Below are positions 1-38,304 of a stretch of DNA of 38,304 nt, piece after piece. Location of the stretch: IMG/VR virus record IMGVR_UViG_3300045993_000326, positions 1 to 38,304 of that record. One strand, 5' to 3'. The DNA comes from a virus. The translations under genes and the position numbers were made by a program. The notes beneath the pieces are model-generated. The model was not told the DNA's origin, ran no database searches, and saw nothing but the letters and a program-made list of their open reading frames with translations. How positions within the stretch are numbered: the first letter of the stretch is position 1; each line of letters starts with the position of its first letter.

Positions 1-42
1 GTGATACTAGGGAAACCTAACCCTGGAACATTACCCTATCAC
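1..42 (-). ncRNA. Terminal hairpin of structured RNA array
   Basis: Read on the minus strand this stretch starts GTGATAGGG and ends in CCCTAGTATCAC, so six closing pairs (GTGATA/TATCAC) plus GGG/CCC can form. A second internal stem AGGG/CCCT is possible. There is no open reading frame of note. It is the last unit of the RNA array in the window and may continue beyond position 1. Function unknown. Confidence 0.35.
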
Positions 43-85
43 GTACTGACAAATTTGGCTCCCCTATGAAGAATTTAACTTCACT

Positions 86-112
86 GTGCATGGTAATATT
101 AACTCCAAGCAC
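86..112 (-). ncRNA. Hairpin in RNA array
   Basis: On the minus strand the arms GTGCTTGG and CCATGCAC pair with a single T:T mismatch around an 11-nt AT-rich loop. It lies between two other structured units. No T-run follows, so it is not an obvious terminator. It is probably part of a longer processed transcript. Confidence 0.35.
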
Positions 113-116
113 AACA

Positions 117-163
117 TACAGTGAGCCGCCGAGGCCACAAAGGCCTACGTATATATCACTGTA
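117..163 (-). ncRNA. Structured RNA unit closed by an 8-bp stem
   Basis: The minus strand gives a perfect 8-bp closing helix, TACAGTGA with TCACTGTA, and an internal hairpin AGGCC-TTTGT-GGCCT. The unit is 47 nt and lies immediately downstream of the tRNA-like unit at 186-245. No protein-coding potential was seen. It does not resemble a tRNA, and its role is unknown. Confidence 0.4.
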
Positions 164-185
164 TTTCCAGTCCGAGGAATAAAAT

Positions 186-245
186 TGGTGGATCGGAGGG
201 GAGTCGAACCCACCTGCGCCCTAGGAGCATCGCCAGATAAGATCC
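186..245 (-). tRNA. tRNA-like 3' half with encoded CCA (probably degenerate)
   Basis: The minus strand ends in a T-loop-like GGGTTCGACTCCC followed by TCCGATCCACCA, i.e. an acceptor 3' strand, discriminator A and encoded CCA. Upstream only GGATC (241-245) pairs with GATCC, making a 60-nt molecule that is too short for a normal tRNA. No normal D and anticodon arms fit. A small stem GCTC-CTA-GGGC is possible in the middle. It could be a decayed tRNA or a deliberate tRNA-like RNA. The amino-acid identity cannot be assigned. Confidence 0.35.
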
Positions 246-250
246 CGTAT

Positions 251-326
251 TGGTGGAATCTACGGGAATCGAACCCGCCTATACAGCCGTTGCGACCCAA
301 AATAGGTGCCAACCACGGGATTTGCC
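251..326 (-). tRNA. tRNA-like gene with T-arm and CCA
   Basis: On the minus strand a good T arm (GCGGG-TTCGATT-CCCGT) is followed by AGATTCC, A and CCA, the standard 3' end. Counting 76 nt upstream reaches GGCAAATC, which would pair with GATTCC only if two bases bulge. A D-loop-like GTGGTTGG is present, but no 5-bp anticodon stem with a 7-nt loop closes by eye. I call it tRNA-like and do not assign an anticodon. An unusual or degenerate tRNA is equally possible. Confidence 0.4.
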
Positions 327-367
327 TGTTGGCTTTGCAGCGTCGTCTTTTATCTGACTTGCAAAAT

Positions 368-480
368 TGGTGGACCCCTGTTTCTATGCCCTGGGCCCGT
401 TGATAGAGTATCTACTATCAGCATTGCAAATGATCTTAAGAACTTTTCAGTTCAACCTGCACGGTTAACGTGTCGATGAC
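368..480 (-). ncRNA. Structured RNA with CCACCA end
   Basis: The minus strand holds several short hairpins: CGAT-GTC-ATCG, CACG-TTAAC-CGTG, GAACT-GAAA-AGTTC (a GNRA-type loop) and TGATAG/CTATCA. It ends GGGGTCCACCA, the same CCACCA end as the next two units, but has no TTCGA T-loop. No reading frame was found. It looks like a processed RNA in the array. Exact ends are uncertain. Confidence 0.35.
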
Positions 481-488
481 ATCGTAAT

Positions 489-598
489 CATTTTAGAGTA
501 CACTACACAGGATTTGAACCTGTACAACCCGGCTATGGTAGGCACGAGGCTATCACCACTATATCTGCGTGTACGGCGCATTGATGCACTCTAAAATG
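489..598 (-). tRNA. tRNA-like RNA unit with long closing helix and T-arm
   Basis: On the minus strand CATTTTAGAGTGCA and TGTACTCTAAAATG form a near-continuous 14-bp closing helix. Inside is a perfect T-arm (ACAGG-TTCAAAT-CCTGT) and a D-loop-like AGTGGTGATA. An inner pair GTACAC/GTGTAC would define a 77-nt molecule. However, no anticodon stem forms and three extra bases lie between T-arm and acceptor. It is therefore tRNA-like but not a clean cloverleaf, and no anticodon is assigned. Confidence 0.4.
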
Positions 599-600
599 AC

Positions 601-700
601 CATTTTGAAGGATACAAAGGATTCGAACCTAAGACTACAGCACCAGAGTTAACTGGATGGCCTCCCAACTTGCCATTACCTGCGAGTACCCTTTAAAATG
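601..700 (-). tRNA. tRNA-like RNA unit with D-, anticodon- and T-like arms
   Basis: The minus strand is closed by CATTTT.AAGGGTAC with GTATCCTT.AAAATG (one A:C mismatch). A 7-bp acceptor AGGGTAC/GTATCCT lies inside. A D-arm-like hairpin (ATGGC, loop AAGTTGGGAG, GCCAT) and a hairpin CCAG-TTAACT-CTGG follow, then AGGTTCGAATCCT as a T-loop. Departures from a tRNA are ten bases between acceptor and D-arm, a 6-nt anticodon loop and only three good T-stem pairs. This is the most tRNA-like unit of the array, but decoding ability is doubtful. Confidence 0.45.
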
Positions 701-742
701 ACGTCTTCCTCTGCTTGAACTACCAATGCACAATCAGACAAT

Positions 743-825
743 CATTTTGAAATACTTTAGCAATACTGGCAGTGGACGAGCAATCAAATCCCGCGCTTAC
801 GTTCAAACCAAAATACTTCAAAATG
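743..825 (-). ncRNA. Structured RNA unit closed by a 13-bp helix
   Basis: CATTTTGAAGTAT and GTATTTCAAAATG on the minus strand pair without a break (two G:T wobbles), bracketing about 57 nt. The enclosed sequence has no TTCGA T-loop and no evident anticodon arm. It shares the CATTTT...AAAATG bracket with its neighbours at 489-598 and 601-700. The 42 nt between this unit and 700 can form a GTCT/AGAC-closed hairpin. Confidence 0.4.
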
Positions 826-898
826 ACTCCTTACACCCGCTTGTAGCGACTGTAATCTCCCGATTGAGTGTGTAAAAACATCACCAATGTAAGGAATC
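825..898 (-). ncRNA. Compact three-hairpin RNA closed by an 11-bp helix
   Basis: The minus strand GATTCCTTACA pairs with TGTAAGGAGTC over 11 bp (one wobble). Inside are three small hairpins, TGT-TTTT-ACA, AATC-GGGA-GATT (GNRA-type loop) and CGCT-ACA-AGCG, in the order expected of tRNA D, anticodon and T arms but all shortened. It is the first unit after promoter P1. I see no known family; its shape is a miniature cloverleaf. Confidence 0.45.
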
Positions 899-908
899 TT
901 GTCTACAT

Positions 909-947
909 ATTGTTAAGGAACTACACAAACAAATGCGATGATCTGTT
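909..947 (-). promoter_or_regulatory. RNA leader with 12-nt motif and boxA-like element
   Basis: Downstream of P1 the minus strand has AACAGATCATCG (947-936), then 14 nt, then GTTCCTTAACAAT (921-909). The second element resembles the bacterial rRNA-leader boxA (consensus near GCTCTTTAACA), the binding site for NusB/S10 antitermination. The same pair with nearly the same spacing follows P2. This suggests antitermination for a non-coding, structured transcript. Confidence 0.5.
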
Positions 948-957
948 TGAAAGATTA

Positions 958-986
958 ATTATAACACAATTTGCATTATGTGTAAA
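958..986 (-). promoter_or_regulatory. Promoter P1 (sigma70 type) driving the RNA array
   Basis: Minus-strand -35 TTTACA (986-981), 17-bp spacer, -10 TATAAT (963-958). The -35 sits in the extended context TAATTTACACATAATG shared by the promoter family of this window. There is no gene downstream, only the structured RNA units, so it should produce stable RNA. Confidence 0.85.
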
Positions 987-1006
987 TTATTTCTTTAGAG
1001 AGTAAT

Positions 1007-1099
1007 TGTTAGGAAGCCTGCGCACATTACACACCTCACTCTTTGGGATTTTATACCCAGAGCTACCATACTCACCTTAGGGTGAGTCAGAACCTAACA
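1007..1099 (-). ncRNA. Structured RNA under promoter P2
   Basis: The minus strand closes with TGTTAGG/CCTAACA (7 bp). It contains a strong hairpin ACTCACC-CTAA-GGTGAGT and a second one built on TGGG/CCCA with flanking CTC/GAG. It is 93 nt with no reading frame. Its size and 7-bp end stem recall a class II tRNA, but no T-loop is present. It lies between P2's boxA-like leader and P1. Confidence 0.45.
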
Positions 1100-1104
1100 A
1101 CAAC

Positions 1105-1142
1105 TTTTTAAAGAACCGATCCAAGAGATACGATGATCTGTT
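1105..1142 (-). promoter_or_regulatory. RNA leader with 12-nt motif and boxA-like element (second copy)
   Basis: After P2 the minus strand shows AACAGATCATCG (1142-1131), 13 nt, then GGTTCTTTAAAAA (1117-1105), a close match to boxA. It is the second copy of the leader found after P1, and both stand directly before structured RNA. Confidence 0.5.
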
Positions 1143-1153
1143 GGTATGGAATG

Positions 1154-1182
1154 ATTATAAACCATCCCGGAATATGTGTAAA
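1154..1182 (-). promoter_or_regulatory. Promoter P2 (sigma70 type)
   Basis: -35 TTTACA (1182-1177), 17-bp spacer, -10 TATAAT (1159-1154) on the minus strand. A terminator hairpin lies just upstream (1200-1226), giving the terminator-then-promoter arrangement known from T4-type regulatory cassettes. It drives the RNA at 1007-1099. Confidence 0.85.
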
Positions 1183-1199
1183 TTATTTCTTATCCAATC

Positions 1200-1226
1200 A
1201 AAAAGGCCCTCTGTGGGAGGGCCTTT
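1200..1226 (-). terminator. Intrinsic terminator of the accessory operon
   Basis: On the minus strand AAAGGCCCTC-CCACA-GAGGGCCTTT is a perfect 10-bp GC-rich stem followed by two more T residues (five in all with the arm). It stands at the end of the gene run coming from 3078 and before P2. The plus-strand reading has only a short T-run. Confidence 0.85.
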
Positions 1227-1255
1227 GATGTGTTCCGTAGAATTTCAAAGTCCCT

Positions 1256-1363
1256 CTATGTTTGATCCCATTCTGGTGTAAATTGTGGGCGTGCAATGGC
1301 GCAACCGCTATTATAGACAGCGTTTGAGAGATGCATCGACAAGGATAAGAGGTTTTGTTTCAT
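1256..1363 (-). CDS. Possible 35-aa peptide or small RNA
   Basis: The frame from ATG 1363 to TAG 1258 encodes 35 residues with no recognisable motif. There is no good ribosome binding site. A CATAAATA box (late-promoter-like) lies at 1376-1369, only five bases before the ATG. The box plus the terminator at 1200-1226 could instead define a small RNA of about 160 nt. Weak call. Confidence 0.25.
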   Translation of the reverse strand: MKQNLLSLSMHLSNAVYNSGCAIARPQFTPEWDQT

Positions 1364-1411
1364 GTACTTATTTATGGTGGTTAGCCAACTTTTTCTGGGA
1401 AAAACGAAAAT

Positions 1412-1549
1412 TTATTCAAATTTTTTGCAATCACACTTAGTACGACCTTGATTGCAGTTCCCACCGCATCCATCCGAAGCACCTCGGACAAAAGCCAAAA
1501 TTGCTACCCAACCCACTAATACTATACCGATTGCTATTGCTGATATCAT
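1412..1549 (-). CDS. Small membrane protein with Cys-rich tail
   Basis: 45 residues. Residues 2-21 are a hydrophobic helix (ISAIAIGIVLVGWVAILAFV), followed by a short tail with four cysteines (CGGNC ... CDC). The start is supported by AAGGAG 6 nt before ATG. The ATGA overlap with the stop of the preceding gene (1546-1549) implies translational coupling. The tail might bind metal or form disulfides. No family recognised. Confidence 0.75.
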   Translation of the reverse strand: MISAIAIGIVLVGWVAILAFVRGASDGCGGNCNQGRTKCDCKKFE

Positions 1550-1701
1550 AATTTTCTCCTTATACAAATTTTCAATTCATGTTCTTCCAATGTTCGGTTC
1601 ACATAGAATCCACCATCGTAAAGCATTGGCTGACCACACCATAGATCCCAATTGGCAATCTTGGTGTCTTTGAAGGTGTTCCAGTAGTTTCGGTCCATCA
1701 T
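1546..1701 (-). CDS. Hypothetical protein, 51 aa
   Basis: Starts with two ATGs (1701 and 1698) after AAGGACAAC. The first overlaps the stop of the gene before it. The product is aromatic-rich (NYWNTF, NWDLWCGQ) and basic at the end (ICIRRKL). The stop overlaps the start of the membrane protein that follows. Function unknown. Confidence 0.75.
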   Translation of the reverse strand: MMDRNYWNTFKDTKIANWDLWCGQPMLYDGGFYVNRTLEEHELKICIRRKL

Positions 1702-1931
1702 ATGTTGTCCTTGAAATATTCCAGATCCGTGATGTGTCTCACTGATCGCTTATACTCTGGAGTATCATGGCCATTCCGTACGACACCACACTGTACAATG
1801 AAGATGCAATGAGCAATAATGCTTTTGGCAAACTCAATCTCAGCTTGAGTAAGTTTAGTCCGATCAAAGCCGTTGAATTCTTCTACAATAAGTTTTGACT
1901 CAACTGCAATCATACGAATGTTTTTGTTCAT
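1698..1931 (-). CDS. Hypothetical protein, 77 aa
   Basis: I choose ATG at 1931, which forms an ATGA overlap with the stop of the upstream gene, rather than the upstream GTG/ATG in the same frame. The protein is mostly helical by composition with two Cys (HCIFIVQC). No recognised domain. Confidence 0.75.
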   Translation of the reverse strand: MNKNIRMIAVESKLIVEEFNGFDRTKLTQAEIEFAKSIIAHCIFIVQCGVVRNGHDTPEYKRSVRHITDLEYFKDNI

Positions 1932-2713
1932 GTCCACATGCATCTGTGATGCTTTACAATTACCGTACAAAACTTTTCCACTTGAGTCTCGAATTCATCT
2001 TCAAGTTCATGAATCTTCTTAAAGAGAGCATCGGTCTCTGGTTCGTTTCTAAATGTAAATAGACTTTCTACACCCTTTGAGGCCGAATAAGCATTGTACC
2101 CAGATTCTTCAAATGAGTCAAATGTTAGATACCGATTCTTGGCAAAGAGGTAAGCTTCCCAAAGTTCGTCATATGCCTTTACTTCGTGGGGATCATGAGC
2201 ATTCTGGAAATCCATCCATTCACGAGCATGTTTGGCACGAACTGTATCCGATACCTTAACCCTGTACAGTTTCCGCCGAATGTAAGATTGATCCAAGTAC
2301 TTCCGAACTTCTGGTTCAAGTTTAGATTTATCTTCATGTGAACAAAAGCAGACGTTCATCCAAAAGCATTCTTCCTCAACAAAGTCGATTATAGAAAGCA
2401 TGAGCGCATCTGGAATTCTTGAGGTAAGATCCGACCACTTGCCAAATTTGGTGCGCGTGCGAAGCACATGAGATTTATGAACCACGTTGGCGACAAAGTA
2501 AGAGGCAGATTCAAGAGTGTTAGGAACCCAAAAGATTACCTTCTGGAGAGTATTAAGACTTTCGATTACAGTCACACCAAACTTGGATGCCTTCAAGGAA
2601 GCTTTCTCGTGTTCATCCCAACCTTCCATTGTAGCTGCTGGCGGCAACGCAGGAAGTCCGAAGACTTCTCTAAGATGTGCAGCAAATTTTGAATTCGACC
2701 AATAAGTTCTCAT
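1928..2713 (-). CDS. Hypothetical protein, 261 aa
   Basis: The start ATG 2713 overlaps the preceding stop (ATGA). The protein is soluble, rich in aromatic and charged residues, with a long helical C-terminal part (KKIHELEDEFETQVEKF) and a Cys-rich patch near residues 110-120 (CFWMNVCFC). No catalytic motif or family is recognised. It sits in the middle of a coupled five-gene run ending at the 1200-1226 terminator. Confidence 0.8.
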   Translation of the reverse strand: MRTYWSNSKFAAHLREVFGLPALPPAATMEGWDEHEKASLKASKFGVTVIESLNTLQKVIFWVPNTLESASYFVANVVHKSHVLRTRTKFGKWSDLTSRIPDALMLSIIDFVEEECFWMNVCFCSHEDKSKLEPEVRKYLDQSYIRRKLYRVKVSDTVRAKHAREWMDFQNAHDPHEVKAYDELWEAYLFAKNRYLTFDSFEESGYNAYSASKGVESLFTFRNEPETDALFKKIHELEDEFETQVEKFCTVIVKHHRCMWT

Positions 2714-3078
2714 AATAAAATGTCCGGTATTGTACACAGCTCAGGAAAATTAGTTGCCTGTTGCGGCGCAATTTTAGTTAGTACTGGGACGACATCGACC
2801 CATGATTCGGTATATCTATGACCTTTGCCACCATAAGTTCTTGGTTGATGCAATTTACCAGCTGCAAACAATCTTCTGAGTGCAAACTTGTAAACATCTT
2901 CATGATGGCCTGTATCCCAGGTTTTGTTAGCATTATAGAATTTCCAAATTTCAGCCCAATGATTATCATTTCTTGGATCAAACTTGGAATTCACAACGAG
3001 CACAAATACATCAGAAGTTTTTACAACTCCTTTGACGATATCCCGTAGGCAATAACCAAGTCTTAATCCAATTTTCAT
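2710..3078 (-). CDS. Hypothetical protein, 122 aa
   Basis: ATG 3078 is preceded by GAAGAG at 5-nt spacing, so it is favoured over the GTG two codons upstream. The sequence has a hydrophobic strand (DVFVLVVNS) then a charged helical stretch with NANKTWDTGHHEDVYKFALR, and no known motif. A GATAAATA box (3105-3098) lies 20 nt upstream and could be a late promoter. Confidence 0.8.
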   Translation of the reverse strand: MKIGLRLGYCLRDIVKGVVKTSDVFVLVVNSKFDPRNDNHWAEIWKFYNANKTWDTGHHEDVYKFALRRLFAAGKLHQPRTYGGKGHRYTESWVDVVPVLTKIAPQQATNFPELCTIPDILL

Positions 3079-3097
3079 AATCACTCTTCAAATCTAT

Positions 3098-3105
3098 TAT
3101 TTATC
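3098..3105 (-). promoter_or_regulatory. Candidate T4-type late promoter box
   Basis: Minus-strand GATAAATA, one base from the T4 late box TATAAATA, about 20 nt before the gene starting at 3078. T4 late promoters need only this -10 box. The match could be chance in AT-rich DNA. Confidence 0.3.
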
Positions 3106-3190
3106 GCAGCATTCCAAACAAGTAGATTACTATCAAAACCACTACAGTCATAGCAGTATAAAGACCTGCCTCAATAATTTTTGCTTTCAT
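3101..3190 (-). CDS. Single-span membrane peptide, 29 aa
   Basis: Starts at ATG 3190 after AAAGGACAG. Residues 10-27 form one transmembrane helix (LYTAMTVVVLIVIYLFGM) with a basic N-terminus. It is one of a group of very short membrane proteins in this accessory region. Function unknown. Confidence 0.65.
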   Translation of the reverse strand: MKAKIIEAGLYTAMTVVVLIVIYLFGMLR

Positions 3191-3203
3191 TTCTGTCCTT
3201 TCA

Positions 3204-3449
3204 TTATACTATACCAACAATTACTTTCAACTTCCAAACCGTAAGACAATAGATTTTCAGTCTATCAACGGTTTCTGTAGTATGGATAGAAAACCAAAAA
3301 GTCTGCAGTTTATCATCTACAAGTTGAGCCCAACAATCTTCGGCCCAGATCCATTCACCCATCAACTTACCAATTTTGAACTCGTGAGATGGATTTGAGC
3401 ACTTCTTCAAATCATAATGTAGACGAAGTTCGTCTTTAGTTAAATTCAT
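3204..3449 (-). CDS. Hypothetical protein, 81 aa
   Basis: ATG 3449 overlaps the stop of the RNA ligase gene by four bases, so it is probably co-translated. Tryptophan-rich (GEWIWAEDCWAQ, TFWFS). No family recognised. Confidence 0.75.
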   Translation of the reverse strand: MNLTKDELRLHYDLKKCSNPSHEFKIGKLMGEWIWAEDCWAQLVDDKLQTFWFSIHTTETVDRLKIYCLTVWKLKVIVGIV

Positions 3450-4492
3450 TCCTTAACCTTTTCAAGATACTTGTTACTAACTGCTTTAAATGAAATGCGA
3501 CGATCTGAGTTTGCCTTAAAGACAAGACCTTCACGTGGGCATCCAATCAACCCAAGCACAGACTCACCATCAGCCTTAGTTAGCAATGAGTCACATGTTT
3601 GGCCAGTCAACTTTGCTGCACGTTCAAGCACAGGTGTATCAGTCAGCCCAAGCAAACTTGTCCAAAATCTTCGTTCAACTGGATTAAAGTATTCAAACCG
3701 ATCAATGTCAAAAATATCAAACACGAAGAACATGTGCTTGGTCAAGTTGTAAATGTTGCCTTGGATACCAGGGCCGCACAGTTCACCTTGAATAGCAACA
3801 TTTTTGCCTTGTACTTCCAGTTTGTGCTTCAGTTCAAGCTCAATCGCCATCTTCCAGAATGTGTTGTCCTCAGATTCTTTCAGATCCAAGTTGCGTGAGC
3901 AGACACCAAAGTCTTCATCGCGCTTGTACACAGTCATTGAAGAGCCTTCGCACTTCTCTGTGACTTCCCATGTTTGGTGTTCAAAATGTTCTTCCATATC
4001 ACGGAAGCAGTTTTGCACACGTTCTTGATCAGTCTTGATGATGAACGATGGGAATGATCCACGAGCATCAGCAGAGGTGAACTCAGGTGGCGCTTCCCAC
4101 TTTACAATACCCAACTGTTCGGACACATCTGCACCAATACAACCATCATTGATGGGGAAAATATCCTCAGGCTCCCCAAGCACAGACAGTGGCAGCAACA
4201 GCCCTTGAGACAATTGCTTGCGCAGACGGATTGTGCGAAGCTTTTCACCTTCAACACCAAGATACGTCTTGGGGAAATGTCCCGGCTTTGTTAAGAAAGG
4301 TGCAAGTGTGCTTGGAATGAATGAATCTGGTTCTGCGTACACAACGAGATCACCCACTACATACTTGCCGACTTGGTCAACGATCCACCAGCCATTCACC
4401 CTGTAAGCACAGATCTTGTCTGCATCAGGGATAGCTTTTACTTCTGCAATCTTTTGAATAGACGCCATTTTACGAACATAAACTTCTGTCAT
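3446..4492 (-). CDS. RNA ligase, DRB0094/Rnl5-like
   Basis: An ATP-dependent RNA ligase that would seal 5'-phosphate/3'-hydroxyl nicks through a lysine-AMP intermediate. The nucleotidyltransferase motif I is visible as VTEKCEGSSMTVY (the Lys of EKCEG is the nucleophile), followed by motif-like RNLDLKE, IQGELCGPGIQ, FVFDIF, EGLVFK and a closing ISFKAVS. The N-terminal 150 residues form the OB-like extension typical of the Deinococcus DRB0094 (TIGR02306) type. ATG 4492 is chosen because of AAAGAGG 6 nt before it. Likely role: repair of nicked or cleaved RNA, for example host tRNA cut by defence nucleases. The neighbouring RNA array makes this suggestive. No polynucleotide kinase is seen in the window. 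Confidence 0.92.
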   Translation of the reverse strand: MTEVYVRKMASIQKIAEVKAIPDADKICAYRVNGWWIVDQVGKYVVGDLVVYAEPDSFIPSTLAPFLTKPGHFPKTYLGVEGEKLRTIRLRKQLSQGLLLPLSVLGEPEDIFPINDGCIGADVSEQLGIVKWEAPPEFTSADARGSFPSFIIKTDQERVQNCFRDMEEHFEHQTWEVTEKCEGSSMTVYKRDEDFGVCSRNLDLKESEDNTFWKMAIELELKHKLEVQGKNVAIQGELCGPGIQGNIYNLTKHMFFVFDIFDIDRFEYFNPVERRFWTSLLGLTDTPVLERAAKLTGQTCDSLLTKADGESVLGLIGCPREGLVFKANSDRRISFKAVSNKYLEKVKE

Positions 4493-4503
4493 TTTATACC
4501 TCT

Positions 4504-4596
4504 TTATTTTGTCCAATAAGCATATAGTAAGAATAAGAAAATACCGATTACTTCGATCACAAAGAAAAGCATCAGTAGATCAGTCACCCATCTCAC
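4504..4596 (-). CDS. Single-span membrane peptide, 30 aa (GTG start)
   Basis: GTG 4596 follows AAAGG at a spacing of 6 nt. The product is almost all one helix (LLMLFFVIEVIGIFLFLLYA), and the frame ends just before the RNA ligase ribosome site. Very short, so only moderately supported. Confidence 0.5.
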   Translation of the reverse strand: MRWVTDLLMLFFVIEVIGIFLFLLYAYWTK

Positions 4597-4605
4597 AACA
4601 AACCT

Positions 4606-4668
4606 TTAAGCAATCAGAAATAGAACTAACAAAACTGGAATGATAAGGGTAAACAATTCATTCATCAT
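4606..4668 (-). CDS. Possible 20-aa membrane peptide
   Basis: Two ATGs (4668, 4665) open a frame for a hydrophobic peptide (LFTLIIPVLLVLFLIA). The ribosome site is weak. It sits between other small membrane peptides, which is the main reason to list it. Confidence 0.3.
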   Translation of the reverse strand: MMNELFTLIIPVLLVLFLIA

Positions 4669-4669
4669 C

Positions 4670-4927
4670 TTAACAATACCGTTTGAATCGGCTATACTCT
4701 TCTTGTGTTATGGCGGCAACTTCCGACATCATCACAGTCAACAATGCGCCAACCATTAACCCCGTGAAGTTATATGACACCAGTTCATTACCACTCGTTT
4801 TATAAGTGAACCCATCACACGGAATTTTGAGTTTTGTACCCGACTTCAAATGAAGTACTACAACCGTTTTGTAACTGAATTCTTTGAATCCGAGCACTCG
4901 TTTAATTTTGGCCAACTTAGTAAACAT
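4670..4927 (-). CDS. Hypothetical protein, 85 aa
   Basis: ATG 4927 follows GAGGAAATAATC, part of which is the end of the upstream gene. Beta-rich by pattern (KTVVVLHLKSGTKLKIPC), with one hydrophobic segment (FTGLMVGALLTVMMSEVAAI) that may be buried or membrane-associated. Function unknown. Confidence 0.75.
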   Translation of the reverse strand: MFTKLAKIKRVLGFKEFSYKTVVVLHLKSGTKLKIPCDGFTYKTSGNELVSYNFTGLMVGALLTVMMSEVAAITQEEYSRFKRYC

Positions 4928-4929
4928 GA

Positions 4930-5214
4930 TTATTTCCTCACCGGTTTTGTACCGTCAAAGCCCCAAGCTTCAAGAGCATTGTTATAAGCATAGTTCCAGT
5001 CACCGTCAAAATCGTACCCGTCATTGACGTAGTATTCGTGTTCCTGATTTCCAGCACGATCAACTTCGTTCTCGTCGTATCCGTAAGAGTCGTACCCTTC
5101 TGGGTCGTATATGGACCAAGCATCAGGTTGGTTGTTAAAGTCGCTGTACTTCTTAAACCAGTTCCTGTCCTTCGTGTATGCTGCATTAACCGTTGGGCTG
5201 TATTTTCCACGCAT
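4930..5214 (-). CDS. Acidic Tyr/Asp-rich hypothetical protein, 94 aa
   Basis: Very rich in Tyr, Asp and Asn (EGYDSYGYDENEVD, NDGYDFDGDWNYAYNN), strongly acidic in the middle with basic ends. Such composition is seen in DNA-mimic and anti-restriction proteins, but nothing specific proves it. AAGGAATAATT precedes ATG 5214. Confidence 0.75.
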   Translation of the reverse strand: MRGKYSPTVNAAYTKDRNWFKKYSDFNNQPDAWSIYDPEGYDSYGYDENEVDRAGNQEHEYYVNDGYDFDGDWNYAYNNALEAWGFDGTKPVRK

Positions 5215-5216
5215 AA

Positions 5217-5420
5217 TTATTCCTTGATCAACGATTGGGCTTCTTCAATCCACTCACCGAGAGTCAATTGGTTCAGTGAATTTACCATCACAGAGGTTGA
5301 ATCACTAAGATCCAACACATAGCCTGTGAAGTAAAAGTAACTAGGACCCTTCTGGAGTTCGAGGGGAATTCCCTCTTCCTTCAGGGTTTTATTGACTGTT
5401 TTAAGAGTGATTTTAGACAT
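5217..5420 (-). CDS. Hypothetical protein, 67 aa, probably leaderless
   Basis: The ATG at 5420 lies 6 nt after the -10 box of P3, so the transcript probably begins at or next to the start codon with no ribosome site. The protein has an alternating polar/hydrophobic pattern and ends in an amphipathic helix (EWIEEAQSLIKE). It is the first gene of the run down to 3101. Function unknown. Confidence 0.7.
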   Translation of the reverse strand: MSKITLKTVNKTLKEEGIPLELQKGPSYFYFTGYVLDLSDSTSVMVNSLNQLTLGEWIEEAQSLIKE

Positions 5421-5426
5421 GGGTTA

Positions 5427-5455
5427 ATTATAACCCAATCGTCAATATGTGTAAA
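5427..5455 (-). promoter_or_regulatory. Promoter P3
   Basis: -35 TTTACA (5455-5450), 17-bp spacer, -10 TATAAT (5432-5427), minus strand. The TAA stop of the upstream gene (5458-5456) touches the -35 box. The next ATG is 6 nt after the -10. Confidence 0.85.
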
Positions 5456-5635
5456 TTATTTCTTCTCGGCGTACTCAACGTCCATCTCGTCGACGATCTT
5501 ACACCAATGACCGTGAAGTTCTTTCAGTTTGGGAGTCATTGCGGGTTGGTACACAGTAAGGGTGTCCATCATCAGCTCAACCAGACCCTCGAGCACAACG
5601 ACTCGTTCTTCCCAATAAGTTTCTGGCAATTTCAT
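5456..5635 (-). CDS. Hypothetical protein, 59 aa
   Basis: ATG 5635 overlaps the stop of the gene before it and follows GAGG. The frame runs to a TAA that directly abuts promoter P3. Helical, charged (EERVVVLEGLVELMMD, KLKELHGHWCKIVDEM). No family recognised. Confidence 0.8.
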   Translation of the reverse strand: MKLPETYWEERVVVLEGLVELMMDTLTVYQPAMTPKLKELHGHWCKIVDEMDVEYAEKK

Positions 5636-5856
5636 TTCAGATCCTCAAAAACTTGAGTCAGATCAAGATCAAACTCTGTGACGTCGTCGTAAATTTCAGC
5701 GGCAATCATCATGAGCGCAACCTGAGCATCGACAAAATCAGAGCCGACCAAATCTTTCATATAGTACTCAACATCCTCGGTTGACTGAAGCGACCAAAGA
5801 ACATCGGCATGTTTCAGTTGACGATCTGTAAATCCATACACACGGGGGTAGTTCAT
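5632..5856 (-). CDS. Hypothetical protein, 74 aa
   Basis: ATG 5856 with GAAGG eight bases upstream is preferred over the TTG five codons earlier. Acidic, helical (FVDAQVALMMIAAEIYDD) with an acidic C-terminus. ATGA-coupled to the next gene. Confidence 0.75.
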   Translation of the reverse strand: MNYPRVYGFTDRQLKHADVLWSLQSTEDVEYYMKDLVGSDFVDAQVALMMIAAEIYDDVTEFDLDLTQVFEDLK

Positions 5857-5867
5857 TATACAAGCCT

Positions 5868-6125
5868 TCAAAGTTGTAAGTTATCAATTTCTGGCAATGG
5901 CGGCAAATTTGAGAATTGTTCTGATGGAGGCTCATTGGTCACAAATTGATGATTGCGAACCATACCTTCGTAGATATTCCAGAGCTTTTCAAAGCGATAG
6001 GCGTACACTGTTGCCAGAGCTTTGATATCTTCCACTGGAGCACCAGCGTCGCACATAGCTCTGATGTCATCTGTGATATTCCAGCAATTCTGGATGTTTT
6101 CTTCTAGTTCAAAATAGTCGGTCAT
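5868..6125 (-). CDS. Hypothetical protein, 85 aa
   Basis: ATG 6125 follows AAGGACTAAA; the longer upstream frame is only a shadow of the neighbouring gene. Predicted helical with conserved-looking aromatic positions (YRFEKLWNIYEGMV) and a Pro-rich tail. Unknown function. Confidence 0.75.
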   Translation of the reverse strand: MTDYFELEENIQNCWNITDDIRAMCDAGAPVEDIKALATVYAYRFEKLWNIYEGMVRNHQFVTNEPPSEQFSNLPPLPEIDNLQL

Positions 6126-6126
6126 T

Positions 6127-6336
6127 TTAGTCCTTGTTAATAGCAAGTCGTTGAAATGCGGAGGCAATAAACATCGCTTCTTCTTTGGTGAAGACAAAAT
6201 AATCATCGGCAGATCTGCCATCGGTGATATATTCAAGTCTGATGAAGTCGGAATTGTCATCATCTGGACGAACTGCCCACTCCCAACCTTCTGGATTAGT
6301 CACAACGAACGATTGAGACATAGTTACTCTAGACAT
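6127..6336 (-). CDS. Hypothetical protein, 69 aa
   Basis: ATG 6336 overlaps the TAA of the upstream gene (TAATG), with AAAGGAAATGTA as ribosome site. Contains WEWAVRPDDDN and ends in a helix with FTKEEAMFIASAFQRL. Unknown function. Confidence 0.75.
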   Translation of the reverse strand: MSRVTMSQSFVVTNPEGWEWAVRPDDDNSDFIRLEYITDGRSADDYFVFTKEEAMFIASAFQRLAINKD

Positions 6337-6683
6337 TACATTTCCTTTGTCAAATACCCAAACGGCAGACCATTCTGCCATTCAAAATGTTCCCAGTCAC
6401 CATTGCAATCGGCAGCTTCGAAGAGCCACCGAATAGCTGTTTTCCTATCTGTTCCACCAGCACCAAGATAATCTATAGTTTGTTCAAACCGCTCAATCGC
6501 AAGTTTTTCTTGATTACTATTTTCAATTTCCCCGAGTTTCATGGTTTCTACCATTGAATCCCATTGGAATTGCTTTTCGGCATCCGTAGCATGGGTCCAA
6601 CCATACCACCACGACTGAGAAGGACGGCAACCGAACGCATCTTTATGCAGATCGGATACTGTGTTTTCGTCGAATGTAAACAT
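6336..6683 (-). CDS. Hypothetical protein, 115 aa
   Basis: First gene under P4; AAAGGAAAATC precedes ATG 6683. Trp-rich N-terminal part (SQSWWYGWTHA) and a charged helical middle. No domain recognised. The 3' end carries the ribosome site for the following gene. Confidence 0.8.
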   Translation of the reverse strand: MFTFDENTVSDLHKDAFGCRPSQSWWYGWTHATDAEKQFQWDSMVETMKLGEIENSNQEKLAIERFEQTIDYLGAGGTDRKTAIRWLFEAADCNGDWEHFEWQNGLPFGYLTKEM

Positions 6684-6713
6684 GATTTTCCTTTAAGTTT
6701 CAGAAGTTGGTTT

Positions 6714-6742
6714 ATTATACTACATTCGGCATTATGTGTAAA
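6714..6742 (-). promoter_or_regulatory. Promoter P4
   Basis: -35 TTTACA (6742-6737), 17-bp spacer, -10 TATAAT (6719-6714). It lies inside the 3' end of the upstream gene, whose TAA (6717-6715) is within the -10. The leader that follows resembles the P9 leader (AACTTCTGAA, then AAAGGAAAATCATG). Confidence 0.85.
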
Positions 6743-6918
6743 TTAATTTCCTCAATGAACTCTTCTAACTGTTTATAGATAGAACGGCCGTATTCTGTGG
6801 ACTTGGTGTGCATCTCACCGGACTTCATAGTCACTTTGATGTGTTCCCCATAGTAATCTAAAGCGACTTCTGAAATCTGATCTTCGGCCACATAAAGTTT
6901 GTCTGAGAGTTTAATCAT
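6715..6918 (-). CDS. Hypothetical protein, 67 aa, reading through P4
   Basis: ATG 6918 overlaps the preceding stop. The last ten codons (INLHIMPNVV) are encoded by the promoter element itself, so the natural end may once have been shorter. Contains a small beta pattern (HIKVTMKSGEMHT) as in Sm/KOW-like folds, too weak to assign. Confidence 0.7.
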   Translation of the reverse strand: MIKLSDKLYVAEDQISEVALDYYGEHIKVTMKSGEMHTKSTEYGRSIYKQLEEFIEEINLHIMPNVV

Positions 6919-7115
6919 GCTATAAGTGCCTTCAAGGATTCTTTCAGGGCTTTCAGTTCCTTTTCGGCCGCAACTCGACGAATTCGCTCAATTGTAGCGG
7001 CATCTTGCCAAGAGTCAAAACCCTCAGGTCCTTTGATCGCTTCGCGGAGTGTGTAGATTTCTGCCCACATATCTACTTCAGTCATCAGTACATCTTTGGC
7101 AAAATCATGTTTCAT
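6915..7115 (-). CDS. Hypothetical helical protein, 66 aa
   Basis: ATGA overlaps at both ends tie it to its neighbours. The C-terminal half is one long charged helix (RIRRVAAEKELKALKESL), likely a coiled coil. Unknown function. Confidence 0.75.
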   Translation of the reverse strand: MKHDFAKDVLMTEVDMWAEIYTLREAIKGPEGFDSWQDAATIERIRRVAAEKELKALKESLKALIA

Positions 7116-7375
7116 GCTTGTACCTCAGCCAGAGTAGTGAAGAGTCGGGCCCGAGCATTCGGAAATTGTTTTTCATATTCTGGATCAGGTTCTCCAAGTT
7201 CGTATAGAGAATTTTGTGTTACAACATAAGCGCCATGTTTACCTAGCACTTTAGATGTAGTTACAAATTTATCTCCGCGGTCACCAACTAATTGTGGCTC
7301 CCTAAGTTCAGGAGCCGTATACGGATCGCTGGAATATGTAATTCCCCAATTTTCTAACTTATATGCTGGTTTCAT
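7112..7375 (-). CDS. Hypothetical protein, 87 aa
   Basis: Directly follows NadR with an ATGA overlap. Contains GITYSSDPYTAPELREPQLVG and KVLGKHGAYVVTQNSLYELG. The two halves look beta-rich. No family recognised. Coupling to nadR makes a shared role possible but unproven. Confidence 0.75.
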   Translation of the reverse strand: MKPAYKLENWGITYSSDPYTAPELREPQLVGDRGDKFVTTSKVLGKHGAYVVTQNSLYELGEPDPEYEKQFPNARARLFTTLAEVQA

Positions 7376-8418
7376 AGTAATTCCTCTTTCACTTTTGCAA
7401 TTCGTTCTTCAAGACTGCCGGTCAGCAGTGTGTATTTCTTACCTTCAAGTTCTTTGAGATAAAACTCGTGCCCTTTGTTCCGGAACTTTTCATCTTGCCG
7501 AGTTCCGTCCTGCACCATTGGAAAGTCTGGGGCACAAAGGAAAATTTTGTAGTAGGAATTTTCTGCCTTCCACACTGAGCCCCACAATGAAGCAGAAACT
7601 CTGCCAAACCATTGTTCAGAATAAAACTGAGTCGTCAGTGGTGAAGTATCACAGTACAAGAATTCATCCATTCTGAGTCCAGCAGCACGAGAAGCTTCAA
7701 CTTCAAGTTGACCTGATCCAATACGAGCCATGTCTTCGTACCGAAGTTTACCTTCTCGTTTGTCGAACATGAACCGGCCAAATTCCAAAGCAGTATGGCG
7801 TTCATCACCAAGTGCTTTCACCAGAGTTGTTTTGCCAGTTGATTCTGCACCAAGGAAAAGAACCTTACGCACAAAATCTTTTCGTACATACCACGGTACA
7901 AATCTATCCATCATGTGAATCATTGATTCACGGAGTTGTGTGCCAGAAATTGGATGCTCAATACGATCTTTATCCACCATCACATGCTGTACATGAACTG
8001 GATTTAAAAATCTCGCTGTAAAGTAAAGCGATAGATAATCGGCAAAACCTTGACCATAATCTTCCGAAGTAAAGACGGCATCAACAGTTGTTCCAAATCT
8101 ATTTAGAAGCTGCCCTGCACAAAATTCCCTATGTACATCTTCCGGTGAATCATCTTTTACACCAAGAATGTCTGCTTGCTGATCAAGAACTTCGACGGTA
8201 ATGCTGTGCACACGATCCTCGTCGAGAGTATATTTTGTCGCCTGTTCTAACCATTCGCGGCGCTTTTCTGCTCCACAGCCTGGGAAGTTACCCGAGGTGT
8301 AAGATAGGATGATAAGATTTTCACATTGCTCGGCAGCAGTCTCAATGACCTTGATGTGCCCATCGTGCAGTGGGCAGAACTTGCCCACAACTAAACCGGT
8401 TACGAATTTCTTTGCCAT
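7372..8418 (-). CDS. nadR: NadR-like NMN adenylyltransferase / ribosylnicotinamide kinase
   Basis: A two-domain NAD-salvage enzyme of 348 residues. The N-terminal nucleotidyltransferase has GKFCPLHDGH at 12-21 (the HxGH site) and ISGTQLRES at about 157-165, as in NMN adenylyltransferases. The C-terminal kinase has the P-loop GAESTGKTT at 190-198 and a DTSPLTTQFY segment as in NadR ribosylnicotinamide kinases. Together they would convert nicotinamide riboside to NMN and then NAD. ATG 8418 is used; an in-frame ATG lies four codons upstream. No N-terminal DNA-binding domain is present, unlike the enterobacterial repressor form. The window also encodes PnuC, the matching transporter. Confidence 0.92.
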   Translation of the reverse strand: MAKKFVTGLVVGKFCPLHDGHIKVIETAAEQCENLIILSYTSGNFPGCGAEKRREWLEQATKYTLDEDRVHSITVEVLDQQADILGVKDDSPEDVHREFCAGQLLNRFGTTVDAVFTSEDYGQGFADYLSLYFTARFLNPVHVQHVMVDKDRIEHPISGTQLRESMIHMMDRFVPWYVRKDFVRKVLFLGAESTGKTTLVKALGDERHTALEFGRFMFDKREGKLRYEDMARIGSGQLEVEASRAAGLRMDEFLYCDTSPLTTQFYSEQWFGRVSASLWGSVWKAENSYYKIFLCAPDFPMVQDGTRQDEKFRNKGHEFYLKELEGKKYTLLTGSLEERIAKVKEELL

Positions 8419-8630
8419 AATTTCCACCATGGTTTCTTTTGTTCAAATAGAACTGCTTCTTTACCACACGGACCCGGGCGGCCGAATTCAAGTCTCATGT
8501 AAGAACAAGTTCTATAAGACGTATATCCGGACACTAGATTGACATCATGCAGTGCTTTTTCATGCAGACATTCCGCGGAACCTTCCGGCCACCACGCATA
8601 AAATTTACAGTCTTTACAGAGTTTTACCAT
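8400..8630 (-). CDS. Cys-rich small protein, paralogue of the next gene
   Basis: 76 residues with CKDCKFYAWW ... AECLHE ... RTCSYMRL ... PCGKEA, a likely zinc-binding pattern, and a terminal WWKLW motif. It is a tandem paralogue of the gene at 8624-8839 (same Cys order, same MRL and WWKLW). ATG 8630 is chosen because GGTGGAAATT precedes it. The 3' end overlaps nadR by 19 nt and supplies nadR's ribosome site. Confidence 0.8.
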   Translation of the reverse strand: MVKLCKDCKFYAWWPEGSAECLHEKALHDVNLVSGYTSYRTCSYMRLEFGRPGPCGKEAVLFEQKKPWWKLWQRNS

Positions 8631-8839
8631 AATTTCCACCAAAGTTTCTTAAAAAGTTTAGCCGATTCACCACACGCAGCTTCGTTGAGCCGCATGGTAC
8701 GACATTCGTGTAAATAAGAATAGTCAAGCAGTTCGGCAACCATCGTCTTAGACTTTGGGTGCTCGCAAACCGCTAAAGGATCCAAAAGCATCAGAGGGAA
8801 TTCTGATCTGTGGTATTTGCAAGAATTACATTTTCTCAT
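8624..8839 (-). CDS. Cys-rich small protein (tandem paralogue), probably leaderless
   Basis: 71 residues: CNSCKYH ... AVCEHP ... HECRTMRL ... AACGES, ending WWKLW. ATG 8839 is 6 nt after the -10 of P5, so its mRNA is likely leaderless. The stop overlaps the ATG of its paralogue. The conserved cysteines suggest a zinc ribbon. Biochemical role unknown. Confidence 0.8.
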   Translation of the reverse strand: MRKCNSCKYHRSEFPLMLLDPLAVCEHPKSKTMVAELLDYSYLHECRTMRLNEAACGESAKLFKKLWWKLW

Positions 8840-8845
8840 GAATTT

Positions 8846-8874
8846 ATTTTATCATAAAGAGCATTATGTGTAAA
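8846..8874 (-). promoter_or_regulatory. Promoter P5
   Basis: -35 TTTACA (8874-8869), 17-bp spacer, -10 TAAAAT (8851-8846). The TAA of the upstream gene (8877-8875) abuts the -35. Only 6 nt separate the -10 from the next ATG. Confidence 0.8.
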
Positions 8875-9429
8875 TTAATGGAACTCGATCATGTTCTCAT
8901 TACTTCCAACACAGGGCAGCAGATTAACGAATGCTTCGGATTTTTGTTTTGATGTAAGATGCGCAGAATAGTAAACCTGATCTATTCTAATGCCTTTCAT
9001 TTGGGCTTGGTATGTGATAAATCTAATTGTACAATTGATGAATTCCAGCTTGTTAAAATTATCTACCGTCGGTGGATAGATCAGATATGATGGTACAGCA
9101 TTAAGACTTTCCCAGAATTCTTCCTTGAATGTACAAATCTGATCAAACGTTGGAAGTACAATTGCAATTTCCTTCTTCTCTTTACTTTTCACAATCTGCC
9201 TAATGAGATTTTCATACACCTCAAGCTTTGAAATTCCAATTGGTCTCAGTGAAGCTTCAAAGCATTCCTTCAAAAATGAATCTAGAGTTGGTTTGTTATC
9301 CTCTGGGAACTCAGCCTTGGCAGCTTCATAAACCATTCTATATAGAGCAATGATACGATCTTCATGGCCACCTTGTCTGACCTGGTCTTTGATATAATTC
9401 TTAGTTAATTTGCCTACTATACTCACCAT
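8875..9429 (-). CDS. Hypothetical protein, 184 aa
   Basis: ATG 9429 overlaps the end of the upstream gene by 7 nt. Soluble, alternating helical and beta segments (KKEIAIVLPTFDQI, EFINCTIRFITY), with a pattern that recalls a Rossmann-like or ATPase fragment, but without a P-loop. Its stop codon is fused to promoter P5. Confidence 0.75.
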   Translation of the reverse strand: MVSIVGKLTKNYIKDQVRQGGHEDRIIALYRMVYEAAKAEFPEDNKPTLDSFLKECFEASLRPIGISKLEVYENLIRQIVKSKEKKEIAIVLPTFDQICTFKEEFWESLNAVPSYLIYPPTVDNFNKLEFINCTIRFITYQAQMKGIRIDQVYYSAHLTSKQKSEAFVNLLPCVGSNENMIEFH

Positions 9430-9704
9430 AGATCCTCCGAAAACAAATCGCCACCTTGATAGCCACCTTCTGCCGGCCGTATGATTTGGCCAGTTCTTTG
9501 AGCACGAATATATGCACCTTGGCGGTTCAGAAACTCACCATTTTCATCTAGGAAACCTTGGACATCCGGACCTTTAATTCCAACTCCATTCTTTGAAGCA
9601 ATAAGACGAATGATGTGGTGATGCCGATTTGGTCTCGGTAGAGAATAGATCACACCATCGTACTTAATTGCTACATGAGTAATGTCTGCGTATCCGTTAG
9701 CCAT
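9423..9704 (-). CDS. Conserved phage protein with SEDLW terminus, 93 aa
   Basis: The layout HVAIKYDGVIYSLPRPNRHH, then GPDVQGFLDENGEFLNR, then AQRTGQI, ending in LFSEDLW, matches a small protein family common in phages and some bacteria and of unknown function. It overlaps its neighbour as TAATG at 9704. I infer family membership from memory of the motif, without a search. Confidence 0.8.
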   Translation of the reverse strand: MANGYADITHVAIKYDGVIYSLPRPNRHHHIIRLIASKNGVGIKGPDVQGFLDENGEFLNRQGAYIRAQRTGQIIRPAEGGYQGGDLFSEDLW

Positions 9705-9901
9705 TATTGATCCTCATCCCACACACGTTGACAATCCGGACAGAAGCAGTCGTACCAATAGCGATCATCTGCTTTACACCAATTCCCGGTGTTCGACCGA
9801 GCAGTTTTGGTCACATTGGTGTGCGGACATACCTTTTGGATTTCTTTAATTTGCTCATAAAGTTTTGAAATCTTTGCTTTGAGCTTTTCTACTTTGTTCA
9901 T
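9704..9901 (-). CDS. Coiled-coil/zinc-ribbon-like protein, 65 aa
   Basis: An N-terminal heptad-like helix (KVEKLKAKISKLYEQIKEIQ) is followed by CPH, then WYDCFCPDC, consistent with one zinc site (C, H, C-x-C-x2-C). ATGA overlap with the upstream gene. Function unknown. Confidence 0.75.
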   Translation of the reverse strand: MNKVEKLKAKISKLYEQIKEIQKVCPHTNVTKTARSNTGNWCKADDRYWYDCFCPDCQRVWDEDQ

Positions 9902-10206
9902 ACAGCCTCGTAAGTAGCATGAAAGATACTAGGTTTACATAGGTAGAACTCACCGTATGGATCCTTGAAGATGAAATCATCTTCATATGCAATGTGAACT
10001 ACTTGCTTATAATGGTCATCTTCCAATTTGCCGATGTTAGCTAATTTGCCAATATGAGCTTCACCAATAGCACCAATGTGCCGCATTTTATTTGTACTTA
10101 GTAGATATGGAGCACAGAATGCTCTGAGTTCTTCAATTCCTTCTTTAGTATAGACGAACTGAACTGCTTCGATTACTTCTGGCTTCTTACGATATTGCTT
10201 AATCAT
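9898..10206 (-). CDS. Conserved phage protein (IKQYRKKPEVIEAVQF type), 102 aa
   Basis: Begins MIKQYRKKPEVIEAVQF and ends DPYGEFYLCKPSIFHATYE, the hallmark ends of a widespread phage protein of unknown function. The middle segment carries an insertion (GAIGEAHIGKLANIGKLEDD). It overlaps the upstream frame by 8 nt. Confidence 0.8.
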   Translation of the reverse strand: MIKQYRKKPEVIEAVQFVYTKEGIEELRAFCAPYLLSTNKMRHIGAIGEAHIGKLANIGKLEDDHYKQVVHIAYEDDFIFKDPYGEFYLCKPSIFHATYEAV

Positions 10207-11017
10207 TTACTATCCTCATATTACTAAATTCACGGTTAACCTGGCCGTATCCGTTGCAGCGTTCGAGAGATGTTCCATATCTGACAAATGCTTCAAACAG
10301 AGTATCACCTTCTTCGATGCCGGCCGAATATGCCGTTGTGCCGCCTTTCCAGTCACCTTTTTGCCGACCCACTTCTTTATCAAAAGAGAAGTCGACGTGT
10401 TTATAGTATACTGGTTTTCTAATGTACCCAAGCCATTTCATCCAAGATGTACCGTGCCGATACATTGATTCTTCGATGTGGCAAGCGGCAGTGATTTCTT
10501 CTCTGTCAAAGTCATTGAACTTGATCAGTAACTTTGGTACTGCATTTCTAATTTCTTCTAAAGAATCAAAGTTGATGCCACCATTCTTTTTGTCGAAGTA
10601 TCTCTTGAATAAAGTTCCATCTGGATTCAAGTAATCGATGTGAATCCGCCGACGTGTTTTCCATGGGATTTCGAAGCATTTAGAATGGTCGGAATTTTCA
10701 GGATCATCTCTAGACCAAGAACCTGGCTGGATTCCATATCTAATGTGCAAATGATCTTCATATATAGAAAATCCATACTCACGGCAAATATGATTAGTAT
10801 ATCCTGCTTTAGGATTACCCTTGGCCCATTCATATCTTGAAGTATCTACCCAGACAGACTTTGGTTTCAGAATCTGTGGTACTTCGAACCAGAATGAATA
10901 ACCAAAGAATGCTATGTGAAGAACGTTTGGTTTATCTTTGTCAAAGTCATAAGCAGTCTTGAGCGACAGAGCAAAACCCCATTCTTTACTCTTGCTGAAT
11001 TCTTTTAGTTTAAACAT
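10199..11017 (-). CDS. Hypothetical protein, 272 aa
   Basis: Aromatic-rich protein (FFGYSFWFEVPQILKPKSVW) with IPWKTRRRIHIDYLNPDGT and many His/Tyr/Trp positions. This type occurs in other large phages as a conserved hypothetical. No catalytic motif that I can defend. Overlaps at both ends are 8 nt. Confidence 0.8.
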   Translation of the reverse strand: MFKLKEFSKSKEWGFALSLKTAYDFDKDKPNVLHIAFFGYSFWFEVPQILKPKSVWVDTSRYEWAKGNPKAGYTNHICREYGFSIYEDHLHIRYGIQPGSWSRDDPENSDHSKCFEIPWKTRRRIHIDYLNPDGTLFKRYFDKKNGGINFDSLEEIRNAVPKLLIKFNDFDREEITAACHIEESMYRHGTSWMKWLGYIRKPVYYKHVDFSFDKEVGRQKGDWKGGTTAYSAGIEEGDTLFEAFVRYGTSLERCNGYGQVNREFSNMRIVND

Positions 11018-11426
11018 TTGGATAAATCACCTTTACTTTTTTACCCTGCTTGTTGGCGTAGTCAACTGTATACCAAGTTCCACCCTTCTTCTGTGGAGAA
11101 GTTTGGAACGGCACGGCAATAAGAAAATCTGTTTCATTTACAATCGCTCTATTGCGTTCAAAATAACTTTTGGGTGTTCTATATTCATGAGAAGGCACCT
11201 GCGCTCTGAGATCATGCTTGAGTGGTGGATGACACACTATAAAGATGCCCATAGCTTTTGCCATGTTTGCTACTGCAGCATCTGCACCAACACAGTCACC
11301 ATGATGTAGTTCTAGTATGTCATCATTTGTTCTACAATGAGTTAATGCTGCATTAAGAAATTTATGTACACCTTCAAGTTGCTCTTGCATAGGTTCATTC
11401 CGTGTACCTGTGACTCCAATTTTCAT
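11010..11426 (-). CDS. SLOG/DprA-like nucleotide-binding protein
   Basis: 138 residues with a Rossmann-like pattern: an N-terminal MKIGVTGTR strand-turn, HHGDCVGADAAVA, ICHPP-like VCHPPLK, a RNRAIVNETDFLIAVP strand and GGTWYTVDYANKQGKKV. This order (G-T-R, HGxCxGAD, N-R-x-IV, GGTW-T) fits the SLOG superfamily, which binds nucleotide ligands and includes DprA-, LOG- and YpsA-like proteins. In defence systems such domains sense nucleotide signals, so a counter-defence or nucleotide-metabolism role is possible. Confidence 0.75.
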   Translation of the reverse strand: MKIGVTGTRNEPMQEQLEGVHKFLNAALTHCRTNDDILELHHGDCVGADAAVANMAKAMGIFIVCHPPLKHDLRAQVPSHEYRTPKSYFERNRAIVNETDFLIAVPFQTSPQKKGGTWYTVDYANKQGKKVKVIYPNV

Positions 11427-11659
11427 TTTGGTGCATTCTCAAGTAGTTCTTTGGCGGCATCAAAAACGGCTGCCATCTCTTGTACTGAATCAAAAGTCAC
11501 AGAACCATTTTCTATAGTATCTCGGCATTGAGTAAATTTGATGTATGGTCCTGCCGCATCATCTTCAATGGAAATGTGAGTAGATCCTTCACCAAAGATA
11601 GGTGATTCATCATACTGATGAACGGATACTTTAACGATTGTTTTTGTGTATGTACTCAT
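11423..11659 (-). CDS. Hypothetical protein, 78 aa
   Basis: ATGA-coupled on both sides. Acidic, beta-rich first half (THISIEDDAAGPYIKF) and an amphipathic helix at the end (VQEMAAVFDAAKELLE). No family recognised. Confidence 0.75.
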   Translation of the reverse strand: MSTYTKTIVKVSVHQYDESPIFGEGSTHISIEDDAAGPYIKFTQCRDTIENGSVTFDSVQEMAAVFDAAKELLENAPK

Positions 11660-11907
11660 AGATTCCTCAATGTTTTTGGGCCAACTAGACCGAGGGCCCG
11701 GCGCATCCGATGTTCAATGTCACCATTCTTTACTAACTCTTGCCACACATGACCACCAGTTCTCCGGCCCTCTTCGATACATGCTTCTACAACGAGTGCG
11801 GCATACTTTTCTTCCCATAGCCATGCAAAAGTGGTTGGTGAGCCCGATGCTTCAAAGCCACATCGATCTGCTGCAATGCAAGATAGAGTTTTGTACTTTT
11901 CAATCAT
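11656..11907 (-). CDS. Hypothetical protein, 83 aa
   Basis: ATGA overlap with its neighbours. Contains WLWEEKYAALVVEACIEEGRR, probably a helix pair, and basic C-terminal residues. Function unknown. Confidence 0.75.
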   Translation of the reverse strand: MIEKYKTLSCIAADRCGFEASGSPTTFAWLWEEKYAALVVEACIEEGRRTGGHVWQELVKNGDIEHRMRRALGLVGPKTLRNL

Positions 11908-12380
11908 TCTGTTACCCTCTTAAATTGGATGTTGATTGGTTTCTCATAACCATCTTGATAAGTTAAATCATACAAATGTAGACCGATCTGATAGACAAAA
12001 TTACTACAGTGAGTTCCATACCCAGATTCTATTTCTTTCCCAACTGTATGGCAAGCAATAATAGTTTCTTGCCAAAGTTCTGGTTCGAGATCTTTCCAGC
12101 CACCCGTGATGCTATTAACAAAAGCAATTGCCTGTTCTTTAGTTAAACCGTCTGCCCATTCTTGAGCAGTCTTTGGTTTAGTCTCTACAAGTAATGTTGC
12201 TGCTTTCATCACTAGCCCGCAAGTTTTAATTGTTTCTCGTAACGACTCAATCTCTGCTGCCGCTTCTTCAAGTAAGTCAGAGATTCTATCTGCTTTACCT
12301 TCTTGCACAGACTTACGAGTGGCAATCTGCCTCCGAATCTCAGCACGTTTACGAAGTCGTGTTACTAAATCTTCATTCAT
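11904..12380 (-). CDS. Hypothetical protein, 158 aa
   Basis: ATG 12380, eight bases inside the end of the previous gene and preceded by GGAG, is chosen over a TTG/ATG further up. The N-terminal third is a coiled coil (KADRISDLLEEAAAEIESLRETIK), a pattern often seen in phage accessory proteins. The remainder has no recognised domain. Confidence 0.75.
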   Translation of the reverse strand: MNEDLVTRLRKRAEIRRQIATRKSVQEGKADRISDLLEEAAAEIESLRETIKTCGLVMKAATLLVETKPKTAQEWADGLTKEQAIAFVNSITGGWKDLEPELWQETIIACHTVGKEIESGYGTHCSNFVYQIGLHLYDLTYQDGYEKPINIQFKRVTE

Positions 12381-12831
12381 GAGCAGTCTCCGAAAATGCG
12401 CAGTCAATAAAACTTCTAACAGCACCAGTTGGATTATTTCTAATGTACTGTTCTACTTTTGCGATAACTTCTTCGGGTATCCAACCATCAGATGTACATC
12501 TTGAATCTGCTCGAATGATGTCTTTGTAATTTGCAAGAATCCATGCAATCTGATTGCACCCATAGCAAGTCGTAGTCATACTTGACATTAGTTCTGCACC
12601 ACAGTCGACACAGTATTCTACACCATTCACCTTATCAAGTGCATCTAAAACTTTTACTGCCGATTCAGTTGCCGCTTCCCAACCTTCTTGGAATGTCTGC
12701 CAGTGATCTTCTAAATGATAATTTGCATACTCGCCATTTGGTTTTCTTTGAAATCTATTATCGCCTTGTTCGCCGAAGAAAAAAGCAGGACCAGTAATTC
12801 TCTCAAATGCTTCGCGGATTGGATCGTTCAT
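12373..12831 (-). CDS. Zinc-finger-like hypothetical protein, 152 aa
   Basis: Contains CVDCGAEL about 15 residues before CYGCNQ, i.e. a CxxC...CxxC zinc knuckle, in an otherwise helical protein. The N-terminal part has HWQTFQEGWEAATESAVKVLDAL. No specific function can be assigned. Confidence 0.75.
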   Translation of the reverse strand: MNDPIREAFERITGPAFFFGEQGDNRFQRKPNGEYANYHLEDHWQTFQEGWEAATESAVKVLDALDKVNGVEYCVDCGAELMSSMTTTCYGCNQIAWILANYKDIIRADSRCTSDGWIPEEVIAKVEQYIRNNPTGAVRSFIDCAFSETAHE

Positions 12832-12832
12832 A

Positions 12833-13240
12833 TTAAACCTTTACAAATGCCGTATCCGAAAATACAAATGAATGTCTGTGATCCGGTTCAGTTGGCACAA
12901 CTTCTTTCTCATTGGTTGCCCAATTTTCTTTAATCCATGATTCATCATCAAAGATAACATCTACCCTAAACCCCTTTGGGCCGCATTCAATTTCTTTTAC
13001 AGTTGCAAGAGCACCGCGTTTGAGAAAATGTGCCGACCCAGACCAACCAGAAGGCATCGGCATTGGTTGTTCCTTGAGCATAACTTTGTCACCAACTTTG
13101 AATGGTGCAAACCTATCCATTAGATAGTCATATGCTCCTGTAATTTCATTTACATAATAAGAAGCAGGACCTCGTTGAAGAAGTTCCTGCGCTGCAGCAA
13201 TCTTTTCCATTGCCAATGTGAAATTTTCAAATTTACTCAT
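12833..13240 (-). CDS. Hypothetical protein with KOW/SH3-like segment, 135 aa
   Basis: Residues 45-110 read FKVGDKVMLKEQP ... RGALATVKEIECG ... FRVDVIFDDESW, the hydrophobic spacing of a small SH3/KOW-type barrel. The N-terminus is helical. Nothing indicates its partner. Confidence 0.75.
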   Translation of the reverse strand: MSKFENFTLAMEKIAAAQELLQRGPASYYVNEITGAYDYLMDRFAPFKVGDKVMLKEQPMPMPSGWSGSAHFLKRGALATVKEIECGPKGFRVDVIFDDESWIKENWATNEKEVVPTEPDHRHSFVFSDTAFVKV

Positions 13241-13578
13241 GATATAAGTACCGCTTCCTCAACTTTATTTTCATCCAGAATTCGGATTGTTGAGCCGTCA
13301 TTTAGATCTTCAATTTGCTTGGCCAAATTTCCGTATATAGAACTTGTGTATGCCGACATTCCGTAAGCATCTTTGTGGCAGAAGTAAACTGAACCAGAAT
13401 CATTGTCGAACTCGTAGCCCTCGGCAGTCTTAGTAATCTTGTTCACACCAGACGACAACTTCCAAGAGTCCCCGCCCAAGTATCCGCCGTACCAAGACGC
13501 CAGAATTTTTGTAATCTTTCCGTGGACCGTAGAATCAATTTCTACAAGGACCCAGCGGTCAGGATGATATGTACTCAT
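13237..13578 (-). CDS. Hypothetical protein, 113 aa
   Basis: Beta-rich (RWVLVEIDSTVHGKITKIL, YEFDNDSGSVYFCHKD) with glycine-tyrosine turns (SWYGGYLGGDSW). ATGA overlap with the gene after it. Unknown function. Confidence 0.75.
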   Translation of the reverse strand: MSTYHPDRWVLVEIDSTVHGKITKILASWYGGYLGGDSWKLSSGVNKITKTAEGYEFDNDSGSVYFCHKDAYGMSAYTSSIYGNLAKQIEDLNDGSTIRILDENKVEEAVLIS

Positions 13579-13782
13579 TTAGTCGCCCTCTGTATTTTCA
13601 CGGAGTAGGAAGTCGCCTGTTTCCAGTTGTTCCTGAAGATTATCTGAATCATATCCATTGTTGATCTCGTCGGCACAGTTGTACCAGCCTGCGTAAAATG
13701 CTTCTGCTGGAGTAATGCTACGAGAGGAAGTATTCCGCATAAATTCTTCAAAGCATTCTTCTTTAGTTCTGTGAAATTTCAT
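13579..13782 (-). CDS. Hypothetical protein, 67 aa
   Basis: Starts MKFHRTKEECFEEFM and contains TPAEAFYAGWYNCADE, the type of short helical segment seen in many T4-type accessory proteins. Acidic C-terminus. Its TAA is directly followed by the next ATG. Confidence 0.75.
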   Translation of the reverse strand: MKFHRTKEECFEEFMRNTSSRSITPAEAFYAGWYNCADEINNGYDSDNLQEQLETGDFLLRENTEGD

Positions 13783-13783
13783 A

Positions 13784-14008
13784 TTATGGACCCCAAGTTG
13801 GTGTGTTTGAATTTCTCATGCTCTCAAGACTCTTGCCGATTTTATCCAACCGATCTTCGTTGTTTCGTGCCTCGTCAAGAAGGATTTTTCTGATCTCTGC
13901 CATACGGCTGCTCGTATCGTCCCACTGACCATCTCTTACTTCAGTGGCTTTGAGATCAATATACTCAAACATTAGTTCAAGTTGGTATTCTGACATTCCT
14001 AACATCAT
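13784..14008 (-). CDS. Hypothetical helical protein, 74 aa
   Basis: ATG 14008 overlaps the stop of the membrane protein upstream. Mostly charged helix (MAEIRKILLDEARNNEDRLDKIGKSL split by short turns). Unknown function. Confidence 0.75.
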   Translation of the reverse strand: MMLGMSEYQLELMFEYIDLKATEVRDGQWDDTSSRMAEIRKILLDEARNNEDRLDKIGKSLESMRNSNTPTWGP

Positions 14009-14178
14009 GAATTCCTCGCAAATATGTTAGTAAGAAGGACACTTACCAATGCTGTGGCCATTGCTATAGCAAACGCTTGAACAAAAGTAAGTGTGCCTAA
14101 TCCAAAGCAATAAGCAATCGTAAGAAGTACACCGACATCAAAAACTGAATATTTGTGCCCAAAAAGATATTCACCCAT
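14005..14178 (-). CDS. Small membrane protein, 57 aa
   Basis: Starts at ATG 14178, overlapping the TAA of the upstream gene, and ends in a TGA overlapping the downstream ATG. Two hydrophobic helices (about residues 13-32 and 34-52, e.g. FAIAMATALVSVLL) form a hairpin. Fits between PnuC-cluster genes. Function unknown. Confidence 0.75.
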   Translation of the reverse strand: MGEYLFGHKYSVFDVGVLLTIAYCFGLGTLTFVQAFAIAMATALVSVLLTNIFARNS

Positions 14179-14381
14179 TATAGTTTCTCCAATTTTTCTT
14201 TGGCAATTGCAAGATAAGTTTCTGCAACGCGAATTTTGTCAAGGCAACGTTCTTTGGAAGAGACACCGTTCCATGCAGCCAACACTGCTGCTGCCTCTTT
14301 CATATTTTCGATGGCATCACCAATGATGGGTCCTTGTATGGAGTTTGGCATTGGTGGCACAGGCGGATATTTCCAAGACAT
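14178..14381 (-). CDS. Hypothetical protein, 67 aa
   Basis: Proline-rich start (KYPPVPPMPNS) then a helical part (ENMKEAAAVLAAW, AETYLAIAKEKLEKL). Overlaps pnuC by TAATG, so it is translated after it. No family recognised. Confidence 0.75.
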   Translation of the reverse strand: MSWKYPPVPPMPNSIQGPIIGDAIENMKEAAAVLAAWNGVSSKERCLDKIRVAETYLAIAKEKLEKL

Positions 14382-14971
14382 TATTGTTTCTCCATTAATT
14401 TCTTCCAGTTGAAATATGACACTGCTGCATTGATCCAGAAGAATCCATACAGCACAGAAGTCAGGTATAGTTCACGACTCCAGAACAGTGGGACAGACAG
14501 TGTATTTACAATCAGCCATACTTTCCAAGTCTGAATACTTCGTCCCATTAGTAGCAATTGTGCGACTACAGAGAACGCCAATACAGTAGAATCGATCCAG
14601 GGCGCATAAGCATTTGTGAAGGTATGTAGCAACCAACCGTATGTTAGAGCGACTGCTACAGCGATCCCAAGCATTATGCTAAATGTTTTACCATTTACAT
14701 TTATGATGGGAGTTGGTTTATCTACTTTATAGATAATCTTGTTTGCATTCCATCCAATCCACCCCAAAATACCGGTGACAAAGAAAAATATTTGAAGTGT
14801 CACATCAGCATATAGCTGCACATTATAGAACATGATGCCGAAAAGCACACAGCCGACAAGTCCAGTCCACCAGGTGTGTATTGAATTTCGTCCTGCAAGT
14901 ACGATGCAAGCGATAGTGAAAACGTTTGCCCAAAGTTCGAGCGGCGTCCAAGTAAACCAGTTCATAATCAT
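14381..14971 (-). CDS. pnuC: PnuC-like nicotinamide riboside transporter
   Basis: An inner-membrane transporter that would bring nicotinamide riboside into the cell. 196 residues with about six or seven hydrophobic helices. The typical PnuC segment WWTGLVGCVLFGIMFYNVQL followed by YADVTLQ and GWIGWNA is visible, as is a WLIVNTLSVPLFW segment near the end, matching PnuC's conserved Trp/Asn substrate site. ATG 14971 overlaps the preceding stop (ATGA). Its partner enzyme NadR is encoded about 6 kb further on the same strand. Confidence 0.9.
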   Translation of the reverse strand: MIMNWFTWTPLELWANVFTIACIVLAGRNSIHTWWTGLVGCVLFGIMFYNVQLYADVTLQIFFFVTGILGWIGWNANKIIYKVDKPTPIINVNGKTFSIMLGIAVAVALTYGWLLHTFTNAYAPWIDSTVLAFSVVAQLLLMGRSIQTWKVWLIVNTLSVPLFWSRELYLTSVLYGFFWINAAVSYFNWKKLMEKQ

Positions 14972-15171
14972 TCTACCTTTGCAACTTGTTCAGGAAATTT
15001 CATGCATTCATCTGCAGAATAACTCCACGATTTGTTTGTCAATTTGATTTTTACTTTCTTTTCAGTAAAGCCTGTAATAATCCCCATTGATAAAGACTGC
15101 GTATATCCGTTTTGTGGAATTAGCACAATCTTATCATTCACTGAAAGTTCTTTGCCTGTTACATCGTTCAT
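14968..15171 (-). CDS. Hypothetical protein with KOW-like pattern, 67 aa
   Basis: First gene under P6; TAGGAG precedes ATG 15171. Contains KIVLIPQNG ... GIITGFTEKKVKIKL, a small barrel-like pattern. Coupled to pnuC by ATGA. Confidence 0.7.
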   Translation of the reverse strand: MNDVTGKELSVNDKIVLIPQNGYTQSLSMGIITGFTEKKVKIKLTNKSWSYSADECMKFPEQVAKVE

Positions 15172-15202
15172 AATCTAACTCCTAGATTGTTGCTAATAAT
15201 TC

Positions 15203-15230
15203 ATTATAACACAAAAAGATTATGTGTACA
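15203..15230 (-). promoter_or_regulatory. Promoter P6 (variant)
   Basis: -10 TATAAT (15208-15203) with TGTACA (15230-15225, 16-bp spacer) or TTGTAC one base upstream. The surrounding TAATTGTACACATAATC is a one-base variant of the family element. The TAA of the upstream gene (15234-15232) abuts it. Leads into the pnuC operon. Confidence 0.7.
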
Positions 15231-15231
15231 A

Positions 15232-15426
15232 TTAAAGTTTCTCTGCCAAATATTCCTTGAGGATTGCTTTGGCATACTTTGCCGGAACTTTGTCAAAAGT
15301 ATAAGTGATGTTGAAAGTCAGTTCATCACCATCTTCTGCTTTTAGCACACTTCGGACTGCCCATGTATCTTCTAAGAAGGCTTTACGAATTGCTTCCTCT
15401 ACTGTATATCGAATAAATTCTCTCAT
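15232..15426 (-). CDS. Hypothetical protein, 64 aa
   Basis: TAATG overlap with the preceding gene; stop fused to promoter P6. Mixed helix-strand-helix pattern (VEEAIRKAFLE, ELTFNITYTF, YAKAILKEYL). Unknown function. Confidence 0.75.
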   Translation of the reverse strand: MREFIRYTVEEAIRKAFLEDTWAVRSVLKAEDGDELTFNITYTFDKVPAKYAKAILKEYLAEKL

Positions 15427-15644
15427 TATTTCACTCCAAAATGTTTTTTAAGATCCGCCAATGCTTCTGGTGTTATCGCGCCAACGTTTTCGTTTATCCA
15501 AGATGTACATTCTTCTATAATTAGCATAGCCAATTTATCTGAATCTAATGCATATCCTTCAAAATTTGGTTCACCGTTATACGGATTATTTCCAAAAATT
15601 TCTTCGGAAGCCTCAGTTACTAGATCTTCTATTAGTTTATTCAT
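15426..15644 (-). CDS. Hypothetical protein with HFGVK end, 72 aa
   Basis: ATG 15644, preceded by TTTGGAGTAAA, is chosen. The product (NKLIEDLVTEASEEIFG ... LAMLIIEECTSWI ... LKKHFGVK) resembles the protein at 18227-18448, a type common in T4-like phages. The last codons (HFGVK) contain the ribosome site of the following gene. Confidence 0.8.
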   Translation of the reverse strand: MNKLIEDLVTEASEEIFGNNPYNGEPNFEGYALDSDKLAMLIIEECTSWINENVGAITPEALADLKKHFGVK

Positions 15645-15838
15645 TTTACTCCAAAGTGCCCTGTGCCCCACATAATTGCTATTGTGGGAAGTGCGATGTG
15701 TTCAAAAATTTCATAAAGTGCCCAGAGTGTAAGACCCAGAGCAAACCACTTTGAGGTGGCGGCTTTACGAGATAGGAAGCCAAAGAATTTGGCATGACCT
15801 GCGCCAATCCAATTGGCTAGTCGTACGAATGGATTCAT
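15641..15838 (-). CDS. Small membrane protein, 65 aa, with HFGVK end
   Basis: Basic N-terminus then hydrophobic helices (KWFALGLTLWALYEIF, HIALPTIAIMW). It ends GHFGVK, the same five residues as the unrelated genes at 15426 and 18227. The overlap with its neighbour is ATGA. Confidence 0.7.
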   Translation of the reverse strand: MNPFVRLANWIGAGHAKFFGFLSRKAATSKWFALGLTLWALYEIFEHIALPTIAIMWGTGHFGVK

Positions 15839-16038
15839 GGTAGTTCCAAAATTACGTCGATTGATGTCTTACGAATGTTAGCAGCACCCGGGTAAATGTT
15901 GTGCCATACAGCACCAACTCTGTAGTGTTTGGAAAATGAATCATTTTCCATTCGGCAGATTTCACCAACTTTTGGTACAGAATTTACATCCGCAAGGATG
16001 GTATTCCCTTCTGGGAATTGGAATTTGATTATAAACAT
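15835..16038 (-). CDS. Hypothetical protein, 67 aa
   Basis: ATG 16038 with GAGGAACTT as ribosome site. A short beta pattern (MFIIKFQFPEGNTILADV, GEICRMEND, YRVGAVW) ending in DVILELP. Function unknown. Confidence 0.75.
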   Translation of the reverse strand: MFIIKFQFPEGNTILADVNSVPKVGEICRMENDSFSKHYRVGAVWHNIYPGAANIRKTSIDVILELP

Positions 16039-16045
16039 AAGTTCC

Positions 16046-16273
16046 TCATAAAAATCCTGGGTTCGTCGGCAGATAAATCCCACCTTCTCCGTCTTTTCTC
16101 CATTGACCCAAGTCACAACCATCTGTGGATTCTTGTTGAATGCCCACTAGTTTATCAACACCAAAAGTCGAACTTGTGCTAGAAATTAACCAAGGTGGGA
16201 ATTTGATTTTACAATAACCATATCCACCATTGGAAAATTCCTGTTCACAGTATTTGCAGAATTTACACTCCAT
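16046..16273 (-). CDS. Cys-rich zinc-ribbon-like protein, 75 aa
   Basis: Starts MECKFCKYCEQ and has GYGYCK and GCDLGQW, giving C-x2-C-x2-C plus two later Cys. It recalls the tandem Cys-rich pair at 8400-8839 (CKFC/CNSC starts) without their WWKLW tail. The ATG overlaps the stop of the phosphoesterase gene. Confidence 0.75.
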   Translation of the reverse strand: MECKFCKYCEQEFSNGGYGYCKIKFPPWLISSTSSTFGVDKLVGIQQESTDGCDLGQWRKDGEGGIYLPTNPGFL

Positions 16274-17082
16274 TATATCTCGATTACTAAATTAGAATTG
16301 AAATATTTATTTAGATAGTCCGGAGTATAGCCTCTTGGGTTACATACCACTCGAGTATCACCAATCATATAGTCGGAATTGTTGTGCATGTGACCGTGAG
16401 TCACAAGTTTAATCTGGGGTCGGTCAAGAATGAATTCCGAGAGATCAGAAGCATAGGCGCCATTTGAGAGATAATCTTTCACAAAGTTCTCATGAATACT
16501 TTTTTGATGCGGCGCATGATGAGTTACCATCACAATCTTCTGATCTCGATATATGTCGGCCAAAACTTTAAAGTAACCCAGAGTTTCCCTATGGCGAACT
16601 ACAGTATCCGATGCACGGAGCTTTCGGTATCCCAGAGCATCATTACGGATGAGACTAAAATCTTGCATCAGATCTTGGGTAGCATGTAGGGTTAGCGGGT
16701 CACCTTTGTTCATGTCTGTCCAAAGAGTTCCACCCATGAAAACTACGTCATCTAATATGACATGCTCACGTTCAAGAAAATGCACATTGGAAAAGTTCTG
16801 CAAGAAGTGCCGAAGAATCTCTAGAGACTTTTCCCACTTACCATCATAGAATTCATGATTTCCTGCAACATATACCACGTGCTTAAACTCAGATGCCACT
16901 TGCTCAAAGAATAGCCGATACCGTTGAGTCGTTAGATATCTATGGCTATCTGGGTCTGTGGTCTCAGAAATATTATCGGCAACCACAATGTCGCCAGACA
17001 GCACAAGAACATCAGCACCGGCATTTTTAATTTCTATGGTGCCGAATTCTAAGTGTAAGTCTGAGACTACTTGTAATTTCAT
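16273..17082 (-). CDS. Calcineurin-like metallophosphoesterase
   Basis: 269 residues with the full set of metallophosphoesterase motifs: SDLHLEFG (D8, H10), LSGDIV (D31), AGNHEFYDG (N75, H76), VTHHAPH and THGHMH near the C-terminal half. These ligate two metal ions and hydrolyse phosphate esters or cyclic/dinucleotide phosphates. ATG 17082 overlaps the preceding stop; the longer frame is unlikely. The substrate is unknown. Candidates include 2',3'-cyclic phosphate ends or nucleotide signals. Confidence 0.9.
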   Translation of the reverse strand: MKLQVVSDLHLEFGTIEIKNAGADVLVLSGDIVVADNISETTDPDSHRYLTTQRYRLFFEQVASEFKHVVYVAGNHEFYDGKWEKSLEILRHFLQNFSNVHFLEREHVILDDVVFMGGTLWTDMNKGDPLTLHATQDLMQDFSLIRNDALGYRKLRASDTVVRHRETLGYFKVLADIYRDQKIVMVTHHAPHQKSIHENFVKDYLSNGAYASDLSEFILDRPQIKLVTHGHMHNNSDYMIGDTRVVCNPRGYTPDYLNKYFNSNLVIEI

Positions 17083-17366
17083 ATTGTCTTTAATACTTCC
17101 CGTGCCCATGCTCCGGGCCATTGAACTAGTCGTTGTTTTCTATATTCTAAATTCCAGGCATCAACTTCTAGTTGGTTAACCAACTGAAAATCTTCTCCAC
17201 ATTCTCGCCCTGCAGCTGCTGCTGAGGTATATTTTCTTTTGCCGTAATCCGATACCCAGACATTTTGTGGTGGTTTCGGACTCATCTTAGGACTAAACCA
17301 CGACTGAGGTTCTAGAGGAGCTTGCCCGGCCAAATAGACCAGAGAATCATTCTCAGTTTCAAACAT
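17079..17366 (-). CDS. Hypothetical protein, 95 aa
   Basis: ATG 17366 overlaps the stop of the exported protein gene and has GGAAG upstream; the TTG five codons earlier is less likely. Contains NVWVSDYGKRKYTSAAAAGRECGED and a basic C-terminal helix. Unknown function. Confidence 0.7.
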   Translation of the reverse strand: MFETENDSLVYLAGQAPLEPQSWFSPKMSPKPPQNVWVSDYGKRKYTSAAAAGRECGEDFQLVNQLEVDAWNLEYRKQRLVQWPGAWAREVLKTI

Positions 17367-17808
17367 TTGGCATACTTCCAAGTTTAGCAGGATTCTTTTT
17401 TGCTTTATCTTCTTTCATTTCGCGGGCCCGAACCCAAAAAATATCACAGAGCGCTTTACCACCGGCGTCATACATTTTATGGCCGTCAGCTTCAAACCAA
17501 TATGTAGCTTTGGTTTCCCACTTATCTCCATTGCGTGCCCTGTATACCAATTCACCTCGACCCTTATCACAAGATTTTACTTCGGTAACATACACGAATG
17601 AATCACCGATTTTACCTTCTCCTGCAAATTTGAACATCGCCATTGCATAATAAGGGCTATTCGGATTCTTATCATCTTTGCCGACAATCCACGAATCCGA
17701 ATCAACGAGCATTCGAGTACCATCTGTGGCATCCATAACGGCTACCCAGTTTTCGGCCGAAGCAGCCATGGACATAGACAGGGCCAGAGCCCCAAGCACT
17801 TTTTTCAT
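17359..17808 (-). CDS. Exported surface-adhesin E-like protein
   Basis: The N-terminus MKKVLGALALSMSMAASA is a classic signal peptide. The mature part follows the pattern of the bacterial surface-adhesin protein E family: ENWVAVMDATDGTRMLVDSDSW near the start, then FKFAGEG, VEVKSCDK-like VTEVKSCDKGRG, TYWFEAD and a final C. Two Cys could form a disulfide in the periplasm. Such a gene is unusual in a phage and is probably acquired from a host. A role in the infected cell's envelope (for example superinfection effects) is a guess. Confidence 0.75.
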   Translation of the reverse strand: MKKVLGALALSMSMAASAENWVAVMDATDGTRMLVDSDSWIVGKDDKNPNSPYYAMAMFKFAGEGKIGDSFVYVTEVKSCDKGRGELVYRARNGDKWETKATYWFEADGHKMYDAGGKALCDIFWVRAREMKEDKAKKNPAKLGSMPNV

Positions 17809-17820
17809 AATGATACCCTT

Positions 17821-17961
17821 TTAAAGATCTTGATTCAATGATTCCAAAATACCCACCACAAAATCATGTGGTACATCGAGTGTCACGGCAATCTGCCGAG
17901 AACTCATACCTTCGTCATAGAGTTCCATGACTTTAAAAACGATGTTAGACATTGCAGACAT
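17821..17961 (-). CDS. Small helix-turn-helix-like protein, 46 aa
   Basis: Driven by P7; AAAGGACAAATC precedes ATG 17961. The stretch YDEGMSSRQIAVTLDVPHDFV has the spacing of a helix-turn-helix (helix, turn near DVP, recognition helix). Being a 46-residue single HTH, it could be a small transcription regulator. Target unknown. Confidence 0.75.
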   Translation of the reverse strand: MSAMSNIVFKVMELYDEGMSSRQIAVTLDVPHDFVVGILESLNQDL

Positions 17962-17988
17962 GATTTGTCCTTTGGTTTAAGATGGTTC

Positions 17989-18017
17989 ATTATAAACCAA
18001 AGGACTTTATGTGTAAA
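17989..18017 (-). promoter_or_regulatory. Promoter P7
   Basis: -35 TTTACA (18017-18012), 17-bp spacer, -10 TATAAT (17994-17989). TAA of the upstream gene (18020-18018) abuts the -35. Leads to the HTH gene and the exported protein gene. Confidence 0.85.
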
Positions 18018-18230
18018 TTAAACGTCCCGAGAACACTGGAAAGTAGCTTCATGAGAACAGTCGCATAGAGTTTTGTAATCTCCGTTGACTTGCTCACGGT
18101 ACGGACATGTATGCTTTTTGATGTAGGTTCGCTTTTCCTTCTTGCCGAAGATGCGATCCCAGCCGTCTGCATATTTTTCTAGGTCCGCGCCTTTGCGGAG
18201 TTTGTCACCTTTGCCTGCTTCTCTGTTCAT
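18018..18230 (-). CDS. Conserved phage protein (MNREAGKGD type), 70 aa
   Basis: Starts MNREAGKGDKLRKGADLEKY and has WDRIFGKK, a signature of a small conserved phage family of unknown function. The C-terminal TCPYREQ ... LCDCSHEATFQC adds four Cys. ATG 18230 lies after GGGGTGAAAGA, embedded in the end of the preceding gene. Confidence 0.8.
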   Translation of the reverse strand: MNREAGKGDKLRKGADLEKYADGWDRIFGKKEKRTYIKKHTCPYREQVNGDYKTLCDCSHEATFQCSRDV

Positions 18231-18448
18231 TCTTTCACCCCAAAATGCTCTTTCAAACACGCCATTACTTCTTCAATCGGCACCAAATCATATGGTGGAT
18301 AATTGTTGTCCAGCACGGTGCCACATTCACGGATGATCAGCTCGGCGAACTTTTCCATCATAGTTGGACTCAGACTATACCAGTCCGCTTCATTCCAGTT
18401 GTCGTTAACACCAGAAGTCAGCAATAGTTCTTCAATTCGTTCGTTCAT
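18227..18448 (-). CDS. Conserved T4-type hypothetical protein with HFGVK end, 73 aa
   Basis: MNERIEELLLTSGV ... EKFAELIIRECGTVLD ... LKEHFGVKE. The FAELIIRECG segment is typical of a small family recurrent in T4-type phages. Its relative lies at 15426-15644. ATG 18448 with GGGGAAATAAA as ribosome site. Confidence 0.8.
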   Translation of the reverse strand: MNERIEELLLTSGVNDNWNEADWYSLSPTMMEKFAELIIRECGTVLDNNYPPYDLVPIEEVMACLKEHFGVKE

Positions 18449-18449
18449 T

Positions 18450-18665
18450 TTATTTCCCCACAATTTCGTAAGCTGATAAATCCGATACTCTCTGAAAATT
18501 TGCTATAACAAAGATGTTTATTTTGTTTGGGTCAGTTGGTTTACAATTTGGATAATACTGTATAACGTCTGTAATTTGTGCAGATGTACCGTAACAGTCA
18601 AGAATGTCTACTTCGTCATAATCATTGAACTTTGAAATAAGTTCCTTCAATTCGAGAATTTTCAT
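18450..18665 (-). CDS. Hypothetical protein, 71 aa
   Basis: ATG 18665 after GAGGTGAAAGA. The layout KILELKELISKFNDYDEVDI ... NIFVIANFQRV is seen in many phage proteins of the same size with unknown role. Its end carries the ribosome site of the next gene. Confidence 0.75.
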   Translation of the reverse strand: MKILELKELISKFNDYDEVDILDCYGTSAQITDVIQYYPNCKPTDPNKINIFVIANFQRVSDLSAYEIVGK

Positions 18666-18674
18666 TCTTTCACC

Positions 18675-18848
18675 TCAAAGATTCACTTCAGATTCAAGAA
18701 ATAGGTTGTCGATTGTAACGTCGTCATGCAACATTACTGTACCATCGGTAAAAACAACAATGAATTCATTACCACACAGTTGTAATGATTCAACACGTTT
18801 GAATCCAGTTTCAGTTTTGACGTAATCGCCTGTGAAGACATCAGCCAT
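18675..18848 (-). CDS. Hypothetical protein, 57 aa
   Basis: Opens at ATG 18848, two bases after the preceding stop. Compact beta-rich protein (FIVVFTDGTVMLHDDVTID) like a small beta barrel. No further assignment. Confidence 0.75.
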   Translation of the reverse strand: MADVFTGDYVKTETGFKRVESLQLCGNEFIVVFTDGTVMLHDDVTIDNLFLESEVNL

Positions 18849-18850
18849 GA

Positions 18851-19219
18851 TTATAGCCCCAAAAGTTCAAGTTCTTCTGCCGTCAACTTAGCAAGAGCAG
18901 CACGCCGTGCCGTGTACTTTCGAGTTTCTTCGGCTTGCATGAATTCTTTGTACTTAACTGAGCGTTCCAGAGAATCCAATTCTTCGTCATCTGCTTCTGA
19001 GTATGCATATGCAACTTCAAAACCTGAATCTCGTTCATCACGGTCAAACACAGAGAACGACATCGAATTCGCTTCAACATCAACTTCAAAATTCATTGCC
19101 TGAGCACGATGGAGAACTTCCATAAGCCGCTGTGGGTATGAAACTTTCCGGAGCGCGAAAAGAGTCTCCATTTCGACGCGTTCGCGAGCTACACGAGCCG
19201 CTTTAGTTTCTTTGGCCAT
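18851..19219 (-). CDS. Hypothetical charged helical protein, 122 aa
   Basis: AAAGGAAATCAAA precedes ATG 19219 under promoter P8. Strongly charged, with a basic N-terminal helix and an acidic middle (EADDEELDSLE). Ends KLTAEELELLGL. No domain recognised. Confidence 0.75.
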   Translation of the reverse strand: MAKETKAARVARERVEMETLFALRKVSYPQRLMEVLHRAQAMNFEVDVEANSMSFSVFDRDERDSGFEVAYAYSEADDEELDSLERSVKYKEFMQAEETRKYTARRAALAKLTAEELELLGL

Positions 19220-19250
19220 TTTGATTTCCTTTGAGTTTCGGTATGGATCA

Positions 19251-19279
19251 ATTATACTACAACGAGCATTATGTGTAAA
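19251..19279 (-). promoter_or_regulatory. Promoter P8
   Basis: -35 TTTACA (19279-19274), 17-bp spacer, -10 TATAAT (19256-19251). TAA of the upstream gene (19282-19280) abuts the -35. The 32 bp from 19251 to 19282 are identical to those at 19531-19562 (P9). Confidence 0.9.
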
Positions 19280-19501
19280 TTATTTCCCGATTTTTGAAAC
19301 GGCATTTACTTTGCTGTCCAAGAGTTGACAGAGAAGATGCCGATATGTCCGAAGAGCAACTGTGGCAAACTTATCCGTGGGATCAGCAAGCAGATCTGCT
19401 TCTAACTGTTCAATCTTCAAAGTCAGTTCTTTTTCCTTGGCGCGATGCCGTTCAACATCAGCTTTTACACTGATGTTGTTATTTGCAAAAAAGTTTTTCA
19501 T
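19280..19501 (-). CDS. Coiled-coil hypothetical protein, 73 aa
   Basis: Under P9 with AAAGGAAAATC before ATG 19501. Long heptad-rich helix (AKEKELTLKIEQLEADLL), probably a coiled coil. Stop codon fused to promoter P8. Confidence 0.75.
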   Translation of the reverse strand: MKNFFANNNISVKADVERHRAKEKELTLKIEQLEADLLADPTDKFATVALRTYRHLLCQLLDSKVNAVSKIGK

Positions 19502-19530
19502 GATTTTCCTTTGTATTCAGAAGTTGTTTT

Positions 19531-19559
19531 ATTATACTACAACGAGCATTATGTGTAAA
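19531..19559 (-). promoter_or_regulatory. Promoter P9
   Basis: -35 TTTACA (19559-19554), 17-bp spacer, -10 TATAAT (19536-19531). TAA of the phosphoesterase gene (19562-19560) abuts it. Same 32 bp as P8, and a leader like that of P4. Confidence 0.9.
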
Positions 19560-20117
19560 TTAATCAGCTCCGTGATGTCCGATCTTCGGCTTCACAGTCT
19601 TCATGTGCCGCTTGATTTCATCCCAGCTCCACGGCATCATGTCCGCTTCGGCTCGGTTGTCGATTCCCACATCAAGAATGTTCCCATCGGTTTTGAATGA
19701 CCCATGGCAGTGTCCGTGAAGATGAAAACTTGTTTCTTCGGATTCCCAGTGCGCCATCGGAAAGTGACAGAGCACAAGCATCTGCTTCTCAACGAAGATG
19801 GTTTTCATGTGCGACACAGAAGAGCAAAGGTCTTGAAGGTCTGAGTTTTTCCGAATATGATGATCATGGTTTCCAAGAATCAAGTGGTGCTCGACTCCCA
19901 TCTGTCCAATGCGCTGCAGGGTTCTTCGGCAGAAATCCACACCTTGAAATGCTACGTCACCAAGATTGTAAAGCACATCACCAGGTACAAGAGTCTTTTC
20001 CATGTTGGAGAGAATGATCTCAGTCATTTCTTCCCAGTCTTTACCCTTCCGGGTCGTCGGACAGAACTCTTGAATGCGCCTGTGGTAGCAGTGGAGATCA
20101 GATGTAAAATAGATCAT
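19560..20117 (-). CDS. Calcineurin-like phosphoesterase (small form)
   Basis: 185 residues with SDLHCYH at the N-terminus, NLGDVAF, LGNHDHH and LHGHCHG: a second, distinct metallophosphoesterase in this window, matching the short phage/bacterial type annotated as phosphoesterase or Icc-related. A CHFPMAHW segment (residues about 115-122) provides an extra His site. The substrate is unknown. Its TAA touches P9. Confidence 0.9.
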   Translation of the reverse strand: MIYFTSDLHCYHRRIQEFCPTTRKGKDWEEMTEIILSNMEKTLVPGDVLYNLGDVAFQGVDFCRRTLQRIGQMGVEHHLILGNHDHHIRKNSDLQDLCSSVSHMKTIFVEKQMLVLCHFPMAHWESEETSFHLHGHCHGSFKTDGNILDVGIDNRAEADMMPWSWDEIKRHMKTVKPKIGHHGAD

Positions 20118-20275
20118 TTTGTTGGTGGCAGCTGCCAGAAAAGTGCATAAAGTTCCATGAAAGAATTGAATTCGTAAGAGGCCCGTTCAATTTGGTCAGT
20201 TACTAGCCCCAAATTGTAAACAGCCGATGTAGTTTCGCGTTCGATGGTTTCAGCAAAGAAATTAGTTTCACTCAT
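20114..20275 (-). CDS. Hypothetical protein, 53 aa
   Basis: ATG 20275, inside the end of the previous gene, with AAAGG eight bases upstream. Helical with NFFAETIERETTSAVYNLG. ATGA-coupled to the phosphoesterase. Confidence 0.7.
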   Translation of the reverse strand: MSETNFFAETIERETTSAVYNLGLVTDQIERASYEFNSFMELYALFWQLPPTK

Positions 20276-20552
20276 TTTCTGGACCTTTGTATTTGTAAAC
20301 GGTTGCAAGTTTCTTTTCTTTAGTCCAGGCAGAACAGTATGCAAGATTGCCCTTTTCATATTCGGCCAGTACTTCTTCTTCGGTCACAACACGGTGCGAA
20401 ACAATAGTTTCCCCAAGATGTTCTTGATCAAATTCTTCTGGTGCGCCAAAGGTAACATCATCTAGAGCATACTCTGGGTGGTCATCTGGTGTCTCAACGA
20501 CGTACCGAATCCGGAACATAGAGACACATTCTACCATTACTAATTTACTCAT
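20268..20552 (-). CDS. Conserved phage hypothetical protein, 94 aa
   Basis: ATG 20552 overlaps the previous stop. The part FRIRYVVETPDDHPEYALDDV followed by acidic GAPEEFDQEHLGE and VTEEEVLAEYEKGN is a mixed alpha/beta pattern. No known function. Confidence 0.75.
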   Translation of the reverse strand: MSKLVMVECVSMFRIRYVVETPDDHPEYALDDVTFGAPEEFDQEHLGETIVSHRVVTEEEVLAEYEKGNLAYCSAWTKEKKLATVYKYKGPENE

Positions 20553-20791
20553 TTTCGTCTTGCCTTTTCTAAGTTCAGTGCAAAGTTTTCCACCATAAGC
20601 TTGGTAGCAGTGGCCAAGAGAATCATATCTCGTTGCTCGGGTGGGTTGGAAAGATAGATCTCAATCGCTTTATTGGCGACTACTCTATATGCGGACTCTT
20701 CGTCCAATTGAAGCATGCCAAAGTCAATCGGATCTTCCGATTCTATTTCTTTAGCAAGTTCAACAATTTGTTCTGTTAGATTTAAGTTCAA
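20549..20791 (-). CDS. Conserved phage helical protein, 80 aa
   Basis: Acidic N-terminal half (LAKEIESEDPIDFGMLQ), then YRVVANKAIEIYLSNPPEQRD and an amphipathic helix, a layout often seen in T4-like phages without known role. ATGA-coupled. Confidence 0.75.
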   Translation of the reverse strand: MNLNLTEQIVELAKEIESEDPIDFGMLQLDEESAYRVVANKAIEIYLSNPPEQRDMILLATATKLMVENFALNLEKARRK

Positions 20792-21078
20792 AAGTATTCC
20801 CTCCGAGTTTCATCCACTGTGCCCTTGGCAAAGCGAACTTCCGGTGGAGTGGTTTCAATCAGACCGTGCACAACGATGCCGGGCAAATGTCCATATGGGA
20901 CAGCATCTTGCCAAAGGTACTTAAAGCCGTGATAATTCCCAGAAGCATGGAGCACATACTCTAGAGCATTGCAGAGACCTTGACGAATGTCTTTAGAACA
21001 ATAGTCAGAGGTTGAATTCTTGAGACTGGTGTTAATGTCCAGACGCATTTTTTCGACGGAGAATGTTTTCTTACCCAT
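20788..21078 (-). CDS. Conserved phage hypothetical protein, 96 aa
   Basis: Contains QGLCNALEYVLHASGNYHGFKYL and a terminal RREYF, matching a small protein family present in many unrelated phages. Unknown function. Confidence 0.75.
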   Translation of the reverse strand: MGKKTFSVEKMRLDINTSLKNSTSDYCSKDIRQGLCNALEYVLHASGNYHGFKYLWQDAVPYGHLPGIVVHGLIETTPPEVRFAKGTVDETRREYF

Positions 21079-21086
21079 AATATTTC

Positions 21087-21278
21087 CTAAGAGAATTCAC
21101 GAACCCAAGTAAACTTTGTGTCGCCTGGTATCCACTTAACTTGTTCTTGCTTCCGAGTCGGTTTTTCAAAGTCAATACAGATACAAATCCAACCAGGAAT
21201 CTTTGAAAATTCTACTGTGGTGGCAGTGCGTACGATTTGAACAATCTTTCCGTCCTCCATTTTGCCCACAGTGATCAT
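21087..21278 (-). CDS. Hypothetical protein, 63 aa
   Basis: Under P10; AAAGGAATAGAA precedes ATG 21278. Beta-rich with KIVQIVRTATTVEF and GWICICIDF. No assignment. Confidence 0.75.
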   Translation of the reverse strand: MITVGKMEDGKIVQIVRTATTVEFSKIPGWICICIDFEKPTRKQEQVKWIPGDTKFTWVREFS

Positions 21279-21307
21279 TTCTATTCCTTTGTTTCAGAAG
21301 ATGGTCA

Positions 21308-21336
21308 ATTATAAACTATTGATGATTATGTGTAAA
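21308..21336 (-). promoter_or_regulatory. Promoter P10
   Basis: -35 TTTACA (21336-21331), 17-bp spacer, -10 TATAAT (21313-21308). The upstream gene reads through the -35 and stops at 21328-21326. The leader carries CTTCTGAAACAAAGGA as in P4 and P9. Confidence 0.85.
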
Positions 21337-21487
21337 TTTTCTTGATCAGGATAGAACCGTCATCTTGTACGGCAAAATCTAGGGTATCGCCTTCGGCCCA
21401 ACCCAGAGATTCCATTAGCCCATCTGGAAACTCAATATACAGTTCTCCATCCTCTGCTTCTTTTACCTCTAGTGTGTAAGAATTCAT
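21326..21487 (-). CDS. AbrB/SpoVT-like swapped-hairpin protein, 53 aa
   Basis: 53 residues: NSYTLEVKEAEDGELYIEFP, then a short helix (GLMESLGWAEGD), then LDFAVQDDGSILIKK. This beta-helix-beta order is typical of the small AbrB/MazE-type DNA-binding fold, as in antitoxins and transition regulators. ATG 21487 overlaps the transglycosylase stop. Its end overlaps promoter P10, so it could regulate itself or its neighbours. Inferred from pattern only. Confidence 0.7.
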   Translation of the reverse strand: MNSYTLEVKEAEDGELYIEFPDGLMESLGWAEGDTLDFAVQDDGSILIKKIYT

Positions 21488-22134
21488 AGTGCTACCGCTT
21501 TCAAGATTTCGTTGTCGTACCGCTTTTTGATATTTAGGACCTTATAAGCATAATCTGGTGCCTCACCAAGAGTGCCGTTGTACCGTAGCAGAGTTTCCAC
21601 TGTGCTCTTGGATAGATTTCTATACTCACTTAGAATTTGAGCACCCACGTCAATGTTGTTGTGTGGGTCAAATAAAGCAGTAGCAGTTGTTTTATCTTTG
21701 TGCATGCTTGCGGCAATTTGGAATAGCCCAATGGGTCCAGTTGGTGAGGTTGCTTTATAGTTGAATTTAGATTCAGTGTACATCACAGAGAGCATGAGTA
21801 CTGGGTCCACGGAATACTTTGCAGCAGCCTCATAGATCCACACTGCGTACTTTTTAGCTACAGCTACAGGTACTAAACCATCCCGAACAATGATAGCTGT
21901 GGTCTTTTCAAGCACAGTGCCTGTGTCTTGTGGTGCTTCGGCAACTGGTTTGTTCTGAAGATACAGAGTCTGATCTCGTATTACATTAAGATACATTACA
22001 GAGCCAAGCAAAACTATGGCAATGAGAACATAAGTAGTATACTTGATCACCTTGAAAGTTTGACTTTCCATAATTTTGGGAATAGAAGCAAAAGGCTTCA
22101 ATATCACCATTTTTGGTAATTTATTGATTTTCAT
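21484..22134 (-). CDS. Membrane-anchored lytic transglycosylase-like protein
   Basis: 216 residues with an N-terminal transmembrane helix (about 32-50, TTYVLIAIVLLGSVMYL) and a soluble SLT domain. The catalytic Glu is E121 in MYTESKFNYKATS, followed by GPIGLFQI (136-140) as in soluble lytic transglycosylases. It would cleave the glycan strands of peptidoglycan, either in lysis as a membrane-held endolysin or in virion entry. No clear ribosome site precedes ATG 22134, and a 6-bp hairpin lies just before it. Internal ATGs at residues 9 and 22 are possible alternative starts. Confidence 0.85.
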   Translation of the reverse strand: MKINKLPKMVILKPFASIPKIMESQTFKVIKYTTYVLIAIVLLGSVMYLNVIRDQTLYLQNKPVAEAPQDTGTVLEKTTAIIVRDGLVPVAVAKKYAVWIYEAAAKYSVDPVLMLSVMYTESKFNYKATSPTGPIGLFQIAASMHKDKTTATALFDPHNNIDVGAQILSEYRNLSKSTVETLLRYNGTLGEAPDYAYKVLNIKKRYDNEILKAVAL

Positions 22135-22144
22135 CGGATTGTAG

Positions 22145-22162
22145 GTGGAGAACTAGCTCCAC
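22145..22162 (-). promoter_or_regulatory. Hairpin before the transglycosylase gene
   Basis: GTGGAG-CTAGTT-CTCCAC forms a perfect 6-bp hairpin between the gene at 22169 and the start at 22134. No T-run follows, so it is more likely an mRNA processing or translation-control structure than a terminator. Confidence 0.4.
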
Positions 22163-22168
22163 GATTTG

Positions 22169-22369
22169 TTAAACTATTTTGATCGATTTGGGATCCACAA
22201 TACCTGCTGGATCTATAATAAAAGAAATCTCATATCCATCTATAAATGCATAGGCTCTATCACCTTTGAGTATATAGCAATGCTCAGAGTCGTCAATATA
22301 GATGACCTTCTTTATTGTATAAAAAGGAAGTTCATCAACAACTTCATTTGATTTTAACACAACTTTCAT
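22169..22369 (-). CDS. Hypothetical protein, 66 aa, displaced by the Doc insertion
   Basis: ATG 22369 stands directly after the Doc stop; an upstream in-frame start is inside Doc. Protein MKVVLKSNEVVDELPFYTIK ... is beta-rich and ends DPKSIKIV. Its first codons lie in the 23-bp repeat (22350-22372) whose second copy at 22866-22888 starts a truncated frame MKVVLKSKEEVNYGKI. This indicates that the ancestral gene once directly followed the SegE-like gene. Confidence 0.75.
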   Translation of the reverse strand: MKVVLKSNEVVDELPFYTIKKVIYIDDSEHCYILKGDRAYAFIDGYEISFIIDPAGIVDPKSIKIV

Positions 22370-22372
22370 TTT
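22350..22372. repeat. 23-bp direct repeat, copy A
   Basis: Identical over 23 bp to 22866-22888 and in the same orientation. The pair brackets the Doc module and looks like a duplication of the start of the gene at 22169-22369. Beyond the 23 bp the match continues weakly. Confidence 0.85.
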
Positions 22373-22709
22373 AGAATAGTAATCTATTAACCTCAAGCAC
22401 TGTCATATTCTTTGAAGCAGCAATTTTTAGAATTACTTTCTCCATTTTATCTTCTGGCAATGCTTTAAGTTTTAAAAGATCACATAGTGCGTAATAAGTT
22501 ACGGTAGCCGTTCTTTTATTCCCATCGGAAAATGCATGATTCTTAGTAATACCAAGAACAATAGAAGAAACTTGTTTTGTTGGTTTCTTATAATAATGCC
22601 AAGATGAAATTGCAGAACCAACCAGGGACTTATTCAGAATAGAATAACCTAAACTTTTATTAACTTCTATAATTCTTGATTCTGTTAAGTAATCTTCTAT
22701 TTCATGCAT
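22371..22709 (-). CDS. doc: Doc-type Fic toxin
   Basis: 112 residues with the Fic/Doc core NHAFSDGNKRTA at about 57-68 (H58, D62, N64, K65, R66), the signature of phage P1 Doc. Doc proteins modify a translation factor (P1 Doc phosphorylates EF-Tu) and arrest growth until neutralised by an antitoxin. ATG 22709 overlaps the end of a 48-residue gene directly upstream, the expected antitoxin position. Short and complete, with the helical frame that surrounds the Fic core. The exact target is unknown. Confidence 0.85.
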   Translation of the reverse strand: MHEIEDYLTESRIIEVNKSLGYSILNKSLVGSAISSWHYYKKPTKQVSSIVLGITKNHAFSDGNKRTATVTYYALCDLLKLKALPEDKMEKVILKIAASKNMTVLEVNRLLF

Positions 22710-22848
22710 CTTTAAGTTTATCTAATAAAGCTTTATGCAACTTAATTTGTTTCAAAGCAGATAACATGAATGGATCATTGAGAGGAATTTTTTCGCTCAA
22801 TTTTTTCTTTTCCTGTAGAATAGGTGCTTTTTGTTTAGATTTTTCCAT
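22702..22848 (-). CDS. Candidate antitoxin partner of Doc, 48 aa
   Basis: ATG 22848 follows AAGAGGTAAATT, a strong ribosome site. The product is basic (MEKSKQKAPILQEKKKLSEK) then helical (PFMLSALKQIKLHKALLDKL). Its stop overlaps the start of doc by 8 nt, as in toxin-antitoxin operons. It has no clear Phd domain, so it is antitoxin by position only. The ribosome site itself lies within the direct-repeat copy B and its degenerate extension. Confidence 0.65.
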   Translation of the reverse strand: MEKSKQKAPILQEKKKLSEKIPLNDPFMLSALKQIKLHKALLDKLKDA

Positions 22849-22865
22849 AATTTACCTCTTCTTTA

Positions 22866-22888
22866 GATTTTAACACAACTTTCATTTT
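22866..22888. repeat. 23-bp direct repeat, copy B
   Basis: Second copy of the repeat at 22350-22372. It contains the stop of the SegE-like gene and an ATG that opens a 16-codon truncated frame ending at TAA, a relic of the downstream gene. Confidence 0.85.
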
Positions 22889-23328
22889 GTGTATATTTTC
22901 GACAAGTGATCTGATCTAACGCGGCACATTATCCACTTGTTATAGAATTTACTTGGGTTGAGCAAACAATCCGTTTCAAACTGGATCTTCGCTTCATAGT
23001 ACCCAAGCTCCGTGAGAGTAGAACAAAAGCGTAAAATTTCTCGTTTGAAGTTTTCTTTGCCGAGTTTTTCAACATCTGACTTGAGTTCTTCCGATGAACC
23101 ATAGTAATCTCTCCAATCGGAGTCCACCTGAGTTCTGATCTTCTTTTTCTTCTTAAGACCTGTAGATTTAACTTTTACAGTTCTCACAGAAGTTTTCTTG
23201 AAGGTAGATTTCTTTTTTCCAAAATAGCTTCTACCATCTATCAAGTTTGTGATGCAATAAGTAAAGCCGACAAATGAAGGATCAATTTCATCTACCGGCT
23301 TATTTTCATAAAACCATGTCATAATCAT
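22882..23328 (-). CDS. SegE-like GIY-YIG endonuclease
   Basis: 148 residues with a GIY-YIG variant: FTYCITNLIDGRSYFGKKK (Y24, Y35-F-G) and SDWRDYYGSSEE, as in the SegE family of T4-type phages. FETDCL near the end may hold the metal-binding Glu. Such enzymes cut DNA and may act as mobile homing endonucleases. Start ATG 23328 (or 23322); a hairpin overlaps it. Between the RNR gene and the Doc cassette this is a likely mobile hotspot. Confidence 0.8.
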   Translation of the reverse strand: MIMTWFYENKPVDEIDPSFVGFTYCITNLIDGRSYFGKKKSTFKKTSVRTVKVKSTGLKKKKKIRTQVDSDWRDYYGSSEELKSDVEKLGKENFKREILRFCSTLTELGYYEAKIQFETDCLLNPSKFYNKWIMCRVRSDHLSKIYTK

Positions 23329-23349
23329 ACCAAGAGTTCATCTTGGTAT
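23327..23349 (-). promoter_or_regulatory. Hairpin covering the SegE-like start
   Basis: ATACCAAGA-TGAAC-TCTTGGTAT is a perfect 9-bp hairpin whose last two bases are the first two bases (AT) of the ATG at 23328. No T-run follows. In T4, early transcripts of some nuclease genes hide the ribosome site in such hairpins so that protein is made only from a late start. Confidence 0.55.
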
Positions 23350-23358
23350 ATTTAATGC

Positions 23359-25584
23359 TTAGAATGTTAGTTCACAAACTCCACCTGAACATGCCGCACC
23401 AGCGAGAGAATCTACGTCTACATACTGTTGAGCACGAAGTTCCTTTGAGAAGTCGATGTGGTACATAGACCGGTTAATGTTGCTCCATTTGTGTAGATTG
23501 TAGCAATCCTTGAGGCAAGCGATCATTTTATCCAAGTCGTCAGAGAAGTAGTTGGCAGCAAACTTAGTGGCTCTACGGATCCAGTCACGCTTCAGCAAAT
23601 CTTCCGATTCAGCCGAGAGTTTGAGTCCCTTACCTTGCATTGTGTCACAGGCCAACCAAAGATTCTCATTGTACGCACGAAGTGCTTCAACGATAAGACC
23701 TGAGGCAAACAAGGAACCTTCGCCGTGAATCTTCACAATCTTTTCAAACGTAAGCACTTCGGTGAATGGTGCCTGAGCATATGCCTTGTCACCAGAACCT
23801 GCCATAAGAGAAACACCGGCAAAGAACTGGCGGTTGTCGAATAAGTATTGCTCTACTTCATCCCAGTTGTCTACGGTAATGGTGTTGGAAACATTGTGAC
23901 GAAGTTTTGGATGAGCGCAGAGTTCTACATTAGTACCGTATTCGACCCAGTACTGTTGAGCAAGTTTCACATACTCAAGTTGTTTCACACCAAGTAGTTC
24001 GGACTTGTACTTAGAACCAGGCTTGGTAACAATTGGGAATGCCACCACGACATCGGTACCATTAGATGACCACACAGATTTCTCAACCATGCGAGGATTG
24101 ATTTCCATGATGTGCTTGGCAACTTCGTCGTTCACATTCATTTGCACATGACGGAAGAACTGTTCAGCATGTTCACCATGGATACCAGAACCAGATGCCA
24201 ACAGAGTAGATGCATTACCAGATGGTTTCACACAAGTAGTTCTTGCTGCACGGTTGATACCGATAAGAGCAGCAATTTCTGCATTGATTTCCTTGACGAG
24301 AGTTGCGCCAGCAATCATGTTCTCTTTGTCAAACAGAATGTCCGGATTGTTCATCCAACCCGTGATAGAGCAACCAATAAGTGCTTCACGGTCTGTAATC
24401 TCTTTGGTTTCCTTTGAGACGTATTTAAAGTTTGAATACCCAGCCTGAATAGTACCAAGAATTGCAGAGGCACGGCAAGCACGTAGGAAAGTTTCCTTGT
24501 CAACACACTTACGACCATTGATTTCCGTGAGATTACAGAATTGGAAACCGGAGCGACCATCTTCTGTTTGTGGCATCATACCGATTTCAACACATGGATT
24601 GAACATGAAGTCATCCGAGTCAGCAAAGATGAAACCTGGCTCACCAAATTCCTTAACGGACTTCATAATCAGAGCCCATTCGTCACGCTCAAGATTATCT
24701 CGGATAATGAGAGCAGAATTGTTTGACCGACCACGTTGTGGGTTTGTAACAAACCAGTCACCCGTCTTGGCTTTCAGCATATCTTGGTCATCTTTATCAA
24801 ACACACAGATCGTAGCAGACCTACGGACACCACCAGAAAGAACTGCATCCGACATATGCATAACAAAGTCGTAGGCTGAAATGGTGTTAAACTTACTTAC
24901 AGGCTTTTCCTCAAGTAGGCTTTCAAGAACATCTTCACATTTGATCAGAGCAGCTCGGAGTCCTTCTGGGCCGGGTGCCTTGAAACCACCAGAGATTTTT
25001 GCACCTTCTGGACGAATCTTGGTAAAGTCAAAGTGAACTTGGCATCCGCGGTACTCTGGGTGAGTTGCGCCTTCGGTAAAATATGAACTTAACAGAACAC
25101 CAAACGCTTCGGACCAACCTTCAATTGAATCTGGGATCTGATAGAGTTTAACCTTCTTTTGGGAACGACGAGCAATGTTTGGAAGTTTGGCAATACGTTT
25201 TTTGCCAACAGAGAAACCAACACCACAACCCGAGAGCATGAGATACATACATTCATTAAAGAATGCTGGACGGTCGACATAAGAGACCGAACAGTTGTAC
25301 ATACGAGATTCATGTTTAAAGATCTGTTCACCACCGAACTGAAGGGCGCGTTGAGCACCAAGAACTAATTTTTCGGTATAAGCTTCTTGTGCATATTCTA
25401 ATGCTACTTCCAATTCTGGGGTCATTTTGTCGGCATACTTTTGCCGATGCATGTTCATTACTCGAGCTACCGATTCTTCCCAAGTTTCATACCCACCTTT
25501 AGCTTCGTCCCATCTAGAGTAACCCATATAAAATTTTGATTCCGCCAGCATTAGGTTACCTGAATGTTCTTGTTCTTGTTGCAT
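23359..25584 (-). CDS. Adenosylcobalamin-dependent ribonucleotide reductase (class II)
   Basis: 741 residues, the length of the monomeric class II enzyme. It reduces ribonucleotides (in the monomeric type, triphosphates) to deoxyribonucleotides using vitamin B12, supplying dNTPs for phage DNA. Visible signatures: MYNCSVSYVDRPAFFNE (C98), FQFCNLTEIN (the active-site Cys and Glu region), ASGSGIHGEH, and a C-terminal redox pair CSGGVC (C732, C737). It does not look like the two-subunit class I enzyme used by T4. It runs directly after the primase gene. Confidence 0.9.
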   Translation of the reverse strand: MQQEQEHSGNLMLAESKFYMGYSRWDEAKGGYETWEESVARVMNMHRQKYADKMTPELEVALEYAQEAYTEKLVLGAQRALQFGGEQIFKHESRMYNCSVSYVDRPAFFNECMYLMLSGCGVGFSVGKKRIAKLPNIARRSQKKVKLYQIPDSIEGWSEAFGVLLSSYFTEGATHPEYRGCQVHFDFTKIRPEGAKISGGFKAPGPEGLRAALIKCEDVLESLLEEKPVSKFNTISAYDFVMHMSDAVLSGGVRRSATICVFDKDDQDMLKAKTGDWFVTNPQRGRSNNSALIIRDNLERDEWALIMKSVKEFGEPGFIFADSDDFMFNPCVEIGMMPQTEDGRSGFQFCNLTEINGRKCVDKETFLRACRASAILGTIQAGYSNFKYVSKETKEITDREALIGCSITGWMNNPDILFDKENMIAGATLVKEINAEIAALIGINRAARTTCVKPSGNASTLLASGSGIHGEHAEQFFRHVQMNVNDEVAKHIMEINPRMVEKSVWSSNGTDVVVAFPIVTKPGSKYKSELLGVKQLEYVKLAQQYWVEYGTNVELCAHPKLRHNVSNTITVDNWDEVEQYLFDNRQFFAGVSLMAGSGDKAYAQAPFTEVLTFEKIVKIHGEGSLFASGLIVEALRAYNENLWLACDTMQGKGLKLSAESEDLLKRDWIRRATKFAANYFSDDLDKMIACLKDCYNLHKWSNINRSMYHIDFSKELRAQQYVDVDSLAGAACSGGVCELTF

Positions 25585-25588
25585 GTAA

Positions 25589-26614
25589 TTACACCTTTTT
25601 CCAATTGTTAAAATTTAAATTCGCCACTAAACCTTGGTATGTATTGCTCTTAATGAGAGCTACGGGGTCTATTCCGTTCATAATCATTTCGTTTATGTCT
25701 TTGTACTGATCAACAGCTTTCGGCCAGATTACAATTTTTAATCCTGACTCGATTGCTTTTTCATATTCCGCCACTACCGCTTTGTTTCGCGGTTCATTAT
25801 CAAGTACTACAGTGAGCAAGCTACTGTCAATTTTTGATCCTCTCAGAAACCAATTAGCTGTAGTCGCAAGAGACGCATTCACGGATGCCATAGCATTGCC
25901 TAAGAATAGAGAATCTAACGGGCCTTCAACTAGCAGTATAGGTTTATTTAAGCATAGTCGCTCAAAACCAAATAACAGAGGCGTCTTGTCGTTGATTTTG
26001 ACTGTGACATATTTTTGGTTTGAGTGTCCAGATAGGTCTCTTCCTTGATACGCAAAGATCTTACCTTTTCTGTCGAAGAAGGGAATAATAATGCGGGCTT
26101 CATCTCTTTTATTTGAGCTGAAGGTGTCGTTGAATTGGGAAGAGTATTCATAGAATTTGTCTGCATAGTAAAAGGGATAGGAGGGAAGTTTTCTACTTTT
26201 GATGTATTGTTTGGCAAAGTGATCGTCAGGCAAGTCCGATACTAGTGGCAAATCCAATTCATTTGTTTCTGGGCTGAGTTCATACTTTACTACCTCCGGT
26301 ATGAATTCTTTTTTGACTGCCGGAGCATTGTGTCTAAATTTCTCGAATAGAAATTCATCGAATAACGCCTTGTTATGTAGCTTAAGAAAACTTAGTAAAG
26401 TGGTCGACAGGCCACAGTTAAAACATAGACAGTTAAGGTCATGGTTCTTTTCATAGATTTGAAAACGAGTTTTTGACTTAACCTTAGCAGAATCACCACA
26501 GACTGGGCACCTTGCGGCAGCCAAAAATGGAGATTCTTTCTTGATCCGGAATCTTTCTAATCTGGATCCTAGTATTTTAGCATATGAAACTTGTAAAAAA
26601 TAATCATCATTCAT
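25589..26614 (-). CDS. DNA primase, gp61-like
   Basis: 341 residues, the same size as T4 gp61. The N-terminal zinc-binding part has CPVCGD (C36, C39) and NCLCFNCG (62-67). The Toprim domain shows PILLVEGPLDSLFLGN and a later TVVLDNEP with the acidic metal-binding residues. It makes RNA primers for lagging-strand synthesis with the phage helicase. ATG overlap of four bases with the gene before it. Confidence 0.88.
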   Translation of the reverse strand: MNDDYFLQVSYAKILGSRLERFRIKKESPFLAAARCPVCGDSAKVKSKTRFQIYEKNHDLNCLCFNCGLSTTLLSFLKLHNKALFDEFLFEKFRHNAPAVKKEFIPEVVKYELSPETNELDLPLVSDLPDDHFAKQYIKSRKLPSYPFYYADKFYEYSSQFNDTFSSNKRDEARIIIPFFDRKGKIFAYQGRDLSGHSNQKYVTVKINDKTPLLFGFERLCLNKPILLVEGPLDSLFLGNAMASVNASLATTANWFLRGSKIDSSLLTVVLDNEPRNKAVVAEYEKAIESGLKIVIWPKAVDQYKDINEMIMNGIDPVALIKSNTYQGLVANLNFNNWKKV

Positions 26615-27009
26615 TGTAGAGATTCTGGGGGTGACATAATAAATTGATCTCCGTAATCGATCCTATTCATTATAGAATCGAAAGCTAACAGCCGCCTAGT
26701 TTCCTCAATAATCAGACCATGAAGAGAATTGTTATAGAATCTTGCATCGGCATGAGATGCCTTAAGAATTGAAATAACATGTTCTGCAACGATGGGGATA
26801 TATTTATTGTCGCCGAATGGTTGGTACAGCGTTGGAACGTATTGAGTTACAATTTTATCATCAAAAATCATTGGAGTAAAATTTATCTTCACGGGGTACA
26901 AGAAATGCATCATTCCACCCTGCACATACATTGCACCCGTGAGTAACGTCTCACCCGACATAAGTTTCACAGCAAAACATGGATGTTCTAATCTTAGAGT
27001 TTCGGACAT
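26611..27009 (-). CDS. Hypothetical protein between primase and UvsW, 132 aa
   Basis: N-terminal half beta-rich (FAVKLMSGETLLTGAMYVQGGMMHFLYP), the kind of pattern a small Sm-like barrel has, followed by a helical part with VAEHVISILKASHADARFYN. The position between replication and recombination genes suggests a replication accessory role. No name can be given. Confidence 0.75.
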   Translation of the reverse strand: MSETLRLEHPCFAVKLMSGETLLTGAMYVQGGMMHFLYPVKINFTPMIFDDKIVTQYVPTLYQPFGDNKYIPIVAEHVISILKASHADARFYNNSLHGLIIEETRRLLAFDSIMNRIDYGDQFIMSPPESLQ

Positions 27010-27027
27010 TTAAAGTTCACCCTTCAT

Positions 27028-28536
27028 TTAAAGTTCACATTTACCTATGGTCGCTTGGAAAGGAACATAGATCATAGAATATTTGAAGCCATTCTTAGTG
27101 TAAGTTCCCAAACGGTCACCTAGGTGCCGGAAGGAAATGTTTGGCTTTTTAGCATGAGTCATGTTGTCAGATATGTCGTACAGAGTACATTTATCCTTAC
27201 CCTCTTTGAGTCTCAGTCCGCGGCCGATAGACTGAATGATCGTGATGGCTGATTTGGCAGGGTGAGCAAAAATGATGTTCTCAATAGCTGGGAGATTAAC
27301 TCCGGTAGAGAAAACTGCATAGCTTGCTACGATAATGTCATCACCTTTATTGGCATCTTTCCGAATGAGTTCTCGGTCCTTACCTGTGACTGTACCGTCG
27401 ATATAATGCACATTCCGTGTTGGTGCTTTTTCGCAGACCATATTATACAGATCGGTACCTTGAAGGTCTACGAATCTAAAAAGCACCAGAGTCGTTCCCT
27501 TGCACTGTGATGCCAATTTCGCCACAAAATTGTTTCGTTTAGAATTCGACACAATATACTTGATCTCTGTGTCATAGTCTACCTTCTTCATTGCCTTACC
27601 GATTTCCGGTGGGTAAGTAAGAATGATTGCCTTAATCACTAACGGCACGAGTTGCTTATTCTCAATCAGAGTAGAAGTAGTAGCAATCTCATGCACGGGA
27701 CCAGTGATTCCCTTCATTACCAAGATATTGCACTTCATATCATGCAGAGTGCCAGTACAGGCAAGTTTGTATTCTACTTCCGTGGCACGTTCATAAATAC
27801 CCGTGATCGTCTTGGCAACAATCTTGTGCCCTTCATCACCTATGATACAGCCGTACTGGTTCAGCCAATCCGAATCCATCTTGTAAATAGATTGGAATGT
27901 AGAAACTGTGATTGGTTTCTTAATGTTCTTATCTACACCAGCCGTAATGCAATGGACATTAGCATCGGCTGACCAATCTGTGCCTGAGGCGTAATCGGCA
28001 AAGTCGGACTTCATCTGAGAGGTAAGGGAAATCGTTGGTACCACAATCAGCACTCGCATCTGTAATTCTTCTACGATGTAACGGCAGATGATAAACAGCA
28101 CGAGAGATTTGCCAGCACCGGTAGCGGCATGGAGAATTGCACGTTTGTTCTTTAGCGCTTGGAAGGCACCATTGATCTGATAGTCACGAATCTCAATTGG
28201 TGGAGTTCTTTTGTCAATGCCAAGGGTTGAAGCAAAATCTGCTACATCTTTGTATGTTAGACCTACATCTGTCATATCTGGGATGTCAAGCTCAAATGAG
28301 TAGTTTCGTTCTTCTGCAAACTTCTTGAGCTCATGGGCCAGACCGTATGGTAGAGTTCTGGCTCCGATGTTGAAGATGCGGATTTTTCCATCCCATCTCC
28401 CCATCTTGTACAGTGGGGTGAACTTAGCACCCGGGATCTCAAATGTGTAGACGTCTGAAATTTCTCGTGCTATGTCGGGATCGGACTTTACTCTGACGAA
28501 AGACTCGTTGAGTTTAGTGACAACGATGTCAGTCAT
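27028..28536 (-). CDS. uvsW: UvsW recombination helicase
   Basis: 502 residues, like T4 UvsW (about 500). The N-terminal part reads TFEIPGAKFTPLYKMGRWDGK as in UvsW. Walker A is AATGAGKS (138-144), motif II DEGH (234-237), motif III-like STFQSIY (212-218) and motif VI QSIGRGLRLKEGK. UvsW unwinds R-loops and branch points and helps switch replication modes. It follows UvsY and one small gene on the same strand, as in T4-type genomes. Confidence 0.92.
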   Translation of the reverse strand: MTDIVVTKLNESFVRVKSDPDIAREISDVYTFEIPGAKFTPLYKMGRWDGKIRIFNIGARTLPYGLAHELKKFAEERNYSFELDIPDMTDVGLTYKDVADFASTLGIDKRTPPIEIRDYQINGAFQALKNKRAILHAATGAGKSLVLFIICRYIVEELQMRVLIVVPTISLTSQMKSDFADYASGTDWSADANVHCITAGVDKNIKKPITVSTFQSIYKMDSDWLNQYGCIIGDEGHKIVAKTITGIYERATEVEYKLACTGTLHDMKCNILVMKGITGPVHEIATTSTLIENKQLVPLVIKAIILTYPPEIGKAMKKVDYDTEIKYIVSNSKRNNFVAKLASQCKGTTLVLFRFVDLQGTDLYNMVCEKAPTRNVHYIDGTVTGKDRELIRKDANKGDDIIVASYAVFSTGVNLPAIENIIFAHPAKSAITIIQSIGRGLRLKEGKDKCTLYDISDNMTHAKKPNISFRHLGDRLGTYTKNGFKYSMIYVPFQATIGKCEL

Positions 28537-28817
28537 ACACAGATACTGGAAACGGTTTGGTACACAGTAAATAGGTAATCTGGTTTGTCTGTATTTGAAA
28601 AATTAGTGGCCAATAGATGATATACTGAGTATTTGCCATTGAACGAAGGTTCGTTGAACAAATCTGATTCACCAATAATGTAAGTCACCTCGGCATTGTT
28701 AGTATACATTACCTGATTCTGAATGTTCTTTTCTAACCATGTAAACAACTCTGGTAAAAATCCAGATTCATAATCAAATAGAATACTGCTGTCGAAAGCA
28801 ATTGCACCTGCATTCAT
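28533..28817 (-). CDS. Hypothetical protein between uvsY and uvsW, 94 aa
   Basis: ATGA overlap with uvsW and a two-base gap after uvsY. Predicted strands with FDSSILFDYES and a hydrophobic run (VYHLLATNF). Its location is the best clue, but no role is assigned. Confidence 0.75.
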   Translation of the reverse strand: MNAGAIAFDSSILFDYESGFLPELFTWLEKNIQNQVMYTNNAEVTYIIGESDLFNEPSFNGKYSVYHLLATNFSNTDKPDYLFTVYQTVSSICV

Positions 28818-28819
28818 AA

Positions 28820-29260
28820 TTAAACTCCTGATAAAAATTTGTTTTGGTCGACTATTGATTTAAACAAGTAGTATTGATTGCCTACATCCTTGAGAATACT
28901 TTCACATGCCTGTACCATAGTCTCGGTGTAAAGAATTTTCTCTTTGATCAGCTGAAGTGAGTCATCGGCATCAAGAAGGCTTTCCATCTCAGACTTCAGA
29001 GGCTTTTTGTATAGCCATTGCTTGAGTTCGTTGAACTTAAGTTCGTCCTCGTCCATTTCTCCATTGTAGTATTTTGTCATGAGCTGGCGACGCTGCATGT
29101 ACTTCAACGATAGAGTGCGAAGCCGAATCTTATATGTCTGGAGGTGGGTAAGATACTTTGAGTGTAGTATCGGATGAGACGACATCCGCTCGGATAGCCG
29201 CGTTTGGTCGATTTTGCAGTCTACAGACCATTCGGCCATCAATTCTTCATTTGTTAGCAT
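28820..29260 (-). CDS. uvsY: UvsY recombination mediator
   Basis: 146 residues; T4 UvsY is 137. The opening EWSVDCKIDQTRLSERMSSH, then ILHSKYLTHLQTYKIRL, and YYNGEMDEDEL match the UvsY pattern IDSTKL ... LYSKWL ... YYSG.GD-E. It helps load the UvsX recombinase on single-stranded DNA covered with gp32. Identified from the aligned motif. The C-terminal half is a coiled helix. Confidence 0.82.
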   Translation of the reverse strand: MLTNEELMAEWSVDCKIDQTRLSERMSSHPILHSKYLTHLQTYKIRLRTLSLKYMQRRQLMTKYYNGEMDEDELKFNELKQWLYKKPLKSEMESLLDADDSLQLIKEKILYTETMVQACESILKDVGNQYYLFKSIVDQNKFLSGV

Positions 29261-29289
29261 GTACTACCTATAATTTCAAATTATACTTT

Positions 29290-29319
29290 ATTATAAACCA
29301 AAGACGCCAAGAAGTACAA
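29290..29319 (-). promoter_or_regulatory. Candidate uvsY promoter
   Basis: Minus-strand -10 TATAAT (29295-29290) with TTGTAC (29319-29314) at an 18-bp spacer, about 30 nt before the uvsY start at 29260. A second box TATAAT follows closely. A late box AATAAATA (29327-29320) overlaps. Moderate evidence only. Confidence 0.4.
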
Positions 29320-29355
29320 TATTTATTAAATACTCACCCACTCTTAAGGTTCCCA

Positions 29356-29700
29356 ATGATTTTAGAAACATCCGCATTCCCACTGTTCTGGTTCTCCAAT
29401 ATTGCAGCAATCACAATAAGTCAAAATCTTATCATTGTTCGCCCTGGATGTAAAACTCAGGAACTATTGGCACATGAATCTGTGCATCAACAGCAGATGG
29501 CAATTCTTGGGACATTTGGCACACCAAGATTCTGGTTGAGTTACTGGTTTTCCAAAGAGTTCAGAAAGAATGCCGAAGTCGAAGCATACAAAGTTTCTAT
29601 TCAGCATGGCGTTCCAATTGAAGTTTGTGCTGGCTATCTTGTAGATCTTTATTCTTTAGATGTGACCAGAGAGCAAGCGATAAAACTGTTAAGATCTTAG
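29356..29700 (+). CDS. HExxH-motif protein (predicted metallopeptidase-like), plus strand
   Basis: 114 residues and the only supported plus-strand gene. ATG 29356 follows AAGG at 6 nt. It has LLAHESVHQQQM (residues 37-48, HExxH) and a later EVEAYK that could supply a third zinc ligand, plus hydrophobic flanks (FPLFWFSNIAAITIS). Short zinc-peptidase-like proteins of this kind occur in phages, but the activity is unproven. A hairpin terminator follows directly. Confidence 0.75.
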   Translation: MILETSAFPLFWFSNIAAITISQNLIIVRPGCKTQELLAHESVHQQQMAILGTFGTPRFWLSYWFSKEFRKNAEVEAYKVSIQHGVPIEVCAGYLVDLYSLDVTREQAIKLLRS

Positions 29701-29728
29701 ATTTCGCTGTATAACCCCATGGGAAATG

Positions 29729-29762
29729 AGGGATTTCCGAAAAACGACCGAAAATCCCTTTA
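29729..29762 (+). terminator. Terminator of the plus-strand gene
   Basis: Plus-strand AGGGATTTCCG / CGAAAATCCCT hairpin (one mismatch) followed by TTTAT, 29 nt after the stop. It would also separate the convergent tail-tube-like transcript. Confidence 0.65.
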
Positions 29763-29788
29763 TAGATCAATAACTTAACTGCGATAAA

Positions 29789-30283
29789 TCACGGTTTTAC
29801 AGCAATGCTGTCAATTGTGAATTGCGAGAAGTAAAAAGTAGCAGTGCATTCAACGGGAATTGGGTCGGAATTCCTAGTATCAAAGTCCAAACCAGACAAA
29901 CTCGTTGGGAACAAGTCCTTGAATCTAATTACACGATTTGGATTCGAAGCATTCGTCAAAGTGATCAAAGTACCATCAGAAGTAAGACTAGCTTCTTTTG
30001 TATTTGCTGCAGAGAATCCAGCTCCAATGTCATACCGTTGTTGGGTAAGCCATCTAAAGATTTCTTCATAGTTTTTCAGATCTTCATCTACAATGAATGT
30101 AAGACTCAACTGAGAAAATTCCGAAGCAGAACCCGGAAACCATTGAGACGACGCGGCCGATGCCACCATTGGTGCAGGTACAGAAGTATCTGGTAAATTT
30201 ACCGCAACTACTCTAAACATAGTTTCTGGTATTCTCGCAATACTAAATGTATACGAGTTGCTTTTGAGCATATTGTAATCCAT
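29789..30283 (-). CDS. Second tail-tube-like (gp19-related) protein
   Basis: 164 residues. TFIVDEDLKNYEEIFRWLTQ and the beta-rich remainder ending ATFYFSQFTIDSI match the tail-tube pattern of T4 gp19 (strand, helix with DxxKNxxxxxxW, strand). Since the gp19 gene end is seen at 38121-38304, this is a paralogue, perhaps a baseplate or tail-completion tube protein. AAGGATTGTAAC precedes ATG 30283. Confidence 0.7.
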   Translation of the reverse strand: MDYNMLKSNSYTFSIARIPETMFRVVAVNLPDTSVPAPMVASAASSQWFPGSASEFSQLSLTFIVDEDLKNYEEIFRWLTQQRYDIGAGFSAANTKEASLTSDGTLITLTNASNPNRVIRFKDLFPTSLSGLDFDTRNSDPIPVECTATFYFSQFTIDSIAVKP

Positions 30284-30284
30284 G

Positions 30285-30488
30285 TTACAATCCTTCTTGA
30301 ATTTCTAATAGAGCAGTCATGACGCCAGAATTGAAAGGATCTTCATGATCTACGACTTTTGGTGCGGCACCTTTACGGAGTTCATATGCACGAGCCGAAG
30401 CAACAATGATTGTCTCATAGATATTTCCTGAATCGCGAAGTTTATCAATATTTAGTTGGTCATGGCGCGAGAGTTTTTTAGCTTGCAT
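30285..30488 (-). CDS. RNA polymerase omega-subunit-like protein
   Basis: 67 residues. The stretch NIYETIIVASARAYELRKGAAPKVV-DHEDPFNSGVMTALLEIQEG follows the bacterial omega pattern (N-x-[FY]-x-x-[LIV]3-A-x-R-A ... D-x-x-x-[TS]-[VM]-x-A-L-x-E-I-x-E-G). ATG 30488 with AAAGGATTACAAT is chosen over an upstream ATG. Omega supports RNA polymerase assembly and binds ppGpp in bacteria. A phage version could alter host polymerase. It lies directly behind a strong promoter. Confidence 0.7.
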   Translation of the reverse strand: MQAKKLSRHDQLNIDKLRDSGNIYETIIVASARAYELRKGAAPKVVDHEDPFNSGVMTALLEIQEGL

Positions 30489-30517
30489 ATTGTAATCCTT
30501 TAATGGTAACATATTTA

Positions 30518-30545
30518 ATTATATCACATTAGAATGCTTTGTAAA
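30518..30545 (-). promoter_or_regulatory. Promoter P11
   Basis: -35 TTTACA (30545-30540), 16-bp spacer, -10 TATAAT (30523-30518), just after the gp23 terminator and before the omega-like gene. It does not carry the extended CACATAATG of P1-P10, so it is a separate promoter. Confidence 0.75.
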
Positions 30546-30547
30546 CT

Positions 30548-30571
30548 AAAAAGGGGACCGAAGTCCCCTTT
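30548..30571 (-). terminator. UUCG-loop terminator after gp23
   Basis: Minus-strand AAAGGGGAC-TTCG-GTCCCCTTT followed by TT, a perfect 9-bp stem with a UUCG tetraloop and a T-run. It lies 19 nt after the major capsid stop. Confidence 0.92.
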
Positions 30572-30589
30572 GCTTTTCCAATCCTAAGA

Positions 30590-31900
30590 TTAGATGATGT
30601 TGCGTACTGCAGCGATGCGGTAGTAAGCGTTGTTACGACCAGCAGTCTTGAAGAACGGATTGCGAGCCATACCGTAGCGGAGACGGTAAGCAAGCACTGG
30701 GCTCATCGTAGATGGGTCAGTAGTGCGAACGATTTGCAATGGAATGTATGGGCAGTAGAACTGACCTGCGTCCCAAGCGGAAGCACCCTTGTAACCAACC
30801 ATGAAGAATTGGCTGTTTGTACCAGCGGCGCCAGAGTATGGGTCGATGTAAACGCGCATTTTCTTGTTCAAAACACCGCAGAAGGTAGCGCCGGTGTCAT
30901 CAACGTTGACGTCATTAGCCAAGGCTGGAGCATAATCCAACATGCCGCCCATAGCCAAAGCAGAAGCAACATCGCTTGAGCAAACAAGGATGTTACCCTT
31001 GCCGCGACGAGTTTCTTGAGCGATAGCGTTAGCTTCACGTTCGATTTGGAACAACAGACCTTTATGACGTTCAGCCAACCAACGGCCGTCAGAGTCAGCA
31101 GTGAGGTTAAACACGCCTGGAACGGTAGCGGCTTGAGCGCCAACCTTAGCACCAGCATAGATAGTGCGGAGAACTTCGCGGTTAACTTCAGACAAGATTT
31201 CTGTCGAAAGGATGTTGCTGAGTTCGGCATCAGCATCAAGACCGTGAAGGTTCTTAACGTCTTGCGCGAATTCAACAGAGTAACCAGCCTTCAAAGCACG
31301 GGTCTTAGCAGTCACGGACATTTGTTCAATGGTGAAAGACATTTCAGCAAATGCAGGACCAGTTGAACCCAAGCTTTCGCCAACTTCAACAGCCATACCA
31401 GCACCAGTCGTAGGAGCTACGAATTGGTTACCAGCAGTACCTGCGTCTTGGTCAACAAAGTCGGCCGTTGGATCAGTACCAGAATGCAAAGGAGATGCAG
31501 CACCAGAGAATGCAGTGTTAGCTTCGTTGAATTGAGCTTCAGCACCTGATTGGTTGCCATAACGGCTACGCAATGCGAAGATCAAACCTGTAGGCTGACG
31601 TAGTGGCTGAACGCCGCAGATGTCATAAGCCAACATTTGTGGAGCAGCACGGCGAACCATGGAGATCAACACTGGGTCGAATTTAGAAAGACCAGTACCA
31701 TCCGTAGGATAGGCTTGGGTTTGGTTACCAGGTGTAGCTTCTTGCAACATTGAACGAGTTTGGATGATGTCCTGCTCGGTGTTTTCAAGGAGCACGGCTG
31801 TCGTTTGACGACGGTGCATGCTGGTGATTGGGGAAACGCCTTCAGCGTCGAGCACTGGGGCCCATTTTTCCATTAGTTGTTCTACAGTTTGAACTGCCAT
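30590..31900 (-). CDS. gp23: Major capsid protein gp23
   Basis: 436 residues, somewhat shorter than T4 gp23. It begins with a propeptide: MLQEATPGNQ places a gp21 cleavage at E54/A55 (L-x-E pattern), and the mature part follows with SKFDPVLISMVRRAAPQMLAYDICGVQPL, a gp23 hallmark. It builds the capsid shell. AAAGGAAAACTATC precedes ATG 31900. It lies just downstream of scaffold gp22, and the terminator at 30548-30571 closes the unit. Confidence 0.95.
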   Translation of the reverse strand: MAVQTVEQLMEKWAPVLDAEGVSPITSMHRRQTTAVLLENTEQDIIQTRSMLQEATPGNQTQAYPTDGTGLSKFDPVLISMVRRAAPQMLAYDICGVQPLRQPTGLIFALRSRYGNQSGAEAQFNEANTAFSGAASPLHSGTDPTADFVDQDAGTAGNQFVAPTTGAGMAVEVGESLGSTGPAFAEMSFTIEQMSVTAKTRALKAGYSVEFAQDVKNLHGLDADAELSNILSTEILSEVNREVLRTIYAGAKVGAQAATVPGVFNLTADSDGRWLAERHKGLLFQIEREANAIAQETRRGKGNILVCSSDVASALAMGGMLDYAPALANDVNVDDTGATFCGVLNKKMRVYIDPYSGAAGTNSQFFMVGYKGASAWDAGQFYCPYIPLQIVRTTDPSTMSPVLAYRLRYGMARNPFFKTAGRNNAYYRIAAVRNII

Positions 31901-31943
31901 GATAGTTTTCCTTTAATGTGGATTTTTTAAAAAATACTCAAGC

Positions 31944-32852
31944 TTATTTCTTAGCGAGGTACTGTGCGTAACGGTTAACGGAAGAATATGTTTCTGTAAC
32001 TACTGGTTTAGCAGCAGGAGCAGTTGCAACGTCTTCGGAGATTTGTTCTTCTTGTTCTACCTTTTTCACAGCGACTTTGCCGAAATTCTCAAGCACAATG
32101 CTGAGTTGCTTTTCGTACTGGGTTTCGTCTTTAAACTTAACAGACTCCGTTAACTGAACGAAGCGATCAAATTCTGTCGAGGTCATCTTTTCAGAGAACG
32201 ACTCAAGAATCTTTTCAGCCTTAAGAGTGTCGATTTGTTCTTGCAATTCAGCAATCACGGCATCTGTACTCGAGACTTGTTCTTCAAGTTTATTAACTTC
32301 ATCTAATGCAATTTCAAGAGCATCTTCGGACTCATCTGGCAGATCAATATTGTGTTCAGCCAATAGTGACTGAAGACCATCCATGAAACTTTCTGCAAGG
32401 CGTGCCTTAAAATTAGACTCAATTGCTACTTTATTATTATCTGCCCATTCCTGGACAGCTTCATTCAAAAATCCATCAATATTGGTTTCGAGTTCGGCCT
32501 TGGCCTCGTCGAGCTTTTCTTCGTATTGAGCTTCCAATTCCTCGGTAATCTGCAATACTCGATCTGTTACAGCTGCTTCGAAAATCGTTACAGCTTGCAT
32601 TTTAAATTCTTCGGAGAGACCTTCGGCTTCAAGAAGAGCGGCTACTTGTGAAGAGACACCTGAGTCTTCTTGCACTGGCTTGGCCTTTTTGGCTGGTTTG
32701 GTTTCTTCTGCAACAACTTCGTCTGCAACTTCTTCAGCGATTGTTTCTTCAACAACTACTTCTTCAGGAGCAACTTCTTCGGCAATAACTTCTGGAGTTG
32801 ATTGCTTTGTGCTTTCTTCAAGCATTTGTTTGATTCGTTCTTCTAGGGTCAT
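31944..32852 (-). CDS. gp22: Scaffold/prohead core protein gp22
   Basis: 302 residues, highly acidic and coiled, with repeated VEETIAEEVADEVVAEE in the N-terminal part and heptads through the centre (VNKLEEQVSSTDAVIAELQEQ). This matches the T4 scaffold that fills the prohead and is degraded by gp21. A CATAAATA late box lies 55 nt before the ATG. Position between gp21 and gp23 agrees. Confidence 0.9.
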   Translation of the reverse strand: MTLEERIKQMLEESTKQSTPEVIAEEVAPEEVVVEETIAEEVADEVVAEETKPAKKAKPVQEDSGVSSQVAALLEAEGLSEEFKMQAVTIFEAAVTDRVLQITEELEAQYEEKLDEAKAELETNIDGFLNEAVQEWADNNKVAIESNFKARLAESFMDGLQSLLAEHNIDLPDESEDALEIALDEVNKLEEQVSSTDAVIAELQEQIDTLKAEKILESFSEKMTSTEFDRFVQLTESVKFKDETQYEKQLSIVLENFGKVAVKKVEQEEQISEDVATAPAAKPVVTETYSSVNRYAQYLAKK

Positions 32853-32907
32853 GTTTAATTCTCCGAATTATGATTTATTTAATCTTTTCAAAAATGTGCA
32901 TCTATTT

Positions 32908-32915
32908 TATTTATG
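32908..32915 (-). promoter_or_regulatory. Candidate late promoter of gp22
   Basis: CATAAATA on the minus strand, one base from the T4 late box TATAAATA, in the space between gp21 and gp22 and 55 nt before the start at 32852. Best-placed late box of the window. Confidence 0.5.
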
Positions 32916-32922
32916 GAGGCTT

Positions 32923-33573
32923 TTACTTGATAGCTTCCATTAACTGCTTAAACAATTCAATCTTACGTGCTTCCGTAAGAACTTTCTTGTCATAATCTTT
33001 CTTGGCTTTTGCTGCAATGTCTTCGATGATTGCTTGACCTTTTGAGTCGAGATCATATTCGTAGCCTTCCATGATACCGTTGATTGTGCAACCTGGTCCA
33101 GAAGGATCAGATACAACGTCAACGGCAGTAAGGAAGAAGTCTGCACCTACATGTTTAATGCCATTGGCTTCGGTAATAGAACCGGCGCCGCGAGTAGATA
33201 CACCTACATTCACACCAGACTCAAGCAGACCCTTAAGGATCGAGCCCATGGGTGTATTTAACACCTTAGCTTTACCGATCCAGACGTTGCCATCATTGCG
33301 CATTTCCGTGATCATATGTGTGGCACGTTCGTAGTCAATATTCAGACGTGGTGGGTGATTCATCTCACCTAGGGCACGAGAATTCTTGATGTAATCTGTG
33401 TCGTACTTGTTGATAGCACCTTCAAGGATTTCCTTCTTGTAGATGCGACCATTCTTGTTCTTTGATTCGGCAACGGCAAATGGACCTTGAATGAACAGGT
33501 TCTTTTTGCCATCGGCACCAGCTTCCATAAGGAGGCTGAGTGGATCGTTAATTACTTCGGTCAGGAATTTCAT
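32923..33573 (-). CDS. gp21: Prohead protease gp21
   Basis: 216 residues. Serine protease of the herpesvirus-assemblin-like type: NHP with H73, GVSTRG with S126 and a later VDVVSD stretch with D152/D156. It cleaves the scaffold, capsid and core proteins after L/I-x-E during head maturation. It starts with MKFLTEVINDPLS as in other T4-type enzymes. Substrate sites are visible in gp23 and the 847-aa protein. Confidence 0.92.
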   Translation of the reverse strand: MKFLTEVINDPLSLLMEAGADGKKNLFIQGPFAVAESKNKNGRIYKKEILEGAINKYDTDYIKNSRALGEMNHPPRLNIDYERATHMITEMRNDGNVWIGKAKVLNTPMGSILKGLLESGVNVGVSTRGAGSITEANGIKHVGADFFLTAVDVVSDPSGPGCTINGIMEGYEYDLDSKGQAIIEDIAAKAKKDYDKKVLTEARKIELFKQLMEAIK

Positions 33574-33585
33574 CTTAGTTCTTCT

Positions 33586-33948
33586 TTAGAATGGTGCAGG
33601 AGCAGAGTAGCCGTTGACCTTGCGAACACGAAGTACAAGAGTACCTAGTGCAGCCAAGTTAACTACAATATCGGTTCCTTGATTTTCATTGGCATGGGAG
33701 AAGCCAATTGGACCCATGTTGAAGTCCCAGTTACCATTAATCTGGAATGCAACTTCAGCATTACGAGTAATAGTAGTGGCACCAGATGAAGTCACAGAGA
33801 GTGAATCAATAGTGGCAGCAGTGTTGCCGGTCACAGTTTGTGAACCAGAAACAAGAGATGCCAGCGTCAGAGTATCTGAACCAGAACCGGTCCATTTAAC
33901 TACAACTTCCGAAGGAGTTGCTTTGAGGATTTTTTTAACGAGTGCCAT
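33586..33948 (-). CDS. Head-associated structural protein, 120 aa
   Basis: Beta-rich, Ser/Thr/Gly-rich (SLVSGSQTVTGNTAATIDSLSVTSSG) with WDFNMGPIGFSHANENQGTD, the composition of a small virion surface or decoration protein. It occupies the space between the polyprotein and gp21, so it is part of the head unit. Confidence 0.7.
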   Translation of the reverse strand: MALVKKILKATPSEVVVKWTGSGSDTLTLASLVSGSQTVTGNTAATIDSLSVTSSGATTITRNAEVAFQINGNWDFNMGPIGFSHANENQGTDIVVNLAALGTLVLRVRKVNGYSAPAPF

Positions 33949-33957
33949 ATTTTACTC

Positions 33958-36501
33958 TTACTTAGTTAATTTGTTGTTGGCCACAGCAATGCCATCGGCT
34001 CTGTTTCTAGCCTTAACCTTGAGACGGTCTGCCATGGCTTTGTAGTCAAGACGCTTTGGATACATTTTAGATGCATCTGATGCCATTCTTTTTTCGTCTT
34101 CCAAAGCTTCTTGACCTTGAGATCCCTTTTTGATGTATGAACCCAAAGTAGCCTTGGAAATTTCATATAGTGGATCGTTACCGAGTTCAATTTCTTCTAA
34201 CATGTACTTGGCATATTCTTCTTTGGCATGAATATGATCTTGGTGAACGGCATGTTGGCCATCTTTGTGGAGCACAATGTAGTGATCGGCATTGTCGTCA
34301 TCTTTCTTAACGATCTTACCCTTCAGGGCTTTCTCTGTATGAGAAGTCCAAACGGTTTTACCTGGATCAAACATCTTTGCTTCGTCAATCTGATCTACAG
34401 TTTCATCTTGTTCTACCGATTCTTCTGTATCAAGAGGTTGACCATTAGACCGAGTTGATGAACGTGCTTCATGTTCTTTTTGGCGTTCTTTTTGGACCTT
34501 GTCATGGTGTGCTTTTACTGCTTTATCACCAACCGATTTGAATGAAAGCACATTGCCCTGCGCATCTTTCTTAACAGACCCGGCAACTACTGCTTCTGTT
34601 ACTCTTCTATTATTTGTAGTTGGATTTACTTTGCCGGTTCCACCACAATGTGAACATGTTTCTGCTTCCATGTTGTCATATGATTTTTTAGGTACTTTCC
34701 CTGTGCCGTTGCATTCTGGGCAAGGAACTTTTGTCAATGATTTAATTTTTGCTTCATTGATGTCCAGCATTTCTGTGAGCATAGTTTCCAAAGCATCTAC
34801 CAATTCTTCTTCATTGGTCTTTTCGCCGCGCATCTTGGCAAGTTTCTGACGGGTGTAGTCTTTGTTACCCCAAGCATTCTTCAGGCTCTTCAATGAATCG
34901 GCATAGTCTGCAATCTTGTCGGCATGAGTTTCTAGACCTTGAGCACGGATATGATCGGACAAATCAGATGCAGCACGGATTGCTTCTTTGTGCTTACCAG
35001 CAGCAAGATGTTTACCAAGTTCGGCATGAAGTTCCATAGCCTTCTTATTGGCAGATGAACCGGAGGTACCAAGTTTCTGTGTGGCAAGTTTAAGTGCAGC
35101 TGCATCCTTGATTGCCTTCATGTTGCCTTCTGGCGTATGCGAAACAGTCTTAGAATCAGAGTAAGAATACCCCTTTTTAGCTTTTTCGTCTGGAGTCATC
35201 TTGACTGTGTTGGCTTGCATTGCGGGACGATTGTCACCACGAGCCTTCATTTTCTTCAGACGTTCTGGGTCTGGATGAATAACTTTAACTTCGACCTTAT
35301 TTTCCTTGTAGAAGGAAGCATCATGGCCTGGAGTCAATTGATCTAGAGCATCACCCTTCTTGTACCGTGGGTTCGAAATTTGGTGTGATGGAGGATAGAT
35401 ATACTTACCACCAGATTTGTAGGCCTTTGGATACTTAGTTTCTTTTTGTTCTTTTTGCTTGTCTGCATCATGGATATGATACTCAGGGCGACCGTATGAA
35501 GCACCAGTAGAGTGACCAGCAGAGTGGATCTTACCGTTTACATACACAACTGGTACATGACCGTCATCGAGTGCTTGGTTAAGAACGGCGCGGTGAGCAG
35601 ACTTGTTCTTAATTGGGTGAGTCACTACATCTGAGTGTTCACCTGCTTGACGACCAGAGTATGGATCTTTTGTAACGGTTTTGATGAGGTGCTTGGAAAG
35701 ACCAGCAAGAGCACCTAGACCTTCATCAAGTTCTTCTACATCTTCTTTGAGACGTTTAGCCTTTGCCCGAGCTCGTGCTGTGTCATCATTTAGTTTAGCA
35801 GCATGTTCTTTTGCTTCGTACTTGGCGGCATATTTACCGACGCGTTTACCTGCATGATGAACTTCGTAATAACCAAGATTTAACTTAACTGAAGCTTCAT
35901 TAATTTCTTCATACTCATCTTCGTCATCTAATTCTTCGAACTTGTATTCTTTAGCCTTACGTGGCTTGTAATCCTTGTGGCCCATAAGCCATGCTTTACG
36001 TTGCAAATCACTATTTACATCACCCTTTTTATGAGGGCAAGTTGCGGCACCTTTACCATCTAAAGCAGCATCTCGGCCTGCATTGTAATGAGAATCATAG
36101 TCACCACTTTCATCAAGTTCTTCTACATCTTCAGTAAGACCAAGAGCCTTTACACGGGAAGCGGCAGCATTCTTAAGTGAAGCTGGGGTGTGAGAATCTG
36201 CTTTGGCTAAAGCATTGATGTGGAGCAAAGTTTTGTCATCCATGTTCCGGAGGAACTTCTCTGGGGTCTTATGAGATAGGAATTCGGCATATCTTTGATT
36301 GCGTTGCCGACGGGAAGCATTGTCCGATTCTACCGATTCATTGGCAACTTCTTCATCTTCAAAAGTAACTACTTCGACTTCCGAATTGTCGGCATAAGTA
36401 TCTAGAAGGTCAAATGCTTTTTTATTCAAGGCAGTAGTAAGGGCAGACTTTGCCTCTTCTTGGTCTTGATTGAAATGGTCGATAAAATTCATGTTCGGCA
36501 C
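33958..36501 (-). CDS. Large prohead-core polyprotein with repeated protease sites
   Basis: 847 residues in the place of T4 gp67/gp68. Residues 1-125 form a core-like part (FIDHFNQDQEEAKSALTTALNKK). After that, short basic or mixed domains are separated by acidic linkers, each with an L/I/V-x-E step of the gp21 type: E131 (LDE/S), E202 (INE/A), E260 (LDE/G), E583 (INE/A), E636 (VTE/A), E707 (IDE/A), perhaps E780. Modules include a DnaJ-type zinc segment (CPECNGTG 594-601, CSHCGGTG 616-623) and a KOW-like unit (715-760) ending in YAKYML. The tail ISKATLGSYIKKGS is seen in other phage core proteins. I infer a polyprotein whose pieces may be packaged and injected. Confidence 0.85.
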   Translation of the reverse strand: MPNMNFIDHFNQDQEEAKSALTTALNKKAFDLLDTYADNSEVEVVTFEDEEVANESVESDNASRRQRNQRYAEFLSHKTPEKFLRNMDDKTLLHINALAKADSHTPASLKNAAASRVKALGLTEDVEELDESGDYDSHYNAGRDAALDGKGAATCPHKKGDVNSDLQRKAWLMGHKDYKPRKAKEYKFEELDDEDEYEEINEASVKLNLGYYEVHHAGKRVGKYAAKYEAKEHAAKLNDDTARARAKAKRLKEDVEELDEGLGALAGLSKHLIKTVTKDPYSGRQAGEHSDVVTHPIKNKSAHRAVLNQALDDGHVPVVYVNGKIHSAGHSTGASYGRPEYHIHDADKQKEQKETKYPKAYKSGGKYIYPPSHQISNPRYKKGDALDQLTPGHDASFYKENKVEVKVIHPDPERLKKMKARGDNRPAMQANTVKMTPDEKAKKGYSYSDSKTVSHTPEGNMKAIKDAAALKLATQKLGTSGSSANKKAMELHAELGKHLAAGKHKEAIRAASDLSDHIRAQGLETHADKIADYADSLKSLKNAWGNKDYTRQKLAKMRGEKTNEEELVDALETMLTEMLDINEAKIKSLTKVPCPECNGTGKVPKKSYDNMEAETCSHCGGTGKVNPTTNNRRVTEAVVAGSVKKDAQGNVLSFKSVGDKAVKAHHDKVQKERQKEHEARSSTRSNGQPLDTEESVEQDETVDQIDEAKMFDPGKTVWTSHTEKALKGKIVKKDDDNADHYIVLHKDGQHAVHQDHIHAKEEYAKYMLEEIELGNDPLYEISKATLGSYIKKGSQGQEALEDEKRMASDASKMYPKRLDYKAMADRLKVKARNRADGIAVANNKLTK

Positions 36502-36521
36502 CCTAGGTTACTTGTTATTAC

Positions 36522-36529
36522 TATTTATT
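36522..36529 (-). promoter_or_regulatory. Candidate late promoter of the polyprotein
   Basis: AATAAATA on the minus strand, overlapping the gp20 stop (36525) and about 20 nt before the polyprotein ATG. Weak match to the T4 late box. Confidence 0.35.
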
Positions 36530-38117
36530 GTTGCTGTGGTGCAGCTGGTGCACTATTTTGATCAAGCTGAGGTTGAGATGCGGCTAACTTGGCGGCTGCG
36601 GCATTCTCTGTGTCCATCTGTTCTACCATATCATCAATCTCTTCATCGGTCAGCTTCAACATAGAGCGCATGACGTATTCTCTAGAGTAGTACTTACCGA
36701 CATACATATCAGCAATCTGTACATTCTGTAGACGTTCACGGAGCATGTCCGATTCTTTGAGTTCTGCAAAGAAGTTATCCTTAGCATAACGGAAGCGAAG
36801 ATTCTCTTTGATAAGAGCCCAATCTTCCGGAGTAGCAATACCCTTAAGAAGGAGTTGAGTCTTGAGCAAGTCAAAGAATAGGTTGTTGAAACGGAGCCGA
36901 AGTTTATTGATGAACTTGGCAAACTTGATTTCATCACGAGTAATTTCGTTTGAGCGACCAATATTAAATGAACCCTGGCCTTGCTGTAGGCGAGACATTG
37001 GGATGTTCAACGATTGATATAGCTTCTGTTGGAAGTACTGAGTATTCTCAATAGAACCAAGACTTGGAGCACCATCCAAAGTAGTGATTTCTGTACCCTT
37101 GCCACCAGTTGTACGTGGAAGGAAGAAATCCTCTAGGATAGACTGATGGTTCTTCGCGTCTTTAACTGTACCAGTGTTGACGTCATATACTTGCTTGTTC
37201 TTGTACCGAGCCATGACATCTTTGATGTACTGTTCGGCCTTGGTACGAGCCATACCAGAGGTATCAATGTAGAAAATCCGGCGCTGTGGAGCACGAGTCA
37301 GACGATAGATAACGTCCGAGTCTTCCATCATACGGAGTTGGTTCAGTGGGCGGATCGCCTTGTGCAAATATGATAGCGACATATTTGAGTTCCGGTCAAT
37401 TAGACCAGAAGTAATATAGGCAATAGACTCAGGTGCAATCTTGATACCAGTCTTCTGGTCGCCCTGAGTGCCGTTTGCATTCTTTTGGGTGTCGGAATAG
37501 ATATAGAAATCTGACTGACCCGTAACTAAAGATATACCAGACTTTGGATCAACTTCCTTCTTGATCTCAATGATACGCTTTAGTTTCGCAACGTCGATTG
37601 GCCGAAGTTCTTTAATGCCTTCTTTGGACTTTTCCTTGTCTACAACTTTGTGGAATGCTAATCTTCCATCTATGTACCAATTACGTGCTATATCCGGACC
37701 AATTGATTGAAACTTTAACAGATCAAGAATGTTCTTGAATTCTTCTGTTATCGATTCTTTGGTCTTCTTAGAATATTTTTCGTCAAACTCTGCCTGGAAA
37801 TCAATAGTAACCAGTTCTTCAACTTCGTCAATAACCATGAACTCGTCAATGATTTCAGAGATAGCAATGTCTATATCTGCAACTAGAGAGACTTCCCGGT
37901 ACTTGGAGATTAGTTCGATCTCATTCTTGATAGAAGAAGGATCGAGGTCAATCGAATATGAATTAAAGCCAGCACCAGAACCGGTGGCAACTTCAATGCC
38001 ACCTTCTATGTCTGTTGCGGCTACAAAGGATTTGGTCTCAACATCTTTGCTTTTGCTTTTAGTGATGTTGAAACCAAATAAATTTACGCCACCTGCTTCA
38101 TTATTAATGTTTGCCAT
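36525..38117 (-). CDS. gp20: Portal protein gp20
   Basis: 530 residues, close to T4 gp20 (524). The dodecameric portal at one capsid vertex, through which DNA is packed and to which the tail attaches. Characteristic stretches: SKYREVSLVADIDIAISEIIDEFMVID, GRLAFHKVVDKEKSKEGI, RAPQRRIFYIDTSGM and LQQGQGSFNIGRSNEITRDEIKF. The C-terminus is Gln/Ala/Pro-rich. It comes just after the tail tube gene. Confidence 0.95.
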   Translation of the reverse strand: MANINNEAGGVNLFGFNITKSKSKDVETKSFVAATDIEGGIEVATGSGAGFNSYSIDLDPSSIKNEIELISKYREVSLVADIDIAISEIIDEFMVIDEVEELVTIDFQAEFDEKYSKKTKESITEEFKNILDLLKFQSIGPDIARNWYIDGRLAFHKVVDKEKSKEGIKELRPIDVAKLKRIIEIKKEVDPKSGISLVTGQSDFYIYSDTQKNANGTQGDQKTGIKIAPESIAYITSGLIDRNSNMSLSYLHKAIRPLNQLRMMEDSDVIYRLTRAPQRRIFYIDTSGMARTKAEQYIKDVMARYKNKQVYDVNTGTVKDAKNHQSILEDFFLPRTTGGKGTEITTLDGAPSLGSIENTQYFQQKLYQSLNIPMSRLQQGQGSFNIGRSNEITRDEIKFAKFINKLRLRFNNLFFDLLKTQLLLKGIATPEDWALIKENLRFRYAKDNFFAELKESDMLRERLQNVQIADMYVGKYYSREYVMRSMLKLTDEEIDDMVEQMDTENAAAAKLAASQPQLDQNSAPAAPQQQ

Positions 38118-38120
38118 GGA

Positions 38121-38304
38121 TTAGATGATCTGTACATCACCAGTATCTACGGTCCAGTAATCAACAGAGAACTCAACGTTGAATTCTTCGATCTGTGTGA
38201 TCTGACCAAAATCTAGAGCAATCTCAGAGATGTTGGTTGGGAAGCAATTGTGGAACTTATACTTGCGAAGTTCAAAATCATTGCGATCCAATTGCACAAC
38301 TTCC
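38121..38304 (-). CDS. gp19: Tail tube protein gp19, C-terminal part (cut by window edge)
   Basis: The 60 visible codons end HNCFPTNISEIALDFGQITQ-IEEFNVEFSVDYWTVDTGDV and TAA at 38123-38121. This FPTxIS...LD...IEEFxVxFxxDYW pattern is the gp19 C-terminus. The N-terminal part lies beyond the window. The portal ATG follows after 3 nt. Confidence 0.85.
   Translation of the reverse strand, partial: EVVQLDRNDFELRKYKFHNCFPTNISEIALDFGQITQIEEFNVEFSVDYWTVDTGDVQII

Follow-up and report, generated by a model that had tools for sequence, protein, structure and literature searches.

A candidate stable-RNA operon with an rRNA-type leader and long closing helices in a fragment of a T4-like phage

Results

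An array of structured RNAs at the end of a phage fragment

We analysed a 38,304-nt stretch of viral DNA (the window), a 38.3-kb virus record, and read the minus strand of its positions 1-1200, on balance, as the promoter-proximal part of a stable-RNA operon of the phage, in which tRNA-like, non-decoding units with long closing helices follow an rRNA-type leader. The array itself is real and conserved, and probably functional; judged from the DNA, it combines an operon layout, a leader, helices that are conserved and compensated, and tips that have been replaced. T4 and T5 carry unexplained stable RNAs beside their tRNA genes, and the phage group described here makes such a function directly testable, because its units are numerous, their expression signal is clear and nature has itself run the experiment of swapping tips within kept frames. 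No papers describing arrays of this kind were found in the literature searched.

This fragment belongs to a T4-like phage: the window encodes T4-like myovirus families for the Gp23 capsid, the capsid-assembly scaffold and the prohead protease, and further genes for a portal, a primase, a ribonucleotide reductase and a UvsW-type helicase. All features of the array lie on the minus strand (Table 1), and the record ends at position 1, inside the RNA array. The first-pass annotation had held that the closed units of this region are not normal tRNAs, and our searches agreed with it. ARAGORN found no tRNA gene in the whole window, nor did Rfam at gathering score, and the tRNA family (RF00005) gave no Rfam match in the window even at E 5; ordinary tRNAs were thus ruled out. 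The tmRNA families RF00023 and RF04321 reached 14.2 and 22.2 bits, where the gathering score is 47, so the array does not belong to them. A blastn search of positions 1-1300 against the 50,697 phage records of INPHARED returned no match at E 1e-5, to the RNAs of T4 or T5 or to any other record, and kinship with the T4 and T5 RNAs is therefore one of layout only.

Table 1. Positions of promoters, leaders and RNA units in the window, with two tRNAs of related phages.
Feature	Position	Strand	Description
Terminator-like hairpin	1200..1226	-	AAAGGCCCTC-CCACA-GAGGGCCTTT; upstream of the array promoters; read directly
Promoter P1	1154..1182	-	TTTACA-17-TATAAT; consensus scan, 11/12
P1 leader	1105..1144	-	boxB-like hairpin CCAA...TTGG (1144-1121); boxA-like TTCTTTAAAAA (1115-1105)
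P1 structured unit	1006..1100	-	closed by TTGTTAGG/CCTAACAA; z -3.5
Promoter P2	958..986	-	TTTACA-17-TATAAT, TG before the -10; consensus scan
P2 leader	900..948	-	boxB-like hairpin AAACA...TGTTT (948-927); boxA-like TTCCTTAACAATATGTAGACA from 920
Leader unit	825..898	-	13-bp closing helix GATTCCTTACATT/GGTGTAAGGAGTC; z -3.6
Bracketed unit F1	740..828	-	22-bp closing helix; z -3.6; frame conserved, 28-nt centre replaced
Short inter-unit hairpin	703..739	-	GTCT...AGAC; conserved in G001
Bracketed tRNA-like unit F4	601..700	-	z only -1.8; sequence conserved in G014
Bracketed tRNA-like unit F3	485..602	-	19-bp closing helix; z -4.8
Possible pseudo-tRNA	366..486	-	stretch ending GGGGTCCACCA; z -1.5
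Possible pseudo-tRNA	251..326	-	CCACCA end; T-arm GCGGG-TTCGATT-CCCGT; poor closing stem; z +0.3
T-arm with CCACCA end	185..245	-	5-bp GGATC/GATCC stem; z +0.6
9-bp hairpin	110..165	-	ATACAGTGA...TCACTGTAT; inside a stretch matching G001; z -4.3
Promoters without boxA	21336, 19559, 19279, 18017, 6742, 5455	-	others in L100-L107
Ordinary tRNA with extended closing helix	L103:5349-5250		in G002
Ordinary tRNA with extended closing helix	L104:7076-7174		in G014

Array promoters share a leader of the rRNA type

P1 and P2 are predicted strong sigma-70 promoters. The leader of E. coli rrnB, read from the genome, has its elements in the same order, with a boxA of CTCTTTAACAATTTATCAGACA as against TTCCTTAACAATATGTAGACA in the window, and all parts of the rrn-type layout (promoter, boxB hairpin, boxA, structured RNA) are present here. 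Across the window and the analysed parts of two relatives, G001 and G002, we counted 38 promoters of the TTTACA-17-TATAAT type. A boxA followed all 8 copies that stand at arrays and none of the 30 others. These 30 near-identical promoters (TTTACACATA...TATAAT) are scattered over the phage genomes, and most of them lead through a short leader into an AAAGGA-type ribosome site. A third relative, G014, has the boxA as well, but behind a different promoter. The exact boxA motif of the phage leader occurred in no genome of an 84,980-species collection. The terminator-like hairpin upstream of the array promoters is absent from the consensus-scan listing, and a hairpin like it occupies the corresponding place in G001 and G002.

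In rRNA operons, Nus factors are brought in by boxA, which counteracts Rho (PMC10250234, PMC4807359), and by analogy the phage boxA leader may do the same. The likeness to a bacterial rRNA operon extends from promoter, hairpin and boxA to an RNA closed by long helices (PMC10250234), but the leader in the window drives phage tRNA or tRNA-like RNAs rather than rRNA, and Nus binding to it is only putative. An rRNA-type leader on a phage RNA operon offers a clean, testable case in which a virus has put a signal from ribosomal-RNA genes to work on non-coding RNAs of its own.

Long closing helices and folding of the units

The minus strand of 1-1105 holds closing helices of 22 and 19 bp. Helices of at least 14 bp occurred twice in the 1.1-kb array, compared with 0.1 in shuffles, and once in 10.4 kb of the window's coding sequence. 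Expressed per 10 kb of array, such helices numbered 18 in the window, 11 in G001, 9.5 in G002 and 44 in G014, while the tRNA regions of T4, T5, KVP40 and an Enterobacter phage gave 0-4. The folding z-scores in Table 1 were calculated against dinucleotide shuffles over intervals closely matching the bounds of the units, and by this measure the four large units at 1100-1006, 898-825, 828-740 and 602-485 are clearly beyond chance.

The first-pass annotation had proposed a series of closed minus-strand units. These four stand, the unit at 700-601 is weaker, and those at 486-366, 326-251 and 245-186 are not borne out as structured, since they fold no better, or hardly better, than the shuffles. Its range of 6-15 bp for the closing helices accommodates the leader unit at 898-825 and is exceeded at 828-740 and 602-485. 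The CATTTT...AAAATG bracket, which it had assigned to four units, is found on three in the window (825-743, 700-601 and 598-489), with more in the relatives. The hairpin at 165-110 is additional to the units described there.

The three CCACCA-ended stretches differ from the main units and may be decayed tRNAs. No T-arm was found in 366..486. A match to G001 covers the 3' half of 185..245 and its downstream flank, whereas the 5' half is different there. A decayed tRNA cluster, its remnants losing their arms, had been one of the two readings offered earlier for the whole region. It gives a fair description of these three units, which have a T-arm and/or CCACCA and fold like shuffles, and it would explain the missing anticodon arms. 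It does not describe the main units, with their compensated helices, frames conserved across phages and promoters with a dedicated leader. Decay would not yield helices of 19-22 bp and is already contradicted for 828-740 and 602-485. As an account of the array we consider it improbable.

The same stretches could in principle belong to a permuted or split tRNA, in which the 3' half of 326-251 would join the 5' end of 245-186 in one circularly permuted molecule. A 7-bp pairing, AGATTCC/GGGATCT, does run across the CCA, and Rfam matches permuted tmRNA weakly (E 0.04). However, no D-arm or anticodon arm follows, the score is far below the gathering threshold, and the AGATTCC/GGGATCT pairing is a simple local hairpin, so that such a tRNA is extremely unlikely here.

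Related phages keep the frames and replace the tips

The relatives G001, G002 and G014 were found with a pattern for the bracketed T-arm unit and a helicase search; G001 is 192 kb long and its helicase is 93% identical to that of the window. A leader-unit pattern added G017, whose array segment is the same as that of G002. Apart from G001, G014 and G017, the pattern scans for further arrays gave mostly single, probably chance matches. The array of the relatives leads into ordinary tRNA genes: G001 has 24 in its L100 stretch, G002 has 29 in its L103 stretch and G014 has 22 within its first 40 kb. Since these arrays run on into tRNA genes, the window contains the promoter-proximal end of a tRNA/non-coding RNA operon that has been cut by the contig. 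It is through these homologous arrays that the units can be placed in a phage tRNA operon, the window being truncated before the tRNAs.

The P1 unit is about 190 nt long in the relatives, and its inner part is missing in the window. F1 has near-identical flanks in the window, G001 and G014, around centres of 28-32 nt that are wholly different. In the window and G014 it comes after the leader unit, but in G001 F2 precedes it; F4 and then F3 come in the same order in the window and G014. The differing unit order between phages looks like cassette shuffling. In F4 the acceptor GGGTAC/GTATCC runs on into the bracket, the D-loop is AAGTTGGGAG and the T-loop TTCGAAT, and the anticodon position is replaced, by 6 nt in the window and by an 18-nt hairpin in G014. 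Frames are likewise kept and tips replaced in F2 and F8 when G001 is compared with G014. F6 is the exception, with changing stems and kept loop residues.

F3 provided the clearest compensation. Inside its closing helix are a 4-bp hairpin with a 7-nt loop, a variable hairpin and a canonical 5-bp T-arm with a TTCAAAT loop. Across the window, G014 and G002, all paired cells of F3 are kept and 4 pairs are changed on both sides, which preserves the closing helix and the T-arm (598-489). In a tRNA-His-like unit of the relatives no stem is lost, 7 pairs being compensated, and between G001 and G002 its T-loop is the sole differing place. Covariation in related phages had been named as a check on the first reading and is present, in samples of 2-4 sequences per unit that give strong, supportive examples rather than statistical proof. 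The tRNA mimics, the other reading offered at first, persist in a narrower form: a T-arm without a decoding anticodon loop is found in 598-489 and 700-601, which fit a non-decoding tRNA-like class with precedents in T4, T5 and KVP40, and does not extend to the bracketed units that have no T-arm.

Wholesale replacement of 22-32-nt centres inside near-identical frames would also be expected of guide or antisense small RNAs, in which the centres are interchangeable target-recognition segments on a fixed scaffold. The centre of F1 in the window had no exact match in the genome collection (as a 22-mer) or the viral collection (as a 20-mer), the centres match the phage DNA examined only at scattered stretches of 12-13 nt, the chance level, and several of them form hairpins. 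This makes a guide function very unlikely.

The main rival to a function of the units themselves is that they serve as processing or insulating spacers, whose helices guide the cleavage and folding of a polycistronic tRNA precursor while their insides are free to vary. Kept helices with replaced insides, and brackets common to units with unrelated insides, are what this would produce. Ordinary tRNA-Asn and tRNA-His genes of the relatives, too, lie within extended acceptor helices (about 13-20 bp), which suggests a general processing helix. Against the spacers stand insides that are themselves conserved or compensated (the T-arm and small hairpin of F3, the D- and T-loops of F4), and the units in the window precede any tRNA, so that no tRNA there needs separating. 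We regard spacers as unlikely, although less so than decay or guides.

Two observations concern the tRNA genes of the relatives. A GIY-YIG-like homing endonuclease frame, read by eye, lies inside the tRNA array of G002 (L103:6940-6280, minus strand); the tRNA arrays of T4 and T5 likewise contain homing endonucleases. In G001, L100:12060-12143 is called by ARAGORN as a Glu(UUC) tRNA, with a Leu-like body and a long variable region, and is possibly a chimera.

Discussion

If the array is a stable-RNA operon, host polymerase would start at P1 and P2, each feeding a boxB-boxA leader that would protect it from termination by Rho along an extended, untranslated array. In the RNA made, the structured units would come first and then, as in the relatives, ordinary tRNAs. 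The long helix that closes each main unit probably serves in processing, much as the leader-trailer helices of rRNA do; such helices would be cut or trimmed, with RNase III as the natural candidate, and stable RNAs released. We infer antitermination, processing and RNA stability for the array transcripts, and the mature products would most likely be stable RNAs of the kind of T4 species 1 and 2 and T5 RNA1-3. Several units are tRNA-like, with a T-arm, an acceptor-like helix and sometimes a canonical D-loop, and lacking an anticodon loop they cannot decode.

What such RNAs might do is a matter of conjecture. We tentatively favour a role as decoys or competitors for host tRNA-handling factors, whether defence nucleases or processing or modification enzymes, because the units retain T-arm and acceptor-like features, their anticodon positions have given way to other sequence and their tips change fast, which could be the mark of an arms race. 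A more specific version, in which shuffled bracketed RNA cassettes behind the rRNA-type leader use fixed helices and tRNA-like arms to hold swappable tips, differing by phage, against host RNA-targeting defences, is doubtful. The counter-defence genes near the array (an Rnl5-like ligase and Acb3) may be taken as context for a decoy role, not as proof.

The ligase, of the Naegleria Rnl5 type, is encoded on the minus strand at 3446-4513, about 2.4 kb from the array; its closest solved structures are 5cot and 6vt1, and it is a possible RNA repair enzyme. Also on the minus strand are the anti-CBASS protein Acb3 (10199-11017), a NadR-like protein with cytidylyltransferase-like and AAA_28 domains (7372-8430) and an NMN transporter (14381-14971), and the last three suggest counter-defence and NAD rebuilding.

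Small RNAs among phage tRNA genes have precedents. Among the tRNA genes of T5 the annotation lists RNA1, RNA2, RNA3 and five more stable RNAs of unknown function, RNA1-3 being annotated as tRNA-like or stable RNA. RNA2 resembles the units in the window in having a closing helix with an adjoining T-arm, and inner hairpins instead of an anticodon arm, but its closing helix is 8 bp long, and 14-bp closers are few in the T5 region. T4 species 1 and 2 (rnaC and rnaD), annotated as stable RNAs of unknown function, lie within the tRNA cluster of T4. In rnaC a T-arm is combined with two hairpins, an anticodon is lacking and the closing stem is short; the T4 stretch examined showed no boxA leader at its tRNA cluster. 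In KVP40, tRNA-Pseudo-3/4/5 have acceptor, D- and T-arms with hairpins in place of the anticodon region; they are annotated as pseudo-tRNAs only, and no shared long bracket helices were seen among them.

New relative to the stable RNAs of T4 and T5 are the rrn-like leader, the shared long closing helices and the replaced tips. Family alignments show that the loops of T4 rnaC are conserved across phages and its stems vary, and that T5 RNA1 homologues, unlike the units in the window, keep the loop and vary the stem; tip replacement as a general trait was thereby ruled out. A tRNA-Leu-like RNA of G014 (L104:14843-14960) and the hairpin of T5 RNA1 share the motif GGAACATC, a possible link between the two groups.

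Two further observations were made in these genomes. In G014, L104:10179-13561, adjoining the RNA array, encodes two multihaem c-type cytochromes (Cytochrom_CIII / Cytochrome_C7 families), together with a membrane protein and a TPR protein whose C-terminus is outer-membrane-like, possibly an electron-transfer set in a phage. In T4 species 1 RNA (L150:2909-3047), the conserved loop CGUCAA is complementary, across the relatives that were aligned, to the conserved UUGACG of the other hairpin, so that a loop-loop contact is possible.

Follow-up and report, generated by a model that had tools for sequence, protein, structure and literature searches.

The window, meaning the whole 38,304-nt stretch of DNA analysed here (positions 1 to 38,304 of IMG/VR record IMGVR_UViG_3300045993_000326), is a 38-kb fragment of a T4-type phage that encodes a major head protein (phrog_138), a portal protein (phrog_213) and an RNA ligase (phrog_968). 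Between the ligase gene and the end of the window, the minus strand carries two leaders in front of an untranslated RNA array:

3446..4516 (-): gene for the RNA ligase (phrog_968), lying upstream of the array
1200..1226 (-): hairpin followed by a T run, resembling an intrinsic terminator, AAAGGCCCTC-CCACA-GAGGGCCTTTTTG, read from the sequence and conserved in the related contig L125
1154..1182 (-): promoter P2, TTTACA-17-TATAAT, within TAATTTACACATAWT, a phage early-promoter motif
1121..1144 (-): boxB-like hairpin of P2, CCAACAGAT-CATCGT-ATCTCTTGG, 8 of 9 pairs, hexaloop
1105..1116 (-): boxA of P2, GTTCTTTAAAAA, agreeing with GYTCTTTAANA throughout
1004..1104 (-): inter-leader structured RNA, with GTTGTTAGG...CCTAACAAT as its closing helix, fold z = -3.3
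958..986 (-): promoter P1, TTTACA-17-TATAAT, sigma70-type match
926..949 (-): boxB-like hairpin of P1, CAAACAGAT-CATCGC-ATTTGTTTG, 9 of 9 pairs, hexaloop
910..921 (-): boxA of P1, GTTCCTTAACAA, departing from the consensus at position 5 only
1..909 (-): start of the RNA array, untranslated and strongly folded, with tRNA-like modules and T-arms carrying CCA; continues past the window edge

The original prediction described two copies of a 12-nt motif, each followed by a boxA-like sequence, and both elements were recovered: the record contains two copies of the motif (AACAGATCATCG) and no more, at 936-947(-) and 1131-1142(-), and the only matches to GTTCNTTAAMAA in the window are those at 910-921(-) and 1105-1116(-), compared with 0.13 expected from dinucleotide shuffles. 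The combination of the motif, exactly 14 nt and GTTCNTTAANAA is likewise found twice, against 0.01 expected in shuffled window sequence. The predicted spacing of 13-14 nt narrowed to 14 nt at both copies, the 13-nt alternative falling away. The motif itself stands as a sequence but not as a free-standing element: it makes up most of the 5' arm and the loop of a hairpin, the 3' arm of which lies inside the 14-nt gap. The resulting layout is a 9-bp stem, a 6-nt loop, 4 nt and boxA. Ahead of both leaders stands TTTACA-17-TATAAT, which belongs to the early-promoter motif TAATTTACACATAWT, with 11 of 12 matches to sigma70, a degree of agreement that supports the reading as promoters. The terminator-like hairpin at 1200..1226, which was missed by an automatic terminator scan of the window, closes the upstream protein operon and separates the RNA unit from it. 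No Rfam family matched above its gathering score in the window.

Agreement with the consensus also supports the assignment of boxA. GYTCTTTAANA is the published gamma-proteobacterial boxA consensus (PMC5725501), which may not be that of the host; P2 alone matches it strictly, and P1 departs from it only at position 5. In many other phage leaders position 5 is A or C, and the change in P1 therefore looks tolerated. The P2 boxA core, GTTCTTTAAAA, recurs unchanged as the boxA in the CRISPR leader of L. pneumophila Lens; placed in a leader, this CRISPR-array boxA raised the array transcript approximately 10-fold (PMC7862264).

Relatives were found by using the RNA ligase (phrog_968) as the query, and the closest of them are all uncultured: G001 (69 kb), G002 (50 kb), G003 (192 kb) and G004 (166 kb), with RNA ligases 80-87% identical to that of the window. 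Cultured phage records yielded no match to the window region and no useful match to the two leader queries. When related genomes were searched for the leader, it was present in G001, in G003 and in L150, a 13.6-kb contig that carries it inside its own tRNA cluster, and a diverged copy was found in G004. An RNA ligase of the phrog_968 family lies near the RNA array both in the window and in L564, a second phage with a leader of this kind, and might join the ends of cut tRNAs or of RNAs from the array.

Comparison of the leaders of this family supports the hairpin through covariation. In each, a 24-nt segment separated from boxA by 4 nt can form 8 or 9 of the 9 pairs that would enclose a 6-nt loop, as in the hairpins of L125 (CCAATCAAA-CATCGC-TTTGATTGA) and L123 (AAGTGAAAT-GATAGA-GTTACACTT); in one L150 leader the hairpin is offset by one base. 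When seven distinct leaders are aligned without gaps, pairing extends to 93.7% of cells, and eight of the nine pairs show compensatory changes. The covariation score of these seven leaders was 0.667, compared with 0.230 after shuffling (0 of 500 shuffles reached 0.667) and with no more than 0.116 for slid positions of the 3' arm. A covariance model built from the seven recovered all family leaders together with the diverged leader in G004 (GCAGTAAAT-GATCGA-GTTAGCTGC-TAGC-ATTCATTAACAA; E = 6.5e-5), which has a different promoter and lies within the G004 tRNA region; beyond these, nothing in 502 kb scored better than E = 0.17. Against 185 genomes of one bacterial class, the model returned four weak, chance-like matches with no tRNA nearby. 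Across diverged phages the loop, [CG]AU[AC]G[ACU], is kept and the stem sequence varies freely.

The leader is confined to RNA units. We tallied every promoter of the early class in G003 (192 kb), G001 (69 kb) and the window, and the leader is carried by 9/9 of those that drive tRNA or ncRNA units and by none of the promoters of this class that stand before protein genes (Fisher p ~2e-9), nearly all promoters without a leader being of the latter type. At all nine RNA-unit promoters, boxA lies 36-39 nt past the -10 box, and the pattern GTTC[ACT]TTAA[AC]AA has no further match in G001, G003 or the window outside the leaders. Random occurrence of the motif before protein genes, a weak point that the original prediction had named for itself, was thus checked and the leader was seen only at RNA-unit promoters (9/9 versus 0). 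With all nine RNA units carrying it, the leader shares with rrn-type signals a restriction to untranslated transcription units.

In G001 and G003, the arrays that follow the leaders contain 24-27 tRNAs by ARAGORN count. The window holds just the first 900 nt of its array, in which T-arms and CCA ends can be read, and ARAGORN accepts no tRNA in these ~900 nt. The predicted P1 transcript is strongly structured (fold z = -7.6). The 5' part of the RNA between the leaders (1004-1104) is conserved in L125 and L123.

Several features of the RNA itself were observed alongside. The stretch directly after the P2-type boxA (TTGTTAGGTTCTGACTCACYCTAAGGTGAGT) is conserved in relatives (window 1004-1104 (-), L125 13660-13850), a comparable stretch (AGGTTCTGAGTCA) lies just after boxA in two other phages, L616 and L572, and the RNA directly 3' of P2-type boxA is possibly an RNA family of its own. 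Array modules are closed by near-identical perfect stems (TCATTTTGAAGTATTT...AAAGTATTTCAAAATGA) in the window (1-850 (-)), in L125 (14050-15140) and in L539 (13770-14690); some enclose tRNA-like bodies that ARAGORN rejects. At L125 14296-14380, a T-arm-like sequence (GCTAGTTCGATTCTAGGC) stands ahead of a D-arm-like part within a long closing stem, and this module is possibly a circularly permuted tRNA-like RNA. A T-arm with CCA in the window (238-278 (-)) weakly resembles permuted tmRNA (E = 0.037, short of the gathering score). In the tRNA cluster of a more distant phage, a candidate large structured RNA of ~400 nt (L135 15140-15580), closed by CACATGG...CACACATGG, directly follows a hairpin-boxA leader.

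Pattern searches point to a spread of such leaders well beyond this family. A scan of IMG/VR for TTGACA-TANNNT-boxA gave at least 112 distinct sites, and a reversed-boxA control yielded 30 stretches (28 distinct); among the matches listed, a same-strand tRNA lay within 1.5 kb of 51/112 sites compared with 0/28 controls, and the first tRNA often began 13-19 nt after boxA. A second scan, for a -10 box followed by the hexaloop [CG]AT[AC]G[ACT] and boxA, returned 117 stretches compared with 26 when boxA was reversed. At least 7 of 9 pairs could form at 38/85 distinct sites (2/22 in the control), and a tRNA followed 46/85 (0/22 with boxA reversed). Pairing at these sites was bimodal, as expected for real hairpins mixed with chance loops. 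A covariation count over 37 sites is biased, the sites having been preselected for pairing, and the unbiased evidence for the hairpin consists of the seven-leader count and this bimodal pairing relative to the control. Hairpin and boxA are separated by 4 nt in the window and by 3-5 nt in other phages, and some phage leaders have a GNRA-type hairpin in the same place (for example, GTTGA-GAAA-TCAAC). Phage genes adjoin several of the hexaloop-boxA sites, among them genes for DNA polymerase, helicase and DNA ligase, as well as the phrog_968 RNA ligase family in L564. A broader search pattern, GATCATCG..TTCNTTAA, was dropped as too loose.

In the bacterial genomes sampled, promoter, hairpin and boxA in this order were found mainly at rRNA operon leaders: a 16S start fell within the available sequence at 33/117 sites, and at most of the others the contig broke just after a typical rrn leader. 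A tRNA was detected after 0/117 of these sites, a count that is informative for the longer contigs only, most being cut at contig ends. Ten cultured phages (T4, KVP40, Aeh1, Acj9, C2-10_Ab1, pf16, V45v66, BUCT-ZZ01, DC31 and KLEP7) have no perfect-consensus boxA before their tRNA genes, indicating that phages can do without the leader, which is one solution among several.

On the evidence of sequence, we consider it likely that both leaders are Nus antitermination signals of the boxB-boxA type known from rRNA operons, with which an untranslated phage RNA transcript begins, and that they probably keep host RNA polymerase from stopping early on long untranslated tRNA and ncRNA transcripts. Host antitermination in the service of long structured RNA had been proposed in the original prediction, and the proposal gains support from the confinement to RNA units, the boxA consensus, the rrn-like order and the downstream fold (z = -7.6). 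We infer transcription, Nus binding, resistance to Rho and help with folding and processing as follows. Host RNA polymerase would start at the phage early promoter, the -10 box of which lies 8-11 nt upstream of the hairpin, and the nascent RNA would present first the boxB-like hairpin (9 bp, loop [CG]AU[AC]G[ACU]) and then boxA (GUUCNUUAAMAA). Host NusB and S10 would associate with boxA and remain on the polymerase together with NusA, NusG and SuhB; that the factors would be those of the host is suggested by four phage contigs (G001, G003, G008 and G021), none of which carries a NusB gene. A several-kilobase array of tRNAs, tRNA-like and other folded modules would thereby be shielded from Rho, and the modified polymerase would aid its folding and processing, as in rRNA operons.

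The kept loop invites a different reading, in which the leader is a lambda-like nut site: a phage N-like protein would bind the conserved hexaloop, with boxA merely a Nus contact. A loop that is kept across diverged phages on a freely varying stem is what a protein-read loop predicts, and cellular rrn leaders hardly ever contain the hexaloop. However, in lambda nut sites boxA comes first and the hairpin (boxB) follows, whereas the hairpin precedes boxA in every leader here, as in rrn; the GNRA-type hairpins in the same place in other phages mean that no single loop reader is needed; and the leader in this group precedes untranslated RNA only, unlike N sites, which serve protein operons. We regard a nut site as unlikely. 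It is quite improbable, too, that the leader serves RNA folding, 5'-end protection, processing or timing in place of protection from Rho, for example through a boxA that tethers the 5' end for leader-trailer helices. The helix closing the inter-leader RNA in the window does begin just after boxA, and in rrn operons the leader-trailer helix matters, and deletion of boxA in a single-rrn strain left growth unchanged (PMC10250234). Many leaders elsewhere, however, are separated by 13-19 nt from an ordinary downstream tRNA, a gap in which a helix of this kind would hardly fit, and the two roles are compatible with each other. Chance, low-complexity sequence or contaminating copies of host rRNA leaders might be suspected from an A+T-rich motif and from the possible presence of host sequence in IMG/VR, but this explanation is hardly tenable and is refuted by the covariation and the reversed-boxA controls, alongside shuffle expectations of 0.01-0.13, conservation over related contigs and phage genes beside the sites.

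Beyond the antitermination reading of the two leaders, we put forward more tentatively, as a proposal that falls somewhat short of an even chance, that the loop hairpin, 3-5 nt and boxA form a widespread and distinct phage element, by which the host is made to treat tRNA and ncRNA arrays like rRNA operons, with Nus factors and SuhB providing both protection from Rho and a platform for folding and processing, and with the kept loop marking a factor that reads boxB independently of N. Among open-licence papers, we found none joining boxA with phage tRNA clusters. If the antitermination reading of the leaders holds, the machinery that serves antitermination in bacterial rRNA operons is borrowed by phages that carry large tRNA arrays, the use of boxA extends beyond rRNA, lambda, CRISPR arrays and suhB, and the escape of several-kilobase untranslated arrays from Rho would be explained. 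The role of boxB in rRNA operons is puzzling (PMC10250234). A factor reading the kept loop would, if real, bear on that role, which becomes testable because the phages offer a natural set of boxB hairpins whose loop is kept while the stems vary freely.

Set beside known systems, the leader resembles several and coincides with none. Like nutL and nutR of lambda, at which N protein acts, it has an RNA hairpin beside boxA and, putatively in its case, engages host Nus factors through boxA; it differs from them in its opposite order, its different loop and the lack of a protein operon. The boxA in the suhB 5' UTR, which represses a protein gene by blocking translation (PMC5725501), also lies outside rRNA operons, whereas the unit behind the phage leader has no translated gene. 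The CRISPR-array leaders of Stringer et al., to the extent that PMC7862264 relays that work, similarly have a boxA ahead of a repetitive RNA array that is not translated; the present cases differ in belonging to phages, in preceding tRNA arrays and in having a conserved hairpin of fixed geometry. The closest likeness is to the rrn leader, in which boxB, boxA and boxC follow one another and boxA is necessary and sufficient for factor recruitment (PMC10250234). boxC, 18-19 nt after boxA, was seen at 1/111 viral promoter-boxA sites among the matches listed compared with 66/102 cellular sites, and none was read in either leader of the window; the phage leader is therefore not classed as an rrn leader proper, and tRNAs and other structured RNA follow it in the place of 16S and 23S rRNA genes. 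It differs further in its fixed hexaloop, in driving phage tRNA and ncRNA arrays and, in the window, in the tandem arrangement of two leaders with an RNA module in between. With the rrn leader and its complex of NusA, NusB, S10/NusE, NusG, SuhB and S4, it has in common the order of promoter, hairpin and boxA, the boxA consensus, a long untranslated downstream RNA and RNA modules closed by helices, and the cellular rrn leaders recovered here have the same layout: a promoter, a hairpin, a few nucleotides and boxA.

Follow-up and report, generated by a model that had tools for sequence, protein, structure and literature searches.

Doc toxins are defined by the motif HxFx(D/N)(A/G)NKR, where a lysine in position eight points to an EF-Tu-inactivating kinase (PMC4177925), and residues 52–73 of the antitoxin Phd alone inhibit Doc (PMC9207808). 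In T4-type phages, work cited in PMC4503421 describes PeSL cassettes, early promoters occurring as repeated segments that border exchanged gene modules. The free-standing homing endonuclease genes of T4, segE included, contain embedded promoters for the genes downstream (PMC2988022), and SegB, an endonuclease of the T4 Seg family, promotes the gain of nearby useful genes by segment amplification (PMC13096335). The locus described here lies in a viral fragment of 38,304 bases (the window). Portal, head protease, scaffold and Gp23-type capsid genes were found in the window and place its source among the T4-type phages. A DNA search among named phages gave no match, and an RNA family search found none. 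The locus is read from the minus strand in the order ribonucleotide reductase, segE, 48-aa gene, doc, ORF66 and SLT transglycosylase, with the following features.

23359–25584, minus strand: ribonucleotide reductase gene, the upstream neighbour, kept in relatives
22882–23328, minus strand: SegE-type GIY-YIG homing endonuclease gene (Pfam SegE_GIY-YIG, 2.9e-29)
22867–22895, minus strand: promoter A, with −35 TATACA (22890–22895, inside segE), a 17-nt spacer ending in TGT, and −10 TAAAAT (22867–22872)
22866–22888 (31-bp copy 22858–22888), minus strand: left repeat copy, holding the extended −10 of an early-type promoter and a remnant of the ORF66 start
22835–22885, minus strand: remnant reading frame of 16 codons, MKVVLKSKEEVNYGKI and then a stop, a broken copy of the ORF66 start
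22855–22860, minus strand: AAGAGG, ribosome site for the 48-aa gene (contig L001 has AAAGGA in this position)
22702–22848, minus strand: 48-aa gene, putative antitoxin, its last 19 residues those of the L001 homologue
22371–22709, minus strand: doc, Fic/Doc-family toxin of 112 aa with motif HAFSDGNKR (Pfam Fic, PHROG 577, P1 Doc fold)
22350–22372 (31-bp copy 22342–22372), minus strand: right repeat copy, holding an extended −10 only, and the ORF66 start
22169–22369, minus strand: ORF66, function not assigned, its start duplicated; homologues directly follow segE in relatives
21484–22134, minus strand: SLT transglycosylase gene, the downstream neighbour, kept in relatives

The two copies of the repeat are identical over 23 bp (22350–22372 and 22866–22888) and extend to 31 bp with two mismatches (22342–22372 and 22858–22888); their starts are 516 apart, and 493 bp separate the 23-bp cores. 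The number of exact repeats of at least 23 bp expected by chance is about 1.6e-5 for the window as a whole and 5e-7 at distances of up to 600 bp. The coordinates thus confirm an earlier note on this DNA, which had described exact 23-bp repeats around a 493-bp segment with the 48-aa gene and doc. The same note had the left copy opening a broken ORF66 start and the bases after it supplying the cassette's ribosome site, and both can be read in the sequence, as the 16-codon frame MKVVLKSKEEVNYGKI and as AAGAGG in front of the 48-aa gene. The stop of segE (TGA) and the ATG in the left copy overlap, and the 48-aa ORF shares 8 nt with doc. Among the exact repeats of at least 16 bp in the window, 15 of 17 are promoter pairs; no stable stem-loop was found at the cassette borders. 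The best PHROG match of the SegE-type endonuclease (22882–23328) is PHROG 447, whose label, NAD synthetase, looks misannotated.

Eleven related contigs (L003, L004, L016, L018, L033 and the L008 group) carry segE, then a gene of the ORF66 family, then SLT, with nothing between. This is the order that the earlier note had proposed for the ancestor, a SegE gene followed by the gene at 22169, and its presence in 11 contigs without the cassette supports the inferred ancestor. A scan of the viral collection, with one ambiguous base allowed for the base of L003, found the 23-mer in 11 other viral contigs as a single copy each; L030, one of these, ends just past the 23-mer, and L016 is without it. 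The comparison with relatives lacking the cassette that the note had called for therefore returned the same gene order, with one repeat copy wherever the 23-mer is present. No Doc-like gene was found anywhere in the 192-kb record of L003. When the flanks were joined at the repeat by script, an intact promoter and the ORF66 reading frame were restored, so that recombination between the copies would excise the pair exactly. The two genes have the look of an insertion between segE and ORF66, or else of an allele that segregates there. The reductase gene beside segE also varies: L004 and L033 have at the same place a different, much diverged reductase of 843 aa (L004 1954–4485 versus L003 2282–4528), and in L033 about 480 bases (2847–3329), possibly an intron or an inserted gene, interrupt the match to the reductase. 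The reductase of phage KLEP7 (L079) is likewise annotated in two pieces.

Promoter A points into the 48-aa gene, and its −35 sits in the 3′ end of segE. Its elements follow the architecture of T4 early promoters, which consist of −35, TGn and −10 (PMC2988021). In the L003 record, the pattern TGnTAwAAT occurs at 0.67/kb upstream of genes versus 0.09/kb in gene bodies, and the matches have a common extended consensus, TAATTTACACATAAT..TTGTGnTATAAT. A matrix built from 14 L003 sites, with the cassette locus left out, identified 12 clear promoters in the window, scoring 19.3–44.4; the next site scored 12.0, and the best score in five simulated sequences was 13.1. The left copy (promoter A) ranks twelfth at 19.3 and was also found by a generic promoter scan. 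In the right copy the −10 block is good and the −35 poor, because the end of doc replaces the −35 side. The matrix also finds a promoter at the empty sites of L004, L008, L018, L033 and L016 and at the left border of the occupied site in L001 (21.8–27.1, with L001 itself at 21.8). The promoter of L003 at this site is degraded, with a score of 6.1, which counts against a promoter-exchange reading. Silent differences at the ORF66 start affect 14% of same-residue codon comparisons over codons 1–7 versus 36% from codon 10 on, an unusual silent-site conservation of the kind expected where a promoter lies within a coding region. Since the frame MKVVLKSKEEVNYGKI has its ATG downstream of the −35 but upstream of the −10, RNA from promoter A would not contain this start codon, and, judged by its position, the frame would be present only on read-through RNA. 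The earlier note overlooked the promoter content of the repeat, and the repeat makes better sense as a conserved stretch of promoter.

The assignment of the toxin to Doc is good on both sequence and predicted structure. The Pfam Fic/DOC model matches at 4.7e-7 (31 bits, above the cut-off of 24) and the Doc-like toxin family PHROG 577 at 2.1e-10. The motif HAFSDGNKR, present in both the window and L001 proteins, fits HxFx(D/N)(A/G)NKR. The predicted structure (pLDDT 76, from a two-sequence alignment) has six helices corresponding to the six core helices of the Doc fold, and chains of P1 Doc are its top structural matches (Foldseek, VIA), with a Z of 8.7 and an rmsd of 3.3 over 104 aligned residues; the first unrelated chain, at Z 4.9, falls well below. 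A sequence profile search of solved structures gave no match, a search of named phages and plasmids returned weak, partial matches only, and no relatives of Doc or of the antitoxin were found in bacterial genomes.

A second occupied lineage is represented by contigs L001 and L002, which are identical over 4 kb and carry a 43-aa gene and doc between segE and ORF74, a gene related to ORF66. The L001 Doc protein is 72% identical to that of the window, and the distance from the −10 to the start of the small gene is 17 nt in both. No long repeat was found in L001/L002; a short match at the L001 borders was not counted as a matching repeat, as the promoter consensus could explain it. A search for Doc in 26 related viral records returned only the two contigs already known, and the known occupied alleles number two. 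The suggestion that the same pair be sought elsewhere thus yielded a second copy in L001/L002, at the same site only, and no bacterial copies. L001 also has a second endonuclease-like gene (3429–4304), which lies between the reductase gene and segE and is read from the other strand; it weakly matches the group I intron endonuclease family.

Over its last 19 residues the 48-aa protein is identical to its 43-aa homologue in L001, yet 11 of the 19 codons differ. Between the same two lineages, dN/dS for Doc is about 0.08 with a dS of about 2.4, a value near saturation that makes the ratio rough. The identity of these 19 residues despite silent changes, together with the dN/dS of Doc, indicates that both genes are old and under selection. 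Family searches with the 48-aa and 43-aa proteins gave no credible match and recognised no DNA-binding domain, though a divergent one is possible; with none visible, the antitoxin probably cannot repress its own operon as Phd does. Because the C-terminal segment of Phd alone inhibits Doc, a protein of 48 aa is in principle large enough, and the conserved C-terminal 19 residues fit a Doc-neutralising segment. We infer that the 48-aa protein would neutralise Doc. That the genes are no toxin–antitoxin pair, Doc having another role and the 48-aa gene being unrelated to it, appears improbable to us; the missing family match of the small protein and the score of Doc under the narrower DOC_P1 model (29 bits, below the curated cut-off of 38.65) would suit such a view, but the two lineages share their gene order and the 8-nt overlap, purifying selection acts on the C-terminus of the antitoxin and on Doc, and the top fold match is P1 Doc.

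The origin of the borders can be explained in several ways. The earlier note had proposed that the toxin pair arrived later with a 23-bp target duplication, that is, by a transposon-like jump whose staggered cut would have doubled the ORF66 start. Such a jump would account for the exact repeat on either side of the pair and for the corresponding empty site of relatives, but neither a transposase or integrase nor terminal inverted repeats were found nearby, and the sole other known copy of the pair occupies the same site, with none elsewhere and no long repeat around it in L001/L002. The 31-bp copies, although exact over 23 bp, differ at two sites, and each matches a different natural empty-site allele: the left copy, TCTAAAGAA, is that of L033 and L003, and the right copy, TCAAATGAA, that of L004. 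A single duplication is therefore unlikely, since it would leave identical copies, and later mutation would have to strike exactly these alleles; in principle, mutation or conversion at a later time might still account for the two differences. We regard the transposon-like origin as unlikely, and this part of the earlier note is not supported. The segE gene, too, looks like a mosaic, since over the first 270 bases it is nearest to L004/L008 and at its end nearer to L016, L003 and L001, and recombination between phages at the promoter and ORF66 start explains the mosaic and the borders better than a transposon does.

Two further histories were considered. In one, slippage during replication or repair first produced a tandem duplication of the promoter region, and illegitimate recombination later captured the pair between the copies. 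L016, an empty site, does carry a tandem 30-bp promoter repeat with 80% identity at the very place (3930–3989, between segE and ORF74), but this is the other, ORF74-type allele, and no tandem intermediate was seen for the window-type allele, which leaves the route unlikely. In the other, the module is ancestral at the site and most relatives have lost it by recombination between the flanking repeats. The two occupied alleles, anciently diverged with Doc dS near saturation, share the site and the promoter-to-start spacing, as that history would predict; against it, the closest relative by the reductase gene, L003 (dS 0.76), is empty, as are several divergent groups of alleles, so that several losses would be needed. 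We consider an ancestral module doubtful, though it keeps some plausibility.

Probably, then, the locus is best read as a promoter-anchored, exchangeable Doc module at a conserved early-type promoter between segE and ORF66. The 48-aa antitoxin gene followed by the Doc toxin gene would form an optional module of T4-type phages, gained or lost by homologous recombination at the promoter/ORF66-start segment during co-infection; the SegE-type endonuclease encoded next to it may help its transfer by making double-strand breaks, and no transposase would be used on entry or exit. If the left and right copies recombined with each other, the module would be lost precisely and the empty site restored. 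Doc would phosphorylate host EF-Tu and so stop translation, and the short antitoxin would bind Doc through its conserved C-terminal segment. The antitoxin would probably exert no self-repression, and the phage promoter would set expression. A more speculative extension, possible but held only tentatively, is that an early promoter in the end of segE marks a swappable slot, where a promoter-dependent Doc with a minimal, non-DNA-binding antitoxin is exchanged by recombination at the promoter and perhaps acts as a weapon against co-infecting phages.

Other promoters in the window were compared with L003. At 19280–19501 a gene lies between two near-identical promoters, and L003 has a different gene there. 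The gene encodes 73 aa, its two promoters share an exact 32-bp repeat (19251 and 19531), and L003 has a longer, different gene in its place between the same promoters (stretches concerned: 19220–19560 of the window and 11580–12060 of L088). The promoter at 21308 (21278–21326) is the point where L003 carries about 5.9 kb of extra genes. Junctions between the window and L003 were broken at 8 of 11 promoters versus 42 of 68 other junctions, which is not significantly more often (Fisher p 0.37), and a general rule that promoter junctions break more often along the window is thus not supported.

Compared with Phd-Doc of phage P1, the window module also has a small gene upstream of and overlapping doc, a Doc motif with the lysine, and in P1 Doc its closest solved fold. 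It differs in that the putative antitoxin of the window and L001 is only 43–48 aa, with neither a recognisable DNA-binding domain nor a Phd sequence match, and in that the module runs from an early-type phage promoter in a T4-type phage. With the PeSL cassettes, as far as the account cited above describes them, it shares early promoter copies at the borders of an exchanged module; unlike them, the window site has a promoter and no stem-loop, one of its repeat copies keeps only the −10, and the segment also encodes a gene start. Where the T4 endonuclease genes embed promoters for downstream genes, the one in the window points into an optional toxin module next to segE, and in contrast to SegB-driven amplification, we infer a single insertion or loss at this locus and no amplification. 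The locus offers a natural contrast between T4-type phages with and without a toxin module, the exact border of which is the phage's own promoter, and so provides a single defined site at which module exchange through promoters can be tested. It also raises the case of a Doc pair with an antitoxin seemingly too small to regulate its own operon.
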